Assembly (NCBI GenBank): GCA_001873115.1
Contig: MNYK01000025.1
Coordinates: 1-49,332, forward strand
Direction: 5' to 3'
Origin: Desulfobacterales bacterium CG2_30_60_27
Lineage (GTDB): Bacteria > Desulfobacterota > Desulfobulbia > Desulfobulbales > CG2-30-60-27
Length of the DNA: 49,332 bases
Shown here: piece after piece, positions 1-49,332 of the stretch
How the letters are laid out: each line of letters begins with the position of its first letter
Position numbering within the stretch: position 1 is the first letter of the stretch
Made by a program: the position numbers and the translations under genes
The notes under the pieces: generated by a model
The model's input: the letters and a program-made list of their open reading frames with translations, nothing else
The model's database searches: none
Told to the model about the DNA's origin: nothing

Positions 1-98
1 CGGACGCCTCGGAGGCGGGCAGGACGCCCGCCCCCGCATGAGCGAAAAGTATTTGCAGGCCGGGAACGCTTGACTGCCGACACAAGCTGGATAGTTAC
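1..98. repeat. Right-hand part of a 195-bp MITE-like interspersed repeat (copy 1, cut by window edge)
   Basis: Sequence cggacgcctcggaggcgggcaggacgcccgcc...gctggatagttac matches copies at 14260-14454 and 38282-38476; ends in terminal inverted repeat GCTGGATAGTTAC at 86-98. Confidence 0.85.
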
Positions 99-254
99 AG
101 ATTTTGGTCAGCTCTTCCGCCTCCGCCTTCTCACTTAAAAAATGCCTTACCCCCTCTTCACCATTTCTTCATCTTGGTCTGTTATTAACCCCAAGAATCG
201 AATAAAATTTTTTACGGACTGTTGGCTATCCTTAATTGCCCATGAGGTTCTGTC

Positions 255-1406
255 TTGCGGAAAGACTTTCTGCCGTTTTCCAAGCCCTCGATCAGTGAAG
301 CGGAGATCGGCGCCGTGGCCGAGGTGCTGCGCTCCGGCTGGATCACCACCGGCCCGAAGTGCGCCGAGTTCGAGGAGGCCTTTGCCCGCTACTGCGGGGC
401 CCCAGGCGCGGTGGCCCTGACCTCGGCCACCGGCGGCATGCACCTTCTGTTCACCGCCCTGGGCATCGGCCCGGGCGACGAGGTGGTGACCCCGGCCATG
501 ACCTGGGTCTCTACCGTTAATCTGATCACCCTGGCCGGGGCCACCCCGGTGTTTTGTGACATCGACCGCGACACCCTGATGACCACGGCGGCGCTCATCG
601 CGCCCTGCCTTTCAGAACGTACCCGGCTCATCCTGCCGGTGCATTTCGCCGGGGCCGCGGCCGACATGGCGCCGATCCGGGCTCTGGCCGCCAGCCGCGG
701 CATCACCCTGGCCGAGGACGCGGCCCATGCGGCCGGCACCGAGTATGGGGGTGACCGGATCGGCAAAAAAGGCACCAGCATCTTCTCCTTTCACCCGATC
801 AAAAACATGACCACCGGCGAGGGCGGCATGTTCTGCTCCGATGATGCTGCCCTGCTCGACAAGGTCCGCTGCCTGAAGTTCCACGGCCTTGGGGTGGACG
901 CTTACGACCGCACCATGCAAGGCCGCTCGCCGCAGGCCGAGGTCATCATGCCGGGCTTCAAGTACAACCTCACCGACTTTGCCGCCGTACTTGGCCTGGG
1001 CCAACTGGCGCGCCTTAACGAGTTCATCGAGCAGCGCACCCGCCTGGCGGCGCATTATGCGGCACGGCTGGCCGAGGTGGCGGAGATCCTGCCCCTCACT
1101 GAACCGGCCTGGCCCATGCGCCACGCCTGGCACCTCTATATCGTTCGCCTGGATACGGCCAAGGCCGGCATGAGCCGCGACGAGTTCATGGCAGAGCTGA
1201 AGAAACGTAACATCGGCACCGGCCTGCACTTTCGCGCCGTGCACCAGCAGAAGTATTACCGCGACACCTTGGGCCTGCCCGCCGAGGCCCTGCCGGCCAC
1301 CACCTGGAACTCGGAGCGCATCTGCTCGCTGCCGCTCTTCCCGGCCATGAAGCTTGGCGATGTCGATGATGTGGTGGCCACCATCAAGGAGGTGCTTGGC
1401 CGATGA
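255..1406 (+). CDS. arnB: DegT/DnrJ/EryC1-family aminotransferase, UDP-Ara4N synthesis (ArnB-like), TTG start
   Basis: 383 aa; [50 protein letters not shown]-Lys region; first gene of arn cluster. Confidence 0.93.
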
Positions 1407-2407
1407 TCGCCCCTGCCCTGTCCATCGTCATTCCCGTGTTCAACGAGGCCGCCTGCCTGCCGGAGCTGATCCGCCGCTGCCTGGCCGCCGGCCGGCGGAC
1501 GGCGCGGCCCTTCGAGCTCATCCTGGTGGATGACGGCAGCTCGGACGGCACCACCCGGATGATCACCGCGGCCGCCGACCAGCACGCCCCGGAGCTGGTT
1601 GCGGTGATCCTCAACCGCAACTACGGCCAGCATGCCGCGGTCTTTGCCGGCCTGGCCCAGAGCCGCGGCGCCATGGTCGTTACCCTGGACGCCGACCTGC
1701 AGAACCCGCCCGAGGAGATCCCCGCCCTGGTGGCGGAGATGGATAAAGGCTTCGACGTGGTGGGCACGGTGCGCGGCAACCGCCAGGACAGCATGTTCCG
1801 CCGTTTCTCCTCGTCACTGATCAACAAGATGGTGCGCCAATCGACCGGGGTCATGATGCACGACTACGGCTGCATGCTGCGCGCCTACCGCCGGCCGATC
1901 GTTAACGCCATGCTGCTCTGCCGGGAGAACTCCACCTTCATCCCCATCCTGGCCAACAGCTTTGCCCGGACCACCACCGAGATTACCGTGGCCCACGCCC
2001 CGCGCCTCAAGGGCGAGTCCAAGTACGATCTCATCAAGCTCCTGAGCCTGCAGTTCGACCTGCTGACCAGCATGTCCACCTTTCCGCTGCGGCTGCTCTC
2101 CCTGGTCGGCACCCTGATCGCTTGCTGCGGCATGGGCTTTGGCGTTTTCTTGCTGATCATGCGCCTGGTCTATGGCGCGGTCTGGGCCGCCCAAGGGGTG
2201 TTCTCGCTCTTTGCCGTGCTCTTTGTCTTTGTCGGCGCCCAGTTTATCGGCCTGGGCCTGCTCGGCGAGTATATCGGCCGCATCTTTCGCGACGTGCGCG
2301 GCCGGCCCCGTTACTTTATCCAGGAGATCCGCGGCGGCCAACGCGCCCCTGACCCCATGCAACCGGGTTCCGCCCCGGCAACCTTCCAAAACGAGAGGAC
2401 ATCATGA
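1403..2407 (+). CDS. arnC: Undecaprenyl-phosphate 4-deoxy-4-formamido-L-arabinose transferase (GT2 with C-terminal TM helices)
   Basis: [43 protein letters not shown] overlaps with neighbours; arn context. Confidence 0.93.
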
Positions 2408-4389
2408 AAGCTATCGTACTTGCCTATCACAATATCGGCTGCGCCGGCATCCGGGCGTTGCTCGCCCAAGGCTTCGACATCCAGGCCGTCTTCACCCACC
2501 AGGACGACCCCGAGGAAAACATCTGGTTCGAGTCGGTGGCGGAACTGGCCGCGGCCCATGGCCTGCCGGTCTTCGCGCCCGAGGACATCAACCACCCCCT
2601 GTGGCTGGCCGAGATCAAGAAAATGCAGCCGGACATCATCTTCTCCTTCTATTACCGTAACCTGGTCGGGCCCGAGGTCTTAAGCATCCCGCCGGCCGGC
2701 GGCCTTAACCTGCACGGCTCGCTGTTGCCCCGCTACCGGGGCCGCTGCCCGGTGAACTGGGCCTTGGTGCATGGCGAGGCCGAGACCGGCGTCACCCTGC
2801 ATTACATGACCGCCCGGCCGGACGACGGCGACATCGTCGGCCAGCAGCGGGTGGCCATCGAGGAATCCGACACGGCGCTTACCCTGCACCACAAGCTGAC
2901 CGCCGCGGCCAGCCTGCTGCTTAACGAACTGCTGCCCGCCGTGGCCGCGGGCACGGCGCCACGCCTGGCCCAGGACCAGAGCCTGGCCAGCTACTTCGGC
3001 GGCCGGCGACCGGCCGATGGCGAGATCGACTGGGACCAGCCGGCCACGACGGTGCGCAATCTGGTGCGGGCGGTAACCCGCCCCTATCCAGGCGCCTTCA
3101 CCTACCTGGGCAATCGCAAGGCCTTTTTCTGGTCGGTGAGCCTGGTGGCGGAGAACGAGGGCAAGGCCCCGGGCCACGTGCTGTCCACCACGCCCCTGGT
3201 GATCGCCTGCGCCAGCGGCGCGGTGCGGGTGGAGGCCGGTCAGCTCGAAGCCGGGGTATTCGTCAACGGCGCGCAACTGGCCACGGAACTGAACCTGGTG
3301 GCCGGCATGCGCTTCGGCCTGCGGGCCTCGGCCGAGGTCGAGGAACGCCGCAAGAAGCATGTGCTCATCCTCGGGGTGGACGGTTTTATCGGCAACCACC
3401 TGAGCGAACGGCTGCTGGACAGCGGCCGCTACGAGGTGCACGGCATGGACCTCGGCGCCACCTCCATCGGCCGCCACCTGGGCCGGCCCGGCTTTCACTT
3501 CCGCGAGGGCGACATCTCCATCCAGCGCGAATGGATCGAGTACCATGTCCGCAAGTGCGACATCATCCTGCCCCTGGTGGCCATCGCCACCCCGGCCGAG
3601 TATGTGCGCCGGCCCTTGAAGGTCTTTGAACTGGACTTCGAGGAGAACCTGCGTATCGTCCGCTACTGCGCCAAGTACAAAAAACGCATCATCTTCCCCT
3701 CCACCTCCGAGGTCTACGGTATGTGCGCCGATCCGGAGTTTGACGAGGAAAACTCTACCTGCGTGCTGGGGCCGATCCGCAAGCAGCGCTGGATCTACTC
3801 ATGCAGCAAACAGCTCATGGACCGGGTGATCTGGGCCTACGGCGCCACCGAAGGGTTACCCTTCACCCTGATCCGGCCCTTCAACTGGGTGGGACCACGA
3901 CTGGACAGTCTGGCCTCGGCCCGGGTGGGCAGCTCGCGGGTGATCACCCAGCTCATTTTGAACCTGGTGGAGGGCACCCCCATCCGCCTGGTGGACGGCG
4001 GCAGCCAGAAGCGCTGCTTCACCGACGTGAAGGACGGCGTCGAATGCCTCTACCGCATCATCGAGAACAAGGACAACGCCTGCAACGGCAAGATCTTCAA
4101 TATCGGCAACCCGGACAACGAGGCCTCGATCGCCGAGCTCGCCGATATCCTGGTCGAGAAGTTCAACAAGCACCCGCTGCGCGACAAGTTCCCGCCCTTT
4201 GCCGGCATCCGCCCGGTGGAGGCGCGGGCCTTTTATGGCTCCGGCTACCAGGATGTCCTGCACCGGCGGCCGTCCATCCGCCAGGCCCGCACTATTCTGG
4301 GTTGGCAACCCACGGTGGGTATCGATCAGATGGTGGAGGAGACCCTGGATTACTTCCTGCGCCATGAGGTTGGCCAGGCCGAGCTGTGA
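2404..4389 (+). CDS. arnA: Bifunctional UDP-Ara4N formyltransferase / UDP-glucuronate decarboxylase
   Basis: 661 aa; N-terminal formyltransferase ([23 protein letters not shown]), C-terminal SDR ([35 protein letters not shown]). Confidence 0.95.
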
Positions 4390-5297
4390 GCATGGCGCCG
4401 CTCGTCGCCGGCCTGCGCATCGACGTGGACACCCTGCGCGGCACCCGCCTGGGGGTGCCTGCCCTGGTGCGCCTCCTCGACCAGGCCGGTATCCAGGCCA
4501 GCTTCTTTTTCTCGGTGGGGCCGGACAACATGGGCCGCCACCTTTGGCGGCTGCTGCGGCCGAGCTTTCTCATGAAGATGCTGCGCACCCGGGCGGCCAG
4601 CCTCTACGGCTGGGATATCCTTTGGAAAGGCACCCTGTGGCCGGGGCCTGGCATTGGCCAACACGCCGCCGAGCAGATCCGGCAGGCGGCGGCCGCCGGC
4701 CATGAAATCGGCCTGCATGCCTGGGACCACCATGGCTGGCAGACACGAATCGCCGGCCTGGACCAGGCCGCCGTGACGCGGGAACTGCGGCGCGGCTGGG
4801 AACGGCTGGCCGGGATCATCGGCCGCCTGCCGGACTCTGCCGCGGCCCCGGCCTGGCGCATCACCGACGCGGCCCTGGCCGCCCGCGAGGCCTTCCCCTG
4901 CCGCTACAACTCCGACTGCCGGGGCCGCTCCGCCTTTTACCCGGTGGTGAACGGCCGCCCCTTAAGCCAGTTGCAGATCCCCACCACCCTGCCCACCTAT
5001 GACGAACTGATCGGCGCCAGTGTTACGCCCGAGACCTACAACGACTATCTGCTCGGCCTCTTCCAACCGGGGCGACTGAACGTGCTGACCATCCACGCCG
5101 AGGTTGAGGGGTTGAGCTGCCAGGCGCTGTTCCGCGATTTTCTGGCCAAGGCCAAGGGGCGCGGCATCGGCTTTGCGCCGCTAGGCGATCTGGCGGCGGC
5201 TGTCAAGAATGCCCCGGTGGCCGGCATAGGCCGCGGCGCCGTGGCCGGCCGGGAGGGCTGGCTCGCCTGCCAGCAGGAGAATACCGACTTGCCATGA
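4386..5297 (+). CDS. arnD: 4-deoxy-4-formamido-L-arabinose-phosphoundecaprenol deformylase (polysaccharide deacetylase fold)
   Basis: [55 protein letters not shown]; arn context. Confidence 0.93.
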
Positions 5298-6970
5298 CCA
5301 CCCAAAGAACCCTGCCTCTGCTGACCCTGGCCCTCTTTGTCCTCATCTACCTGGTGCCACTCGGCGCCCGGCCGCTGTTCGTGCCCGACGAGGCCCGCTA
5401 CGGCGAGATCGCCCGGGAGATGATCGCCGACCACGACTGGGTGGTGCCCCATCTGAACGGCCTGCGCTATTTTGAAAAGCCGGTCCTGGGCTACTGGCTG
5501 CATGCCGGCTCGATTATGCTCTTCGGGGAGAACACCTTTGCCATCCGCCTGCCGTCGGCCGCGGCCGTTGGCCTCTCCGCCCTCATGATCTTTCTGCTGG
5601 TGCGCCGCATCTTCCGGACAAACGAACCGGAGAAAGGCTGGCAGGCCGCGATGGCCGCCCTTGCCTTTCTCGTCTGTTTCGAGGTCTTCGGGGTGGGCAC
5701 CTTCAGCGTGCTCGACAGCATGCTCGCCCTCTTCCTCACCGCCACCATGACCGCCTTTTTCCTGGCCACCGCGGCCCGGCCCGGTTCACGCCGGGAAAGG
5801 CTTATGCTCCTGCTGGCCGGCCTCTCCTGCGGCCTGGCCTTTCTCACCAAGGGCTTTCTCGCCCTGGCCGTACCAGTGCTGGCCATCGTCCCCTACCTGA
5901 TCTGGCAGCGGCGCCTTGCCGACCTGCCACGCCTGGCCTGGCTGCCTCTGGCCACGGCCATAGCGGTGGCCCTGCCGTGGAGCATCCTCATCCATCTTCG
6001 CGAGCCGGATTTCTGGCATTTCTTCTTCTGGAATGAACATGTGCGCCGCTTTCTCTCGCCCAGCGCCCAACACCAGGAATCCTTCTGGTTCTACTTCCTG
6101 GCCGCACCGGCCATGTTCCTGCCGTGGACCTTCCTGATCCCGGCCGCGGCCAGTGGGGTAAAAAACAACCTGAAGAATCATGCCGCAAGCGCCGATCTCC
6201 TCCGTTACTGCCTGTGCTGGGCCATCTTCCCCTTTCTCTTCTTTTCCGCCTCCAGCGGTAAACTGCTGACCTATATCCTGCCCTGCTTCCCGCCCTTTGC
6301 CATCCTTATGGCCCTGGGGCTGGCCCATACCCTGAACCAGGGCCGCGCCCGCGCCTTCCGCCATGGCGCAGGCCTGATGGGCCTTGTCTCTGGCCTGCTG
6401 CTAGCCACCCTCATCTTTCTGCAATTTTTCGGCTACCACCACCTGCTGCCTTACAGCCGCACCTGGAAATGGCTGATGCTGGCCAACGGCCTGGCGGTGA
6501 TGCTGCTCTGCTGCCTGCTGGCGCTCCGCAGTCGGGAACCCGCCTGGAAAATGGTGGGCCTGGCCCTGGCCCCGGCTCTGCTCTTCCTAAGCCTGCCAGC
6601 CATCATGCCGGACCCGCTGCTGGTAGCCAAGGCCCCGGCCGCTCTGCTGCAGCGCCATAACCAGGACCTCGGGCCGGATACCCTCCTCATCGTCGACGAG
6701 GAGATCATGCCGGCCGTGAACTGGACCTTTGCGCAGAATAACGCCTATCTCCTGGAAAACCCCGGCGAGGTGGGCTATGGCCTGGGGTATGCCGACGCCA
6801 AGGGTAGGTTGTTGGACCTGGCCGGCGCCCGCCACCTGATCGAGCAGAACCCGGGCCGCGTCGTCCTCGTGGCCCGGGGCCGCAACTACCGGCGCTGGGC
6901 CCCAAGCCTGCCGGCCCCGGTGCTGGCGGATAACAACGGCCCAGCGGGCTACGTGTTTGTAAAATATTAG
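5294..6970 (+). CDS. arnT: 4-amino-4-deoxy-L-arabinose lipid A transferase (GT83/PMT-like)
   Basis: RPLFVPDEARYGEIAREM, many TM segments; arn context. Confidence 0.92.
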   Translation: MTTQRTLPLLTLALFVLIYLVPLGARPLFVPDEARYGEIAREMIADHDWVVPHLNGLRYFEKPVLGYWLHAGSIMLFGENTFAIRLPSAAAVGLSALMIFLLVRRIFRTNEPEKGWQAAMAALAFLVCFEVFGVGTFSVLDSMLALFLTATMTAFFLATAARPGSRRERLMLLLAGLSCGLAFLTKGFLALAVPVLAIVPYLIWQRRLADLPRLAWLPLATAIAVALPWSILIHLREPDFWHFFFWNEHVRRFLSPSAQHQESFWFYFLAAPAMFLPWTFLIPAAASGVKNNLKNHAASADLLRYCLCWAIFPFLFFSASSGKLLTYILPCFPPFAILMALGLAHTLNQGRARAFRHGAGLMGLVSGLLLATLIFLQFFGYHHLLPYSRTWKWLMLANGLAVMLLCCLLALRSREPAWKMVGLALAPALLFLSLPAIMPDPLLVAKAPAALLQRHNQDLGPDTLLIVDEEIMPAVNWTFAQNNAYLLENPGEVGYGLGYADAKGRLLDLAGARHLIEQNPGRVVLVARGRNYRRWAPSLPAPVLADNNGPAGYVFVKY

Positions 6971-7027
6971 GATTTCTGGTTAACTATGCAGGCGGATAGC
7001 CTGTAGTGTTGGAGACGCTTCGGATAG

Positions 7028-7054
7028 GTCCTATGAGTCCTATAAGTCTTATGA
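7028..7054. repeat. Three tandem 9-bp repeats (gtcctatga/gtcctataa/gtcttatga)
   Basis: Direct reading in the arnT-arnE intergenic gap. Confidence 0.8.
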
Positions 7055-7073
7055 GCTGCGGAGTACAAAAAAC

Positions 7074-7445
7074 ATGACTCGCTACCTCCCCCTGATCCTC
7101 GCCGGCGTGCTGCTCAATGCCCTGGCCCAGATCACCCTGAAGATGGGCATGCGCGGCATCGGCCACTTCAACTTCCGCCTGGAAAATTTAGGCTCCGTTG
7201 GACTGGCCGTGGCCACCAGTCCATTTATCCTGGCCGGCCTGGTCTGCTATGTGGTCAGCGTGGTGATCTGGCTCTTGGTGCTCTCCCGGGTGGAGGTGAG
7301 CTACGCCTACCCGCTGCTCTCGGTGGGCTACATCGTCACCGCCCTGGCTGGCTACCTCTGGCTGCACGAGGCCATGGGCCCCATGCGCTGGACCGGCATC
7401 GTGGTCATCTGCCTGGGGGTCTGGCTGATTACCAGGACCGGGTGA
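7074..7445 (+). CDS. SMR/EamA-type small membrane protein, ArnE/ArnF-like flippase subunit
   Basis: 123 aa, 4 TM; LLNALAQITLKMGMRGIG; in arn operon; overlaps next ORF by 4 nt. Confidence 0.8.
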   Translation: MTRYLPLILAGVLLNALAQITLKMGMRGIGHFNFRLENLGSVGLAVATSPFILAGLVCYVVSVVIWLLVLSRVEVSYAYPLLSVGYIVTALAGYLWLHEAMGPMRWTGIVVICLGVWLITRTG

Positions 7446-8128
7446 AGGCCATGCATATCCTGGTGGTGGATGACGAATCGGCCCTGCGCGACCAACTCCG
7501 ACAGACCCTTGGCCGGCAACAGTACCGGGTCGATACCGCGGCCAACGGCGAAGAGGCGCTGGACAAGCTCTGCAACGACACCTATGACCTGGTCCTGCTG
7601 GACATCATGATGCCCGGGCTGGACGGCATGGCGGTGCTCCGGGAAATGCGGCGGGTCGGGCTCCACACCCCGGTCCTCATGCTCACCGCCCGGGGCGATA
7701 CCGACGACCGGGTGCAAGGCCTGGACCAGGGCGCCGACGACTACCTGGCCAAGCCCTTTTCCATGGCGGAACTCCTGGCCCGCATCCGTTCCCTGCTCCG
7801 CCGCCAGGGGGGCCGCGACCCGGTCATGACCGTTGGCCACCTGACCCTGGACACGGTGAGCCGCACGGTGACCAGCCAGGGCCACCCGGTGCCCCTGACC
7901 AGCAAGGAATTCGCCATCCTCGAATTTCTCTTCTATAACCAGGGCCGGGCCGTGTCCCGCTTCAACCTGGCCGAGCACGTCTGGGGCGATGATTTTGACC
8001 CCTTCACCATGTCCAACTTCATCGACGTCCACATGAAAAACCTGCGCAAAAAGACCGCCGATGCGGCCGGTGCCTCCATTGTCCGCACCATTCGCGGCGT
8101 AGGCTATATCATCGACGGCAACCTATGA
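7442..8128 (+). CDS. OmpR/PhoB-family response regulator (PmrA/BasR-like by context)
   Basis: ILVVDDESALRDQL, LLDIMMPGLDGM, LTARGDTDDRVQGLDQGADDYLAKPF, C-terminal wHTH TIRGVGYII. Confidence 0.93.
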   Translation: MKAMHILVVDDESALRDQLRQTLGRQQYRVDTAANGEEALDKLCNDTYDLVLLDIMMPGLDGMAVLREMRRVGLHTPVLMLTARGDTDDRVQGLDQGADDYLAKPFSMAELLARIRSLLRRQGGRDPVMTVGHLTLDTVSRTVTSQGHPVPLTSKEFAILEFLFYNQGRAVSRFNLAEHVWGDDFDPFTMSNFIDVHMKNLRKKTADAAGASIVRTIRGVGYIIDGNL

Positions 8129-9516
8129 AAATTCGCCAGAAAATCACCCTGTGGATCGCCGCCACGGTGCTGACCGCCGCCCTCTCCTTCTCCACCTTTG
8201 TTTTCCTGGAACTCGTAAAGGAACCGTACAAACTTATCGACGCGGAGCTGGAACACATGGCCGCGGCTCTCACCGCGACGGGCCAGGGCCTGCTGCAAAA
8301 CGGGCCGACCCTGGCCCCCGGCGCCCTGCCCTATCCGCCGGACCGGTACTGGATCAAGATCACCGGCCTGGACGGCCGGCTGCTCTTTGCCTCGGCCATG
8401 ACCAGTCAGGTGGATCTTGCCCCCGGCGACGCCCAGCAAACCGCCTACAACATCGAAAAGACCATCCCCCGGCATCTCATCCAGTTGGGCCAGGACGAGG
8501 ACGACGTGGTGGCTTTCCGGGTGCGGAACACGCCGGGGAGGCTTGGCGACCTGCCCTGCACGGTGCGGATCGCCAAGCCCATCGAGGATCTGGAAGAGGA
8601 ACTGGACGAACTGCTGCGCGAGGTCGGGGCCGGACTCGCCACCTGCACCCTGCTGGTCATCCTGGCCAGTTATCTGCTGGCCGGCGGCATCCTGCGACCG
8701 GTGGCCACCATCAGCCAGTTGGCCCGGCACATCAACGAAGAGACGCTGGACCAACGGATCCCGGCCGGGGAGAGCCCGGATGAACTGAATGAACTGATCC
8801 ACACCTTGAACCGGATGTTTGACCGGCTGCACCATTCCTTTAACCGTCAGAAAGGTTTCCTGGCCGACGCCTCCCATGAACTGAAAAGCCCCATCGCCCT
8901 GCTGATGCTGCGCCAGGAGGAGATGCTGCGGATGCCGGAATTGCCCGAGGCCCTGCGCGACGACTTGGAGCGGCAGCTTAACAGCCTGCGCCGCATGGGA
9001 CAACTGGTCAAGAACCTGCTGGATCTCTCCCAGCTCGAACAGCGGGGCATTGCGGCGCTGCAGCCCGTGGACCTGGGCGCCCTGGTGGCGGAGGTGGTGG
9101 CCGAATACCGGGAAATGCTGGCCGCGCTGGACATCAGCGTGCACAGCGAGCTGCCGGAAGGGCTCGTGGTGCCAGGCGACCCGGAAAAGCTGCGCCGCCT
9201 GATGATCAATCTGGTTGACAACGGCATCCGCTACAATGCCCCGGCCCATGGCCGCCTGACCCTCAAGGGCTGGAGCGCGGATTATCTGGCCCATCTGCAG
9301 CTTGCCAACACCGGGCCGGGGATTCCGGCCGCCGACCTCGGCCGGGTTTTTGAACAGTTCTACCGGGTGGAAAAATCCCGTTCCCTGGACCATGGCGGCT
9401 CGGGCCTCGGGCTGACCATTGCCAGAAAAATCGTTGAGTTGCACGGCGGCCAAATTGTGCTGACCAGCGTGCCGAGCGGTTGGACCACGGTAACCGTGAG
9501 CCTGCCCCAGGCCTGA
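8125..9516 (+). CDS. Sensor histidine kinase (PmrB/BasS-like by context)
   Basis: HAMP-like region, FLADASHELKSPIALL H-box, NLVDNGIRYN N-box, GGSGLGLTIARKIVELHGG G-box. Confidence 0.93.
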   Translation: MKIRQKITLWIAATVLTAALSFSTFVFLELVKEPYKLIDAELEHMAAALTATGQGLLQNGPTLAPGALPYPPDRYWIKITGLDGRLLFASAMTSQVDLAPGDAQQTAYNIEKTIPRHLIQLGQDEDDVVAFRVRNTPGRLGDLPCTVRIAKPIEDLEEELDELLREVGAGLATCTLLVILASYLLAGGILRPVATISQLARHINEETLDQRIPAGESPDELNELIHTLNRMFDRLHHSFNRQKGFLADASHELKSPIALLMLRQEEMLRMPELPEALRDDLERQLNSLRRMGQLVKNLLDLSQLEQRGIAALQPVDLGALVAEVVAEYREMLAALDISVHSELPEGLVVPGDPEKLRRLMINLVDNGIRYNAPAHGRLTLKGWSADYLAHLQLANTGPGIPAADLGRVFEQFYRVEKSRSLDHGGSGLGLTIARKIVELHGGQIVLTSVPSGWTTVTVSLPQA

Positions 9517-9575
9517 GGGTTATGGAAAAAAATTTATACCAATAAAAAAATTGAACGCTTTTTCATGGATGCGAC

Positions 9576-9602
9576 CCCGCCTGGCTAAGGGCGGGTATTT
9601 TT
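9576..9602 (+). terminator. Rho-independent-like terminator after the TCS
   Basis: CCCGCC tggctaag GGCGGG followed by tattttt. Confidence 0.6.
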
Positions 9603-9761
9603 GGGCAAGATTTAGACTTTAGTCACAATCTCAAATAGTTACCCTCAAAAAAAATCATTAATTTCACCTTCCCGGCAAAAAAATAATTTTGCCGTTGCCC
9701 CCGGCCTTTCGCCTGTTATTTCTTTAAAGAAAATCAATAGCAATTTAAGTGGTTAGTTGAA

Positions 9762-11843
9762 TTGCCCGACCGGCACACCCTGACCCTGGCCGGTAAGTGC
9801 GCCAAGGGCGATATCATCACGGTGCGTAACGCCGACAGTGGCGTGGTGCTTGGCCGGACCAGCCGGGCGGCCAGCAGCACCTCCTGGACGCTACGCATTG
9901 CCCGCCTAAGCACGGCCCCCTGCCGGGTTCGCGCCGAGGCGGGCGGTGAGTCCGCGGAAAAGGCGGTGAGCAACGCCCCCGAGGCTTGCCTCAGCCCGCC
10001 GGTTGAACCGCCCACCACGCCGCCCCCGCCCACGGCCGGGTCAGGGTCATATCAGGTGCTGGCCTTCAACGACCTGGGCATGCATTGCTATGATCGCGAC
10101 TTCTCCGTACTTTCCCTGCTGCCCCCCTTCAACGTCATCCACGCCCAAGTGGTCAAGAAGGGCGGCGAGCCGGACCTCCTGAATGACAGCCAGGTGAGCG
10201 TCTCCTACGCGGCCGTAACGGACCAGCAGGGTTCCCGCACCACCACCAGCGTTGGCAAGACCAATTTCTGGGACAATATCTACGGTCTCTTCGGCGTGAC
10301 CCGCGCGGTTGACGTGGGCATCCTGGGCGCCAAGATGCCCGGCGCCGCCAATACCCCGCAACCCATGGGCGCGTATGACCCCCAGAAGGGCTGGTTCACC
10401 GCCGCTGGCATCCCGATCACCGCCATCGACGACCAGGGCCAGACCAATGATTACCCGATGATGCGCATCACGGCCAAGGACAAGACCACCGGCACCGTGC
10501 TCGACTCCACCGATATCGTGCTGCCGGTTTCCGCCGAGATGCACTGCAGCGACTGCCATGCCAGCGGCGGCGTCGCGGCCAACAGCCAGGAAGCGGCCAA
10601 CTACGGCATTGCCGCCTGGAGCATCAAGACGGACAGCGAACAGGCCTATCGCCAGAACATTCTGATCCTGCACGATGCCAAGCACAACACCAACCTCATG
10701 GCCTCGCAGCCGGTGCTGTGCGCCTCCTGCCACTACTCACCGGCCCTCGACCTGGCCGGCGCCGGCCCCCAGGGTAATCAGCTCGGCAAACCCCTGCTCT
10801 CCGCCGTCATCCACGGCCGCCATGGCAAGACCATGGCCGGCAACCTGCCGAATACCAGCAACCCGGCCATTATTCCTGAAAACGGCACCACCTCCTGCTA
10901 TTTCTGCCATCCCGGCAGCACCACCAAGTGTCTGCGCGGCGCCATGGGTAGCGCTGGCCTGACTTGCCAGAACTGCCACGGTGGCCTGCTGGCCGTATCT
11001 GGCGCCCTCGGCGGCAACCGGACCCCCTGGGTGAACGAGCCGACCTGCCAGTCCTGCCATACCGGCGATGCCGTAAGCCACCTGGGCAGCTCGATTCGCG
11101 GCACGGTCACCTATAATCCGGCCGACCCCACCGCGACACCGCTGGTGGCCACCAACAAGCGCTTTGCCGAGGAGAGCAACACCCTGTACCGCAACAGCCG
11201 CGGTCATAGCGGCATTGCCTGCGAAAGCTGCCACGGCAGCACGCACGCCATCTGGCCGTCCCTTGAGCCCAACGACAACGTGGCCGCCACCCAGATCCAG
11301 GGCCACGCCGGAACGATCATCGAGTGCAGCGCCTGCCATGGTACCGGCCTGGCCCTGACTACCGCCGGCCCCCACGGCATGCACAACGTCAATGATAAGG
11401 CCTGGAACAAGGACCACGAGGAGTTCTATAAAAAGGATCCGCTTGCATGCCAGGCATGTCACGGTACCGATCTGCGCGGTACCGTGTTGTCACGGGCCGC
11501 GGCCGCCCGGACGCTGGCTGGTGACGACAACCAGGTCGTGTCAATAGCCAAGGGCACCCGGATCGGTTGCGGCCTCTGCCACGACAATCCGCTCACCGGC
11601 GGCTCCGACCCGGTGCCGACGCCGACGCCGACGCCAACCCCGGCCCCGGGCAGCCCGGACGGCGCCACCCTCTATACCGCCTATTGTGCGTCCTGCCACA
11701 AGGCACTGGCCACCTCCTCCAAACGGGGGGTCGGTTCCAACACCATCCAACAGGCCATCGCGGCCGACAGGGGTGGCATGGGCTCGCTCACCTTTCTGAG
11801 TACGGCCCAGATTGATGCCATTGCCTATGCCCTGTCACATTAG
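9762..11843 (+). CDS. Decaheme c-type cytochrome-like protein (10 CXXCH), probably lacking its native N-terminus
   Basis: CXXCH at CSDCH, CASCH, CYFCH, CQNCH, CQSCH, CESCH, CSACH, CQACH, CGLCH, CASCH; PTPTPTPT linker then a class I cytochrome-like C-terminus. TTG start; in-frame TAG at 9738-9740; no signal peptide visible. Confidence 0.85.
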   Translation: MPDRHTLTLAGKCAKGDIITVRNADSGVVLGRTSRAASSTSWTLRIARLSTAPCRVRAEAGGESAEKAVSNAPEACLSPPVEPPTTPPPPTAGSGSYQVLAFNDLGMHCYDRDFSVLSLLPPFNVIHAQVVKKGGEPDLLNDSQVSVSYAAVTDQQGSRTTTSVGKTNFWDNIYGLFGVTRAVDVGILGAKMPGAANTPQPMGAYDPQKGWFTAAGIPITAIDDQGQTNDYPMMRITAKDKTTGTVLDSTDIVLPVSAEMHCSDCHASGGVAANSQEAANYGIAAWSIKTDSEQAYRQNILILHDAKHNTNLMASQPVLCASCHYSPALDLAGAGPQGNQLGKPLLSAVIHGRHGKTMAGNLPNTSNPAIIPENGTTSCYFCHPGSTTKCLRGAMGSAGLTCQNCHGGLLAVSGALGGNRTPWVNEPTCQSCHTGDAVSHLGSSIRGTVTYNPADPTATPLVATNKRFAEESNTLYRNSRGHSGIACESCHGSTHAIWPSLEPNDNVAATQIQGHAGTIIECSACHGTGLALTTAGPHGMHNVNDKAWNKDHEEFYKKDPLACQACHGTDLRGTVLSRAAAARTLAGDDNQVVSIAKGTRIGCGLCHDNPLTGGSDPVPTPTPTPTPAPGSPDGATLYTAYCASCHKALATSSKRGVGSNTIQQAIAADRGGMGSLTFLSTAQIDAIAYALSH

Positions 11844-11878
11844 ATAAATTGGACAACAGGCTGCCCAGTCGGGCGCCA

Positions 11879-11909
11879 GGGGGGAAGACGCAAGTCTTCC
11901 CCCCTTTTT
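11879..11909 (+). terminator. Strong rho-independent terminator after cytochrome gene
   Basis: GGGGGGAAGAC-gcaa-GTCTTCCCCCC followed by TTTTT. Confidence 0.93.
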
Positions 11910-12011
11910 ATTGGCAACCAGGCCGGCGCAAGGTTCTCAAGAAAGCCCTCCTCTTTTGCAAGCCGATTCTTTACAATGGGATGGGGTCAAGAGATGAGCA
12001 GGGAAAAAACC

Positions 12012-12803
12012 ATGACAAGCTGGCGGAAGACCATGCGGCTCTGGCCGCTGCTCCTGCTCTGCGGCCTGGGGCCGGCCTGCTGCCTGGCGGCGGACGCGGG
12101 CCTGCCCTTTGCCCCGGGCGAAAAACTCACCTTCCAGCTCAGGTGGGGACTGATCCCGGCCGGCAGCACCACCCTCATGGTGGCGCCTACCGAGAAAATG
12201 GACGGCGCCATGGCTCAGCACCTGGTGATGACCGCCGAGACCAATGCCTTTGTGGACGTGTTCTACAAGGTGCGGGACCGGATCGACTCCTATACCAGCG
12301 CCGATGTCAGCTATACCCTGCTGTACCGCAACCGCCAGCGGGAAGGCCACTCCAAGCGCAACGTCGTGGTCAATTTCGACTGGACCAGGATGCAGGCTGT
12401 CTTCAGCAACTTCGATGAAAAGAACGAGCCCATCGCCATTCCCCCGGGTACCCTGGATCCGCTGGCCTCGTTCTATTACGTGCGCACCCTGGTGCTGCTA
12501 CCGGGCAAGGTACTTTACCGCCCCTTGACCGACGGCAAAAAAGCGGTGATCAGCCAGGTGCGGGTTCTGGCCGAGGAGGAGGTCACGGTGCCGGCCGGCA
12601 CCTTCCAAACCATCCGCTTTGAGCCGGACCTGTCCGAGGCCGGCGGGGTGTTTGAAAAGAGCAAAGATGCCGGGATGACCGTCTGGGTGACCGCCGACCG
12701 CCGTCACATCCCGGTGAAGATCACCAGCAAGGTGGTGGTCGGCCATTTCACCGGTGAACTGCTAAGCATGGAAGGGGTTCAGGAACTCCCGGCCGCCCCG
12801 TAA
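12012..12803 (+). CDS. DUF3108 domain-containing exported protein
   Basis: Signal peptide MTSWRKTMRLWPLLLLCGLGPACCLAADA; FAPGEKLTFQLRWGLIPAGSTTLMV; start choice among 11976/11994/12012 uncertain. Confidence 0.78.
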   Translation: MTSWRKTMRLWPLLLLCGLGPACCLAADAGLPFAPGEKLTFQLRWGLIPAGSTTLMVAPTEKMDGAMAQHLVMTAETNAFVDVFYKVRDRIDSYTSADVSYTLLYRNRQREGHSKRNVVVNFDWTRMQAVFSNFDEKNEPIAIPPGTLDPLASFYYVRTLVLLPGKVLYRPLTDGKKAVISQVRVLAEEEVTVPAGTFQTIRFEPDLSEAGGVFEKSKDAGMTVWVTADRRHIPVKITSKVVVGHFTGELLSMEGVQELPAAP

Positions 12804-13777
12804 GCCAGCGCGGCCCAAGCCAACTCCTGCCGCACCATTTCCCGGAGCTCCAAGGGCGCCAACACCCGGGCCCCGGCCCCCCAGGAGAGCACCCAGCGCA
12901 TCACCTCCCTGAGGTTGGTGGCCGGGAAGCTCAGTTCCGCGCCGCCGTCGGCCATGGCGGTCAAAACCTGTCTGACATGCCACTGCCGTTCGGCCGCGTA
13001 CGGGGCGGTGGGCTTGTCGAAGCGCAGCCGCACCCGAAATTCCTGGTCGCCGCCGAAAATACCGAAGCGATTCTCCAGCAATTTTTCCGCGTCAAAATTC
13101 TTGGGTATGGCAAAGGTGCGCGACTGCATCTCGGCCCGGCGGATGCGCGACAGGGCAAAAGTGCGCTGCGCCTCGCGCAGATGACAGTAGGCCAGCAGAT
13201 ACCATTCACCCCGGTGCCGCACGACATGGAAGGGATCGACGTTACGCACCACCGCCTTGTCCGCCCCTGGTTTCTGATAGAGGATGATCAGACCGCGGTT
13301 CTTGGCAAGGGCCGCGGCCACCGTGTCCCAAATTGCCGGCACGATGCTGGTCTCGGGTTCCTGGGTAACGGACAGCCGGGTGTCCACCCAGGCGGGCTGC
13401 ACCGATACCTTGTCGGGCAGGGAGGACTCGATCTTGCGAAACACCTGGGCCAACTGGCGGTGAATGGGGGTATTCTCATAGTGGGCCAGGGCCTTTTCCG
13501 CGATACAGATGGCGAACAGGTCGCTCTCGTTCAAGGTGATGGCCGGCAGGGCGTAACTCTCCTCGGTATATAGATAGCCATGCCGGGCGCCATCGTAGTC
13601 AATGGGCGCGTCCCGCTGATTCTTGAGAAAGTCGATGTCCCGGAGGATGGTCTTGCTGCTCACCTCGTAGTCGCGGGCCAGGGTGGCGCAGTTGACCAGC
13701 CGGCCGGCGCGCATCCCCTCGCGGATCCTCCGGTCGATGAAGATATGGCGGAGCAGTTGGTTCTTGTCCTGGGGCAT
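12779..13777 (-). CDS. WYL-domain HTH transcriptional regulator
   Basis: N-terminal HTH (CATLARDYEVSSKTILRDIDFLKN), WYL region (VRNVDPFHVVRHRGEWYLLAYCHLREAQRTFALSRI); overlaps 3' end of DUF3108 gene. Confidence 0.9.
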   Translation of the reverse strand: MPQDKNQLLRHIFIDRRIREGMRAGRLVNCATLARDYEVSSKTILRDIDFLKNQRDAPIDYDGARHGYLYTEESYALPAITLNESDLFAICIAEKALAHYENTPIHRQLAQVFRKIESSLPDKVSVQPAWVDTRLSVTQEPETSIVPAIWDTVAAALAKNRGLIILYQKPGADKAVVRNVDPFHVVRHRGEWYLLAYCHLREAQRTFALSRIRRAEMQSRTFAIPKNFDAEKLLENRFGIFGGDQEFRVRLRFDKPTAPYAAERQWHVRQVLTAMADGGAELSFPATNLREVMRWVLSWGAGARVLAPLELREMVRQELAWAALAYGAAGSS

Positions 13778-13808
13778 GACCAGGTCCTCCTTTTTTTATT
13801 TTGGTCTA

Positions 13809-13823
13809 GGACATCATTTGTCC
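13809..13823. promoter_or_regulatory. Candidate WYL-regulator operator: inverted repeat GGACA-N5-TGTCC
   Basis: ggacatcatttgtcc in the divergent intergenic region. Confidence 0.5.
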
Positions 13824-13887
13824 CAGGTGCCATGATAAAAAGAAGGCAAGAGAAAGGCAACCGCTAACTCATCGCAAGGAGAACATC

Positions 13888-14124
13888 ATGATGCTCGACA
13901 GCACGGATTTTATGGAAGGATTTATCGCCGCCGCCCGCACCTTCGGACTCGATCTGGCCGCCACCCCGGAACGTGTCCTTGTCCACTGCCGGCCCCTGGC
14001 CGCCGAAACCAGCCTCTGGGCAGGCACCCACCTGACCATGGACGATTATCTGGCCATCCCGACCTTTATCCGCCAGGGGCGAGGTGTTCAGGCATGCATA
14101 GCCACCGGATTTATCGATAAATGA
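13888..14124 (+). CDS. 78-aa hypothetical protein divergent from the WYL regulator
   Basis: ATG preceded by aaggagaacatc (good RBS); no recognised domain. Confidence 0.65.
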   Translation: MMLDSTDFMEGFIAAARTFGLDLAATPERVLVHCRPLAAETSLWAGTHLTMDDYLAIPTFIRQGRGVQACIATGFIDK

Positions 14125-14259
14125 GCCGGCCGGCCGCGGCTGTGGGGCGGTGCGGCCCCACGGCCCAGCCAGATCATGCGCGGCACCAGGGAATTTTTTG
14201 TTTGACAAACCTTTTAGTTTATAGCAATACTGACCAATCTTAAATTGATAAGTAATAAC

Positions 14260-14454
14260 GTAACTATCCAGCAGAACCGCAACCCAGGGGAGTTCCCGGA
14301 CTGGAAATGCTTTTCGCGGGTTCGTCCGCAACCGGGCGCAGGATGCGCAGGAGGTCGCGGACGCCTCGGAGGCGGGCAGGACGCCCGCCGAGAATGAGCG
14401 AAAAGTATTTTCAGTCCGGGAACGATTGACTGCCGACACAAGCTGAATAGTTAC
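14260..14454. mobile_element. 195-bp MITE-like element, copy 2 (IS66-type ends: 5'-GTAA, 8-bp target duplication)
   Basis: TIR GTAACTATCCAGC (14260-14272) and GCTGAATAGTTAC (14442-14454, 1 mismatch); flanked by direct repeat GTAATAAC (14252-14259 and 14455-14462); no CDS inside. Confidence 0.85.
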
Positions 14455-14583
14455 GTAATAACGTGAATTGATAATTCCTCACTCCGCAAATTCCCCAATC
14501 GAAAATTACTGAATCGATAACTGCGTTAGAGGTTCCCCTTTAATCCGGGGACATTGTTGTCAATTTCATCTGGGGGAGACACC

Positions 14584-17409
14584 ATGGAGAAGGCGGCACG
14601 GCAATTGCTTGCGCTTGGCACCGCGTGTATGATCGGACTTACGACTACGCTAACCGGCTGTAGTAGTGGGGGCGGTGGCGATGTGGCGGCAACGTCCAGC
14701 GACACCAATGCCAACGGCGAGGTTCTCTCGAGCCTGTCCACCGGTTTTACACTGCCGGCCGAGCTTTCGGCCGTACCCGCCTCCAGCGTGCAAGGCGCCG
14801 GGGTGGCAAGCGCGGACAAAATCACCAAAACCGTTTCCTTTGCCGCCGCGCTCAGGCGCGTGGCCTCGGCGGCGGCGGACCTGCCCTCGACCTCTGATTA
14901 TGCCCAGACCACGGGCGCTAAATACGTTGAAGAGCCGGCCCTCGACCGCTTTGCGATTATCGAGCAGGTCTTGAAGGCGGTCGGTCAGACCAGGTATGCC
15001 GACGCCGCCAACATCAACAACGGTCCCTACAAGGCCATGATTGCCTGGGCCGATGAAAAAAATGGCGTGCAGGTCAAGACCCTGGAGCCCTGGGTCGTCG
15101 ACTCCCGCATGATCGTCATCGACGGCCAGGACGTCAACCGCGTCCTCGCCTGGATCGAGGAGTCCGACTCCGAGGCCCCGGACGGCATCAGCCTGGTCAA
15201 GGCGGAATTCAAGATCTACCAGGCCGCCACCCTGGACGTGGACGGTAAAATTCTCGATTACGGCAAGTGGGAGTTGAACGTCAAGTTCTCCGAGGACGGC
15301 ACCGACTTCTTCGTGGCCACCTGCGAGCCGAATCCGGATGGCGGTTCCATCATCAAGGTGAACGAGCACGAGGAGATGGGCAACGGCACCGAGGGCATGA
15401 AGGGCGTGCTCTACCGGGCCGGGACCACTGGCTACGGCAAGGTGCAGTATACCGACTGGGAAGGGGTTGACTGGCAGTCCTGCGGCGAAAACTGCACGCC
15501 GGAGACGCCCACCGCCCAATACGCCTATAATGAAAACTATCTGGGCAGCCAAAAAACCGGGGCTGATCCGGTCTACAAGGACCGCAACAACAGCTATGAG
15601 ATGACCCATAACTACGGGTTGTTCTATGACGAGAATCCGCCCGACGGCGTTACGGCCGGCGATGACGTGAAAAAGCACAACCAGTTCGGTTTCCCGTTGA
15701 CCTATACCAATACCGACGGCCACAAGAGCTTTGCCTATTACGGCGCCTGGCAGGGCCGCCATCAGATCTGGGCGGGCGGCGGCGACGGCCAGGGCGTGCC
15801 GGCCGGCACCACGGTAACCAAGGAGGCCTGGGGCGCCGGGGTTCCCGAGACCTTCACCGTGGCCGACAGCCTGCAGGGCACCTTCACCAAGCGGACCTAT
15901 GTGGACGCCAGCCTGGCCGACATCGTCAACGTGCCGGTCGAGACCTGGCTCAACAAAAACTTTGCCCTGTTCTACAACGACAGCAACAATTGGCAACAGT
16001 GTGAAAACGGCTGGGTTGAGATGGTTCCGCCGAATCCGCCTGAACCGCCGAGTCCGCCGATCTGCCGTGATCATAATGGCGAGGTAAAGGAGTTTACCCC
16101 CTACACCCCGGGCCCGGAACTCATCGTCTCCCTGGAAGACCGCAAGAATGTCAACATCGACCAGTGGGACAACGAGACGCACATGCAAAAGAGGTATGTC
16201 TATCTGAACGATGCTGCTGCGCCCAGCGGGGAAGGTTTCGGGGAAGGTTTCTATGAGGCCATGCAAGGGCAGAACGGCAAGATGGTGGCCGCTGAGCCGG
16301 CCGTTAAATACAGCCCCGCACCGGGCGACCAGCTTAATATCAACATGGGCGGCTCCATCTACATCGCCTATACCGGTCAGTTCGCCGGGACCACCGGCTG
16401 GGTGCAGAAGGAGCTGACCAGCTTCGACAACCAGAACTGGCGGCCCGTTTTCGGGACCAACGATACCCCCTTCACCCCGGAGCTGGGCCGGGAATATTAC
16501 ATGAACAGCAACGGCGTAAACTATGTGGTCAAGCGTAAGGCCATAGACAACGTGGCCAACTCCTACGACGTGTTGCTGGAGGTGCAGACCACGGCCAACC
16601 CGGCCAACTGCACCGCTAGCGACTGCTCAAAAATCCTGCCCGCCGCGGCCGACTACCTGCGCACCCCCTGGGATATGACCGTGCGCTATGCCCTGGTGAC
16701 CGATGCCGCTGACCCGAACTACCTGCTGCTCACCTATCTTACCGACGACCCGAACACCCCGACGGTTGAGACGGGAACGGTATACCAACAGGGCGGCTGG
16801 GGGCTGCAGGCCTGGAGCACCAATGCCACCGAGACGACGGATAACGACTATCCCATCGACGCCGACGGCAATCAAGTGGCGGTTGACGACTACGGCATGC
16901 CGACCGGCGGCATCCGCCCGGTGGAATTCAACTGGGAATACTCCGCCTCCGGCGGCTAGGGCGCGCAGCAGTATCTGCTCGATGGTGACGGGAACTACGT
17001 GATTCTCGCCAATCCGATCATGCTGGAGCAGATTACCGTCGCCACCAATGTCCCCGACGTGACCAAGAACCTGCTGCTGCAATTCGACGGCTGGATGCAC
17101 GGCCTGCCGGACATGCATGATGCCCTGAAGCAGGCGGATTGGGACATCAGCAACATCTGGGAAAAGATCATCAACATCCCGGCCGGCACCGCGGTTACCG
17201 ATAGCAACGGCATCGGCTACTACATCAAACCGCTGGAAACCAGCATCTTCCTGGCGGTTGTCCCTGCTGACACCGCTGGCCTGCCGGACCTCACCCGGGC
17301 CGACAGCATTAATCTGGACACCGACGTCCCGACCTTCACCGAGCATGGCATGGGCGATAAGCCTGATATCAGCACGGTGAAATATTCCGAGGGCGTGCTG
17401 GTGGAGTAA
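14584..17409 (+). pseudogene. Large exported lipoprotein of unknown family, interrupted by in-frame TAG at 16957-16959
   Basis: RBS gggggag then MEKAARQLLALGTACMIGLTTTLTGCSS lipobox. Frame stays open to 17409 after the TAG (GAQQYLLDGDGNYVILANPIMLEQITVAT...). Functional status unresolved: nonsense, recoding or sequencing error. Confidence 0.75.
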
Positions 17410-17422
17410 CCGGCAAGCAAAC

Positions 17423-17456
17423 CCAGGCCCGGACGCCGCCAGGCGCCCGGGCCTGG
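17423..17456. terminator. Hairpin between convergent genes (10-bp perfect stem, no strong U tract)
   Basis: CCAGGCCCGG ... CCGGGCCTGG. Confidence 0.5.
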
Positions 17457-17461
17457 CCCCC

Positions 17462-17887
17462 TTAGAACTCCGAGCCGTTCACCTTTTTGCGCAGTTTTTT
17501 CCGCTCGCCGGACTTGACCTTGCCCTCCAACCGGCGGACCCGCGACGCCCGCGTCGGGGCGGTGGGCCGACGCTTCTTCGCCACCACGGTCACGGCGTGC
17601 AGCAGTTCGGACAAGCGCATGAGGGCGTCCTCCCGGTTGCGCTCCTGGCTGCGGAAACGTTGCGCCCGGATAACAATAAAGCCATCCCGACTCACCCGCC
17701 GATCACCAGTTGCCATCAGCCGCGTCTTATAAAATTCCGGCAGCACGGTCGAGGCCATGAAATTGAAACGGAGCTGCACCGCAGTGGCGGAGCGGTTGAC
17801 GTGCTGGCCGCCCGGCCCCTGGGCGGTGACGTATTGAAACTCCAGTTCCTGGTCCGGGATGATTATGGTGCTGGAAATCCACAGCAT
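17462..17887 (-). CDS. arfB: Peptidyl-tRNA hydrolase / ribosome rescue factor ArfB (YaeJ)
   Basis: QGPGGQHVNRSATAVQLRFN GGQ motif and basic C-terminal tail KVKSGERKKLRKKV. Confidence 0.93.
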   Translation of the reverse strand: MLWISSTIIIPDQELEFQYVTAQGPGGQHVNRSATAVQLRFNFMASTVLPEFYKTRLMATGDRRVSRDGFIVIRAQRFRSQERNREDALMRLSELLHAVTVVAKKRRPTAPTRASRVRRLEGKVKSGERKKLRKKVNGSEF

Positions 17888-17920
17888 GGCACACCTTCGA
17901 GCCGCTAGCGGCTAGCGGCC

Positions 17921-18202
17921 CTATTTATAGAGGCAGAGGTAGGCGGTGTCCACCGTCGCCCGCACCATAAACTTCACATCACGGGCCACGGTGAACGACT
18001 GCCCGGGCCCGAAGCTCTGCCAGCTTGGGTTGCCGGGCAGTTGCGCCTCAAGCTCGCCTGAAACCACAGTCATGATCTCCACGGAGGCGGTGCCGAACTC
18101 ATAGGTCCCCGGGGCCATGACGCCCACGGTGGCCGGGCCGTCCACACTGGCAAAGGCAAGGGATTTCACCTTGCCGTCAAAATATTCGTTGGTCTTGAAC
18201 AT
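17921..18202 (-). CDS. ppnP: Pyrimidine/purine nucleoside phosphorylase (DUF1255/PpnP)
   Basis: 93 aa; VKSLAFASVDGPATVGVMAPGTYEFGTASVEIMTVVSGEL. Confidence 0.92.
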   Translation of the reverse strand: MFKTNEYFDGKVKSLAFASVDGPATVGVMAPGTYEFGTASVEIMTVVSGELEAQLPGNPSWQSFGPGQSFTVARDVKFMVRATVDTAYLCLYK

Positions 18203-18208
18203 CGCTTT

Positions 18209-18634
18209 TCATCTCCTTAAAGTAGTTGTAAAAAAATCCCTGCGCCCGGCTTGCCGCCGATGCCAATAGACCGCCGCCAGATAGACCGCCCCCGCGCCCA
18301 GCAGGTCGGCCAGGAAATCCCGCCAGTCGGCGGTTCTGGTCCTCGTCAAGGTTCCCTGCAGCACCTCGATCAGCGCCCCCCAAAAAACCGCAAACAGCCA
18401 GCCCCGGAACCAGCCCGGCAACGGTCGCGTGCCAAGGGGCGCAAAAGACCAGCCGGCCAGCAGGGTCACCACGGCAAAGGCGGCGGCGTGCTGCAGTTTA
18501 TCCCAGCCAAAAACCCCGGATACCCTTGGGGGAGATGGCGTAAGCGCCAGCCACAGGACAAGGAGCACCCAGGCAACAAGCAGGACGAACCGCGGGAAAT
18601 GCGCCCGGATTTTTGCAACAATGGCAGACGCCAC
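18209..18634 (-). CDS. VanZ-family membrane protein
   Basis: GWDKLQHAAAFAVVTLL, WGALIEVLQGTLTRTRTADWRDFLADLLGAG. Confidence 0.85.
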   Translation of the reverse strand: MASAIVAKIRAHFPRFVLLVAWVLLVLWLALTPSPPRVSGVFGWDKLQHAAAFAVVTLLAGWSFAPLGTRPLPGWFRGWLFAVFWGALIEVLQGTLTRTRTADWRDFLADLLGAGAVYLAAVYWHRRQAGRRDFFTTTLRR

Positions 18635-18786
18635 AGACCAACCCCCTCTTCATTATTGACGAGATGAAAAACTACAGGATACTAAACGCCACGTCAACAA
18701 AACACCCACCCCTTGCCATCCCCACCCCTGGTATGATAATGTCAGGCAGGTGGCTGGCACCGTGCCGCCAAAGCAAGGAGAGGCCC

Positions 18787-19920
18787 GTGACCTATCCCGT
18801 TCCCATGGCCCGCAGGAACCTGTTCCACGAACGGGTGCGGCTTGCCATCACCCTGGTGGGCATCGCCTTCTCGGTGGTGCTCATTTTGGTGCAGATGGGG
18901 GTCTACCTCGGCATGATGAACAACACCTCGTCGATCATCGACCATACCGAGGCCGACCTCTGGGTCACGGCCCGCCACAACTCCAACTTTGATTTTTCCC
19001 TGCCCTTTCCCGAGCACCGCGAGAACACGGCCAAGGGTGTGGAGGGCGTCCTCGGGGTGAAGAAATTCATCCTGGTCTGGTCGCTCATGAAACTCTCCGG
19101 CGGCGGCAGCGAGAACGTCGAGATCGTCGGCTTCGACCCGGAGACCGGCATAGGCGGCCCCTGGGAGATGGTGGCCGGAGAGGCCCGCGACGTCAAGTAC
19201 CCCAAGGGGGTGATCGTCGACGAGTCGAGCTTCGCCAAGCTCGGGAAGGCAGCGGTGGGCGACGACCGGGAAATCTACGGCTCGCGGGTGCGGGTGGTGG
19301 GCATCTGCAAGGGCGCCAAGCGGATCACCACCGCGCCCATCCTGTTCACCTCCTACAAGACCGCCCAGGAACTCAATCCCTGGATGGCGGGCAAGACCGT
19401 CTTCCTGCTGGTGAAAATCAAGCCCGGCGCCGACGTGGGCGCGGTACAGAAACGACTGCGGACGGTGATGAACCTGGAAGACGTTTACACCCAGGCGGAC
19501 TTTGCCTGGGCCACCAAGAAGTACTGGACCCTCAGCACCGGCATCGGCCTGGGCTTCGGCTTCACCATCCTCATGGCCATCTTCGTGGGCGCGGTGATCG
19601 TCAGCCAGACCATTTACAGCGCCACCATCGAGCACCTGCGCGAGTTCGGCACCCTGAAGGCCCTGGGCGCGGAAAACCGCACCGTGTATGGCATTATTCT
19701 GAAACAGGCGTTGCTCAGCGGCCTCATGGGCTATACCATCGGTCTGGTCATCAACCTGGTGATCACCGACCTTTATCGGCGCACCGGCCAGCTCGTGGTC
19801 CAGCCCTGGCAACTTTTCGTAGCCGACTTGATCGTCACCCTGCTGACCTGCGTGGCCGCCTCCATGATCTCGGTGCGCCGCGCCATGCAGGTGGACCCCA
19901 TGGAGGTCTTCCGGGCATGA
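18787..19920 (+). CDS. ABC transporter permease, DevC/FtsX-like
   Basis: GTG start with aaggag RBS; MacB/FtsX permease topology; overlaps ATPase gene. Confidence 0.88.
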   Translation: MTYPVPMARRNLFHERVRLAITLVGIAFSVVLILVQMGVYLGMMNNTSSIIDHTEADLWVTARHNSNFDFSLPFPEHRENTAKGVEGVLGVKKFILVWSLMKLSGGGSENVEIVGFDPETGIGGPWEMVAGEARDVKYPKGVIVDESSFAKLGKAAVGDDREIYGSRVRVVGICKGAKRITTAPILFTSYKTAQELNPWMAGKTVFLLVKIKPGADVGAVQKRLRTVMNLEDVYTQADFAWATKKYWTLSTGIGLGFGFTILMAIFVGAVIVSQTIYSATIEHLREFGTLKALGAENRTVYGIILKQALLSGLMGYTIGLVINLVITDLYRRTGQLVVQPWQLFVADLIVTLLTCVAASMISVRRAMQVDPMEVFRA

Positions 19921-20597
19921 GCACCACCATGCTGGCCGTAACCGGGGTCAACAAGATCTACCAGAGCCACGCCACCCGGGTGGTGGCGGTGGAGGGGGCC
20001 TCGGCCGCCTTTGCCGCCGGCACGGTGACCGCCATCATGGGACCCTCGGGCAGCGGCAAGACCACCCTGCTCTCCATCCTCGGCCTCATCCTGAAACCCA
20101 GCAGCGGCCGGGTGACCCTCATGGGCCAGGACGTCACCGACCTGGACGAGTCGCAATTGCCAGCCTTGCGGCGCCAGCACATCGGCTTCATCTTTCAGTC
20201 GTTCAACCTCTTCGCCGCTCTCAACGCCATGGAGAACGTCCTGGTTTCCCTGCAACTCAAAAAGGTGGCGCGGCCTGCGGCCGAGGCCTCGGCCCGTGCG
20301 GCGTTGCACCGGGTGGGGTTGGAGCAACGGATGCACTTCTATCCCAGAGACCTGTCAGGCGGAGAGAAGCAGCGGGTCTCCATTGCCCGGGCCCTGGCCA
20401 CCAACGCGCCCATCATCCTGGCCGACGAACCCACCGCCAACCTCGACTCCCACACCGGGCTTGCGATCATCGACCTGCTGGCCGAACTGGCCCGGGAGCA
20501 TGGCAAAACCGTGGTGGTGGTAACCCACGACACCCGTCTGCAACAACATGTGGACCATACCCTGCGCATGGAGGACGGCCGCATCAATGAAAACTGA
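19917..20597 (+). CDS. ABC transporter ATP-binding protein (DevA/LolD-like)
   Basis: GPSGSGKTTLLSILG, LSGGEKQRVSIARAL, ILADEPTANLD. Confidence 0.95.
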   Translation: MSTTMLAVTGVNKIYQSHATRVVAVEGASAAFAAGTVTAIMGPSGSGKTTLLSILGLILKPSSGRVTLMGQDVTDLDESQLPALRRQHIGFIFQSFNLFAALNAMENVLVSLQLKKVARPAAEASARAALHRVGLEQRMHFYPRDLSGGEKQRVSIARALATNAPIILADEPTANLDSHTGLAIIDLLAELAREHGKTVVVVTHDTRLQQHVDHTLRMEDGRINEN

Positions 20598-21594
20598 ACA
20601 ACTACTCTGCAAGGCCCTGTTGGTCGTGCTCCTGCTGGCCGGCTGTTCCGCCCCGCCCAAGCCGCCCGACCAGCAAACGGCCGGCCGGCCCAAGGTTGCG
20701 TCGGTGTATGCTTACGGCATCATCGAGGCGCGCCACCACTCCACCCTGAGCGCCAAATTTCCGGGCAAACTCGAAGAGATCCTGGTGAAAGAGGGCGATG
20801 TGGTGCAACGCGGCCAGTTGCTGGCCCGCTTCGAGTCCCGCGAACTGGAGGCGCAGCTTGCCGCGGCCCGGGCCGACGTGCGGGTGGCCGAAGCGACCCT
20901 GGCCGAGGCCCGGGCCGGCTTCCGGCCCCAAGAGATCACCGAGGCCGAGGAACAGTACAAGGCCGCCGTGGCCCAGCTCACCAAGACCGAACTGGACTGG
21001 CAGCGCCACGACAAACTCCATAGTGACGGGGTGCTGGCGGCCAGCGACTGGGATCAGACCAAGATGGCGCGCGACCAGGCCGAGGCGGCCCACAACGCCG
21101 CCCAGGCCAGGCTGAACCTGGTGCAACAGGGCACCCGGCCGGAAACCCTGGCCACGCTGACCCGCCGCCTGGAGCTGGCCCGGGCCCGGGTGGGCCAGGC
21201 CGAGGCGGCCCTGGCCAACGCCCAGCTCACCGCGCCCTTTAACGGCACCATCACCCGCAAGCACCGCGAGGAGGGCGAGGCCATGGACATCGGCCTGCCG
21301 GTGCTGGACATCAGCACCCTTGACGACCGTTACGTACGCACGGAGATCGACGAAACCGACCTGGGCAAGATCCGCCTGGGCCAGCAGACGACAATCTCCG
21401 CCACCGGCTTCCCGGACCTGTGCTTCACCGGCCAGGTCACGGCCATCCGCCAGCAGATGGGCCGCAAGCAGCTCATCCCCACCGACCCGGCCAAAATCGT
21501 CGACTACAAAGTCCTGGAGATCGAGGTTTCCCTGCCAGCGGAGTGCCCCTTTCCCATCAAGCTGCCGGTTGATGTGCGTATTGCCTTGGAGTGA
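20588..21594 (+). CDS. HlyD/DevB-family periplasmic adaptor lipoprotein
   Basis: MKTEQLLCKALLVVLLLAGCSAPP lipobox; coiled-coil hairpin region; barrel-sandwich motifs. Confidence 0.9.
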
Positions 21595-21639
21595 GCCGGC
21601 TCATTTTCGCCAGCGGCGGTGCGGAACCGCGGTACGTTG

Positions 21640-21933
21640 TTGTCTCAGTTGACAAACCTGGGGCTACTCTCCGGGATCAAGCACCAAACACACTTCCAGA
21701 AACTGCGCAATCATCCGCGGGCCTTTCCCGATCTTGAACTGACCACCCGTGATTACGAGACTGCCGCTGCATTCTTCAACCTTTGCCGTGGCAAGGGAAT
21801 CCAATGATCAAATACCGACTTTCTCATCTGCGCCGTTGCGGCGCGGCGCAACATCCCCATATTTACCACGGATGGGGATTTCACCCTGTTGCAGCCCCAC
21901 CTGCCAATTACGCTCCACTGCCCCCGTCCCTGA
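21640..21933 (+). pseudogene. 5'-truncated vapC (PIN-domain toxin) remnant with in-frame TGA
   Basis: LLSGIKHQTHFQKLRNHPRAFPDLELTTRDYETAAAFFNLCRGKGIQ*SNTDFLICAVAARRNIPIFTTDGDF; N-terminal about 40-45 residues absent; TGA at 21805-21807. Confidence 0.8.
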
Positions 21934-21986
21934 ACGAAAAAACACAGTTCGAAGCAACGGCCCCAAAGTCTACCAAAGTCCCTTTT

Positions 21987-22027
21987 ATCCTTGCAAATCA
22001 AAAACTATTATTTTAGTTTGCAAGGAT
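21987..22027. promoter_or_regulatory. Inverted repeat ATCCTTGCAAA-N19-TTTGCAAGGAT overlapping start codon of DUF4143 ATPase
   Basis: Perfect 11-bp arms at 21987-21997 and 22017-22027; ATG at 22026. Confidence 0.7.
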
Positions 22028-23204
22028 GATTGCACGACTTATCATTAGCAGAATCGAAGCGGCCTTGCAACGGCAAGCTGCCGTGGCACTAATTGGTCCC
22101 CGACAGGTTGGTAAGACCACCCTGGCCTTGAAGCTGGCGGAGGACCGGCCGGCCATCTACCTGGATCTCGAATCCAGGCCCGACCGGGACCGGTTGCGGG
22201 AGCCGGAGCTTTTCCTGAAGCTCCATGAGGACAAGCTGGTTATTCTCGATGAAATCCACCGGGCGCCGGAGCTTTTCCAAACCCTGCGCAGCCTGATCGA
22301 TCAGGGGCGCCGCCGCGGCAAACGCACCGGCCGCTTCCTGATCCTGGGTTCCGCCTCCGTCGATCTTTTGCGCCAGTCCAGCGAGAGCCTGGCCGGACGG
22401 ATCGAATATATCGACATGGCCCCTCTGCATCTGCTGGAAGTAAAAAATGACGGGCAGACCAGGAACCGTCTGTGGCTGCGGGGTGGTTTCCCCGACAGCT
22501 TTCTGGCCGCCAATGACGCGGACAGCTTCCAACTGCGCCGGAGTTTTATCCGCACCTGCCTGGAACGTGATGTGGCCCAGTTCGGCCCCAGGATTCCGGC
22601 CGAAACCCTGGAACGGCTTTGGACCATGCTGGCGCACAACCAGGCCACCTTGCTCAATGCCTCCAGGCTGGCCGCGGGTCTAACGGTGAGCGCCCCGACC
22701 GTCACCAGCTACATCAGCCTGCTGGTCGATCTACTTCTGGTGCGCCGGCTCATGCCGGTCCATGCCAATGTCGGCAAACGGTTGGTTAAGTCGCCCAAGA
22801 CCTACGTCCGCGACAGTGGCCTCGTGCATGCGCTGCTCGGTATCGGAGAGATGCATGCGCTGCTGGGACATCCGGTGGTTGGGGCAAGTTGGGAAGGCTT
22901 CGTGATCGAAACCCTGCTTGGCCTGGCGCCGGCGCGGGCCGTGGCCGGTTTCTACCGGACCGCGGCCGGGGCGGAGATCGATCTGGTCCTGGAATTCGGC
23001 GGCAACACCGGCACCTGGGCGATTGAGATCAAGCACGGTCTTACCGCCCGGCTGGAACGGGGATTTTACCACGCCCTGGAAGACCTGCAGCCGTCCCGGG
23101 CACTGGTTGTCCATGCCGGAGAGAACCGCTACCCCGTATCCGCCGAAATCGAGGCCATCGGCCTCGGGGAGTTGGCTGGAGAGATTGCCGCCCTTGGGGC
23201 GTAG
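22026..23204 (+). CDS. AAA-family ATPase with DUF4143 C-terminal domain
   Basis: LIGPRQVGKTTLAL Walker A, LVILDEIHRAPELF Walker B, LGSASVDLLRQSSESLAGRIEYIDM, FYRTAAGAEIDLVLEF. Confidence 0.93.
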   Translation: MIARLIISRIEAALQRQAAVALIGPRQVGKTTLALKLAEDRPAIYLDLESRPDRDRLREPELFLKLHEDKLVILDEIHRAPELFQTLRSLIDQGRRRGKRTGRFLILGSASVDLLRQSSESLAGRIEYIDMAPLHLLEVKNDGQTRNRLWLRGGFPDSFLAANDADSFQLRRSFIRTCLERDVAQFGPRIPAETLERLWTMLAHNQATLLNASRLAAGLTVSAPTVTSYISLLVDLLLVRRLMPVHANVGKRLVKSPKTYVRDSGLVHALLGIGEMHALLGHPVVGASWEGFVIETLLGLAPARAVAGFYRTAAGAEIDLVLEFGGNTGTWAIEIKHGLTARLERGFYHALEDLQPSRALVVHAGENRYPVSAEIEAIGLGELAGEIAALGA

Positions 23205-23227
23205 GGGGTCACCTTGCTCCTTGCCAC

Positions 23228-25387
23228 TTACTTGAAGAACCCGCCCAGCAGCCGCTGCACCTCCGCATCCCGCAGCATCTGTTTCGTGAGTTGATAGCCC
23301 AGCTCCCGGTAGGCCTCGAACTGGGCCTCGTCAAAGAACTGGTCCGTGGTGGGCTGGTCCGGAAAGGTGGGGTGGCCGCTCTTGTAGCCGTGGATATCGG
23401 TCGGCAGATCATTGATCAAGGTGGGTTTCAGGTAGAGCAGGATACCGTTGGCAGCCGGGTCATGCCGGTCATAGAGGATATCGGCAATGGCAAAACCCCG
23501 TTTCGCCGACCGGTATTTCTTTTGCCAGGGCCCGGCGCCGCCAGAACCGGGCAGGATCCCCGCCAGGTCGCAGTCTTGATCGCTTCTAAAACGAATCTGC
23601 ACGCCAAAATCGACCCGCACCCGCTCCACCGCGTTGGCCAGATCATCAAAGATATAGCCGGGATCGGCCCCGCCATCGGCGAGGACGATCAGTTGCACCC
23701 GGCGCCGAATCAGTTCGTAGAGGCCGAGATTTTCGAAATGGCCGCCGTCGGTCAGCTCGATGAAGGTGCTGTTTTCATGAGAGCCGCAACCGAACACGCC
23801 CTGGAACAAACCTGGCACCAGATAGTTAGGACCCAAGGGGATTCTTTTCCTCTTGTCCGGCCGCAGGGTCCAGTAACCGAGGCGCAGGTTCAACAGTGAC
23901 ATCAGAGTAGAGACCAGTTTATTGCGGGTCACCCCCTTGCCCGCCACCCCGGAGTTGGGGTTGGCGGCCGCCCCGGAGATGGTCATGGCCGTGGCCAGGG
24001 TCATGCCGCTCCGGCTGCTCATCCCGGTGTTGGCAAAATCCTCGGTCGGGCAGTAGCCGGTGGCGTAGCTGCCGCAGAACAGGGGAGACAGCAGGAAAGA
24101 GTCGCCGCCCCGGCCGCGGTAGCGGGAATCGGCCGAGTCCACCAGCACCACGTTGGCATTGATCAACTGGTACGGCCAGGCGCCGTTTCTGCTCACCTCC
24201 CGTACCTCCGCGAGCAGGGCGACGTTGGCCCGGGTGGCCGGACCCCATTGCTTGGCCGCCACGCAATCCGCGTCGGGCAGAAAGACCTCCATGAGGCGGT
24301 CCCTGTACATCCGGTGCAGGCCGGCATAGTTCAGGTTCACCACGAACCCGAAGAAAAGGGTGGCCGCGCCGAGCCAGCCGAATAACGCCCCATCGGGCAA
24401 CCGCGCGGCCACCATATAGGCGGCCAGCAGCAGACCGTACACCAGAAAGAAGGCGCCAGCCGCCGCCTGGGCCACCTGCGGCGTGGCGGCCTCATCTGCC
24501 TTGCCCTGGGAAGATTGCTTGCGGGACTGGATAAAACCGAGCAGTGCCCCGACAGCCGTGCACAGGCCGGCAATTGTCACCTTCCGCCAGAATTGCCCAA
24601 GCAGGCCAAGGGTAGAGGGCAGGGAGCCAATAAGGACCAGGAGCAGGATAAGCTTGCAACACCGCCCGAAGAGCTTTTGGGTCATGATGAAAAAACGGTA
24701 CTTGGCCTGCGCGCCGATCTTCCATGCACACAGCACCGAAAAAACCAGGCTGGCGCCGCCGAGGGCAATGGCAAGGCCGAGGGCCAGCAGCAGAAAATAA
24801 TTGAGGGTAAGCGGCCCTTGCAGCGGGATCCACAAGATATCCCTGAGGGTTGCTTCCGCGAAGGCGCCGCCCTGATCCAATAGTTTCAGGGCCAGAATGG
24901 CCAGACAAAAATAAACGGCCAGGGAAACGAACATCGACCGCAGCACCAAGGCCAGCAGGGCAACCAGGTCCAGACCATGCTGGGGGGTAAGATAGTTGCC
25001 ATGCTGCCGGATGAAATCCAGGAACTGGTTATAGCTGCTCTTTTCGGTTCGCGCCCCGATACCCTTCATCCCCAGCGGCGCGCTGGCCCCAACCGGTGGC
25101 GCGCCAGCCCCAAGCTGATGCACGAACCAGGTCAGCGCGGTGCCGATGTAGCCGCCCCCGGAAACGGTGGAGAGATAATCGAATTTCCGGAGCAGCCCAT
25201 GTGATTCACGGTTGTAGCCGGCATAGAGCGCCTGCATAAGCCCGAGCCCGAAGGAAGCGGAGCGGATGCCGCCGCCGGAAAGGGCCAGGCCGGTCAAGGG
25301 CTCCCCCGTGTCCTGCTCGCGGATATGGCGCCGCTCGGCCGCGATAATCTCTTTGATTTTTTCATCGATACCGTCTTGCTGGTTCAT
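23228..25387 (-). CDS. Membrane-associated patatin-like phospholipase domain protein
   Basis: GLALSGGGIRSASFGLGLMQAL, YLSTVSGGGYIG, ELTDGGHFENLGLYEL; several TM segments between motifs. Start set at ATG 25387 (aggagg 6 nt upstream), not the track's 26284. Confidence 0.87.
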   Translation of the reverse strand: MNQQDGIDEKIKEIIAAERRHIREQDTGEPLTGLALSGGGIRSASFGLGLMQALYAGYNRESHGLLRKFDYLSTVSGGGYIGTALTWFVHQLGAGAPPVGASAPLGMKGIGARTEKSSYNQFLDFIRQHGNYLTPQHGLDLVALLALVLRSMFVSLAVYFCLAILALKLLDQGGAFAEATLRDILWIPLQGPLTLNYFLLLALGLAIALGGASLVFSVLCAWKIGAQAKYRFFIMTQKLFGRCCKLILLLVLIGSLPSTLGLLGQFWRKVTIAGLCTAVGALLGFIQSRKQSSQGKADEAATPQVAQAAAGAFFLVYGLLLAAYMVAARLPDGALFGWLGAATLFFGFVVNLNYAGLHRMYRDRLMEVFLPDADCVAAKQWGPATRANVALLAEVREVSRNGAWPYQLINANVVLVDSADSRYRGRGGDSFLLSPLFCGSYATGYCPTEDFANTGMSSRSGMTLATAMTISGAAANPNSGVAGKGVTRNKLVSTLMSLLNLRLGYWTLRPDKRKRIPLGPNYLVPGLFQGVFGCGSHENSTFIELTDGGHFENLGLYELIRRRVQLIVLADGGADPGYIFDDLANAVERVRVDFGVQIRFRSDQDCDLAGILPGSGGAGPWQKKYRSAKRGFAIADILYDRHDPAANGILLYLKPTLINDLPTDIHGYKSGHPTFPDQPTTDQFFDEAQFEAYRELGYQLTKQMLRDAEVQRLLGGFFK

Positions 25388-25529
25388 TTCCATCCTCCTC
25401 AGGAAAATGGTTGCCACCAGCAACCTGTAAACCCGAGCCGGAAGACGCGTCAAGGAAAAAGTGTTAGGGGAAAGCCGCGTCGCTGGTCCCAGCCTGTTCC
25501 ACCACGCCACTCCTCTCCGGAAAAAAAGA

Positions 25530-25558
25530 TTGACAATTGCCACCCTCTCAAATATATA
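25530..25558 (+). promoter_or_regulatory. Candidate sigma70 promoter of rpsU
   Basis: TTGACA-N17-TATATA about 70-95 bp upstream of rpsU. Confidence 0.6.
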
Positions 25559-25624
25559 AGGTGATTCACTCCCACACCGCCGGGTGAGGGGAGATAAGGC
25601 TATCCAAAGGAGCGTAATTCCAAC

Positions 25625-25822
25625 ATGGCGATTGAAATCGAAGTACGTGGTGACATTGAGCAGGCCATGCGCCTGCTGAAGAAGAAACTTCAGCTTGACG
25701 GTATCAAGAAGGAACTGAAACGGCGCGAGTGCTACGAAAAGCCCTCGATCAAGCGCCGCCGCAAGCAGGAAGAGGCGAAGCGCAAGCTGCGCAAGCTCGC
25801 CATGCGCCAGACCACGGAGTAA
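25625..25822 (+). CDS. rpsU: 30S ribosomal protein bS21
   Basis: 65 aa basic; KKKLQLDGIKKELKRRECYEKPSIKRRRKQEEAKRKLRK. Confidence 0.95.
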   Translation: MAIEIEVRGDIEQAMRLLKKKLQLDGIKKELKRRECYEKPSIKRRRKQEEAKRKLRKLAMRQTTE

Positions 25823-25834
25823 GCCCATTCTCCC

Positions 25835-26791
25835 ATGAAAACCCGGCGAAGAATGGCGGCCGGCCGTTCGCCATCGCCACGTTCCAAGCGCGCCGCCCGG
25901 CCACTGGAACTGCTCCAGGATGAATTTCTGCACTACCTGGCCGCCGAGCGCCGGTTGGCGGCCAACACCGTCATCTCCTACCAGGCCGATCTCGCCGCTT
26001 TTCTCACCTTCCTGGGGCAGCGCGACATACACCAGGCCGAGGCCATCGCCGTTGACCATATCCGCGACTACCTCGCCCACGGCCGGGCCCGCCAGCTTTC
26101 CAGCCGCACCTTGGGCCGCCACATCTGTACCCTGCGCGCCTTCTGCCGCTTTCTTCTGGCCGAAGGCCATATCCAGGTAGACCCCACCGGCCTGATAGAC
26201 CACCCTAAATCCGGCCGCAAACTTCCCCATGTCCTCACCGAGGCAGAGGTCAACGAACTGCTGGCCGTAAGCCCCGGCCTGCACCCCCTGGCACTACGCA
26301 ACACCGCCATGCTCCACCTGCTCTACGCCACCGGCATGCGGGTCTCGGAACTGGTGAAACTACCAACCGCGGCAGTGAACCTGGTGGCCGGCTATATCCG
26401 GGTGCTCGGCAAGGGGTCCAAGGAACGCCTCATCCCCTTTGGCGAGGAGACGCGGGCCCGTCTTAACGACTATATCCGCCAGGGCCGGCCGCTACTTATG
26501 AAGCGGCGGACCAGCGATTTCCTGTTCGTCACCAACCGGGGCACGGCCATGAGCCGGCTGCGTTTCTGGCAGATCATCCGGGAACGAGCCCTCATTACCG
26601 GCATCACCAAGAAGATAAGCCCCCACCTGCTACGCCACTCCTTTGCCACCCATCTCCTCCAGCACGGCGCCGATCTCCGCTCGGTGCAGATCATGCTGGG
26701 CCACGCCGACATCGCCACCACCCAGATCTACACCCATGTGGATCGTGACCGCTTAAAAGCGGTGCACGCGCGTTTTCATCCTCGGGGATGA
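25835..26791 (+). CDS. Tyrosine recombinase XerC/XerD family
   Basis: [67 protein letters not shown]. Confidence 0.95.
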
Positions 26792-26797
26792 AAACGC
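26770..26797. other. Perfect 12-bp-stem hairpin spanning the xerC stop codon
   Basis: GCGTTTTCATCC-tcgg-GGATGAAAACGC; TGA stop at 26789-26791. Confidence 0.8.
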
Positions 26798-26842
26798 AGC
26801 TCAAGGCTGAAAGCTGGTGGAACTTCTCGAAATTAAATCCGT

Positions 26843-28015
26843 TCAGCCAGAATGATGAAGATGCCTCAGGAGATGTGGCAGGGGTGCGACCATTACCCCC
26901 TGTTTGTAGGGATAGGCCTCTTGCACCGGGGCAATGATCCAGGCTTCCCGAATGGCCAAGGCTTCAAGGGCACTCCAGAAACCGCGCTCAACACCGGGCG
27001 AGGTGGAGGCCTTGCACTCCACGGCAATCTTCCTGTTCCCCTTTTCCAGAATAAGATCGATTTCCGCGCCCGAGGCGGTCCGGAAAAATGAGGCCCGCCA
27101 GCGGGGCAGGGAGGCGATGATCGTCTCCAGGGCAAAACTTTCCCAGGATGCACCGTAGGCGGGATGCCCCAGGAGATCGTTTTGCGACTCGATGTCAAGA
27201 AGCGCGTGCAGCAGTCCGGTATCCCTGACAAACAGCTTTGGTGATTTGATAAGCCGCTTTTTCAGATTCGCCTCGTGAGGACGGAGCACGCGCACCAGAA
27301 ACGTCCGCTCCAGCAGGTCAACATAGGAGCGGATCGTATGATGACTAACCCCAAGGGACTCGCCAAGTTTCGAACCGTTTAATAATTGGCCCTGCACATG
27401 GGCGCACATCTGCCAAAAACGTTCCATCCGTTTGGCATCGAGGTTATACCCGAGCTGCGGGATGTCGCGTTCAAGAAAGGTTCTGATAAAATCAAGCCGC
27501 CACTCAAAGCTCTCCCGTTCGTCCAGCGCAAGGTAACTGCGTGGAAACCCACCACGCAGCCAGAGATTTCTGAGCATAGCGAGATCGCCGTCTGGCGCGG
27601 CCTCCGGCAGCAGAAAGGGCGTCAACTCAAGATAGGCGATGCGGCCGGCCAGGGTCTCGGAGGTCTGCCGGAGCAGTTCGGGTGAGGCAGACCCCAGCAG
27701 GAGGAATTGTCCATTTCTTTTCTGTGCATCGACGCATGCCCTGATCTGCGGGAACAAGGCCGGCTGCCGCTGGATTTCATCAAGGCAGATGAGGCTTTCC
27801 GCATTAAGCTGAAAAAACGCCTCGGGATCCCTGAGTTTGTTCAGGTCGGAAGCACGCTCAAGGTCAAGATGAACCACCTTGCCGCCCTGGGAGGTGACTA
27901 CCTGCGCCAACGTAGATTTGCCGCATTGCCTGGGGCCGAGCACGGCGACCACCGGCATGGTGCGGAGCTTTCGCTCCAAGTCTGCCGTGAGTGCGCGGGG
28001 GATGTAAGTTTGCAT
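26843..28015 (-). CDS. AAA-family ATPase with DUF4143 C-terminal domain (second copy)
   Basis: MQTYIPRALTADLERKLRTMPVVAVLGPRQCGKSTLAQ, LICLDEIQRQPALFPQ, FFRTASGAEIDLILE. Start placed at 28015, not 28153. Confidence 0.92.
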   Translation of the reverse strand: MQTYIPRALTADLERKLRTMPVVAVLGPRQCGKSTLAQVVTSQGGKVVHLDLERASDLNKLRDPEAFFQLNAESLICLDEIQRQPALFPQIRACVDAQKRNGQFLLLGSASPELLRQTSETLAGRIAYLELTPFLLPEAAPDGDLAMLRNLWLRGGFPRSYLALDERESFEWRLDFIRTFLERDIPQLGYNLDAKRMERFWQMCAHVQGQLLNGSKLGESLGVSHHTIRSYVDLLERTFLVRVLRPHEANLKKRLIKSPKLFVRDTGLLHALLDIESQNDLLGHPAYGASWESFALETIIASLPRWRASFFRTASGAEIDLILEKGNRKIAVECKASTSPGVERGFWSALEALAIREAWIIAPVQEAYPYKQGVMVAPLPHLLRHLHHSG

Positions 28016-28041
28016 ATTGGAACAATAGCTTCCAATATACA
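28011..28041. promoter_or_regulatory. Inverted repeat TGCATATTGGAA-N7-TTCCAATATACA overlapping DUF4143 start codon
   Basis: 12-bp arms with 1 mismatch; start codon (CAT on + strand) at 28013-28015. Confidence 0.7.
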
Positions 28042-28071
28042 GAAGAGCAAGAGGTAAAATGAGAGAGACGC

Positions 28072-28169
28072 AGCTCAAAGGTGAAAGGTGAAAGCGCAAA
28101 GCAAAAGATAGAAGAATAGGATAAACTAGAAACAAGCCAGCTCTTCCTTTCACCTTTCAGCTTTGAGCT
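28072..28169. repeat. 23-bp inverted repeat (22/23) AGCTCAAAGGTGAAAGGTGAAAG / CTTTCACCTTTCAGCTTTGAGCT, 52-bp spacer
   Basis: Arms 28072-28094 and 28147-28169; related degenerate copy at 26798-26815. Confidence 0.85.
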
Positions 28170-28175
28170 CAACCC

Positions 28176-28266
28176 ATGGAAGTCATCACCTCTCATCTCA
28201 ACGCCGACTTCGACAGCCTGGCCGCCATGGTGGCGGCTCGGAAGCTGTATCCCGACGCGGTGCTGG
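28176..28266 (+). pseudogene. Duplicated 5' end (about 30 codons) of the CBS-DHH-CCA gene
   Basis: 91 bp identical to 29901-29991 except one synonymous change (ttc/ttt); reading frame ends in taa shortly after (MEVITSHLNADFDSLAAMVAARKLYPDAVLGA*). Confidence 0.92.
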
Positions 28267-28419
28267 GGGCGTAAATGCGGGACGTACTTCAGATTATAAG
28301 TTTCGGTCGAAATGCGGGGCGTGTTGAACAAAAATGATAGGGTTGATAGGTGCTTTTTCAGCTCAATCCGCGCTCAGCCACATGTCCCTCTGCTCCGGTA
28401 CTTGCAGCACGATTTTAAA

Positions 28420-28447
28420 TTGACAATCCGAAACGCTACGCTATACA
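28420..28447 (+). promoter_or_regulatory. Promoter for higB toxin, TTGACA-N16-TATACA
   Basis: -35 at 28420-28425, -10 at 28442-28447; ATG codons at 28450 and 28456. Confidence 0.7.
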
Positions 28448-28455
28448 CTATGGCT

Positions 28456-28725
28456 ATGATCAAATCATTTCGGCACAAAGGACTGCAAGTTTTCTTTGAG
28501 ACCGGCAGCAAGGCAGGCTTACAACCACATCATGCGTCAAAGTTGAAACGGCAGTTAGTGCGCTTGGACCTTTCCAAAAATCCAAGCGACATGAATGTGC
28601 CGGGCTGGAGACTGCACCAGTTGGCAACCGGACATTGGTCGATATGGGTGAATGGCAATTGGCGAATGACGTTCGATTTTGATGGTGAGGACGCCGTGCT
28701 GATTGATTACCAGGACTACCATTAG
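28456..28725 (+). CDS. higB: HigB/RelE-family toxin
   Basis: MIKSFRHKGLQVFFETGSKAGLQPHHASKLKRQLVRLDLSKNPSDMNVPGWRLHQL...WSIWVNGNWRMTFDFDGEDAVLIDYQDYH. Confidence 0.92.
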   Translation: MIKSFRHKGLQVFFETGSKAGLQPHHASKLKRQLVRLDLSKNPSDMNVPGWRLHQLATGHWSIWVNGNWRMTFDFDGEDAVLIDYQDYH

Positions 28726-28726
28726 T

Positions 28727-28870
28727 TTGCCTTGAAAAATTCAAGGCAACCGCGCGGGGCATGGACGCCCCGCCATTTTTAGCCACGCAAGTGGCTGAAA
28801 ATGTAAGCAAAGGCAAAACTCCGTTTTAGCTTTGCGTCTTGAAAAAGCGCCAGGACGGCGATTTTTCAAG
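28727..28870 (+). ncRNA. Structured inter-cistronic element in higBA transcript (possible cis-RNA)
   Basis: GCCTTGAA-aaa-TTCAAGGC (28729-28747); CATTTTTAGCCAC-GCAA-GTGGCTGAAAATG (28774-28803, GNRA loop); CTTGAAAAAgCGCC-aggac-GGCGaTTTTTCAAG (28838-28870). Confidence 0.5.
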
Positions 28871-28892
28871 GTTCCCATTAGGAGGAAACACC

Positions 28893-29198
28893 ATGACTCA
28901 AATGCACAGCCCGCCACACCCGGGCGAGACCTTAAGGAAAGATGTTTTACCCGCCCTAGGACTAACCGTTACCGAGGCGGCAAGGCAGCTTGGCGTTACT
29001 CGTGCCGCTTTGTCCCGAGTGCTTAACGAGCACGCCGCCATCTCTCCTGAGATGGCCTTACGTTTGGAAGGCTGGCTAGGGGTTGAAAACGGTGGCCGTG
29101 CTGATCTCTGGATCGGCCAGCAGGCCGCGTACGACCTTTGGCAAGCACGCCAAGCTGGTGCGCCCAAGGTGCAGCGCGCCAAACTCATGGCAGCTTGA
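28893..29198 (+). CDS. higA: HigA-family XRE antitoxin
   Basis: HPGETLRKDVLPALGLTVTEAARQLGVTRAALSRVLNEHAAISPEMALRLEGWLG; RBS taggagg. Confidence 0.93.
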   Translation: MTQMHSPPHPGETLRKDVLPALGLTVTEAARQLGVTRAALSRVLNEHAAISPEMALRLEGWLGVENGGRADLWIGQQAAYDLWQARQAGAPKVQRAKLMAA

Positions 29199-29279
29199 GT
29201 TCTGTCTGGGTTTGGAGGGGAAGGCGGTTCACAGCAGCAAACGCCCACGTCAAGCTCAAGGGAAAAAATGGTTTGCTGG

Positions 29280-29308
29280 TTGCACATGTGCCACGCATGT
29301 GCTATATT
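29280..29308 (+). promoter_or_regulatory. Promoter/operator upstream of RHH gene
   Basis: TTGCAC-N17-TATATT; spacer holds palindrome GCACATGTGC (29282-29291) plus half-site GCATGTGC. Confidence 0.6.
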
Positions 29309-29355
29309 GAATTTGCAGGTTCCTTCACACTCCAAACCACGCCAGGAGATTTGCA

Positions 29356-29649
29356 ATGGGCACGCCAGCACGCCAGGAAGCAATGCTCAGAAAGCCGATC
29401 CTTATGCCGCCGAGCATGATTGAAAAAATTGACAAAATTGCGAAAACCCAAAAAGTTTCGTTTGCAGAGGTCGTAAGAAAAGCGGTCAATGCTTTTGGCA
29501 GTGAGCCTTCCAGCGATGATGCGGCTATCTTGGAGGCCTTAGCTGACACCATGATTGCGTCGGCAAAAGACACCCTTAAGCTCATTGATAAGCTGGGCAA
29601 GAAGTTGGATGAGACCCATGCGATTTTGGAGGCGCACGGTGGGAATTAG
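29356..29649 (+). CDS. Ribbon-helix-helix (CopG/Arc-like) small protein, putative antitoxin
   Basis: RKPILMPPSMIEKIDKIAKTQKVSFAEVVRKAVNAF; RBS caggag. Confidence 0.7.
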   Translation: MGTPARQEAMLRKPILMPPSMIEKIDKIAKTQKVSFAEVVRKAVNAFGSEPSSDDAAILEALADTMIASAKDTLKLIDKLGKKLDETHAILEAHGGN

Positions 29650-29824
29650 TGAAAAGGTAATGGATGCCTTGAAATCGGGGATTCTGCTCAACGAACGGTT
29701 GTCTATTTATATGGCCAAGGTGGACCGCATGGATAACGACCTGCGGCACATGAACGAGCGGCTGATTCGCCTGGAAACCATGGTGGAAATAGCACAAACG
29801 CGCTCTCAACCGAAAATCAAATGA
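29639..29824 (+). CDS. Small coiled-coil protein translationally coupled to the RHH gene
   Basis: GTG start with ttggagg RBS, overlaps 29356 ORF by 11 nt; MGISEKVMDALKSGILLNERLSIYMAKVDRMDNDLRHMNERLIRLETMVEIAQ. Confidence 0.6.
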   Translation: MGISEKVMDALKSGILLNERLSIYMAKVDRMDNDLRHMNERLIRLETMVEIAQTRSQPKIK

Positions 29825-29900
29825 CATCCCGGCGCTGGGGAAGCCACGGGAACGCACTTCAGATGATAAGTTTCTGTCGGCCGACGATCAGCTAAAAAAC

Positions 29901-32549
29901 ATGGAAGTCATCACCTCTCATCTCAACGCCGACTTTGACAGCCTGGCCGCCATGGTGGCGGCTCGGAAGCTGTATCCCGACGCGGTGCTGGCCTTTCCCG
30001 GTTCCCAGGAAAAAAACGTCCGCACCTTCCTGGAGCAATCGGAGAGCGCCTTTGCCTTCCAGCGCCTGAAAAACATCACCCTGGAGCAGGTGACCCGTCT
30101 CATCGTGGTCGACACCCGCCAGCCCGGCCGCATCGGCAGCCTGGCCCAGTGTCTGAAGAACCCCGGCATCGAGGTCCATCTCTACGACCACCACCCGGAC
30201 GCCGTGGGCGACATGAAGGGCGACCTTGAGATCGTCGAACCGGTGGGCTCCACCACCACCATCCTGGCCCGCCTCTTCCAGGAGAAGAATATCAGCCCCA
30301 GCCGGCAGGAGGCCACCCTCATGGCCATTGCCATCCAAGAGGACACCGGCTTCTTTACCTTCGACACCACCACGCCCGCGGATCTTCTTGCCATGGCCTG
30401 GCTGCTGCGCCAGGGGGCGAATCTACAGATGGCCGGCCAGTTCCTGTCCCAGGAACTCACCACCCACGACGTCACCCTGCTTCACGAGCTGATCAAGTCG
30501 GCCACCACCTACACCATCCACGGCAAGGCCATTGTCGTGGCCAAGATAACCCTGCCCGCCTATGTGGACGAGTTCGCCCTCGTGGTGCGCCGCTTCATGG
30601 ACATGGAGAACCTGAACACCCTCTTCGCCCTGGCCTCCATGGCCGGCCGTCTCTACCTCATCGCCCGCAGCCGTGTCCCGGAAATCAATGTCGGCAAGAT
30701 CGCCGCCGAGTTCGGTGGCGGCGGCCACGCCTCGGCAGCCTCGGCCACGGTTCGCGACCTGAGCCTGATCGAGGCCGAGGAAAAGCTCATAGCCTTACTG
30801 CACCGGCACGTGCGGCCGGAGAGCCTGGCCGGTGAATTGATGAGCGCGCCGGTCATCGCGGTGGCGCCGGACATGGTGATTCAGGACGCCAACCAGATGC
30901 TTACCCGCTACAACATTACGGTCCTGCCGGTGCTGAATGAAAAAAAGGAGATCCTGGGCCTCATCTCCCGCCGGGTGATGGAAAAGGCCATCTTCCACGG
31001 CCTCGGCCAGCAGGCGGTTTCCGAATACATGACCACCGACTTCGCCACCCTGCCACCCACCGCCACCCTGGCCGAGATCCAGCAGATCATCATCGAGAAC
31101 CGGCAGCGCTTCATCCCGGTGGTGGAGCAGGGGGAAGTAAAGGGGGTCATCACCCGCACCGACCTCCTGAACCTCCTGGTCACCAACCCGGCCAACCTGC
31201 CCAAGAACCTGCTGGACGCCCAGGAGCAGCCCTCCATTGCCCGGCAACGCAACCTGAACCAGCTCATGGTGGAAACCCTGGGCAAGAAGACCATCGTCCT
31301 GCTGCGCACCATAGGCGAAACCGCTCAGAACCTTGGCTACACCGCCTACGCCGTGGGCGGCTTTGTCCGGGATCTACTCCGACGCGTAAAAAACCTCGAT
31401 ATCGACATTGTCATCGAGGGTGACGGCATTGATTTCGCCAAGAAGCTGGCCGCAGCACTGAAAGGCACGGTCCGCACCCACCAGAAGTTCCGCACCGCCC
31501 TGGTGACCCTGCCCGACGGCCAGAAGATCGACGTGGCCACGGCCCGGCTGGAATTCTACGAATACCCGGCCGCCCTGCCCACGGTGGAGCTCTCCTCCAT
31601 CAAACTCGATCTCTACCGCCGCGACTTCACCATCAACGCCATGGCCGTACACCTGAACCCGGAGCGCTTCGGCGCCCTGGTCGACTTTTTCAACTGCCAG
31701 AACGACATCAAGGACCGCCAGCTCCGCATCCTCCACAACCTGAGTTTCGTGGAAGACCCCACCCGTATCTTCCGGGCCATCCGTTTCGAACAGCGCATGG
31801 GGTTTACCATCGGCCGGCACACCGAGAAGCTCATCCGCAGCGCCGTGGCCATGAACCTCTTCGGCCGCTTCGCCGGCCACCGCTTCCTCGCCGAACTAAG
31901 GCTGCTGCTGGCCGCGGAAAACCCGCTGCCCGCCCTCAGGCGCATGGCCCAGTTCGGCCTGCTCGCCTTCCTGCATCCTCGCATCAAGCTCGAGGGCCGG
32001 CTGGAAGAAATCCTGGAGGAGACCCAGCGCGCCCTGGCCTGGCACAAACTCCTCTACCTGGACGAGCCCTGCGAGCCATGGCTGGTCTACCTGCTCGCCC
32101 TGATGAGCCGGATCAGCGGCAAGGATTTCGAGGCCTTCTGCGACCTGGTGGAGATGCCGCCCCGGCAGAAGCAGTTTATGGTCCAGGAAAAGCTGCAGGT
32201 CTTTCGCATCCACCGCCTGCTGCAGAGCCAGCCCCACCCCCGGCCCAGCGCGATTTACTGGCTCATGCAGGGCTTGTCCGCCGAAGGCATCCTCTTTCTC
32301 ATGGGAGTCACCCGCAACAAGGCGAGCAAGCGGTCCATCTCGCTTTTTGTCACGCACCTGCGCCATGTGAAACCCGAACTAACCGGCGACGATCTCAAAA
32401 AAATGGGTTATCCTGCCGGGCCGGTCTTCCAGACCATCCTCACTGGCCTGCTGAAGGCCAAGCTCGACGGCCTGGCCCCGGACCGCGCCGCCGAGGCGGC
32501 CTTGGTGCGCCGCCAGTATCCCCTGGCCGATATCCAGCCGCGTGGCTAG
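29901..32549 (+). CDS. CBS-domain / DHH-phosphoesterase / tRNA nucleotidyltransferase-poly(A) polymerase fusion
   Basis: N-terminal DHH (SHLNADFDSLAAMVAA, DHHPD, FGGGGHASAASATVRD), two CBS repeats, CCA-type NTase (GYTAYAVGGFVRDLLRRVKNLDIDIVIEG, RRDFTINAMAV, EDPTRIFRAIRFEQRMGF). Confidence 0.95.
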   Translation: MEVITSHLNADFDSLAAMVAARKLYPDAVLAFPGSQEKNVRTFLEQSESAFAFQRLKNITLEQVTRLIVVDTRQPGRIGSLAQCLKNPGIEVHLYDHHPDAVGDMKGDLEIVEPVGSTTTILARLFQEKNISPSRQEATLMAIAIQEDTGFFTFDTTTPADLLAMAWLLRQGANLQMAGQFLSQELTTHDVTLLHELIKSATTYTIHGKAIVVAKITLPAYVDEFALVVRRFMDMENLNTLFALASMAGRLYLIARSRVPEINVGKIAAEFGGGGHASAASATVRDLSLIEAEEKLIALLHRHVRPESLAGELMSAPVIAVAPDMVIQDANQMLTRYNITVLPVLNEKKEILGLISRRVMEKAIFHGLGQQAVSEYMTTDFATLPPTATLAEIQQIIIENRQRFIPVVEQGEVKGVITRTDLLNLLVTNPANLPKNLLDAQEQPSIARQRNLNQLMVETLGKKTIVLLRTIGETAQNLGYTAYAVGGFVRDLLRRVKNLDIDIVIEGDGIDFAKKLAAALKGTVRTHQKFRTALVTLPDGQKIDVATARLEFYEYPAALPTVELSSIKLDLYRRDFTINAMAVHLNPERFGALVDFFNCQNDIKDRQLRILHNLSFVEDPTRIFRAIRFEQRMGFTIGRHTEKLIRSAVAMNLFGRFAGHRFLAELRLLLAAENPLPALRRMAQFGLLAFLHPRIKLEGRLEEILEETQRALAWHKLLYLDEPCEPWLVYLLALMSRISGKDFEAFCDLVEMPPRQKQFMVQEKLQVFRIHRLLQSQPHPRPSAIYWLMQGLSAEGILFLMGVTRNKASKRSISLFVTHLRHVKPELTGDDLKKMGYPAGPVFQTILTGLLKAKLDGLAPDRAAEAALVRRQYPLADIQPRG

Positions 32550-32608
32550 GGCTTGCTGGTGCGCGCGGCGCACCCTACAACTGAGTACCCAGCCCCCTAT
32601 CGGAGCCC

Positions 32609-33232
32609 ATGAATCTATCCCAGACCATCCAGGAAATCGCCGTGCTGGCCCCGCCCTTTCTCTTCGCCCTCACGGTGCACGAGTATGCCCACGGCCTCAC
32701 CGCCCTGCGCTTCGGGGATCCCACCGCCAGCCGGCTGGGGCGGCTAACGCTGAACCCCTTAAAACATCTCGACCCCATGGGCGTGCTCTTCTTTATCATC
32801 ATGAAGATCGGCTGGGCCAAGCCGGTGCCGGTGGACCCCAGGTATTTCAAGAACCCGGCCCGCGACCTGCTGCTGGTCTCCCTGGCCGGGCCGGGCGCCA
32901 ACCTGCTCACCGCCGTGGCCAGCGGCCTGGTTTTACAGTTGCTGGTGCCCATCGCGCCGCTGCTGCCCCACTTCCTCCTCTGGCCGCTCTTGCAGATGAC
33001 CGCGGCCTCGGTCTGGATCAACATCATGCTGGCGGTCTTCAACCTCATTCCCATCCCGCCCCTGGACGGCAGCAAGGTCCTCCTTGGCCTGCTGCCGCCA
33101 GACCTGGCCATGGTCTACCGGAAAATGGAGCCCTTCGGCTTCGTCATCCTCCTGGCCCTGTTTTACACCGGCATCATTCCGAAGATCATCATGCCGATCA
33201 TCAGCTTTGCCAACAGCCTGATCATGGGGTAA
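32609..33232 (+). CDS. Site-2 protease family (M50) integral membrane protein
   Basis: TVHEYAHGLTALRFGD HExxH, NLIPIPPLDGSKVL. Confidence 0.92.
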   Translation: MNLSQTIQEIAVLAPPFLFALTVHEYAHGLTALRFGDPTASRLGRLTLNPLKHLDPMGVLFFIIMKIGWAKPVPVDPRYFKNPARDLLLVSLAGPGANLLTAVASGLVLQLLVPIAPLLPHFLLWPLLQMTAASVWINIMLAVFNLIPIPPLDGSKVLLGLLPPDLAMVYRKMEPFGFVILLALFYTGIIPKIIMPIISFANSLIMG

Positions 33233-33337
33233 TTTTCTACTGGTTACCCGTGGGAATCTACTGTACTTTGGGGGCGATTCTCCAGTACCATTAATCTGTT
33301 CGCACCAGTGCAATTCTTTCCGAGAAGGAGAAACATC

Positions 33338-34216
33338 ATGATTTGCTTACGCCCCCGCACCATTATCATGCTCGTCGCAATCACCGCCCTGGCGGCCCTG
33401 CCGGGCTGCTCGCGCCCCGACAAGACCGACGCCACCAGCAAGGCCAAGCAGACCCTCACCATCAAGGGCTCGGACACCATGGTGCACCTGATGAGCACCT
33501 GGGCTGAGTCCTTTGGGGCCACGAGCCCGACCCAGGTCTCGGTGACCGGCGGCGGCTCGGGCACCGGCATTGCCGCGCTCTTAAACGGCACCACCGACAT
33601 CTGCGCTGCCTCCAGGCAGATCGAGGATAAGGAAACCGCCCTGGCCAAACAGAAAAACATCACCCCCAACGAGATCACCGTGGCCCTGGACGGCATCGCC
33701 GTCGTCGTCCACCCGGACAACCCGATCACCGAACTCAGCCTCGAACAGATCGGCGCGATCTACACCGGCGCCATCGGCAACTGGAAAGAGGTGGGCGGCC
33801 CGGACCAACCCATCCTCCTCCTTTCCCGCGAGTCCAGCTCCGGCACTTATGTCTTTTTTCAGGAAAAGGTGCTGAACAAGAAGGATTACAGCCAGCAGGC
33901 CCGCCTGATGCCGGGCACCTCGGCGGTGGTGCAGGCGGTGACCGCCGACCGGGGGGCCATCGGCTACGTCGGCCTGGGCTACGCCAAGGAGGCCGGCAAC
34001 AAGGTTAAGACCATCGCCGTGCGAAGCGCCGCCGGCCAGCCGGCGGTCATGCCGTCGCCGGCCACGGTCAAGGACGCCAGCTACCCGGTGGCCCGCGCCC
34101 TCTACCTCTATACCAACGGCGCGCCCCAGGGTAAGGTGAAGGAGTTCGTGGACTTCTGCCTGGGCTCTGCCGGCCAGAAGATCGTGGCCGACACGGGTTA
34201 CGTGCAGGTGCACTAG
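33338..34216 (+). CDS. pstS: Phosphate ABC transporter substrate-binding protein
   Basis: LTIKGSDTMVHL, VTGGGSGTGIAALLNGTTDICAASR, SRESSSGTYVFFQE; lipobox LAALPGCS. Confidence 0.93.
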   Translation: MICLRPRTIIMLVAITALAALPGCSRPDKTDATSKAKQTLTIKGSDTMVHLMSTWAESFGATSPTQVSVTGGGSGTGIAALLNGTTDICAASRQIEDKETALAKQKNITPNEITVALDGIAVVVHPDNPITELSLEQIGAIYTGAIGNWKEVGGPDQPILLLSRESSSGTYVFFQEKVLNKKDYSQQARLMPGTSAVVQAVTADRGAIGYVGLGYAKEAGNKVKTIAVRSAAGQPAVMPSPATVKDASYPVARALYLYTNGAPQGKVKEFVDFCLGSAGQKIVADTGYVQVH

Positions 34217-35095
34217 ATGGCCCAGCGCCGTTGGCAGGAGAAGGCCATCCAGCTCACCCTGGTGGCCATGGCCACTACCAGCCTGCTGGTGGTGGTGCTG
34301 ATCTTTCTCTTCCTCGGCAAGGAGGCCATCCCCTTTCTTAAGGATCCGGGCATAGCCCGCCTTTTGGATCGACAGTGGATGCCGGTCTCTTTCCAGCAGG
34401 AACACTTCGGCCTCCTGCCCCTGCTAACCGGCTCCCTGGTGGTCACCCTCACCGCCACCCTGATCACCGTGCCCTTTTCGGTGCTGGGCGCCATCTACAT
34501 CGCCGAGATCGCCCGCCCCCTGGAGCGGGAATTTTTGAAACCCTTCATCGAACTGCTCGCCTCCATCCCCTCGGTGGTCCTGGGTTTCTTCGGCCTGGTG
34601 GTGCTGGCGCCGCTGGTCAAGGCTCTCTTCGGCCTGCCGAGCGGCCTGAACGGCCTCACCGGCGGCCTGCTCCTGGCGCTCATGGCCATCCCCACCGTTA
34701 TCTCCATCTCCGAGGATGCCATCACCAGCGTGCCGCGCCACTTAAAGCAGGCCTCCCTGGCCCTGGGCGCCTCGGAACTGCAGACCATCCTCAGGGTCAC
34801 CGTGCCCGCCGCCCTGCCGGGGATCATTGCCGCGGTCATGCTGGGCATGGGCCGCATCGTCGGCGAGACCATGGTGGTGATGATGGTGACCGGCAACGCC
34901 GCCCTGGTCACCCTGAACCCCTTCCAGTCGGTGCGCACCATGACCGCCACCATCGCCGCCGAGATGGGCGAGGTGTCGTTTGGCAGCATCCATTACAGCG
35001 CCCTGTTCTGCGTCGGCGTGGTCCTCATGCTGGTGACCTTTGTCCTGAACCTCGGGGCCCAGCGGGTGCTGAAACGCTACGGCATGATGACATGA
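34217..35095 (+). CDS. pstC: Phosphate ABC transporter permease PstC
   Basis: BPD_transp_1 motifs; VPFSVLGAIYIAEIARP; pst context. Confidence 0.92.
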   Translation: MAQRRWQEKAIQLTLVAMATTSLLVVVLIFLFLGKEAIPFLKDPGIARLLDRQWMPVSFQQEHFGLLPLLTGSLVVTLTATLITVPFSVLGAIYIAEIARPLEREFLKPFIELLASIPSVVLGFFGLVVLAPLVKALFGLPSGLNGLTGGLLLALMAIPTVISISEDAITSVPRHLKQASLALGASELQTILRVTVPAALPGIIAAVMLGMGRIVGETMVVMMVTGNAALVTLNPFQSVRTMTATIAAEMGEVSFGSIHYSALFCVGVVLMLVTFVLNLGAQRVLKRYGMMT

Positions 35096-35940
35096 AGAAC
35101 GCGGGCGAAGGGCTGACATACCTGGGCCTCCGGCTGGCGACCTATAGCGTGGTCCTGGTGATCGGCTACATCCTGGCCGACATCATCTGGCACGGCATCC
35201 CGGCCTTGAGCTGGGAGTTCCTCTCCGGCCCGCCACGGCAGAGCGGCGCCGCCGGCGGTATCCTGCCGGCCATCGTCGGCACCTTCTACCTGGTGAGCGG
35301 CACCCTGCTGGTCGCCCTGCCCCTAGGCATCGGCGGCGCCCTCTACCTGTCGGAGTATGCCACCAGGAACCGGCTGACCATGGCCATCCGCCTGGCCATC
35401 TCCACCCTGGCCGGGGTGCCGTCCATTGTCTTCGGCCTCTTCGGCCTCGGCCTCTTTGTCATCTTCTGCAACTTCGGCGCCTCCATCCTGGCCGGGGCCC
35501 TCACCCTGGCCTGCATGGTGCTGCCCACCATCATCGTGGCCTGCGAGGAGGCCTTGCTGGCGGTGCCCCAAGGTCTGCGCTCCTCCTCGCTGGCCCTGGG
35601 CGCCACTAAGTGGCAGGCGATCCGCACCAACGTCCTGCCCTATTCCCTGCCCGGCATGCTCACCGGCACCATCCTGGCCATCGGCCGGGCCGCGGGCGAA
35701 ACCGCCCCCATCCTGCTCACCGCCGCCGCCTTCTTCCTGCCCCGGTTGCCGGGTTCGATCTTTGATCAGGTCATGGCCCTGCCTTATCATCTGTATATCC
35801 TGGCCACCCAGCACCCCGAGGCCGAGAAGGTGCGGCCCATGCAGTACGCCACCGCCCTGGTGCTGCTCCTCCTGGTCTTGGGCATCACCATGGGGGCCAC
35901 CATCCTCCGCAGCAGATTCAGGAAAAAATACCGATGGTAA
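35092..35940 (+). CDS. pstA: Phosphate ABC transporter permease PstA
   Basis: ATG at 35092 overlapping pstC stop; [38 protein letters not shown]; track ORF 34375..35940 is an upstream frame extension. Confidence 0.92.
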
Positions 35941-36698
35941 ACGACACCCCGAAAATCCAGGTACATGATCTCAACTTCTTCTACGGGGCCACCCAGGCCC
36001 TGTTCAACATCACCATGGATATACCGCCCCGCCGGGTCACCGCCCTGATCGGCCCGTCCGGCTGCGGTAAATCCACCTTTCTCCGCACCATGGACCGCAT
36101 GAACGACATCATCGACGGGGCCCGGATGACGGGAGAGGTACTCATCGACGGTAACAACATTTACGCGCCAGGCACCGACGTGGTGCGGCTGCGCCGGAAT
36201 GTGGGCATGGTTTTTCAGAAATCCAACCCCTTCCCCAAGTCCATTTTCGACAACGTCGCTTACGGCCCCAGAATTCACGGGGTGAAAAAACAGGCGGAAC
36301 TGGTCGAGATCGTGCAGCGCAGCCTGACGCGTGCGGCCCTCTGGGATGAAGTCAAGGACCGGCTGCCCGAGAATGCCATGGGCCTCTCCGGCGGCCAGCA
36401 GCAGCGCCTCTGCATCGCCCGGGCCCTGGCCGTGGACCCGGAGATCCTGCTCATGGACGAGCCGGCCTCGGCCCTGGACCCCAAGTCCACGGCCCGGGTG
36501 GAGGAACTGATCGGCGAGTTGCGCGACCAGTACACCATTGTCATCGTCACCCACAACATGCAGCAGGCGGCCCGGGTTTCCGATCTCACCGCCTTCTTCT
36601 ACGAGGGCCGGCTTATCGAATTCGACCGCACCAAACGGATCTACACCAACCCGGCCAAGAAGCAGACCGAAGACTACATTACCGGCCGTTTCGGCTGA
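35934..36698 (+). CDS. pstB: Phosphate ABC transporter ATP-binding protein
   Basis: [54 protein letters not shown]. Confidence 0.96.
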
Positions 36699-36714
36699 GA
36701 GCAGGAGAAAGGGT

Positions 36715-37386
36715 ATGGAACGACATCTGCAGCGGGAAATCAACAACCTGAAGGCCAGGCTGCTGGCCATGAGCGCGGTGGTGGAAAAACGGGTGGCCGA
36801 CGCCACCCGGTCCATCGCCGACCGTGACCCCGAACTGGCCCAGTCGATCATGAAGGGCGACTACGAGATCGACGAGCTGGAGGTGGGCATCGAGGAGGAA
36901 TGCCTCAAAATCCTGGCCCTGCATCAGCCGGTGGCCATCGACCTGCGCTTCATCATCGCCGTGCTCAAGATCAACAGCGACCTGGAACGGGTGGGCGACC
37001 TGGCGGTGAACATCGCCGAGCGCGGCGCCTTTCTGGCCACCCAGGAGCAGCTCTGCATGCCCTTCAATTTCGTGAGCATGGCCACCCGGGTGCAGGATAT
37101 GCTGGGCAACAGCATCAAGGCCCTGGTCAACCTGGACACCCGGCTGGCCCACCACATCCGCGCCGAGGACGATGAGATCGACGCCATCAACCGGCAGATG
37201 TACGAAATGGTCAAGACCCAGCTCACCGCCAACCCAGAGCGCACCAACTGCCTGCTCCACTCCCTGTCCGTCTGCCGCCATCTGGAACGCATCGCCGACC
37301 ACGCCACCAACATCGCCGAGGATGTCATCTACCTGGCCGAGGCCCAGATCGTCCGTCATACGCCGGAGACCTTTACCGAAGAATGA
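36715..37386 (+). CDS. phoU: Phosphate signalling complex protein PhoU
   Basis: ATG 36715 with gcaggaga RBS; LRFIIAVLKINSDLERVGDLAVNIAE, HLERIADHATNIAEDVIYL. Confidence 0.94.
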   Translation: MERHLQREINNLKARLLAMSAVVEKRVADATRSIADRDPELAQSIMKGDYEIDELEVGIEEECLKILALHQPVAIDLRFIIAVLKINSDLERVGDLAVNIAERGAFLATQEQLCMPFNFVSMATRVQDMLGNSIKALVNLDTRLAHHIRAEDDEIDAINRQMYEMVKTQLTANPERTNCLLHSLSVCRHLERIADHATNIAEDVIYLAEAQIVRHTPETFTEE

Positions 37387-37501
37387 CAGGGCCGCGGCAA
37401 CACCCGCCTGGCGCCTGAAATACTGCCGTCAGGCGATTCCGGTCAAGTCGTGGCTAGGCCTGTCTCTGCCGGTACGCCGGGTTTGCCCGCTCCGCTGGGC
37501 G

Positions 37502-37540
37502 AAAAAAAGCCGGAACCGCTTGCCCAGCGACCCCGGCTTT
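37502..37540 (-). terminator. Rho-independent terminator for the PilZ gene (minus strand)
   Basis: Minus strand reads AAAGCCGG...CCGGCTTTTTTT. Confidence 0.75.
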
Positions 37541-37565
37541 CAATAAAACAGTGGCAAGGCCGTTC

Positions 37566-37910
37566 TCAGGCAACGCCCTCGAGCACCGCCACCTTGTTAA
37601 CCGCATTCAGAATTTCCCGCTGCATGGACACCTTGGGCTTGATGAATTTGATGCCCATCCCGTGATGCCGGCGATCGCCGGTAGTGTTGACCCAGGCCAC
37701 GCGGCCGGCCAGCTCCAGATCCTCCAGGCCATCGACGCTGAACTTCAGGATCACCTTCTGGCCCACGGCCGGCGGATTCTCGGTGCAGATGAACATGCCA
37801 TCCGCCGAGATGTCGCGGGTCTGTGAAATGATGAAGTCCCCAGTGTGAATGCAGTCCACCTTGTACTCGGCTGGGACGCGCTTCTTCCCCCTCCGGTCTG
37901 CTGTACCCAT
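37566..37910 (-). CDS. PilZ-domain protein
   Basis: DRRGKKRVPAEYKVDC, TRDISADGMFICTENPPAVGQKVILKF, HGMGIKFI. Confidence 0.88.
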   Translation of the reverse strand: MGTADRRGKKRVPAEYKVDCIHTGDFIISQTRDISADGMFICTENPPAVGQKVILKFSVDGLEDLELAGRVAWVNTTGDRRHHGMGIKFIKPKVSMQREILNAVNKVAVLEGVA

Positions 37911-38223
37911 GCTCTCCTCCCCCCTGTTCCGAATTTGCCGACCCAAAGGCCCTAAAGTCGCAACGCCGCCTGGTTGCACATTCCAGAAGACGCCCACAAC
38001 GACATGGAGCCGTAACAGGTCAGGCATTGTTTCGGCTGGATTCCCCAAACAATATCAATCAGATACAATGGCAATCCAGCCCCCCTGAATTGGCATATAG
38101 TAACAACTCAGCAGGATTGCAAGAAATTTTTTAATAAATTGAAAATATTATCTGCTTTTCCCTGAGCCGCGTCTCCTGCCTGGCCCATGAATCAGCAGCC
38201 GAAGCCCTCCGCCGGCTAGCGGG

Positions 38224-38267
38224 GGTATCCTGGCAAACCTTAGGGAGACAAGGATTACCAGGATGCC
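38224..38267. other. Long imperfect hairpin next to MITE copy 3
   Basis: GGTATCCTGGCAAACCTT ... AAGGATTACCAGGATGCC, 18-nt arms with two mismatches and one G-U. Confidence 0.7.
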
Positions 38268-38281
38268 AGTTTGAAAAATAT

Positions 38282-38476
38282 GTAACTATCCAGCAGAACC
38301 GCAACCCAGGGGAGTTCCCGGACTGGAAATGCTTTTCGCGGGTTCGTCCACGACCGGGCGCAGGATGCGCGTGAGGTCGCGGACGCCTCGGAGGCGGGCA
38401 GGACGCCCGCCGAGAATGAGCGAAAAGTATTTTCAGTCCGGGAACGCTTAACTGCCGACACAAGCTGGATAGTTAC
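38282..38476. mobile_element. 195-bp MITE-like element, copy 3
   Basis: Perfect 13-bp TIRs GTAACTATCCAGC / GCTGGATAGTTAC; about 7 differences from copy 2 by eye; no obvious target duplication. Confidence 0.88.
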
Positions 38477-38486
38477 GTTTTTTTTT

Positions 38487-38516
38487 AGGAGGGGCTTGCG
38501 GGCTCCTCCTTTTTTA
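38487..38516 (+). terminator. Plus-strand rho-independent terminator with no upstream plus-strand CDS
   Basis: AGGAGG...CCTCCT followed by TTTTTT. Confidence 0.65.
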
Positions 38517-38562
38517 TTGCGCTGTAGAAAAGGAGGCGCGTTGTCATCGTAAGGCCGCCAGC

Positions 38563-39979
38563 TCATTTTCTGAAATCCTCTTTCCTTAGCCCCAACCGCT
38601 TCATCTTATTATACAGCCCCCGCGAGTGAATGCCGGCCAGGCCGGCGGCCACCGCCACCCGGCCATTCGCCTCCTTCAGCACCATTGCAATATAGAGGCG
38701 TTCCACCTTGTCCATCATTTCGCTCTGGATCTCTGGCAGGCTCTTGCCCTTCCAAGAAAGCAGGTCATCAGCCCCGGCCGGCAGCAGGCGGCCCTCGGGG
38801 GAGGTACCGCGGCGAAAGGAATCGGGCAGGTCCTCCAGAGAGATCTCATCGGTGCGGCAGAGCAGCATGGAGCGCTCGACCACATTCATCAGCTCGCGCA
38901 CATTGCCGGGCCAGTCATAACTGCACAGGGCCTGCATGGCCGGCTCGGAAATACGACTCACGTCACAGCCAATCTTGTGCAGATAATAATTGATGTAGCG
39001 CCGGGCCAGGTTGGGGATGTCTTCCCGGTGATAACGCAGGGGGGGGATGGTAAGGGTGACGACGCTCAGGCGGTAATAGAGGTCTTTGCGGAAATTGCCG
39101 TGCGCCACCTCGTCCTCCAGATCCCGGTTGGTGGCGGTCACCACCCGCACATCGACCCAGATCGGCTTCTCCCCGCCCACCGGTCGAATCTCGAAGTCTT
39201 GCAGAACCCGCAGCAGTTTGGATTGCAGATGCAGGGGCATCTCGCCGATCTCGTCCAGAAAGATGGTGCCGCCGTGGGCCTGCTCAAAGGCGCCGCGCCG
39301 GGAGCGGGTGGCGCCGGTAAAGGCGCCGCGGGTGTGGCCGAAGAGTTCGCTTTCCAGAAGCTGTTCCGGCAGCGCGGCGGTGTTGACCGCCACAAATGGT
39401 CCGGCGGAGCGGGCGCTTTCAGAGTGGATGGCCTTGGCCAGATGCTCCTTGCCCACCCCGGTCTCGCCGAGCAGGAGCAGCATGGAGTCGCTCGATGCCA
39501 CCTGTTCCACCTGGTTCATGAAAATCTGCATCACCTCGCTGGTGGAACCAAAGTCGCTGAGCTTCGGCTGGACCCGGCGCTTGCGATCAAACTGGTCCAG
39601 TATCCGGAACTGGCGGCGGGACTCCAGGATGCTCTCCATGGCCTCGGCCAGGTTCTTCCAGGAAATACCGGAATAGAGGACGACATCGGCCCCGGCCGCC
39701 ATGATCTGGGCATGCTCTTCGGCAGAGTCGGTATGATGGAGCACGACCGTGGTCGGGTTCTCCGGCAGATTGTTGAGCATTAAAATACCGGAATCCACCG
39801 GCCGCGGGATCAGCTCCTCGCTGATTACGATGATATCGCCGCAGCTCTGCACCACCTTATGCCAAGTGCTTCGGACCCGACCAAGGCATTCCACCTGAAT
39901 GTCGGCATGGGAAAACCGTTGCTCCAGGTGCCGTTGCAGGGCCGCCTCCTTGATGGCTAGAACCATGCGGATCAGCATG
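38563..39979 (-). CDS. Sigma-54-dependent transcriptional activator (AAA+ EBP with Fis-type HTH)
   Basis: GETGVGKEHLAKAIH, GAFTGATRSRRGAFEQAHGGTIFLDEIGEMP, YDWPGNVRELMNVVERSM, C-terminal HTH NGRVAVAAGLAGIHSRGLYNKMKRLG. Confidence 0.94.
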
Positions 39980-40199
39980 CCACTCCCCCCCAAAAACAGA
40001 AAATAATTGCTGTTTTTTTCAGCAAAAACTAACAAGTCGAAAAAAACGGTAATACAATTCTTGTTTTGCCAAAGACAACCCTGCGGCACTCGCGGCAGCC
40101 ACCCTTGCCTTTTTTAAAAAAACTAGCCATTACGGGAAGATAGTTTTCGCGACCACCACCGGCCCGCCCAAGACCGCCCCCCGCTTTTGCAAAAATACC

Positions 40200-40214
40200 A
40201 TACTTGGGCAGTAT
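40200..40214. promoter_or_regulatory. Candidate EBP upstream activating site ATACT-N5-AGTAT
   Basis: atacttgggcagtat about 115-125 bp upstream of the -24/-12 promoter. Confidence 0.35.
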
Positions 40215-40326
40215 TAGGCAATGATCGGCAACAAGATACCGTTTTTATTTGAACAGCCCGGACCGCTGACCTTAAAAAAAATATTTTTCCTATTATTCCA
40301 AGAAGTTTAACAAATGTCTATTCTAT

Positions 40327-40342
40327 TGGCACGAAAAGTGCT
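40327..40342 (+). promoter_or_regulatory. Sigma-54 (-24/-12) promoter
   Basis: TGGCACgaaaaGTGCT versus consensus TGGCACN5TTGCW: one mismatch, correct GG-N10-GC spacing; 77 bp upstream of ATG 40419. Confidence 0.82.
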
Positions 40343-40418
40343 AGAAACTGGACAGTTGCCGCCCGTCCCGCAACCGGGTCGGTGCCCCACCAATAACCGC
40401 TAACACTTTGGAGTAACC

Positions 40419-40838
40419 ATGCAAACTTTACATATTGAAAGAGAGAATCAAGAAGGCCTGCGTGTTATGAATGAGGCGGTGGCCCAGCAGGCCTGGGGCA
40501 TATCGTGTTCCATCGATATCTATGACTGCGATGCCGCCACGATCCGAGACGCCGAGGCCATCCGCCGCTTTGTCGTCGAGTTGTGCGATCTCATCGAAAT
40601 GAAACGCTTCGGCGAAACCCAGGTCGTGCACTTTGGCGAGGATGAGAAGGTGGCCGGTTTCTCAATGATACAGCTCATTGAAACCTCTCTAATCTCTGGC
40701 CATTTCGCCAACCTGACCAACGCCGTATACCTGGATGTCTTCAGTTGCAAGGCTTACCAGCCGGAAACAGTACAGGCCTTTGCCCAGAAATTTTTCCAGG
40801 GCAGCAGCAGCAGAATGAGCGCTACCATGAGGCGTTGA
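40419..40838 (+). CDS. S-adenosylmethionine decarboxylase-like (SpeD/SpeH family) protein, probably non-canonical active site
   Basis: SIDIYDCDAATIRDAEAIRRFVVELCDLIEMK...FGEDEKVAGFSMIQLIETSLISGHFANLTNAVYLDVFSCKAYQPETVQAFAQKFF resembles the class 1b AdoMetDC core. Confidence 0.72.
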   Translation: MQTLHIERENQEGLRVMNEAVAQQAWGISCSIDIYDCDAATIRDAEAIRRFVVELCDLIEMKRFGETQVVHFGEDEKVAGFSMIQLIETSLISGHFANLTNAVYLDVFSCKAYQPETVQAFAQKFFQGSSSRMSATMRR

Positions 40839-41462
40839 CCTGGCCCGCATTCGGGTCATTCGCGCCTACAACGCCTCGTAACATTCAGCCCCCTGGTGGA
40901 TGCCGGCCATGTCGGCATCCACCGCCACACCGCTTTGGATCCTGCGGATCCGTCTTGTGCCACACCAGCTCCCAACGCGCCCTCAACCGTTTCACCTTGC
41001 AAGACCGGCCCCAAAGTTGTCCAAGACAACCTGGTATGCATCTTGCCACGGGGGCATTTCCTGCGGGACGATCACAACATCAAAAAGGTCCACAAGTCCG
41101 GGCCTCGACTCGCGCAACCGCCTTTACCATTCCCTTCCGTTAAGCGGTTTTCCGGGATGGTATTGCCGTAGACTCTTTAGACACGGAAGGAAGAACACCG
41201 ATAGCGCCAAGCCGACCTCGGACGCCAACTTATCGACCAGCAGTTCATCAAGCCCCTGCCCGAGGTCGTGATCGTCCGAGGTGGCGCCTGGGCACTAGCG
41301 CCGTATAAAATATTTGCGGCAAGCTAATTGCTTTTCAAATGCATTCCCGCCATATTCAGTATACTATTGCTGCCCTTACGAAGGTGACGGACCGGATCGG
41401 CCTGCCACCGGTGACTTCCGCATCACGGCTGTCCGCCGGAACACTTAGATATCGGGTGGTTT

Positions 41463-44099
41463 ATGCTGCGCGCCAATATCATCATCCTTACCGCCATTGC
41501 CGCGGTAACCTTCAGTCTGTGGGCCTACCTGAACCAGCCGGAACAGGAGCCCGCCTGGCCGGACCGGATTCAGGGCTTCTCCTTTTCTCCGGCCCAGGAG
41601 GATGACAATCCCATCGAACACATCCTGCCATCCGCGGCGGAAATTGATGCCGACCTGGCCCTGCTGTCGGGCAAGACCTTTGCCGTCCGCACCTACACTA
41701 TCGAGGGTACCCTGGCCCAGGTGCCGGAACTGGCCCGTAAATACAATATCAACATCTGCCTCGGGGCCTGGATCGGCGACGACCTCGAAAAAAACCAGGC
41801 CGAAATCGACAAGCTCATCGAGGTCGCCAACGCCAACTATAACGTGGTCCGCATCATCGTCGGCAACGAGGTCCTGCTGCGCAACGACATCCCGGTTGAA
41901 CAGCTTATTCAGTACCTGGATGAGGTCAGAGCAGCGGTGCGGGTGCCGGTCAGCACGGCGGAGCCCTGGCACGTCTGGATAAAACACCCGGAGGTCGCGG
42001 AGCATGTGGACTTCATCGGCACGCACATGCTCCCTTACTGGGAAGGTATTTCCGTCGACACCGCCGTGGACTATGTGGTGGATCGCACCAACGAACTGCG
42101 CACCAGGTTCCCTAATCTTCCCGTGGTGATTTCCGAGGTGGGCTGGCCCAGCAACGGCCGGCCCCGCAAGGCCGCCGTGGCCTCCGAATCCAACGAGGCT
42201 ATTTTCCTGCGGCGCTTCCTGGCCAGGGCCAAGGTCGAAAATTATACCTATTACATCATGGAGGCCTTTGATCAGCCCTGGAAAAGCACCAACGAAGGTT
42301 CCGTGGGGGCCTATTGGGGGGTATACGATGTGCATCGCCACCCCAAATTCGAGTTCAAGGAACCCATTGTCAAGATCCCGGAATGGCATATGCTGGCCGG
42401 CATCTCGGGCCTGCTGGCCGTCCTCGCCTCGTACATCCTGCTGATTGACAGCCGCACCCTGCGCAAGCGCGGCCGCGGTTTTCTGGCGGTATTGGCATAC
42501 GGGGCAGCCACGGGGGCCGTATGGGCGATCTATGATTTTGTCAATCAGTACATGACGATGACCTCGGTGTTAGTGGGCATCTCGCTGGTCATCGGCATGA
42601 TCGGCGTCATCCTGGTGATGCTTACCGAAGGCCATGAATGGGCCGAGGCGCTCTGGGTGACCGGCCGCCGCCGGTCCTTCACGCCCCGGCCGTTCGCCGC
42701 GGAGTCAGCGCCCAAGGTTTCCATCCATATCCCTTGCTACAACGAACCGCCGGACATGGTGATCCAGACTCTGAACGCCCTTAACCGCCTCGATTATCCG
42801 GACTTCGAGGTTCTGGTCATCGACAACAACACCAAGGACCCCGCCGTCTGGCAGCCGGTTGAGGCCCATTGCCAGCGCCTGGGTACCCGCTTCCGCTTCT
42901 TTCATGTGGACCCCTTGAGCGGTTTCAAGGCCGGCGCCCTGAATTATGCCATCAAAGAGACCGCGCCGGACGCCGCCATTATCGCGGTGATTGACAGTGA
43001 CTACCTGGTTGACCAGTCCTGGTTGAAAGACTTGGTGCCGCAGTTCGCCGAACCGCGCGTCGGGGTGGTGCAGGCGCCGCAGGACTACCGCGACGGCTGC
43101 CAGAACGCCTTCAAGGCCCTGTGCTATGCGGAGTACAAAGGCTTCTTCCAGATCGGCATGATTACCCGCAACGAGCGCAACGCCATCATCCAGCACGGCA
43201 CCATGACCATGATCCGCAAGTCCGTCATGACCGAAGTGGGCGGCTGGAGCGAATGGTGCATTACCGAGGATGCCGATCTGGGGCTTTCCATCTTCGAGCA
43301 TGGCCACGATGCGATTTACAACCCGAAAAGTTATGGCCAGGGCCTGATCCCAGACACCTTTAATGACTTCAAAAAACAGCGTTTCCGCTGGGCCTATGGG
43401 GCGGTGCAGATCCTCCGCCACCACGCCGGCACCCTGCTGGGGAAGAAGAAGACCGGGCTCCACGCCGGCCAACGCTATCATTTCCTGGCCGGCTGGTTGC
43501 CCTGGCTCACCGACGGCATGAATCTGCTGTTCACGGTGTTGGCTCTTGGCTGGTCCGCGGCCATGATCATTGCGCCCAAGGTCATTGACCCGCCGCTCCT
43601 GGTCTTCTCCATCCTGCCGCTTTCCCTGTTCTGCTTCAAGGCCAGCAAGATGGTCTACCTTTACCGCGCCAAGGTGGGAGCCTCCACCCGGGAAACCATG
43701 GCCGCGGCCCTGGCCGGCCTCTCCCTCTCCTACACGATTTCCAAGGCCGTGCTGCAGGGCCTGGTCACCACCGACAAGCCCTTTTTCCGTACCCCCAAGA
43801 TGGCCAACGCCTCGGCCCTGCTGAAGGCCCTGGCCTCGGCCTGGGAGGAAGCCCTGTTCCTGGCGGCCCTCCTGACCGCCGCGGTCGCCGTGTCCTCCCT
43901 GCCCAATTCCGACAACGTCGACCTGCTCGGCTGGACTCTGGTGCTCATTGTCCAGGCAGTGCCCTATCTGGCCTCCTGTGTGGTCTCGTTTATCAGTGCC
44001 TTCCCCGCCATGCCGGCCCGTTACATCAGCGGCATCTGCCGGGAAAAGGCGACCCACGCCCTGGCCCTGGCACACGGGCCGGGGAAAACGCCATCATGA
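41463..44099 (+). CDS. GH17 domain-GT2 (cellulose synthase-like) membrane fusion, beta-glucan synthase NdvB-like
   Basis: N-terminal GH17 (YTIEGTLAQVPELARKYNINICLGAWIGDD, VGNEVLLRN, VVISEVGWPSNGRP); GT2 (HIPCYNEPPDMVIQTLNAL, VIDSDYLV, ITEDADLGLSIFEHG, KKQRFRWAYG). Confidence 0.9.
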   Translation: MLRANIIILTAIAAVTFSLWAYLNQPEQEPAWPDRIQGFSFSPAQEDDNPIEHILPSAAEIDADLALLSGKTFAVRTYTIEGTLAQVPELARKYNINICLGAWIGDDLEKNQAEIDKLIEVANANYNVVRIIVGNEVLLRNDIPVEQLIQYLDEVRAAVRVPVSTAEPWHVWIKHPEVAEHVDFIGTHMLPYWEGISVDTAVDYVVDRTNELRTRFPNLPVVISEVGWPSNGRPRKAAVASESNEAIFLRRFLARAKVENYTYYIMEAFDQPWKSTNEGSVGAYWGVYDVHRHPKFEFKEPIVKIPEWHMLAGISGLLAVLASYILLIDSRTLRKRGRGFLAVLAYGAATGAVWAIYDFVNQYMTMTSVLVGISLVIGMIGVILVMLTEGHEWAEALWVTGRRRSFTPRPFAAESAPKVSIHIPCYNEPPDMVIQTLNALNRLDYPDFEVLVIDNNTKDPAVWQPVEAHCQRLGTRFRFFHVDPLSGFKAGALNYAIKETAPDAAIIAVIDSDYLVDQSWLKDLVPQFAEPRVGVVQAPQDYRDGCQNAFKALCYAEYKGFFQIGMITRNERNAIIQHGTMTMIRKSVMTEVGGWSEWCITEDADLGLSIFEHGHDAIYNPKSYGQGLIPDTFNDFKKQRFRWAYGAVQILRHHAGTLLGKKKTGLHAGQRYHFLAGWLPWLTDGMNLLFTVLALGWSAAMIIAPKVIDPPLLVFSILPLSLFCFKASKMVYLYRAKVGASTRETMAAALAGLSLSYTISKAVLQGLVTTDKPFFRTPKMANASALLKALASAWEEALFLAALLTAAVAVSSLPNSDNVDLLGWTLVLIVQAVPYLASCVVSFISAFPAMPARYISGICREKATHALALAHGPGKTPS

Positions 44100-44347
44100 A
44101 CAAAATATATTTACCATTGGTCTTGCTGCTTTGTGCAACGCTCAGCGCGTGCTCTTCCAAAGAACAACTTTACGAGAAGGTATACGAAGGACTGCATGCG
44201 CGGGAGCGAATCGTCAACGAGACCGAGACCGCCAACCCCATCCCCAAGGAACATCCACGTTACGATGAATACCAGCAAGAGCGGGAGGAAATTCTGAAGA
44301 GTAACAAGTCAAATGATGACAAGGACATCAATAGTAGTATTCCTTGA
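44096..44347 (+). CDS. Small lipoprotein of unknown function
   Basis: MNKIYLPLVLLLCATLSACSSKEQLYEKVYEGL; ATGA overlap with GH17-GT2 gene. Confidence 0.75.
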   Translation: MNKIYLPLVLLLCATLSACSSKEQLYEKVYEGLHARERIVNETETANPIPKEHPRYDEYQQEREEILKSNKSNDDKDINSSIP

Positions 44348-44382
44348 CTTAACCAGCGCCATGCCTTAACTTCCATCCCATC

Positions 44383-44772
44383 ATGCTGCATACCTTCCGA
44401 CAACTCCGACTCTGCATCATCATCCTGGCCTTTGCCGCCCTTTCGTTCGGGGTTGGGGGCAAGACGATCCTCTGTGTTATGCCTGACGGGGATGTGCACC
44501 TGGAGCCAAGCCTTTCTCCCTGTTGTTTTGCCGGCGAATGTGACGCCGACTATCGGCTCCGGAACCAGGTTCATTGTCTGGACGTCTCCTTGGGGGGAGA
44601 AGCAGCAAATCAGCACCATGAAAATATTGTCCAACTCCCGCTATTGGCCATGGCCCCTCCAGGACCGCCAAGCATCCTCGCCCCGCATGTCAAAAAACCA
44701 TCCCGCGCCATCCATCTCCCTCCCCCGCCCCTCCAACTCGTGTCTCTGCGCAGCGTTATCCTCCTTATTTGA
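44383..44772 (+). CDS. Small Cys/His-containing exported or membrane-anchored protein at head of metal-efflux operon
   Basis: ILCVMPDGDVHLEPSLSPCCFAGEC...VHCLDV; located just upstream of czc-like genes. Confidence 0.6.
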   Translation: MLHTFRQLRLCIIILAFAALSFGVGGKTILCVMPDGDVHLEPSLSPCCFAGECDADYRLRNQVHCLDVSLGGEAANQHHENIVQLPLLAMAPPGPPSILAPHVKKPSRAIHLPPPPLQLVSLRSVILLI

Positions 44773-44894
44773 TTCCTTCCCCCCTCCTGCGCCCCGTCAA
44801 TGGTGACCACCCGCTAATTGCCAGCGACACCCACTATTGATCGCCGGCAAAACCACGCCATTCACCATTTTTCCCTCTACCTGGAGGATTATTT

Positions 44895-46217
44895 ATGCGT
44901 ATCCAACGATGCGCCGTGTTGGCGATTATTGTCTCAATCGGCCTCTGGTATGCGGTCATACCACCGGCCCAGGCTGCCGAGCCTGCCACGCTCGCCGCCC
45001 CGGGCGGCCTGACCCTTAAAGAGGCTCTCACCAGCGCCGCACGGCATCGGCAGGAACTTGCCGCCTTGCGGGCCGACCTTGAGGCCGCCGCGCTCAAGCT
45101 GAAGCATGCCGGCCTGCCCCCCAACCCCGAGCTTGAAATCGGTTGGGATAATCTGGGTGGCGATCTCCCGGTTGACGATGTCCGGGAGAACACGATTGCC
45201 CTAAAGCAGCCTTTGGAAATTGGCGGCAAGCCAGCGGCGCGCAGGAACAAGGGTCAGTCCGAAATCTTACGCCTGCAACGCGAACAGACTACGGTCTGGC
45301 TCGACATCGCCGCCGAGGTCAGAATGGCCTTTCTGGAGGTGCAGGGCGCCCGCGCCCGGCTGACCCTGCAACAGGAGGCGGAGAAAATCGCCGCGGAACT
45401 GGCCAGCATCACCCACGAGCGGGTCGCGGCCGGCGATCTGGCCGCCACGGAAGAGACCAGGGCCGAGGCCAGAAAGGCGGAGACCAGGGCGGCAACCCAG
45501 AAGCTTGCGCGTCTCCTGGCCGAGGCCGAACTTGCTCTCGCCATGGCCCTTGGCGAGCCGGACAGCGCCATCGTCACCGCCGCCGGAGACCTGGCCCAGG
45601 AGGTCGTCATTCCAGACCGCCAGACCCTGCTGGCCGGCATGCAGGACCTGCCCGTGCTGGCCCTGCGCCGGAGCGAGACGCAACTTGCCGCGACCGGCCT
45701 TGCGCTGGAGCGGGCCAACGCCTGGTATGACCCGGCCCTCTCCCTTACCCTGCGAGATATTCCTGACAAGCACGGCCGCGCCCTTTCCGTCGGCCTCTCC
45801 TTCCCCCTGCCGCTCTTCCAGCGTAATCAAGCGGCCGTGGCCGAGGCTGGCGCCACGGTGCGCAAGACCGCGACCAATGAGGCGGCGGCAACACGCCGCC
45901 TGCAAACAGAGCTCATCAAGTCTCATACCATGCTGGTCGCTGCCGACCAGGAGGCCCGCACCTTGCGTACCGAGGTCCTGAGCCGAGCCACGGAGGCCGC
46001 CGCGGCGGTTATGGAAGGATTTCGCTTCGGCAAGTTCCGTTACAGCGACGTGCTGGAGGCCTCCCAGGCCCAGGTGCAGACGCAGGCCCGCCATCTGGAC
46101 GCCATCATCGACCTCAACCGGGCCGCCATCACGCTGGACCGCCTCCTTGGCCAGCCTGCCATCCCGGTAACTTCACAAAATTCTTCGTCATCATCGCCCG
46201 ACAGGAGCAACCTATGA
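44895..46217 (+). CDS. TolC-family outer membrane efflux protein (CzcC/CusC-like)
   Basis: Signal peptide; GGLTLKEALTSAARHRQELAALRADLEAA, LPPNPELEIGWDNLGGD. Confidence 0.92.
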   Translation: MRIQRCAVLAIIVSIGLWYAVIPPAQAAEPATLAAPGGLTLKEALTSAARHRQELAALRADLEAAALKLKHAGLPPNPELEIGWDNLGGDLPVDDVRENTIALKQPLEIGGKPAARRNKGQSEILRLQREQTTVWLDIAAEVRMAFLEVQGARARLTLQQEAEKIAAELASITHERVAAGDLAATEETRAEARKAETRAATQKLARLLAEAELALAMALGEPDSAIVTAAGDLAQEVVIPDRQTLLAGMQDLPVLALRRSETQLAATGLALERANAWYDPALSLTLRDIPDKHGRALSVGLSFPLPLFQRNQAAVAEAGATVRKTATNEAAATRRLQTELIKSHTMLVAADQEARTLRTEVLSRATEAAAAVMEGFRFGKFRYSDVLEASQAQVQTQARHLDAIIDLNRAAITLDRLLGQPAIPVTSQNSSSSSPDRSNL

Positions 46218-47581
46218 GCCATACGAAAACAACTTACCTGGTCATAATCATCATCGTCATGCTTACCGTCCTGGCCGGGGCAGGAGGTTTTTTCGCCGCC
46301 CGCCGTATGCATCAGCCCGCTGCGGAGTCGCCAACCTCCACCCCAACCGCACCAACCAAAGCGAACCCCGAGGCCACGCCTGCGGAAACAGGCGCTGAAC
46401 AAACGGCCGAGATTAGCGATCTCGACCGGCCGGTGGATGAGATGTGGGCCGCCCGCTGCGAACATGACATGCTGCAATACCAATGCGACGAGTGCCGCTA
46501 CGAGATCGGCACGGTCAAGCTCGACGCTGCTCTCGTGGGCGACAATGGCCTGGTGCGCACCGGTTTTCCGGAAAAGCGGCAAGGCCGCCACGAGGAACGC
46601 AGCCTGCCCGGCGAGGTGCAGCTCGACGATACCCGCACCGTGCATGTGGCCAGCCCCTTGACTGGCCTGATCACCCGCGGCTTCACCACCCCGGGGGATC
46701 GCGTCGCGGCCGGGGCGCCGCTCTTCGAGGTGGACAGCCCCGAGGTGGCGGAGGCCAAGGGCAGCTTTCTCAAGGCCCTGGCCGGACTTGATCTGGCACG
46801 CAAGGCTGCGGAGCGCGAGGCCCTGTTGTTCACCCGCAAGGTGGCGGCCGAGGTCGAGGTCCAGGAGGCCGAGGCCAAACGGACCGAGGCCGAGACCGAG
46901 ATCGCCGCCGCCCGCGGCCGGCTGCTGCGCCTGGGGCTCACCAAGCCTGAAATCGACTCCATCTCGGCCATGCGTGGCAGCGGCGCCTTGAACGGCCTGG
47001 TGGTGGTCCGCGCCTCCAGGGCCGGAACCGTCATCGAGGGTCACGCCGCCCCGGGCGAGCACGCCGAGACCGGCAAGGAACTGCTCACCATTTCCGGACT
47101 TGACAAGGTGTGGGTCATGGCCGACTTGAAGGATCCCGATCTCGCCGCCGTCTCGAGCGCCTTGGGCGGCGAGGCCAGGGTCGAGGCCCTGGACCAGAGT
47201 TTCGCCGGCCGGCTGGACACGGTCGCCGGCCGCATGAGCGAAGAGACCCGCACTGCCAAGGCCCGTTTCAGCGTGGACAACCGCGATGGTCTGCTCAAGC
47301 CCGGCATGTTCGTCTCGGTGCGCTTGCTTATGCCCGCCAGCGGTGAGACCATAGCCGTGCCCAAGGTGGCGGTGCTGGCCGACGAGGGCCGCACCTTTGT
47401 CTTCACCCATAAGGAGGGCGACTACTGGGTGCGGCGGCCCGTCACCCTCGGCAGGCGCTTCGACGGCATGGTGGAGATCGCCTCCGGCCTCACGGCGGAG
47501 CAACGAATCATCACCGACGGTTCATTTCTACTAAAAAGCGACGTGCTGCGCGGCAAGATGGGCGCCGGTTGCGCGGACTAA
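46214..47581 (+). CDS. RND periplasmic adaptor (CzcB/CusB-like) with N-terminal Cys/His motif
   Basis: CEHDMLQYQCDECRYEIGTVKL metal-binding-like motif; VASPLTGLITRGFTTPGDRVAAGAPLFEVDSPE; overlaps TolC gene. Confidence 0.93.
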   Translation: MSHTKTTYLVIIIIVMLTVLAGAGGFFAARRMHQPAAESPTSTPTAPTKANPEATPAETGAEQTAEISDLDRPVDEMWAARCEHDMLQYQCDECRYEIGTVKLDAALVGDNGLVRTGFPEKRQGRHEERSLPGEVQLDDTRTVHVASPLTGLITRGFTTPGDRVAAGAPLFEVDSPEVAEAKGSFLKALAGLDLARKAAEREALLFTRKVAAEVEVQEAEAKRTEAETEIAAARGRLLRLGLTKPEIDSISAMRGSGALNGLVVVRASRAGTVIEGHAAPGEHAETGKELLTISGLDKVWVMADLKDPDLAAVSSALGGEARVEALDQSFAGRLDTVAGRMSEETRTAKARFSVDNRDGLLKPGMFVSVRLLMPASGETIAVPKVAVLADEGRTFVFTHKEGDYWVRRPVTLGRRFDGMVEIASGLTAEQRIITDGSFLLKSDVLRGKMGAGCAD

Positions 47582-47593
47582 GGGGGAGACGAC

Positions 47594-49332
47594 ATGCATA
47601 CCTTTATCACCTTCCTCATGCGGCAACGCTGGTTCGTCATCGGTGCCACCCTGCTGCTGTGCATTGCCGGCTGGGTCGGCTGGACGCGGTTGCCGATCGA
47701 CGCCTTTCCCGACGTCACCAACGTCCAGGTCATGGTTCTGACCGAGGCCGCCGGACTCTCCGCAGCCGACATCGAACAACAGGTTACCTACCCAATTGAA
47801 CAACAGATGGGTGGCGTGCCCCGGGTAACCCAGGTCCGCTCGCTTTCCAAGGCCGGCCTCTCGCAGGTGATCGTGGTCTTTGATGACGACACCGACATCT
47901 ACTTCGCGCGGCAGCAGGTCTTCGAACGCCTGCAAGGGGCCAAGGAGCATCTGCCGTCCGGTGTGGAGCCGGGACTGGGACCGATCAGCACTGGCCTGGG
48001 CGAGATCTTTCAGTACACCCTCGAGAGCGCCACGCTCTCGCCCATGGAACTGCGGGGCATCCAGGACTTTCTGGTGGCGCCGCAGTTGCGGCCGATCCCG
48101 GGGGTGAACGAGGTCAACAGCTTCGGCGGCTTCGTCAAGCAGTACCACGTGCTGGTGCGACCCGATGCCTTGCTCAAGTACAACCTCGGCCTGCGGGACA
48201 TCGTGGAGGCCCTGGAGAAGAACAACGCCAATGCCGCCGGCGGTTTCATCGTGCGCGGCTGGGAGCAGACCTATATCCGCGGCCTCGGGCAGATCACCGG
48301 CATTGATGACATCAGCGAAGTCGTCCTCAAGGTCGCCGATGGGACGCCGGTGCATGTCCACGACGTTGCCGAGGTCGTCGTCGGCCCGCAATCCCGCCAG
48401 GGCGCGGTCTCCCGCGACGGCAAAGGCGAAGTGGTGGCCGGCATGGTGATCATGCTGCGGGGGGCGAACTCCAAGGACGTGGTAAACAGCGTCAAGGAGA
48501 CCGTACCCAGGATCCAGAAAAGCCTGCCACCTGGTGTCTCCCTCAATGTCTTCTACGACCGCACCACGCTCATCGAAGCCTGCATCGACACCGTGGTCAA
48601 GGCCCTGCTTGAGGGCGGCATCTTCGTGGTTCTGATCCTCTTCCTCTTTATTGCCGAGATGCGCTCGGCGCTTATCGTCCTCGCCTCACTGCCGATCACC
48701 TTCCTCATCACCTTCCTGATCATGGGCCGCACCGGGATCTCCTCCAACCTGATGAGCCTGGGCGGACTGGCCTTCTCGGTCGGCATCGTGGTGGACGCCT
48801 CAATCGTCATCGTCGAGAACGTGCGCCGCCACTTCAGCGCACGCAGCAACCCAGGGCTGCGGCGGCACATCGCCATCGAGGCGGTAAGCGAGGTGGCCCG
48901 TCCCGTGGCCTTCTCAGTGCTGATCATCATCATCGTCATGATCCCCCTCTTCTCCCTGCAGGGAATCGAGGGCAAGATGTTCGCCCCGCTGGCGGCGACC
49001 ATGATCATCGCCATCCTCGTCTCGCTCATCACCGCACTGACCTTCGTGCCGGTAACCGCGGAATGGCTGTTGCAACAGGCCCCGGAGAAAGAGTTCCGTA
49101 TCGTCAAAGGTTTTCACCATGGCTACCTTGCCCTGCTCGATAGCGCCCGCAAATTTCGCTGGGTGACGCTCGCCCTTTCAGCCGTCATCCTCGTCGTCTC
49201 GGGCTTTGCCGCCACCCGGATCGGCACCGAGTTCATCCCCAACCTGGATGAAGGCGCGATCGCGATCAACGTGGTGCGGCTGCCCAACGCCTCGCTCGAT
49301 GGCTCGGTCACAGTCAGCAGCTTCATGGAGCG
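47594..49332 (+). CDS. Heavy-metal RND efflux pump, CzcA/CusA family (3' end outside window)
   Basis: MHTFITFLMRQRWFVIGATLLLCIAGWVGWTRLPIDAFPDVTNVQVMVLTEAAGLSAADIEQQVTYPIEQQMGGVP; open frame to window end, so absent from the ORF track. Confidence 0.93.
   Translation, partial: MHTFITFLMRQRWFVIGATLLLCIAGWVGWTRLPIDAFPDVTNVQVMVLTEAAGLSAADIEQQVTYPIEQQMGGVPRVTQVRSLSKAGLSQVIVVFDDDTDIYFARQQVFERLQGAKEHLPSGVEPGLGPISTGLGEIFQYTLESATLSPMELRGIQDFLVAPQLRPIPGVNEVNSFGGFVKQYHVLVRPDALLKYNLGLRDIVEALEKNNANAAGGFIVRGWEQTYIRGLGQITGIDDISEVVLKVADGTPVHVHDVAEVVVGPQSRQGAVSRDGKGEVVAGMVIMLRGANSKDVVNSVKETVPRIQKSLPPGVSLNVFYDRTTLIEACIDTVVKALLEGGIFVVLILFLFIAEMRSALIVLASLPITFLITFLIMGRTGISSNLMSLGGLAFSVGIVVDASIVIVENVRRHFSARSNPGLRRHIAIEAVSEVARPVAFSVLIIIIVMIPLFSLQGIEGKMFAPLAATMIIAILVSLITALTFVPVTAEWLLQQAPEKEFRIVKGFHHGYLALLDSARKFRWVTLALSAVILVVSGFAATRIGTEFIPNLDEGAIAINVVRLPNASLDGSVTVSSFME

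Follow-up and report, generated by a model that had tools for sequence, protein, structure and literature searches.

The window, by which we mean the whole 49,332-nucleotide stretch of DNA analysed, carries three copies of a single short repeat, all of them in the same orientation. Copy 2, an IS66-type MITE of 195 bp, occupies positions 14260-14454 of the forward strand, and is bounded by 13-bp terminal inverted repeats, GTAACTATCCAGC on the left (14260-14272, forward strand) and GCTGAATAGTTAC on the right (14442-14454, forward strand), which are flanked, in turn, by the two copies of a perfect 8-bp target duplication, GTAATAAC, at 14252-14259 and 14455-14462 (unstranded). Copy 3 (38282-38476, forward strand) is 96% identical to copy 2 and has no target duplication, and copy 1 (1-98, forward strand) is represented by its right half only, being cut by the start of the contig (C134). 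The coordinates, the terminal repeats, the nested inner palindromes and the two further copies had all been given in a preliminary description of this DNA, and were recovered exactly as described. The open reading frames (ORFs) listed across the 195 bp are unsupported, and the element has no transposase ORF, as is typical of a MITE.

The repeat and its IS66 partner

The terminal repeats are abundant in the host genome (G000), a 2.5-Mb assembly of 157 contigs, in which 107 forward and 118 reverse ends of the GTAACTATCCAGC type (225 in total) were recovered with up to one mismatch. The reversed control pattern matched only once in the same assembly, so the number of ends is far above that expected by chance. 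Among the copies with both flanks read, at least 13 have exact duplications of 8 or 9 bp, which differ in sequence from site to site. The flanking duplications differ by one base in several further copies, and are missing from several others, including the window copy at 38282-38476. Many of the contigs end within a copy of the element. Plasmids were also searched, and no match to the MITE was found there. Given these multiple dispersed copies in the assembly, together with their target duplications, the 195-bp repeat can be considered to be a real mobile MITE.

This element resembles other bacterial MITEs in being short, multicopy and devoid of genes, with inverted repeats, a duplication, and internal-deletion derivatives (63-187 bp), and differs from them in its covarying, structured interior, which is common to several phyla and to elements with different ends. 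Four of the derivatives in the host genome are 63-bp elements without the interior module, of which at least two have exact duplications of their own, which indicates that movement does not depend on the module in cis. At one further locus (L046, G000:C17:6753-6975), a perfect palindrome of 223 bp lies at a contig end, and is probably an artefact of the assembly, given that its flanks are also inverted.

The preliminary description had also pointed to the possible existence of a full-length IS66 element with the same ends, and one such element was found. The assembly has only one DDE_Tnp_IS66 (PF03050) gene, located in an element of 1729 bp (C93:8804-10532; L058:2305-4033) that has exactly GTAACTATCCAGC at both ends and is flanked on both sides by its own 8-bp duplication, GAATATTT. 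The transposase, of 475 aa, matches PF03050 (E 5.7e-47) and the NCBIfam IS66 transposase NF033517 (E 3.4e-86). The element has one long ORF, and no tnpA or tnpB was seen in it. An ORF extends from the left flank into the left end of this element, and the insertion may have disrupted a gene at this site.

The IS66 family is characterized by ends beginning with GTAA and by 8-bp duplications, both of which are present on the MITE and on the IS66 element. The MITE is similar to the single-transposase (ISBst12-like) type of this family in its GTAA ends, its 8-bp duplication and its identical 13-bp ends, and differs from the insertion sequences, which carry the DDE_Tnp_IS66 transposase, in having no transposase gene and an interior that is not derived from them. 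The derivation of the interior from the IS66 element was ruled out, since the match between the two is limited to the terminal 13-16 bp. The 225 ends, the duplications, the IS66 element with the same ends and the absence of the insertions from a related genome (G001) provide good support for the earlier assignment to a non-autonomous MITE of the IS66 type, which, judging from these shared ends, was very probably moved by the single IS66 transposase of the genome. No description of an IS66 MITE with GTAACTATCCAGC ends was found in a literature search of incomplete coverage. Other Desulfobulbales also have multiple copies of this 13-bp end, mostly on palindromic elements with other interiors, and a sister MITE family in this group (L125, L126, L091, L094, L099 and L103) consists of hairpin elements of 107-135 bp, which have GTAACTATYCAGC ends and an interior of another kind.

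The related genome, G001, is a genus-mate that is about 81-84% identical at the sites compared, and has zero copies of the module. The expectation of empty sites in a close relative was borne out, given that the insertion is absent from two sites in this genome. At the window site, the flanks align on both sides and the 195 bp are absent, although the single GTAATAAC is unreadable, because the junction has diverged there, with an indel. At the second site (C140:4778-4973), where the host copy has the duplication AACCAGAC, the alignment is continuous across the junction and contains a single octamer, AACCAAAG, in which 6/8 bases are the same. The flanks of the copy at 38282-38476 map to different contigs of this genome, in an apparent synteny break, and a rearrangement through MITE copies would possibly explain the missing duplication, as would contig ends. 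The copies that lack duplications, such as this one, could be taken as a sign that the repeats are ancestral, fixed and non-mobile, an idea refuted by the exact duplications at many sites, the complete lack of the module in the genus-mate and its absence at the two sites examined, and one to which we give practically no credence.

A folded module in the interior of the element

In general, MITEs are read as a pair of ends with filler between them. In this element, it is the filler that is conserved, with the stems rewritten pair by pair and the junction and the loops retained; the MITE alone is ordinary, and the interior module is the more interesting part. The interior had been described previously as near-palindromic, and the palindromes are indeed present, but this is not a mere palindrome, and the structured module, which is conserved across phyla, had been missed.

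In the window copy, the module reads on the forward strand. The P1 stem has 26 bp, close to the ~25 bp of most copies elsewhere, with its 5' arm at 14292-14317 and its 3' arm at 14398-14423, and has undergone compensatory changes. The conserved junction CGGGTT (14317-14322; CGGRUU in the family) is followed by the P2 stem (14324-14362), with an apical hairpin, GCGC-AGGAU-GCGC, at 14336-14348, the P3 stem (14365-14392), which comprises a CUC/GAG pairing, a GGA bulge and a hairpin (14371-14389) with the loop C-AGGAC-G, and the conserved junction strand GAGAATGAG (14390-14398). Both loops are of the CsrA type. The fold common to the family is a three-way junction, formed by a P1 of ~25 bp, CGGRUU, a variable P2 hairpin, CUC-GGA-P3 hairpin-GAG, and a conserved AAUGAG.

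This fold is sustained by covariation. In a MAFFT alignment of 21 Desulfobulbales copies, 31/47 pairs have changed on both sides. The alignment of 107 distinct copies from many phyla, which was fitted to the fold model and includes loci chosen in part by the P3 motif, has a compensatory change in 46/47 pairs and 93.8% of its cells paired, against 34-46% in the slid control; the slid controls collapse in both alignments. When the 42 P1 sequence clusters were scored symmetrically, G-U pairs outnumbered A-C pairs by 38 to 8 (p=9e-6), which indicates that one strand is the selected strand. The stems turn over in sequence, with about 0-0.5 bits at most of the P1 and P2 positions, and the junction and loops are conserved, with 1.4-2.0 bits in the P3 loop and the junction strands. 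On the basis of this covariation, the interior of the MITE is a structured, RNA-like module.

A known Rfam RNA was ruled out, since nothing scored above the gathering cut-off, either in the window or, in the case of the module, at 13 relative loci; a weak match to RsmY, an RNA of the CsrB/RsmZ type, reached 14.1 bits against a cut-off of 57 bits. The P1 arms differ between copies and are unusually long in one of them, as might be expected if P1 were an inverted duplication of the target, but most P1 stems, in nearly all lineages, measure about 25 bp, and amplified families share one P1, both of which argue against such an origin. In the exceptional copy, from a Halorhodospira MAG (L176), the P1 arms reach 59 bp and are near-perfect past the first bases, perhaps because flanking DNA was recently duplicated in inverted form.

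The simplest of the rival explanations is an ordinary IS66-type MITE in which the palindrome is neutral and stays in register through hairpin-templated repair, and the loops have no function. Long hairpins can be homogenised through template switching, and this explanation is compatible with all of the mobility data, including the transposition of the core-less derivatives, as well as with the 59-bp P1 in one copy and the lack of an orientation bias among the copies. It is, even so, rather unlikely, because the repair of a DNA palindrome would not be expected to give G-U an advantage over A-C on one strand, nor should loops and junctions stay conserved amid the turnover of the stems, or the fold persist across phyla.

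Distribution of the module among phyla and vehicles

The central ~85 bp of the element are also present, without the GTAACTATCCAGC ends, in Desulfurivibrio genomes. Among the matches listed in a motif scan, which come mostly from metagenome assemblies, the module is found in the Desulfobulbales, Nitrospirota, Nitrospinota, Spirochaetes, SAR324, Omnitrophota and Parcubacteria. Its distribution is patchy, in that a model search recovered it from 9/297 genomes of the phylum, usually in high copy number, with near relatives that do not have it. The genome of the cultured Desulfurivibrio alkaliphilus (G005) has 38 matches. The vehicles also vary. In both the host genome and 'bacterium OS_PC_MetaG.mb.142' (L168, L185), the module lies between ends of the GTAACTATYCASC type with exact 8-bp duplications. 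The Desulfurivibrio copies are bounded by CAGGGCAACGTCAAAGTC-type ends, and one of them (L090) has a clear duplication of 10 bp, CATGATCACC. Candidate ends in other lineages, read by eye, look like ACCTAAATTGAGCG or TGTCCGGTAAA. The module occurs, then, inside elements with several kinds of terminal repeats.

No match to the module motif was found in viral contigs, and no account of a module of this kind came to light in a literature search of incomplete coverage. A neighbour gene marking an autonomous form was ruled out, given that no gene recurs within 2.5 kb of the module, as was a cis-regulatory element with a fixed orientation, since the copies have no preferred orientation relative to the neighbouring genes. 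In one Nitrospirota assembly (M_MetaBat.26, L223), 7-8 copies of the module, some in each orientation, are clustered in a stretch of about 7 kb. Several copies in Desulfurivibrio (L079, L084/L194, L090, L202) are located inside long ORFs (of 1028 and 884 aa, for example), where they might be in-frame inserts.

The recurrence of the module in mobile elements with different ends, and the preference for one strand, are also what might be expected if the module worked as folded single-stranded DNA and, through recognition by a transposase or a replication factor, aided the spread of the element. The Y1/RAYT enzymes recognise REP hairpins, and Y1 transposases are widespread in the order. These transposases are found, however, in 53/58 relatives, nearly all of which lack the module, which has no recurrent neighbour gene, and the core-less derivatives transpose in any case. 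Recognition as single-stranded DNA would, moreover, leave unexplained why the loops match CsrA sites and track csrA, and we consider it to be unlikely. The module is similar to the REP/BIME repeats moved by RAYT (Y1) enzymes in consisting of dispersed hairpin repeats in intergenic DNA, and differs from them in the lack of a linked Y1 gene, in its 8-bp duplications and DDE-type ends, and in its three-way junction of ~130 nt, in contrast with the short REP. A REP/RAYT system proper was ruled out, given that Y1 genes are near-universal in the order and the module is not, and that no Y1 gene is linked to it.

Loops of the CsrA type and the proposed role of the module

A high-affinity CsrA/RsmE site is an A(N)GGAX loop set on a stem (PMC4005645). 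CsrB carries CAGGA(U/A/C)G repeats, SELEX gave the consensus RUACARGGAUGU, and a single CsrA dimer bridges sites that are 10-63 nt apart (PMC7652899). In the module, GGA is present in the P3 loop of 65/74 distinct copies, most commonly as CAGGATG and CATGGATG, and the loop consensus, CA(N)GGA(U)G, is the CsrB/CsrA-site motif. The P2 apical loop also has a GGA in 32/42 clusters. In the window copy, the loops are AGGAU and AGGAC, with their GGAs 35 nt apart, within the range bridged by a dimer. The P3 stem is a very stable 7-bp hairpin, which is perhaps not ideal for CsrA (PMC7652899).

The csrA gene was found in 30/39 of the genomes, whether module-bearing or comparison, including the host (G000), G005, G027 and G023. 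A GGA in the P3 loop is found in 27/28 of the genomes with csrA and in 4/9 of those in which csrA was undetected (Fisher p=0.0016), a correlation that is phylogenetically confounded, with few independent contrasts, because four of the csrA-less genomes are Parcubacteria. Two of the four csrA-undetected genomes with GGA (L161, L225) are probably incomplete assemblies of the Desulfurivibrio type. There are exceptions in both directions, with csrA and no GGA in L207, and GGA with no csrA found in L208. The A(N)GGAX P3 loops are present in 4/4 of the multicopy genomes newly found by the model search. In the Parcubacteria, the fold is kept with no CsrA-type P3 loop, which implies that CsrA cannot be the sole role of the fold.

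The module is similar to the CsrA sponge RNAs of the CsrB/RsmZ type in its A(N)GGAX apical loops on hairpins, and differs from them in that each unit has two loops only, and is dispersed in high copy number in transposable elements; no promoter was found inside the element, and no U-run after the stem, as in an intrinsic terminator.

The persistence of the fold in the Parcubacteria, where csrA was not found, is the kind of pattern expected of an RNA recognised by a factor other than CsrA, whether RNase III, another RNA-binding protein or a terminator or insulator that softens the effects of the insertions, with the GGA loops being incidental. The constancy of P1, at about 25 bp in nearly all lineages, and the junction strands, as the most conserved part, would also fit. 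Against this, the two loops match the CsrA site independently and are for the most part absent from genomes in which csrA was not found, and the terminator form lacks a U-run 3' of the stem, which makes this explanation improbable.

We lean slightly, then, towards a MITE of the IS66 type, mobilised in trans, that carries a separate, strand-specific RNA module, which would be bound by CsrA when transcribed. The IS66-family transposase would recognise the common GTAACTATCCAGC ends, mobilise the MITE in trans and leave the 8-bp duplication. The interior would be a distinct three-way-junction RNA, with the junction CGGRUU / CUC-GGA / GAGAAUGAG and the hairpins P2 and P3, which has spread between phyla within elements bearing different kinds of ends. 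The A(N)GGAX loops of P2 and P3 could be bridged by one CsrA dimer, and a module read into transcripts would then, most likely, serve as a CsrA site, either local or titrating. Of the steps in this explanation, the one involving CsrA is the weakest.

If CsrA does bind the module, a transposable element would be distributing ready-made sites for a global regulator, and the spread of such regulons between genomes would become directly testable. More tentatively, this may be an undescribed mobile RNA module, acquired by MITEs with several unrelated kinds of ends and transported across bacterial phyla, that seeds tens of CsrA sites per genome and rewires post-transcriptional regulation. In two genomes of one genus (G106:C6:3241-3350, L279, and G143:C4:28312-28421, L280), the module is present as a single copy, in which P3 is short and lacks the GGA loop; these two copies are apparently orthologous, and may represent a vestige or a domesticated copy.
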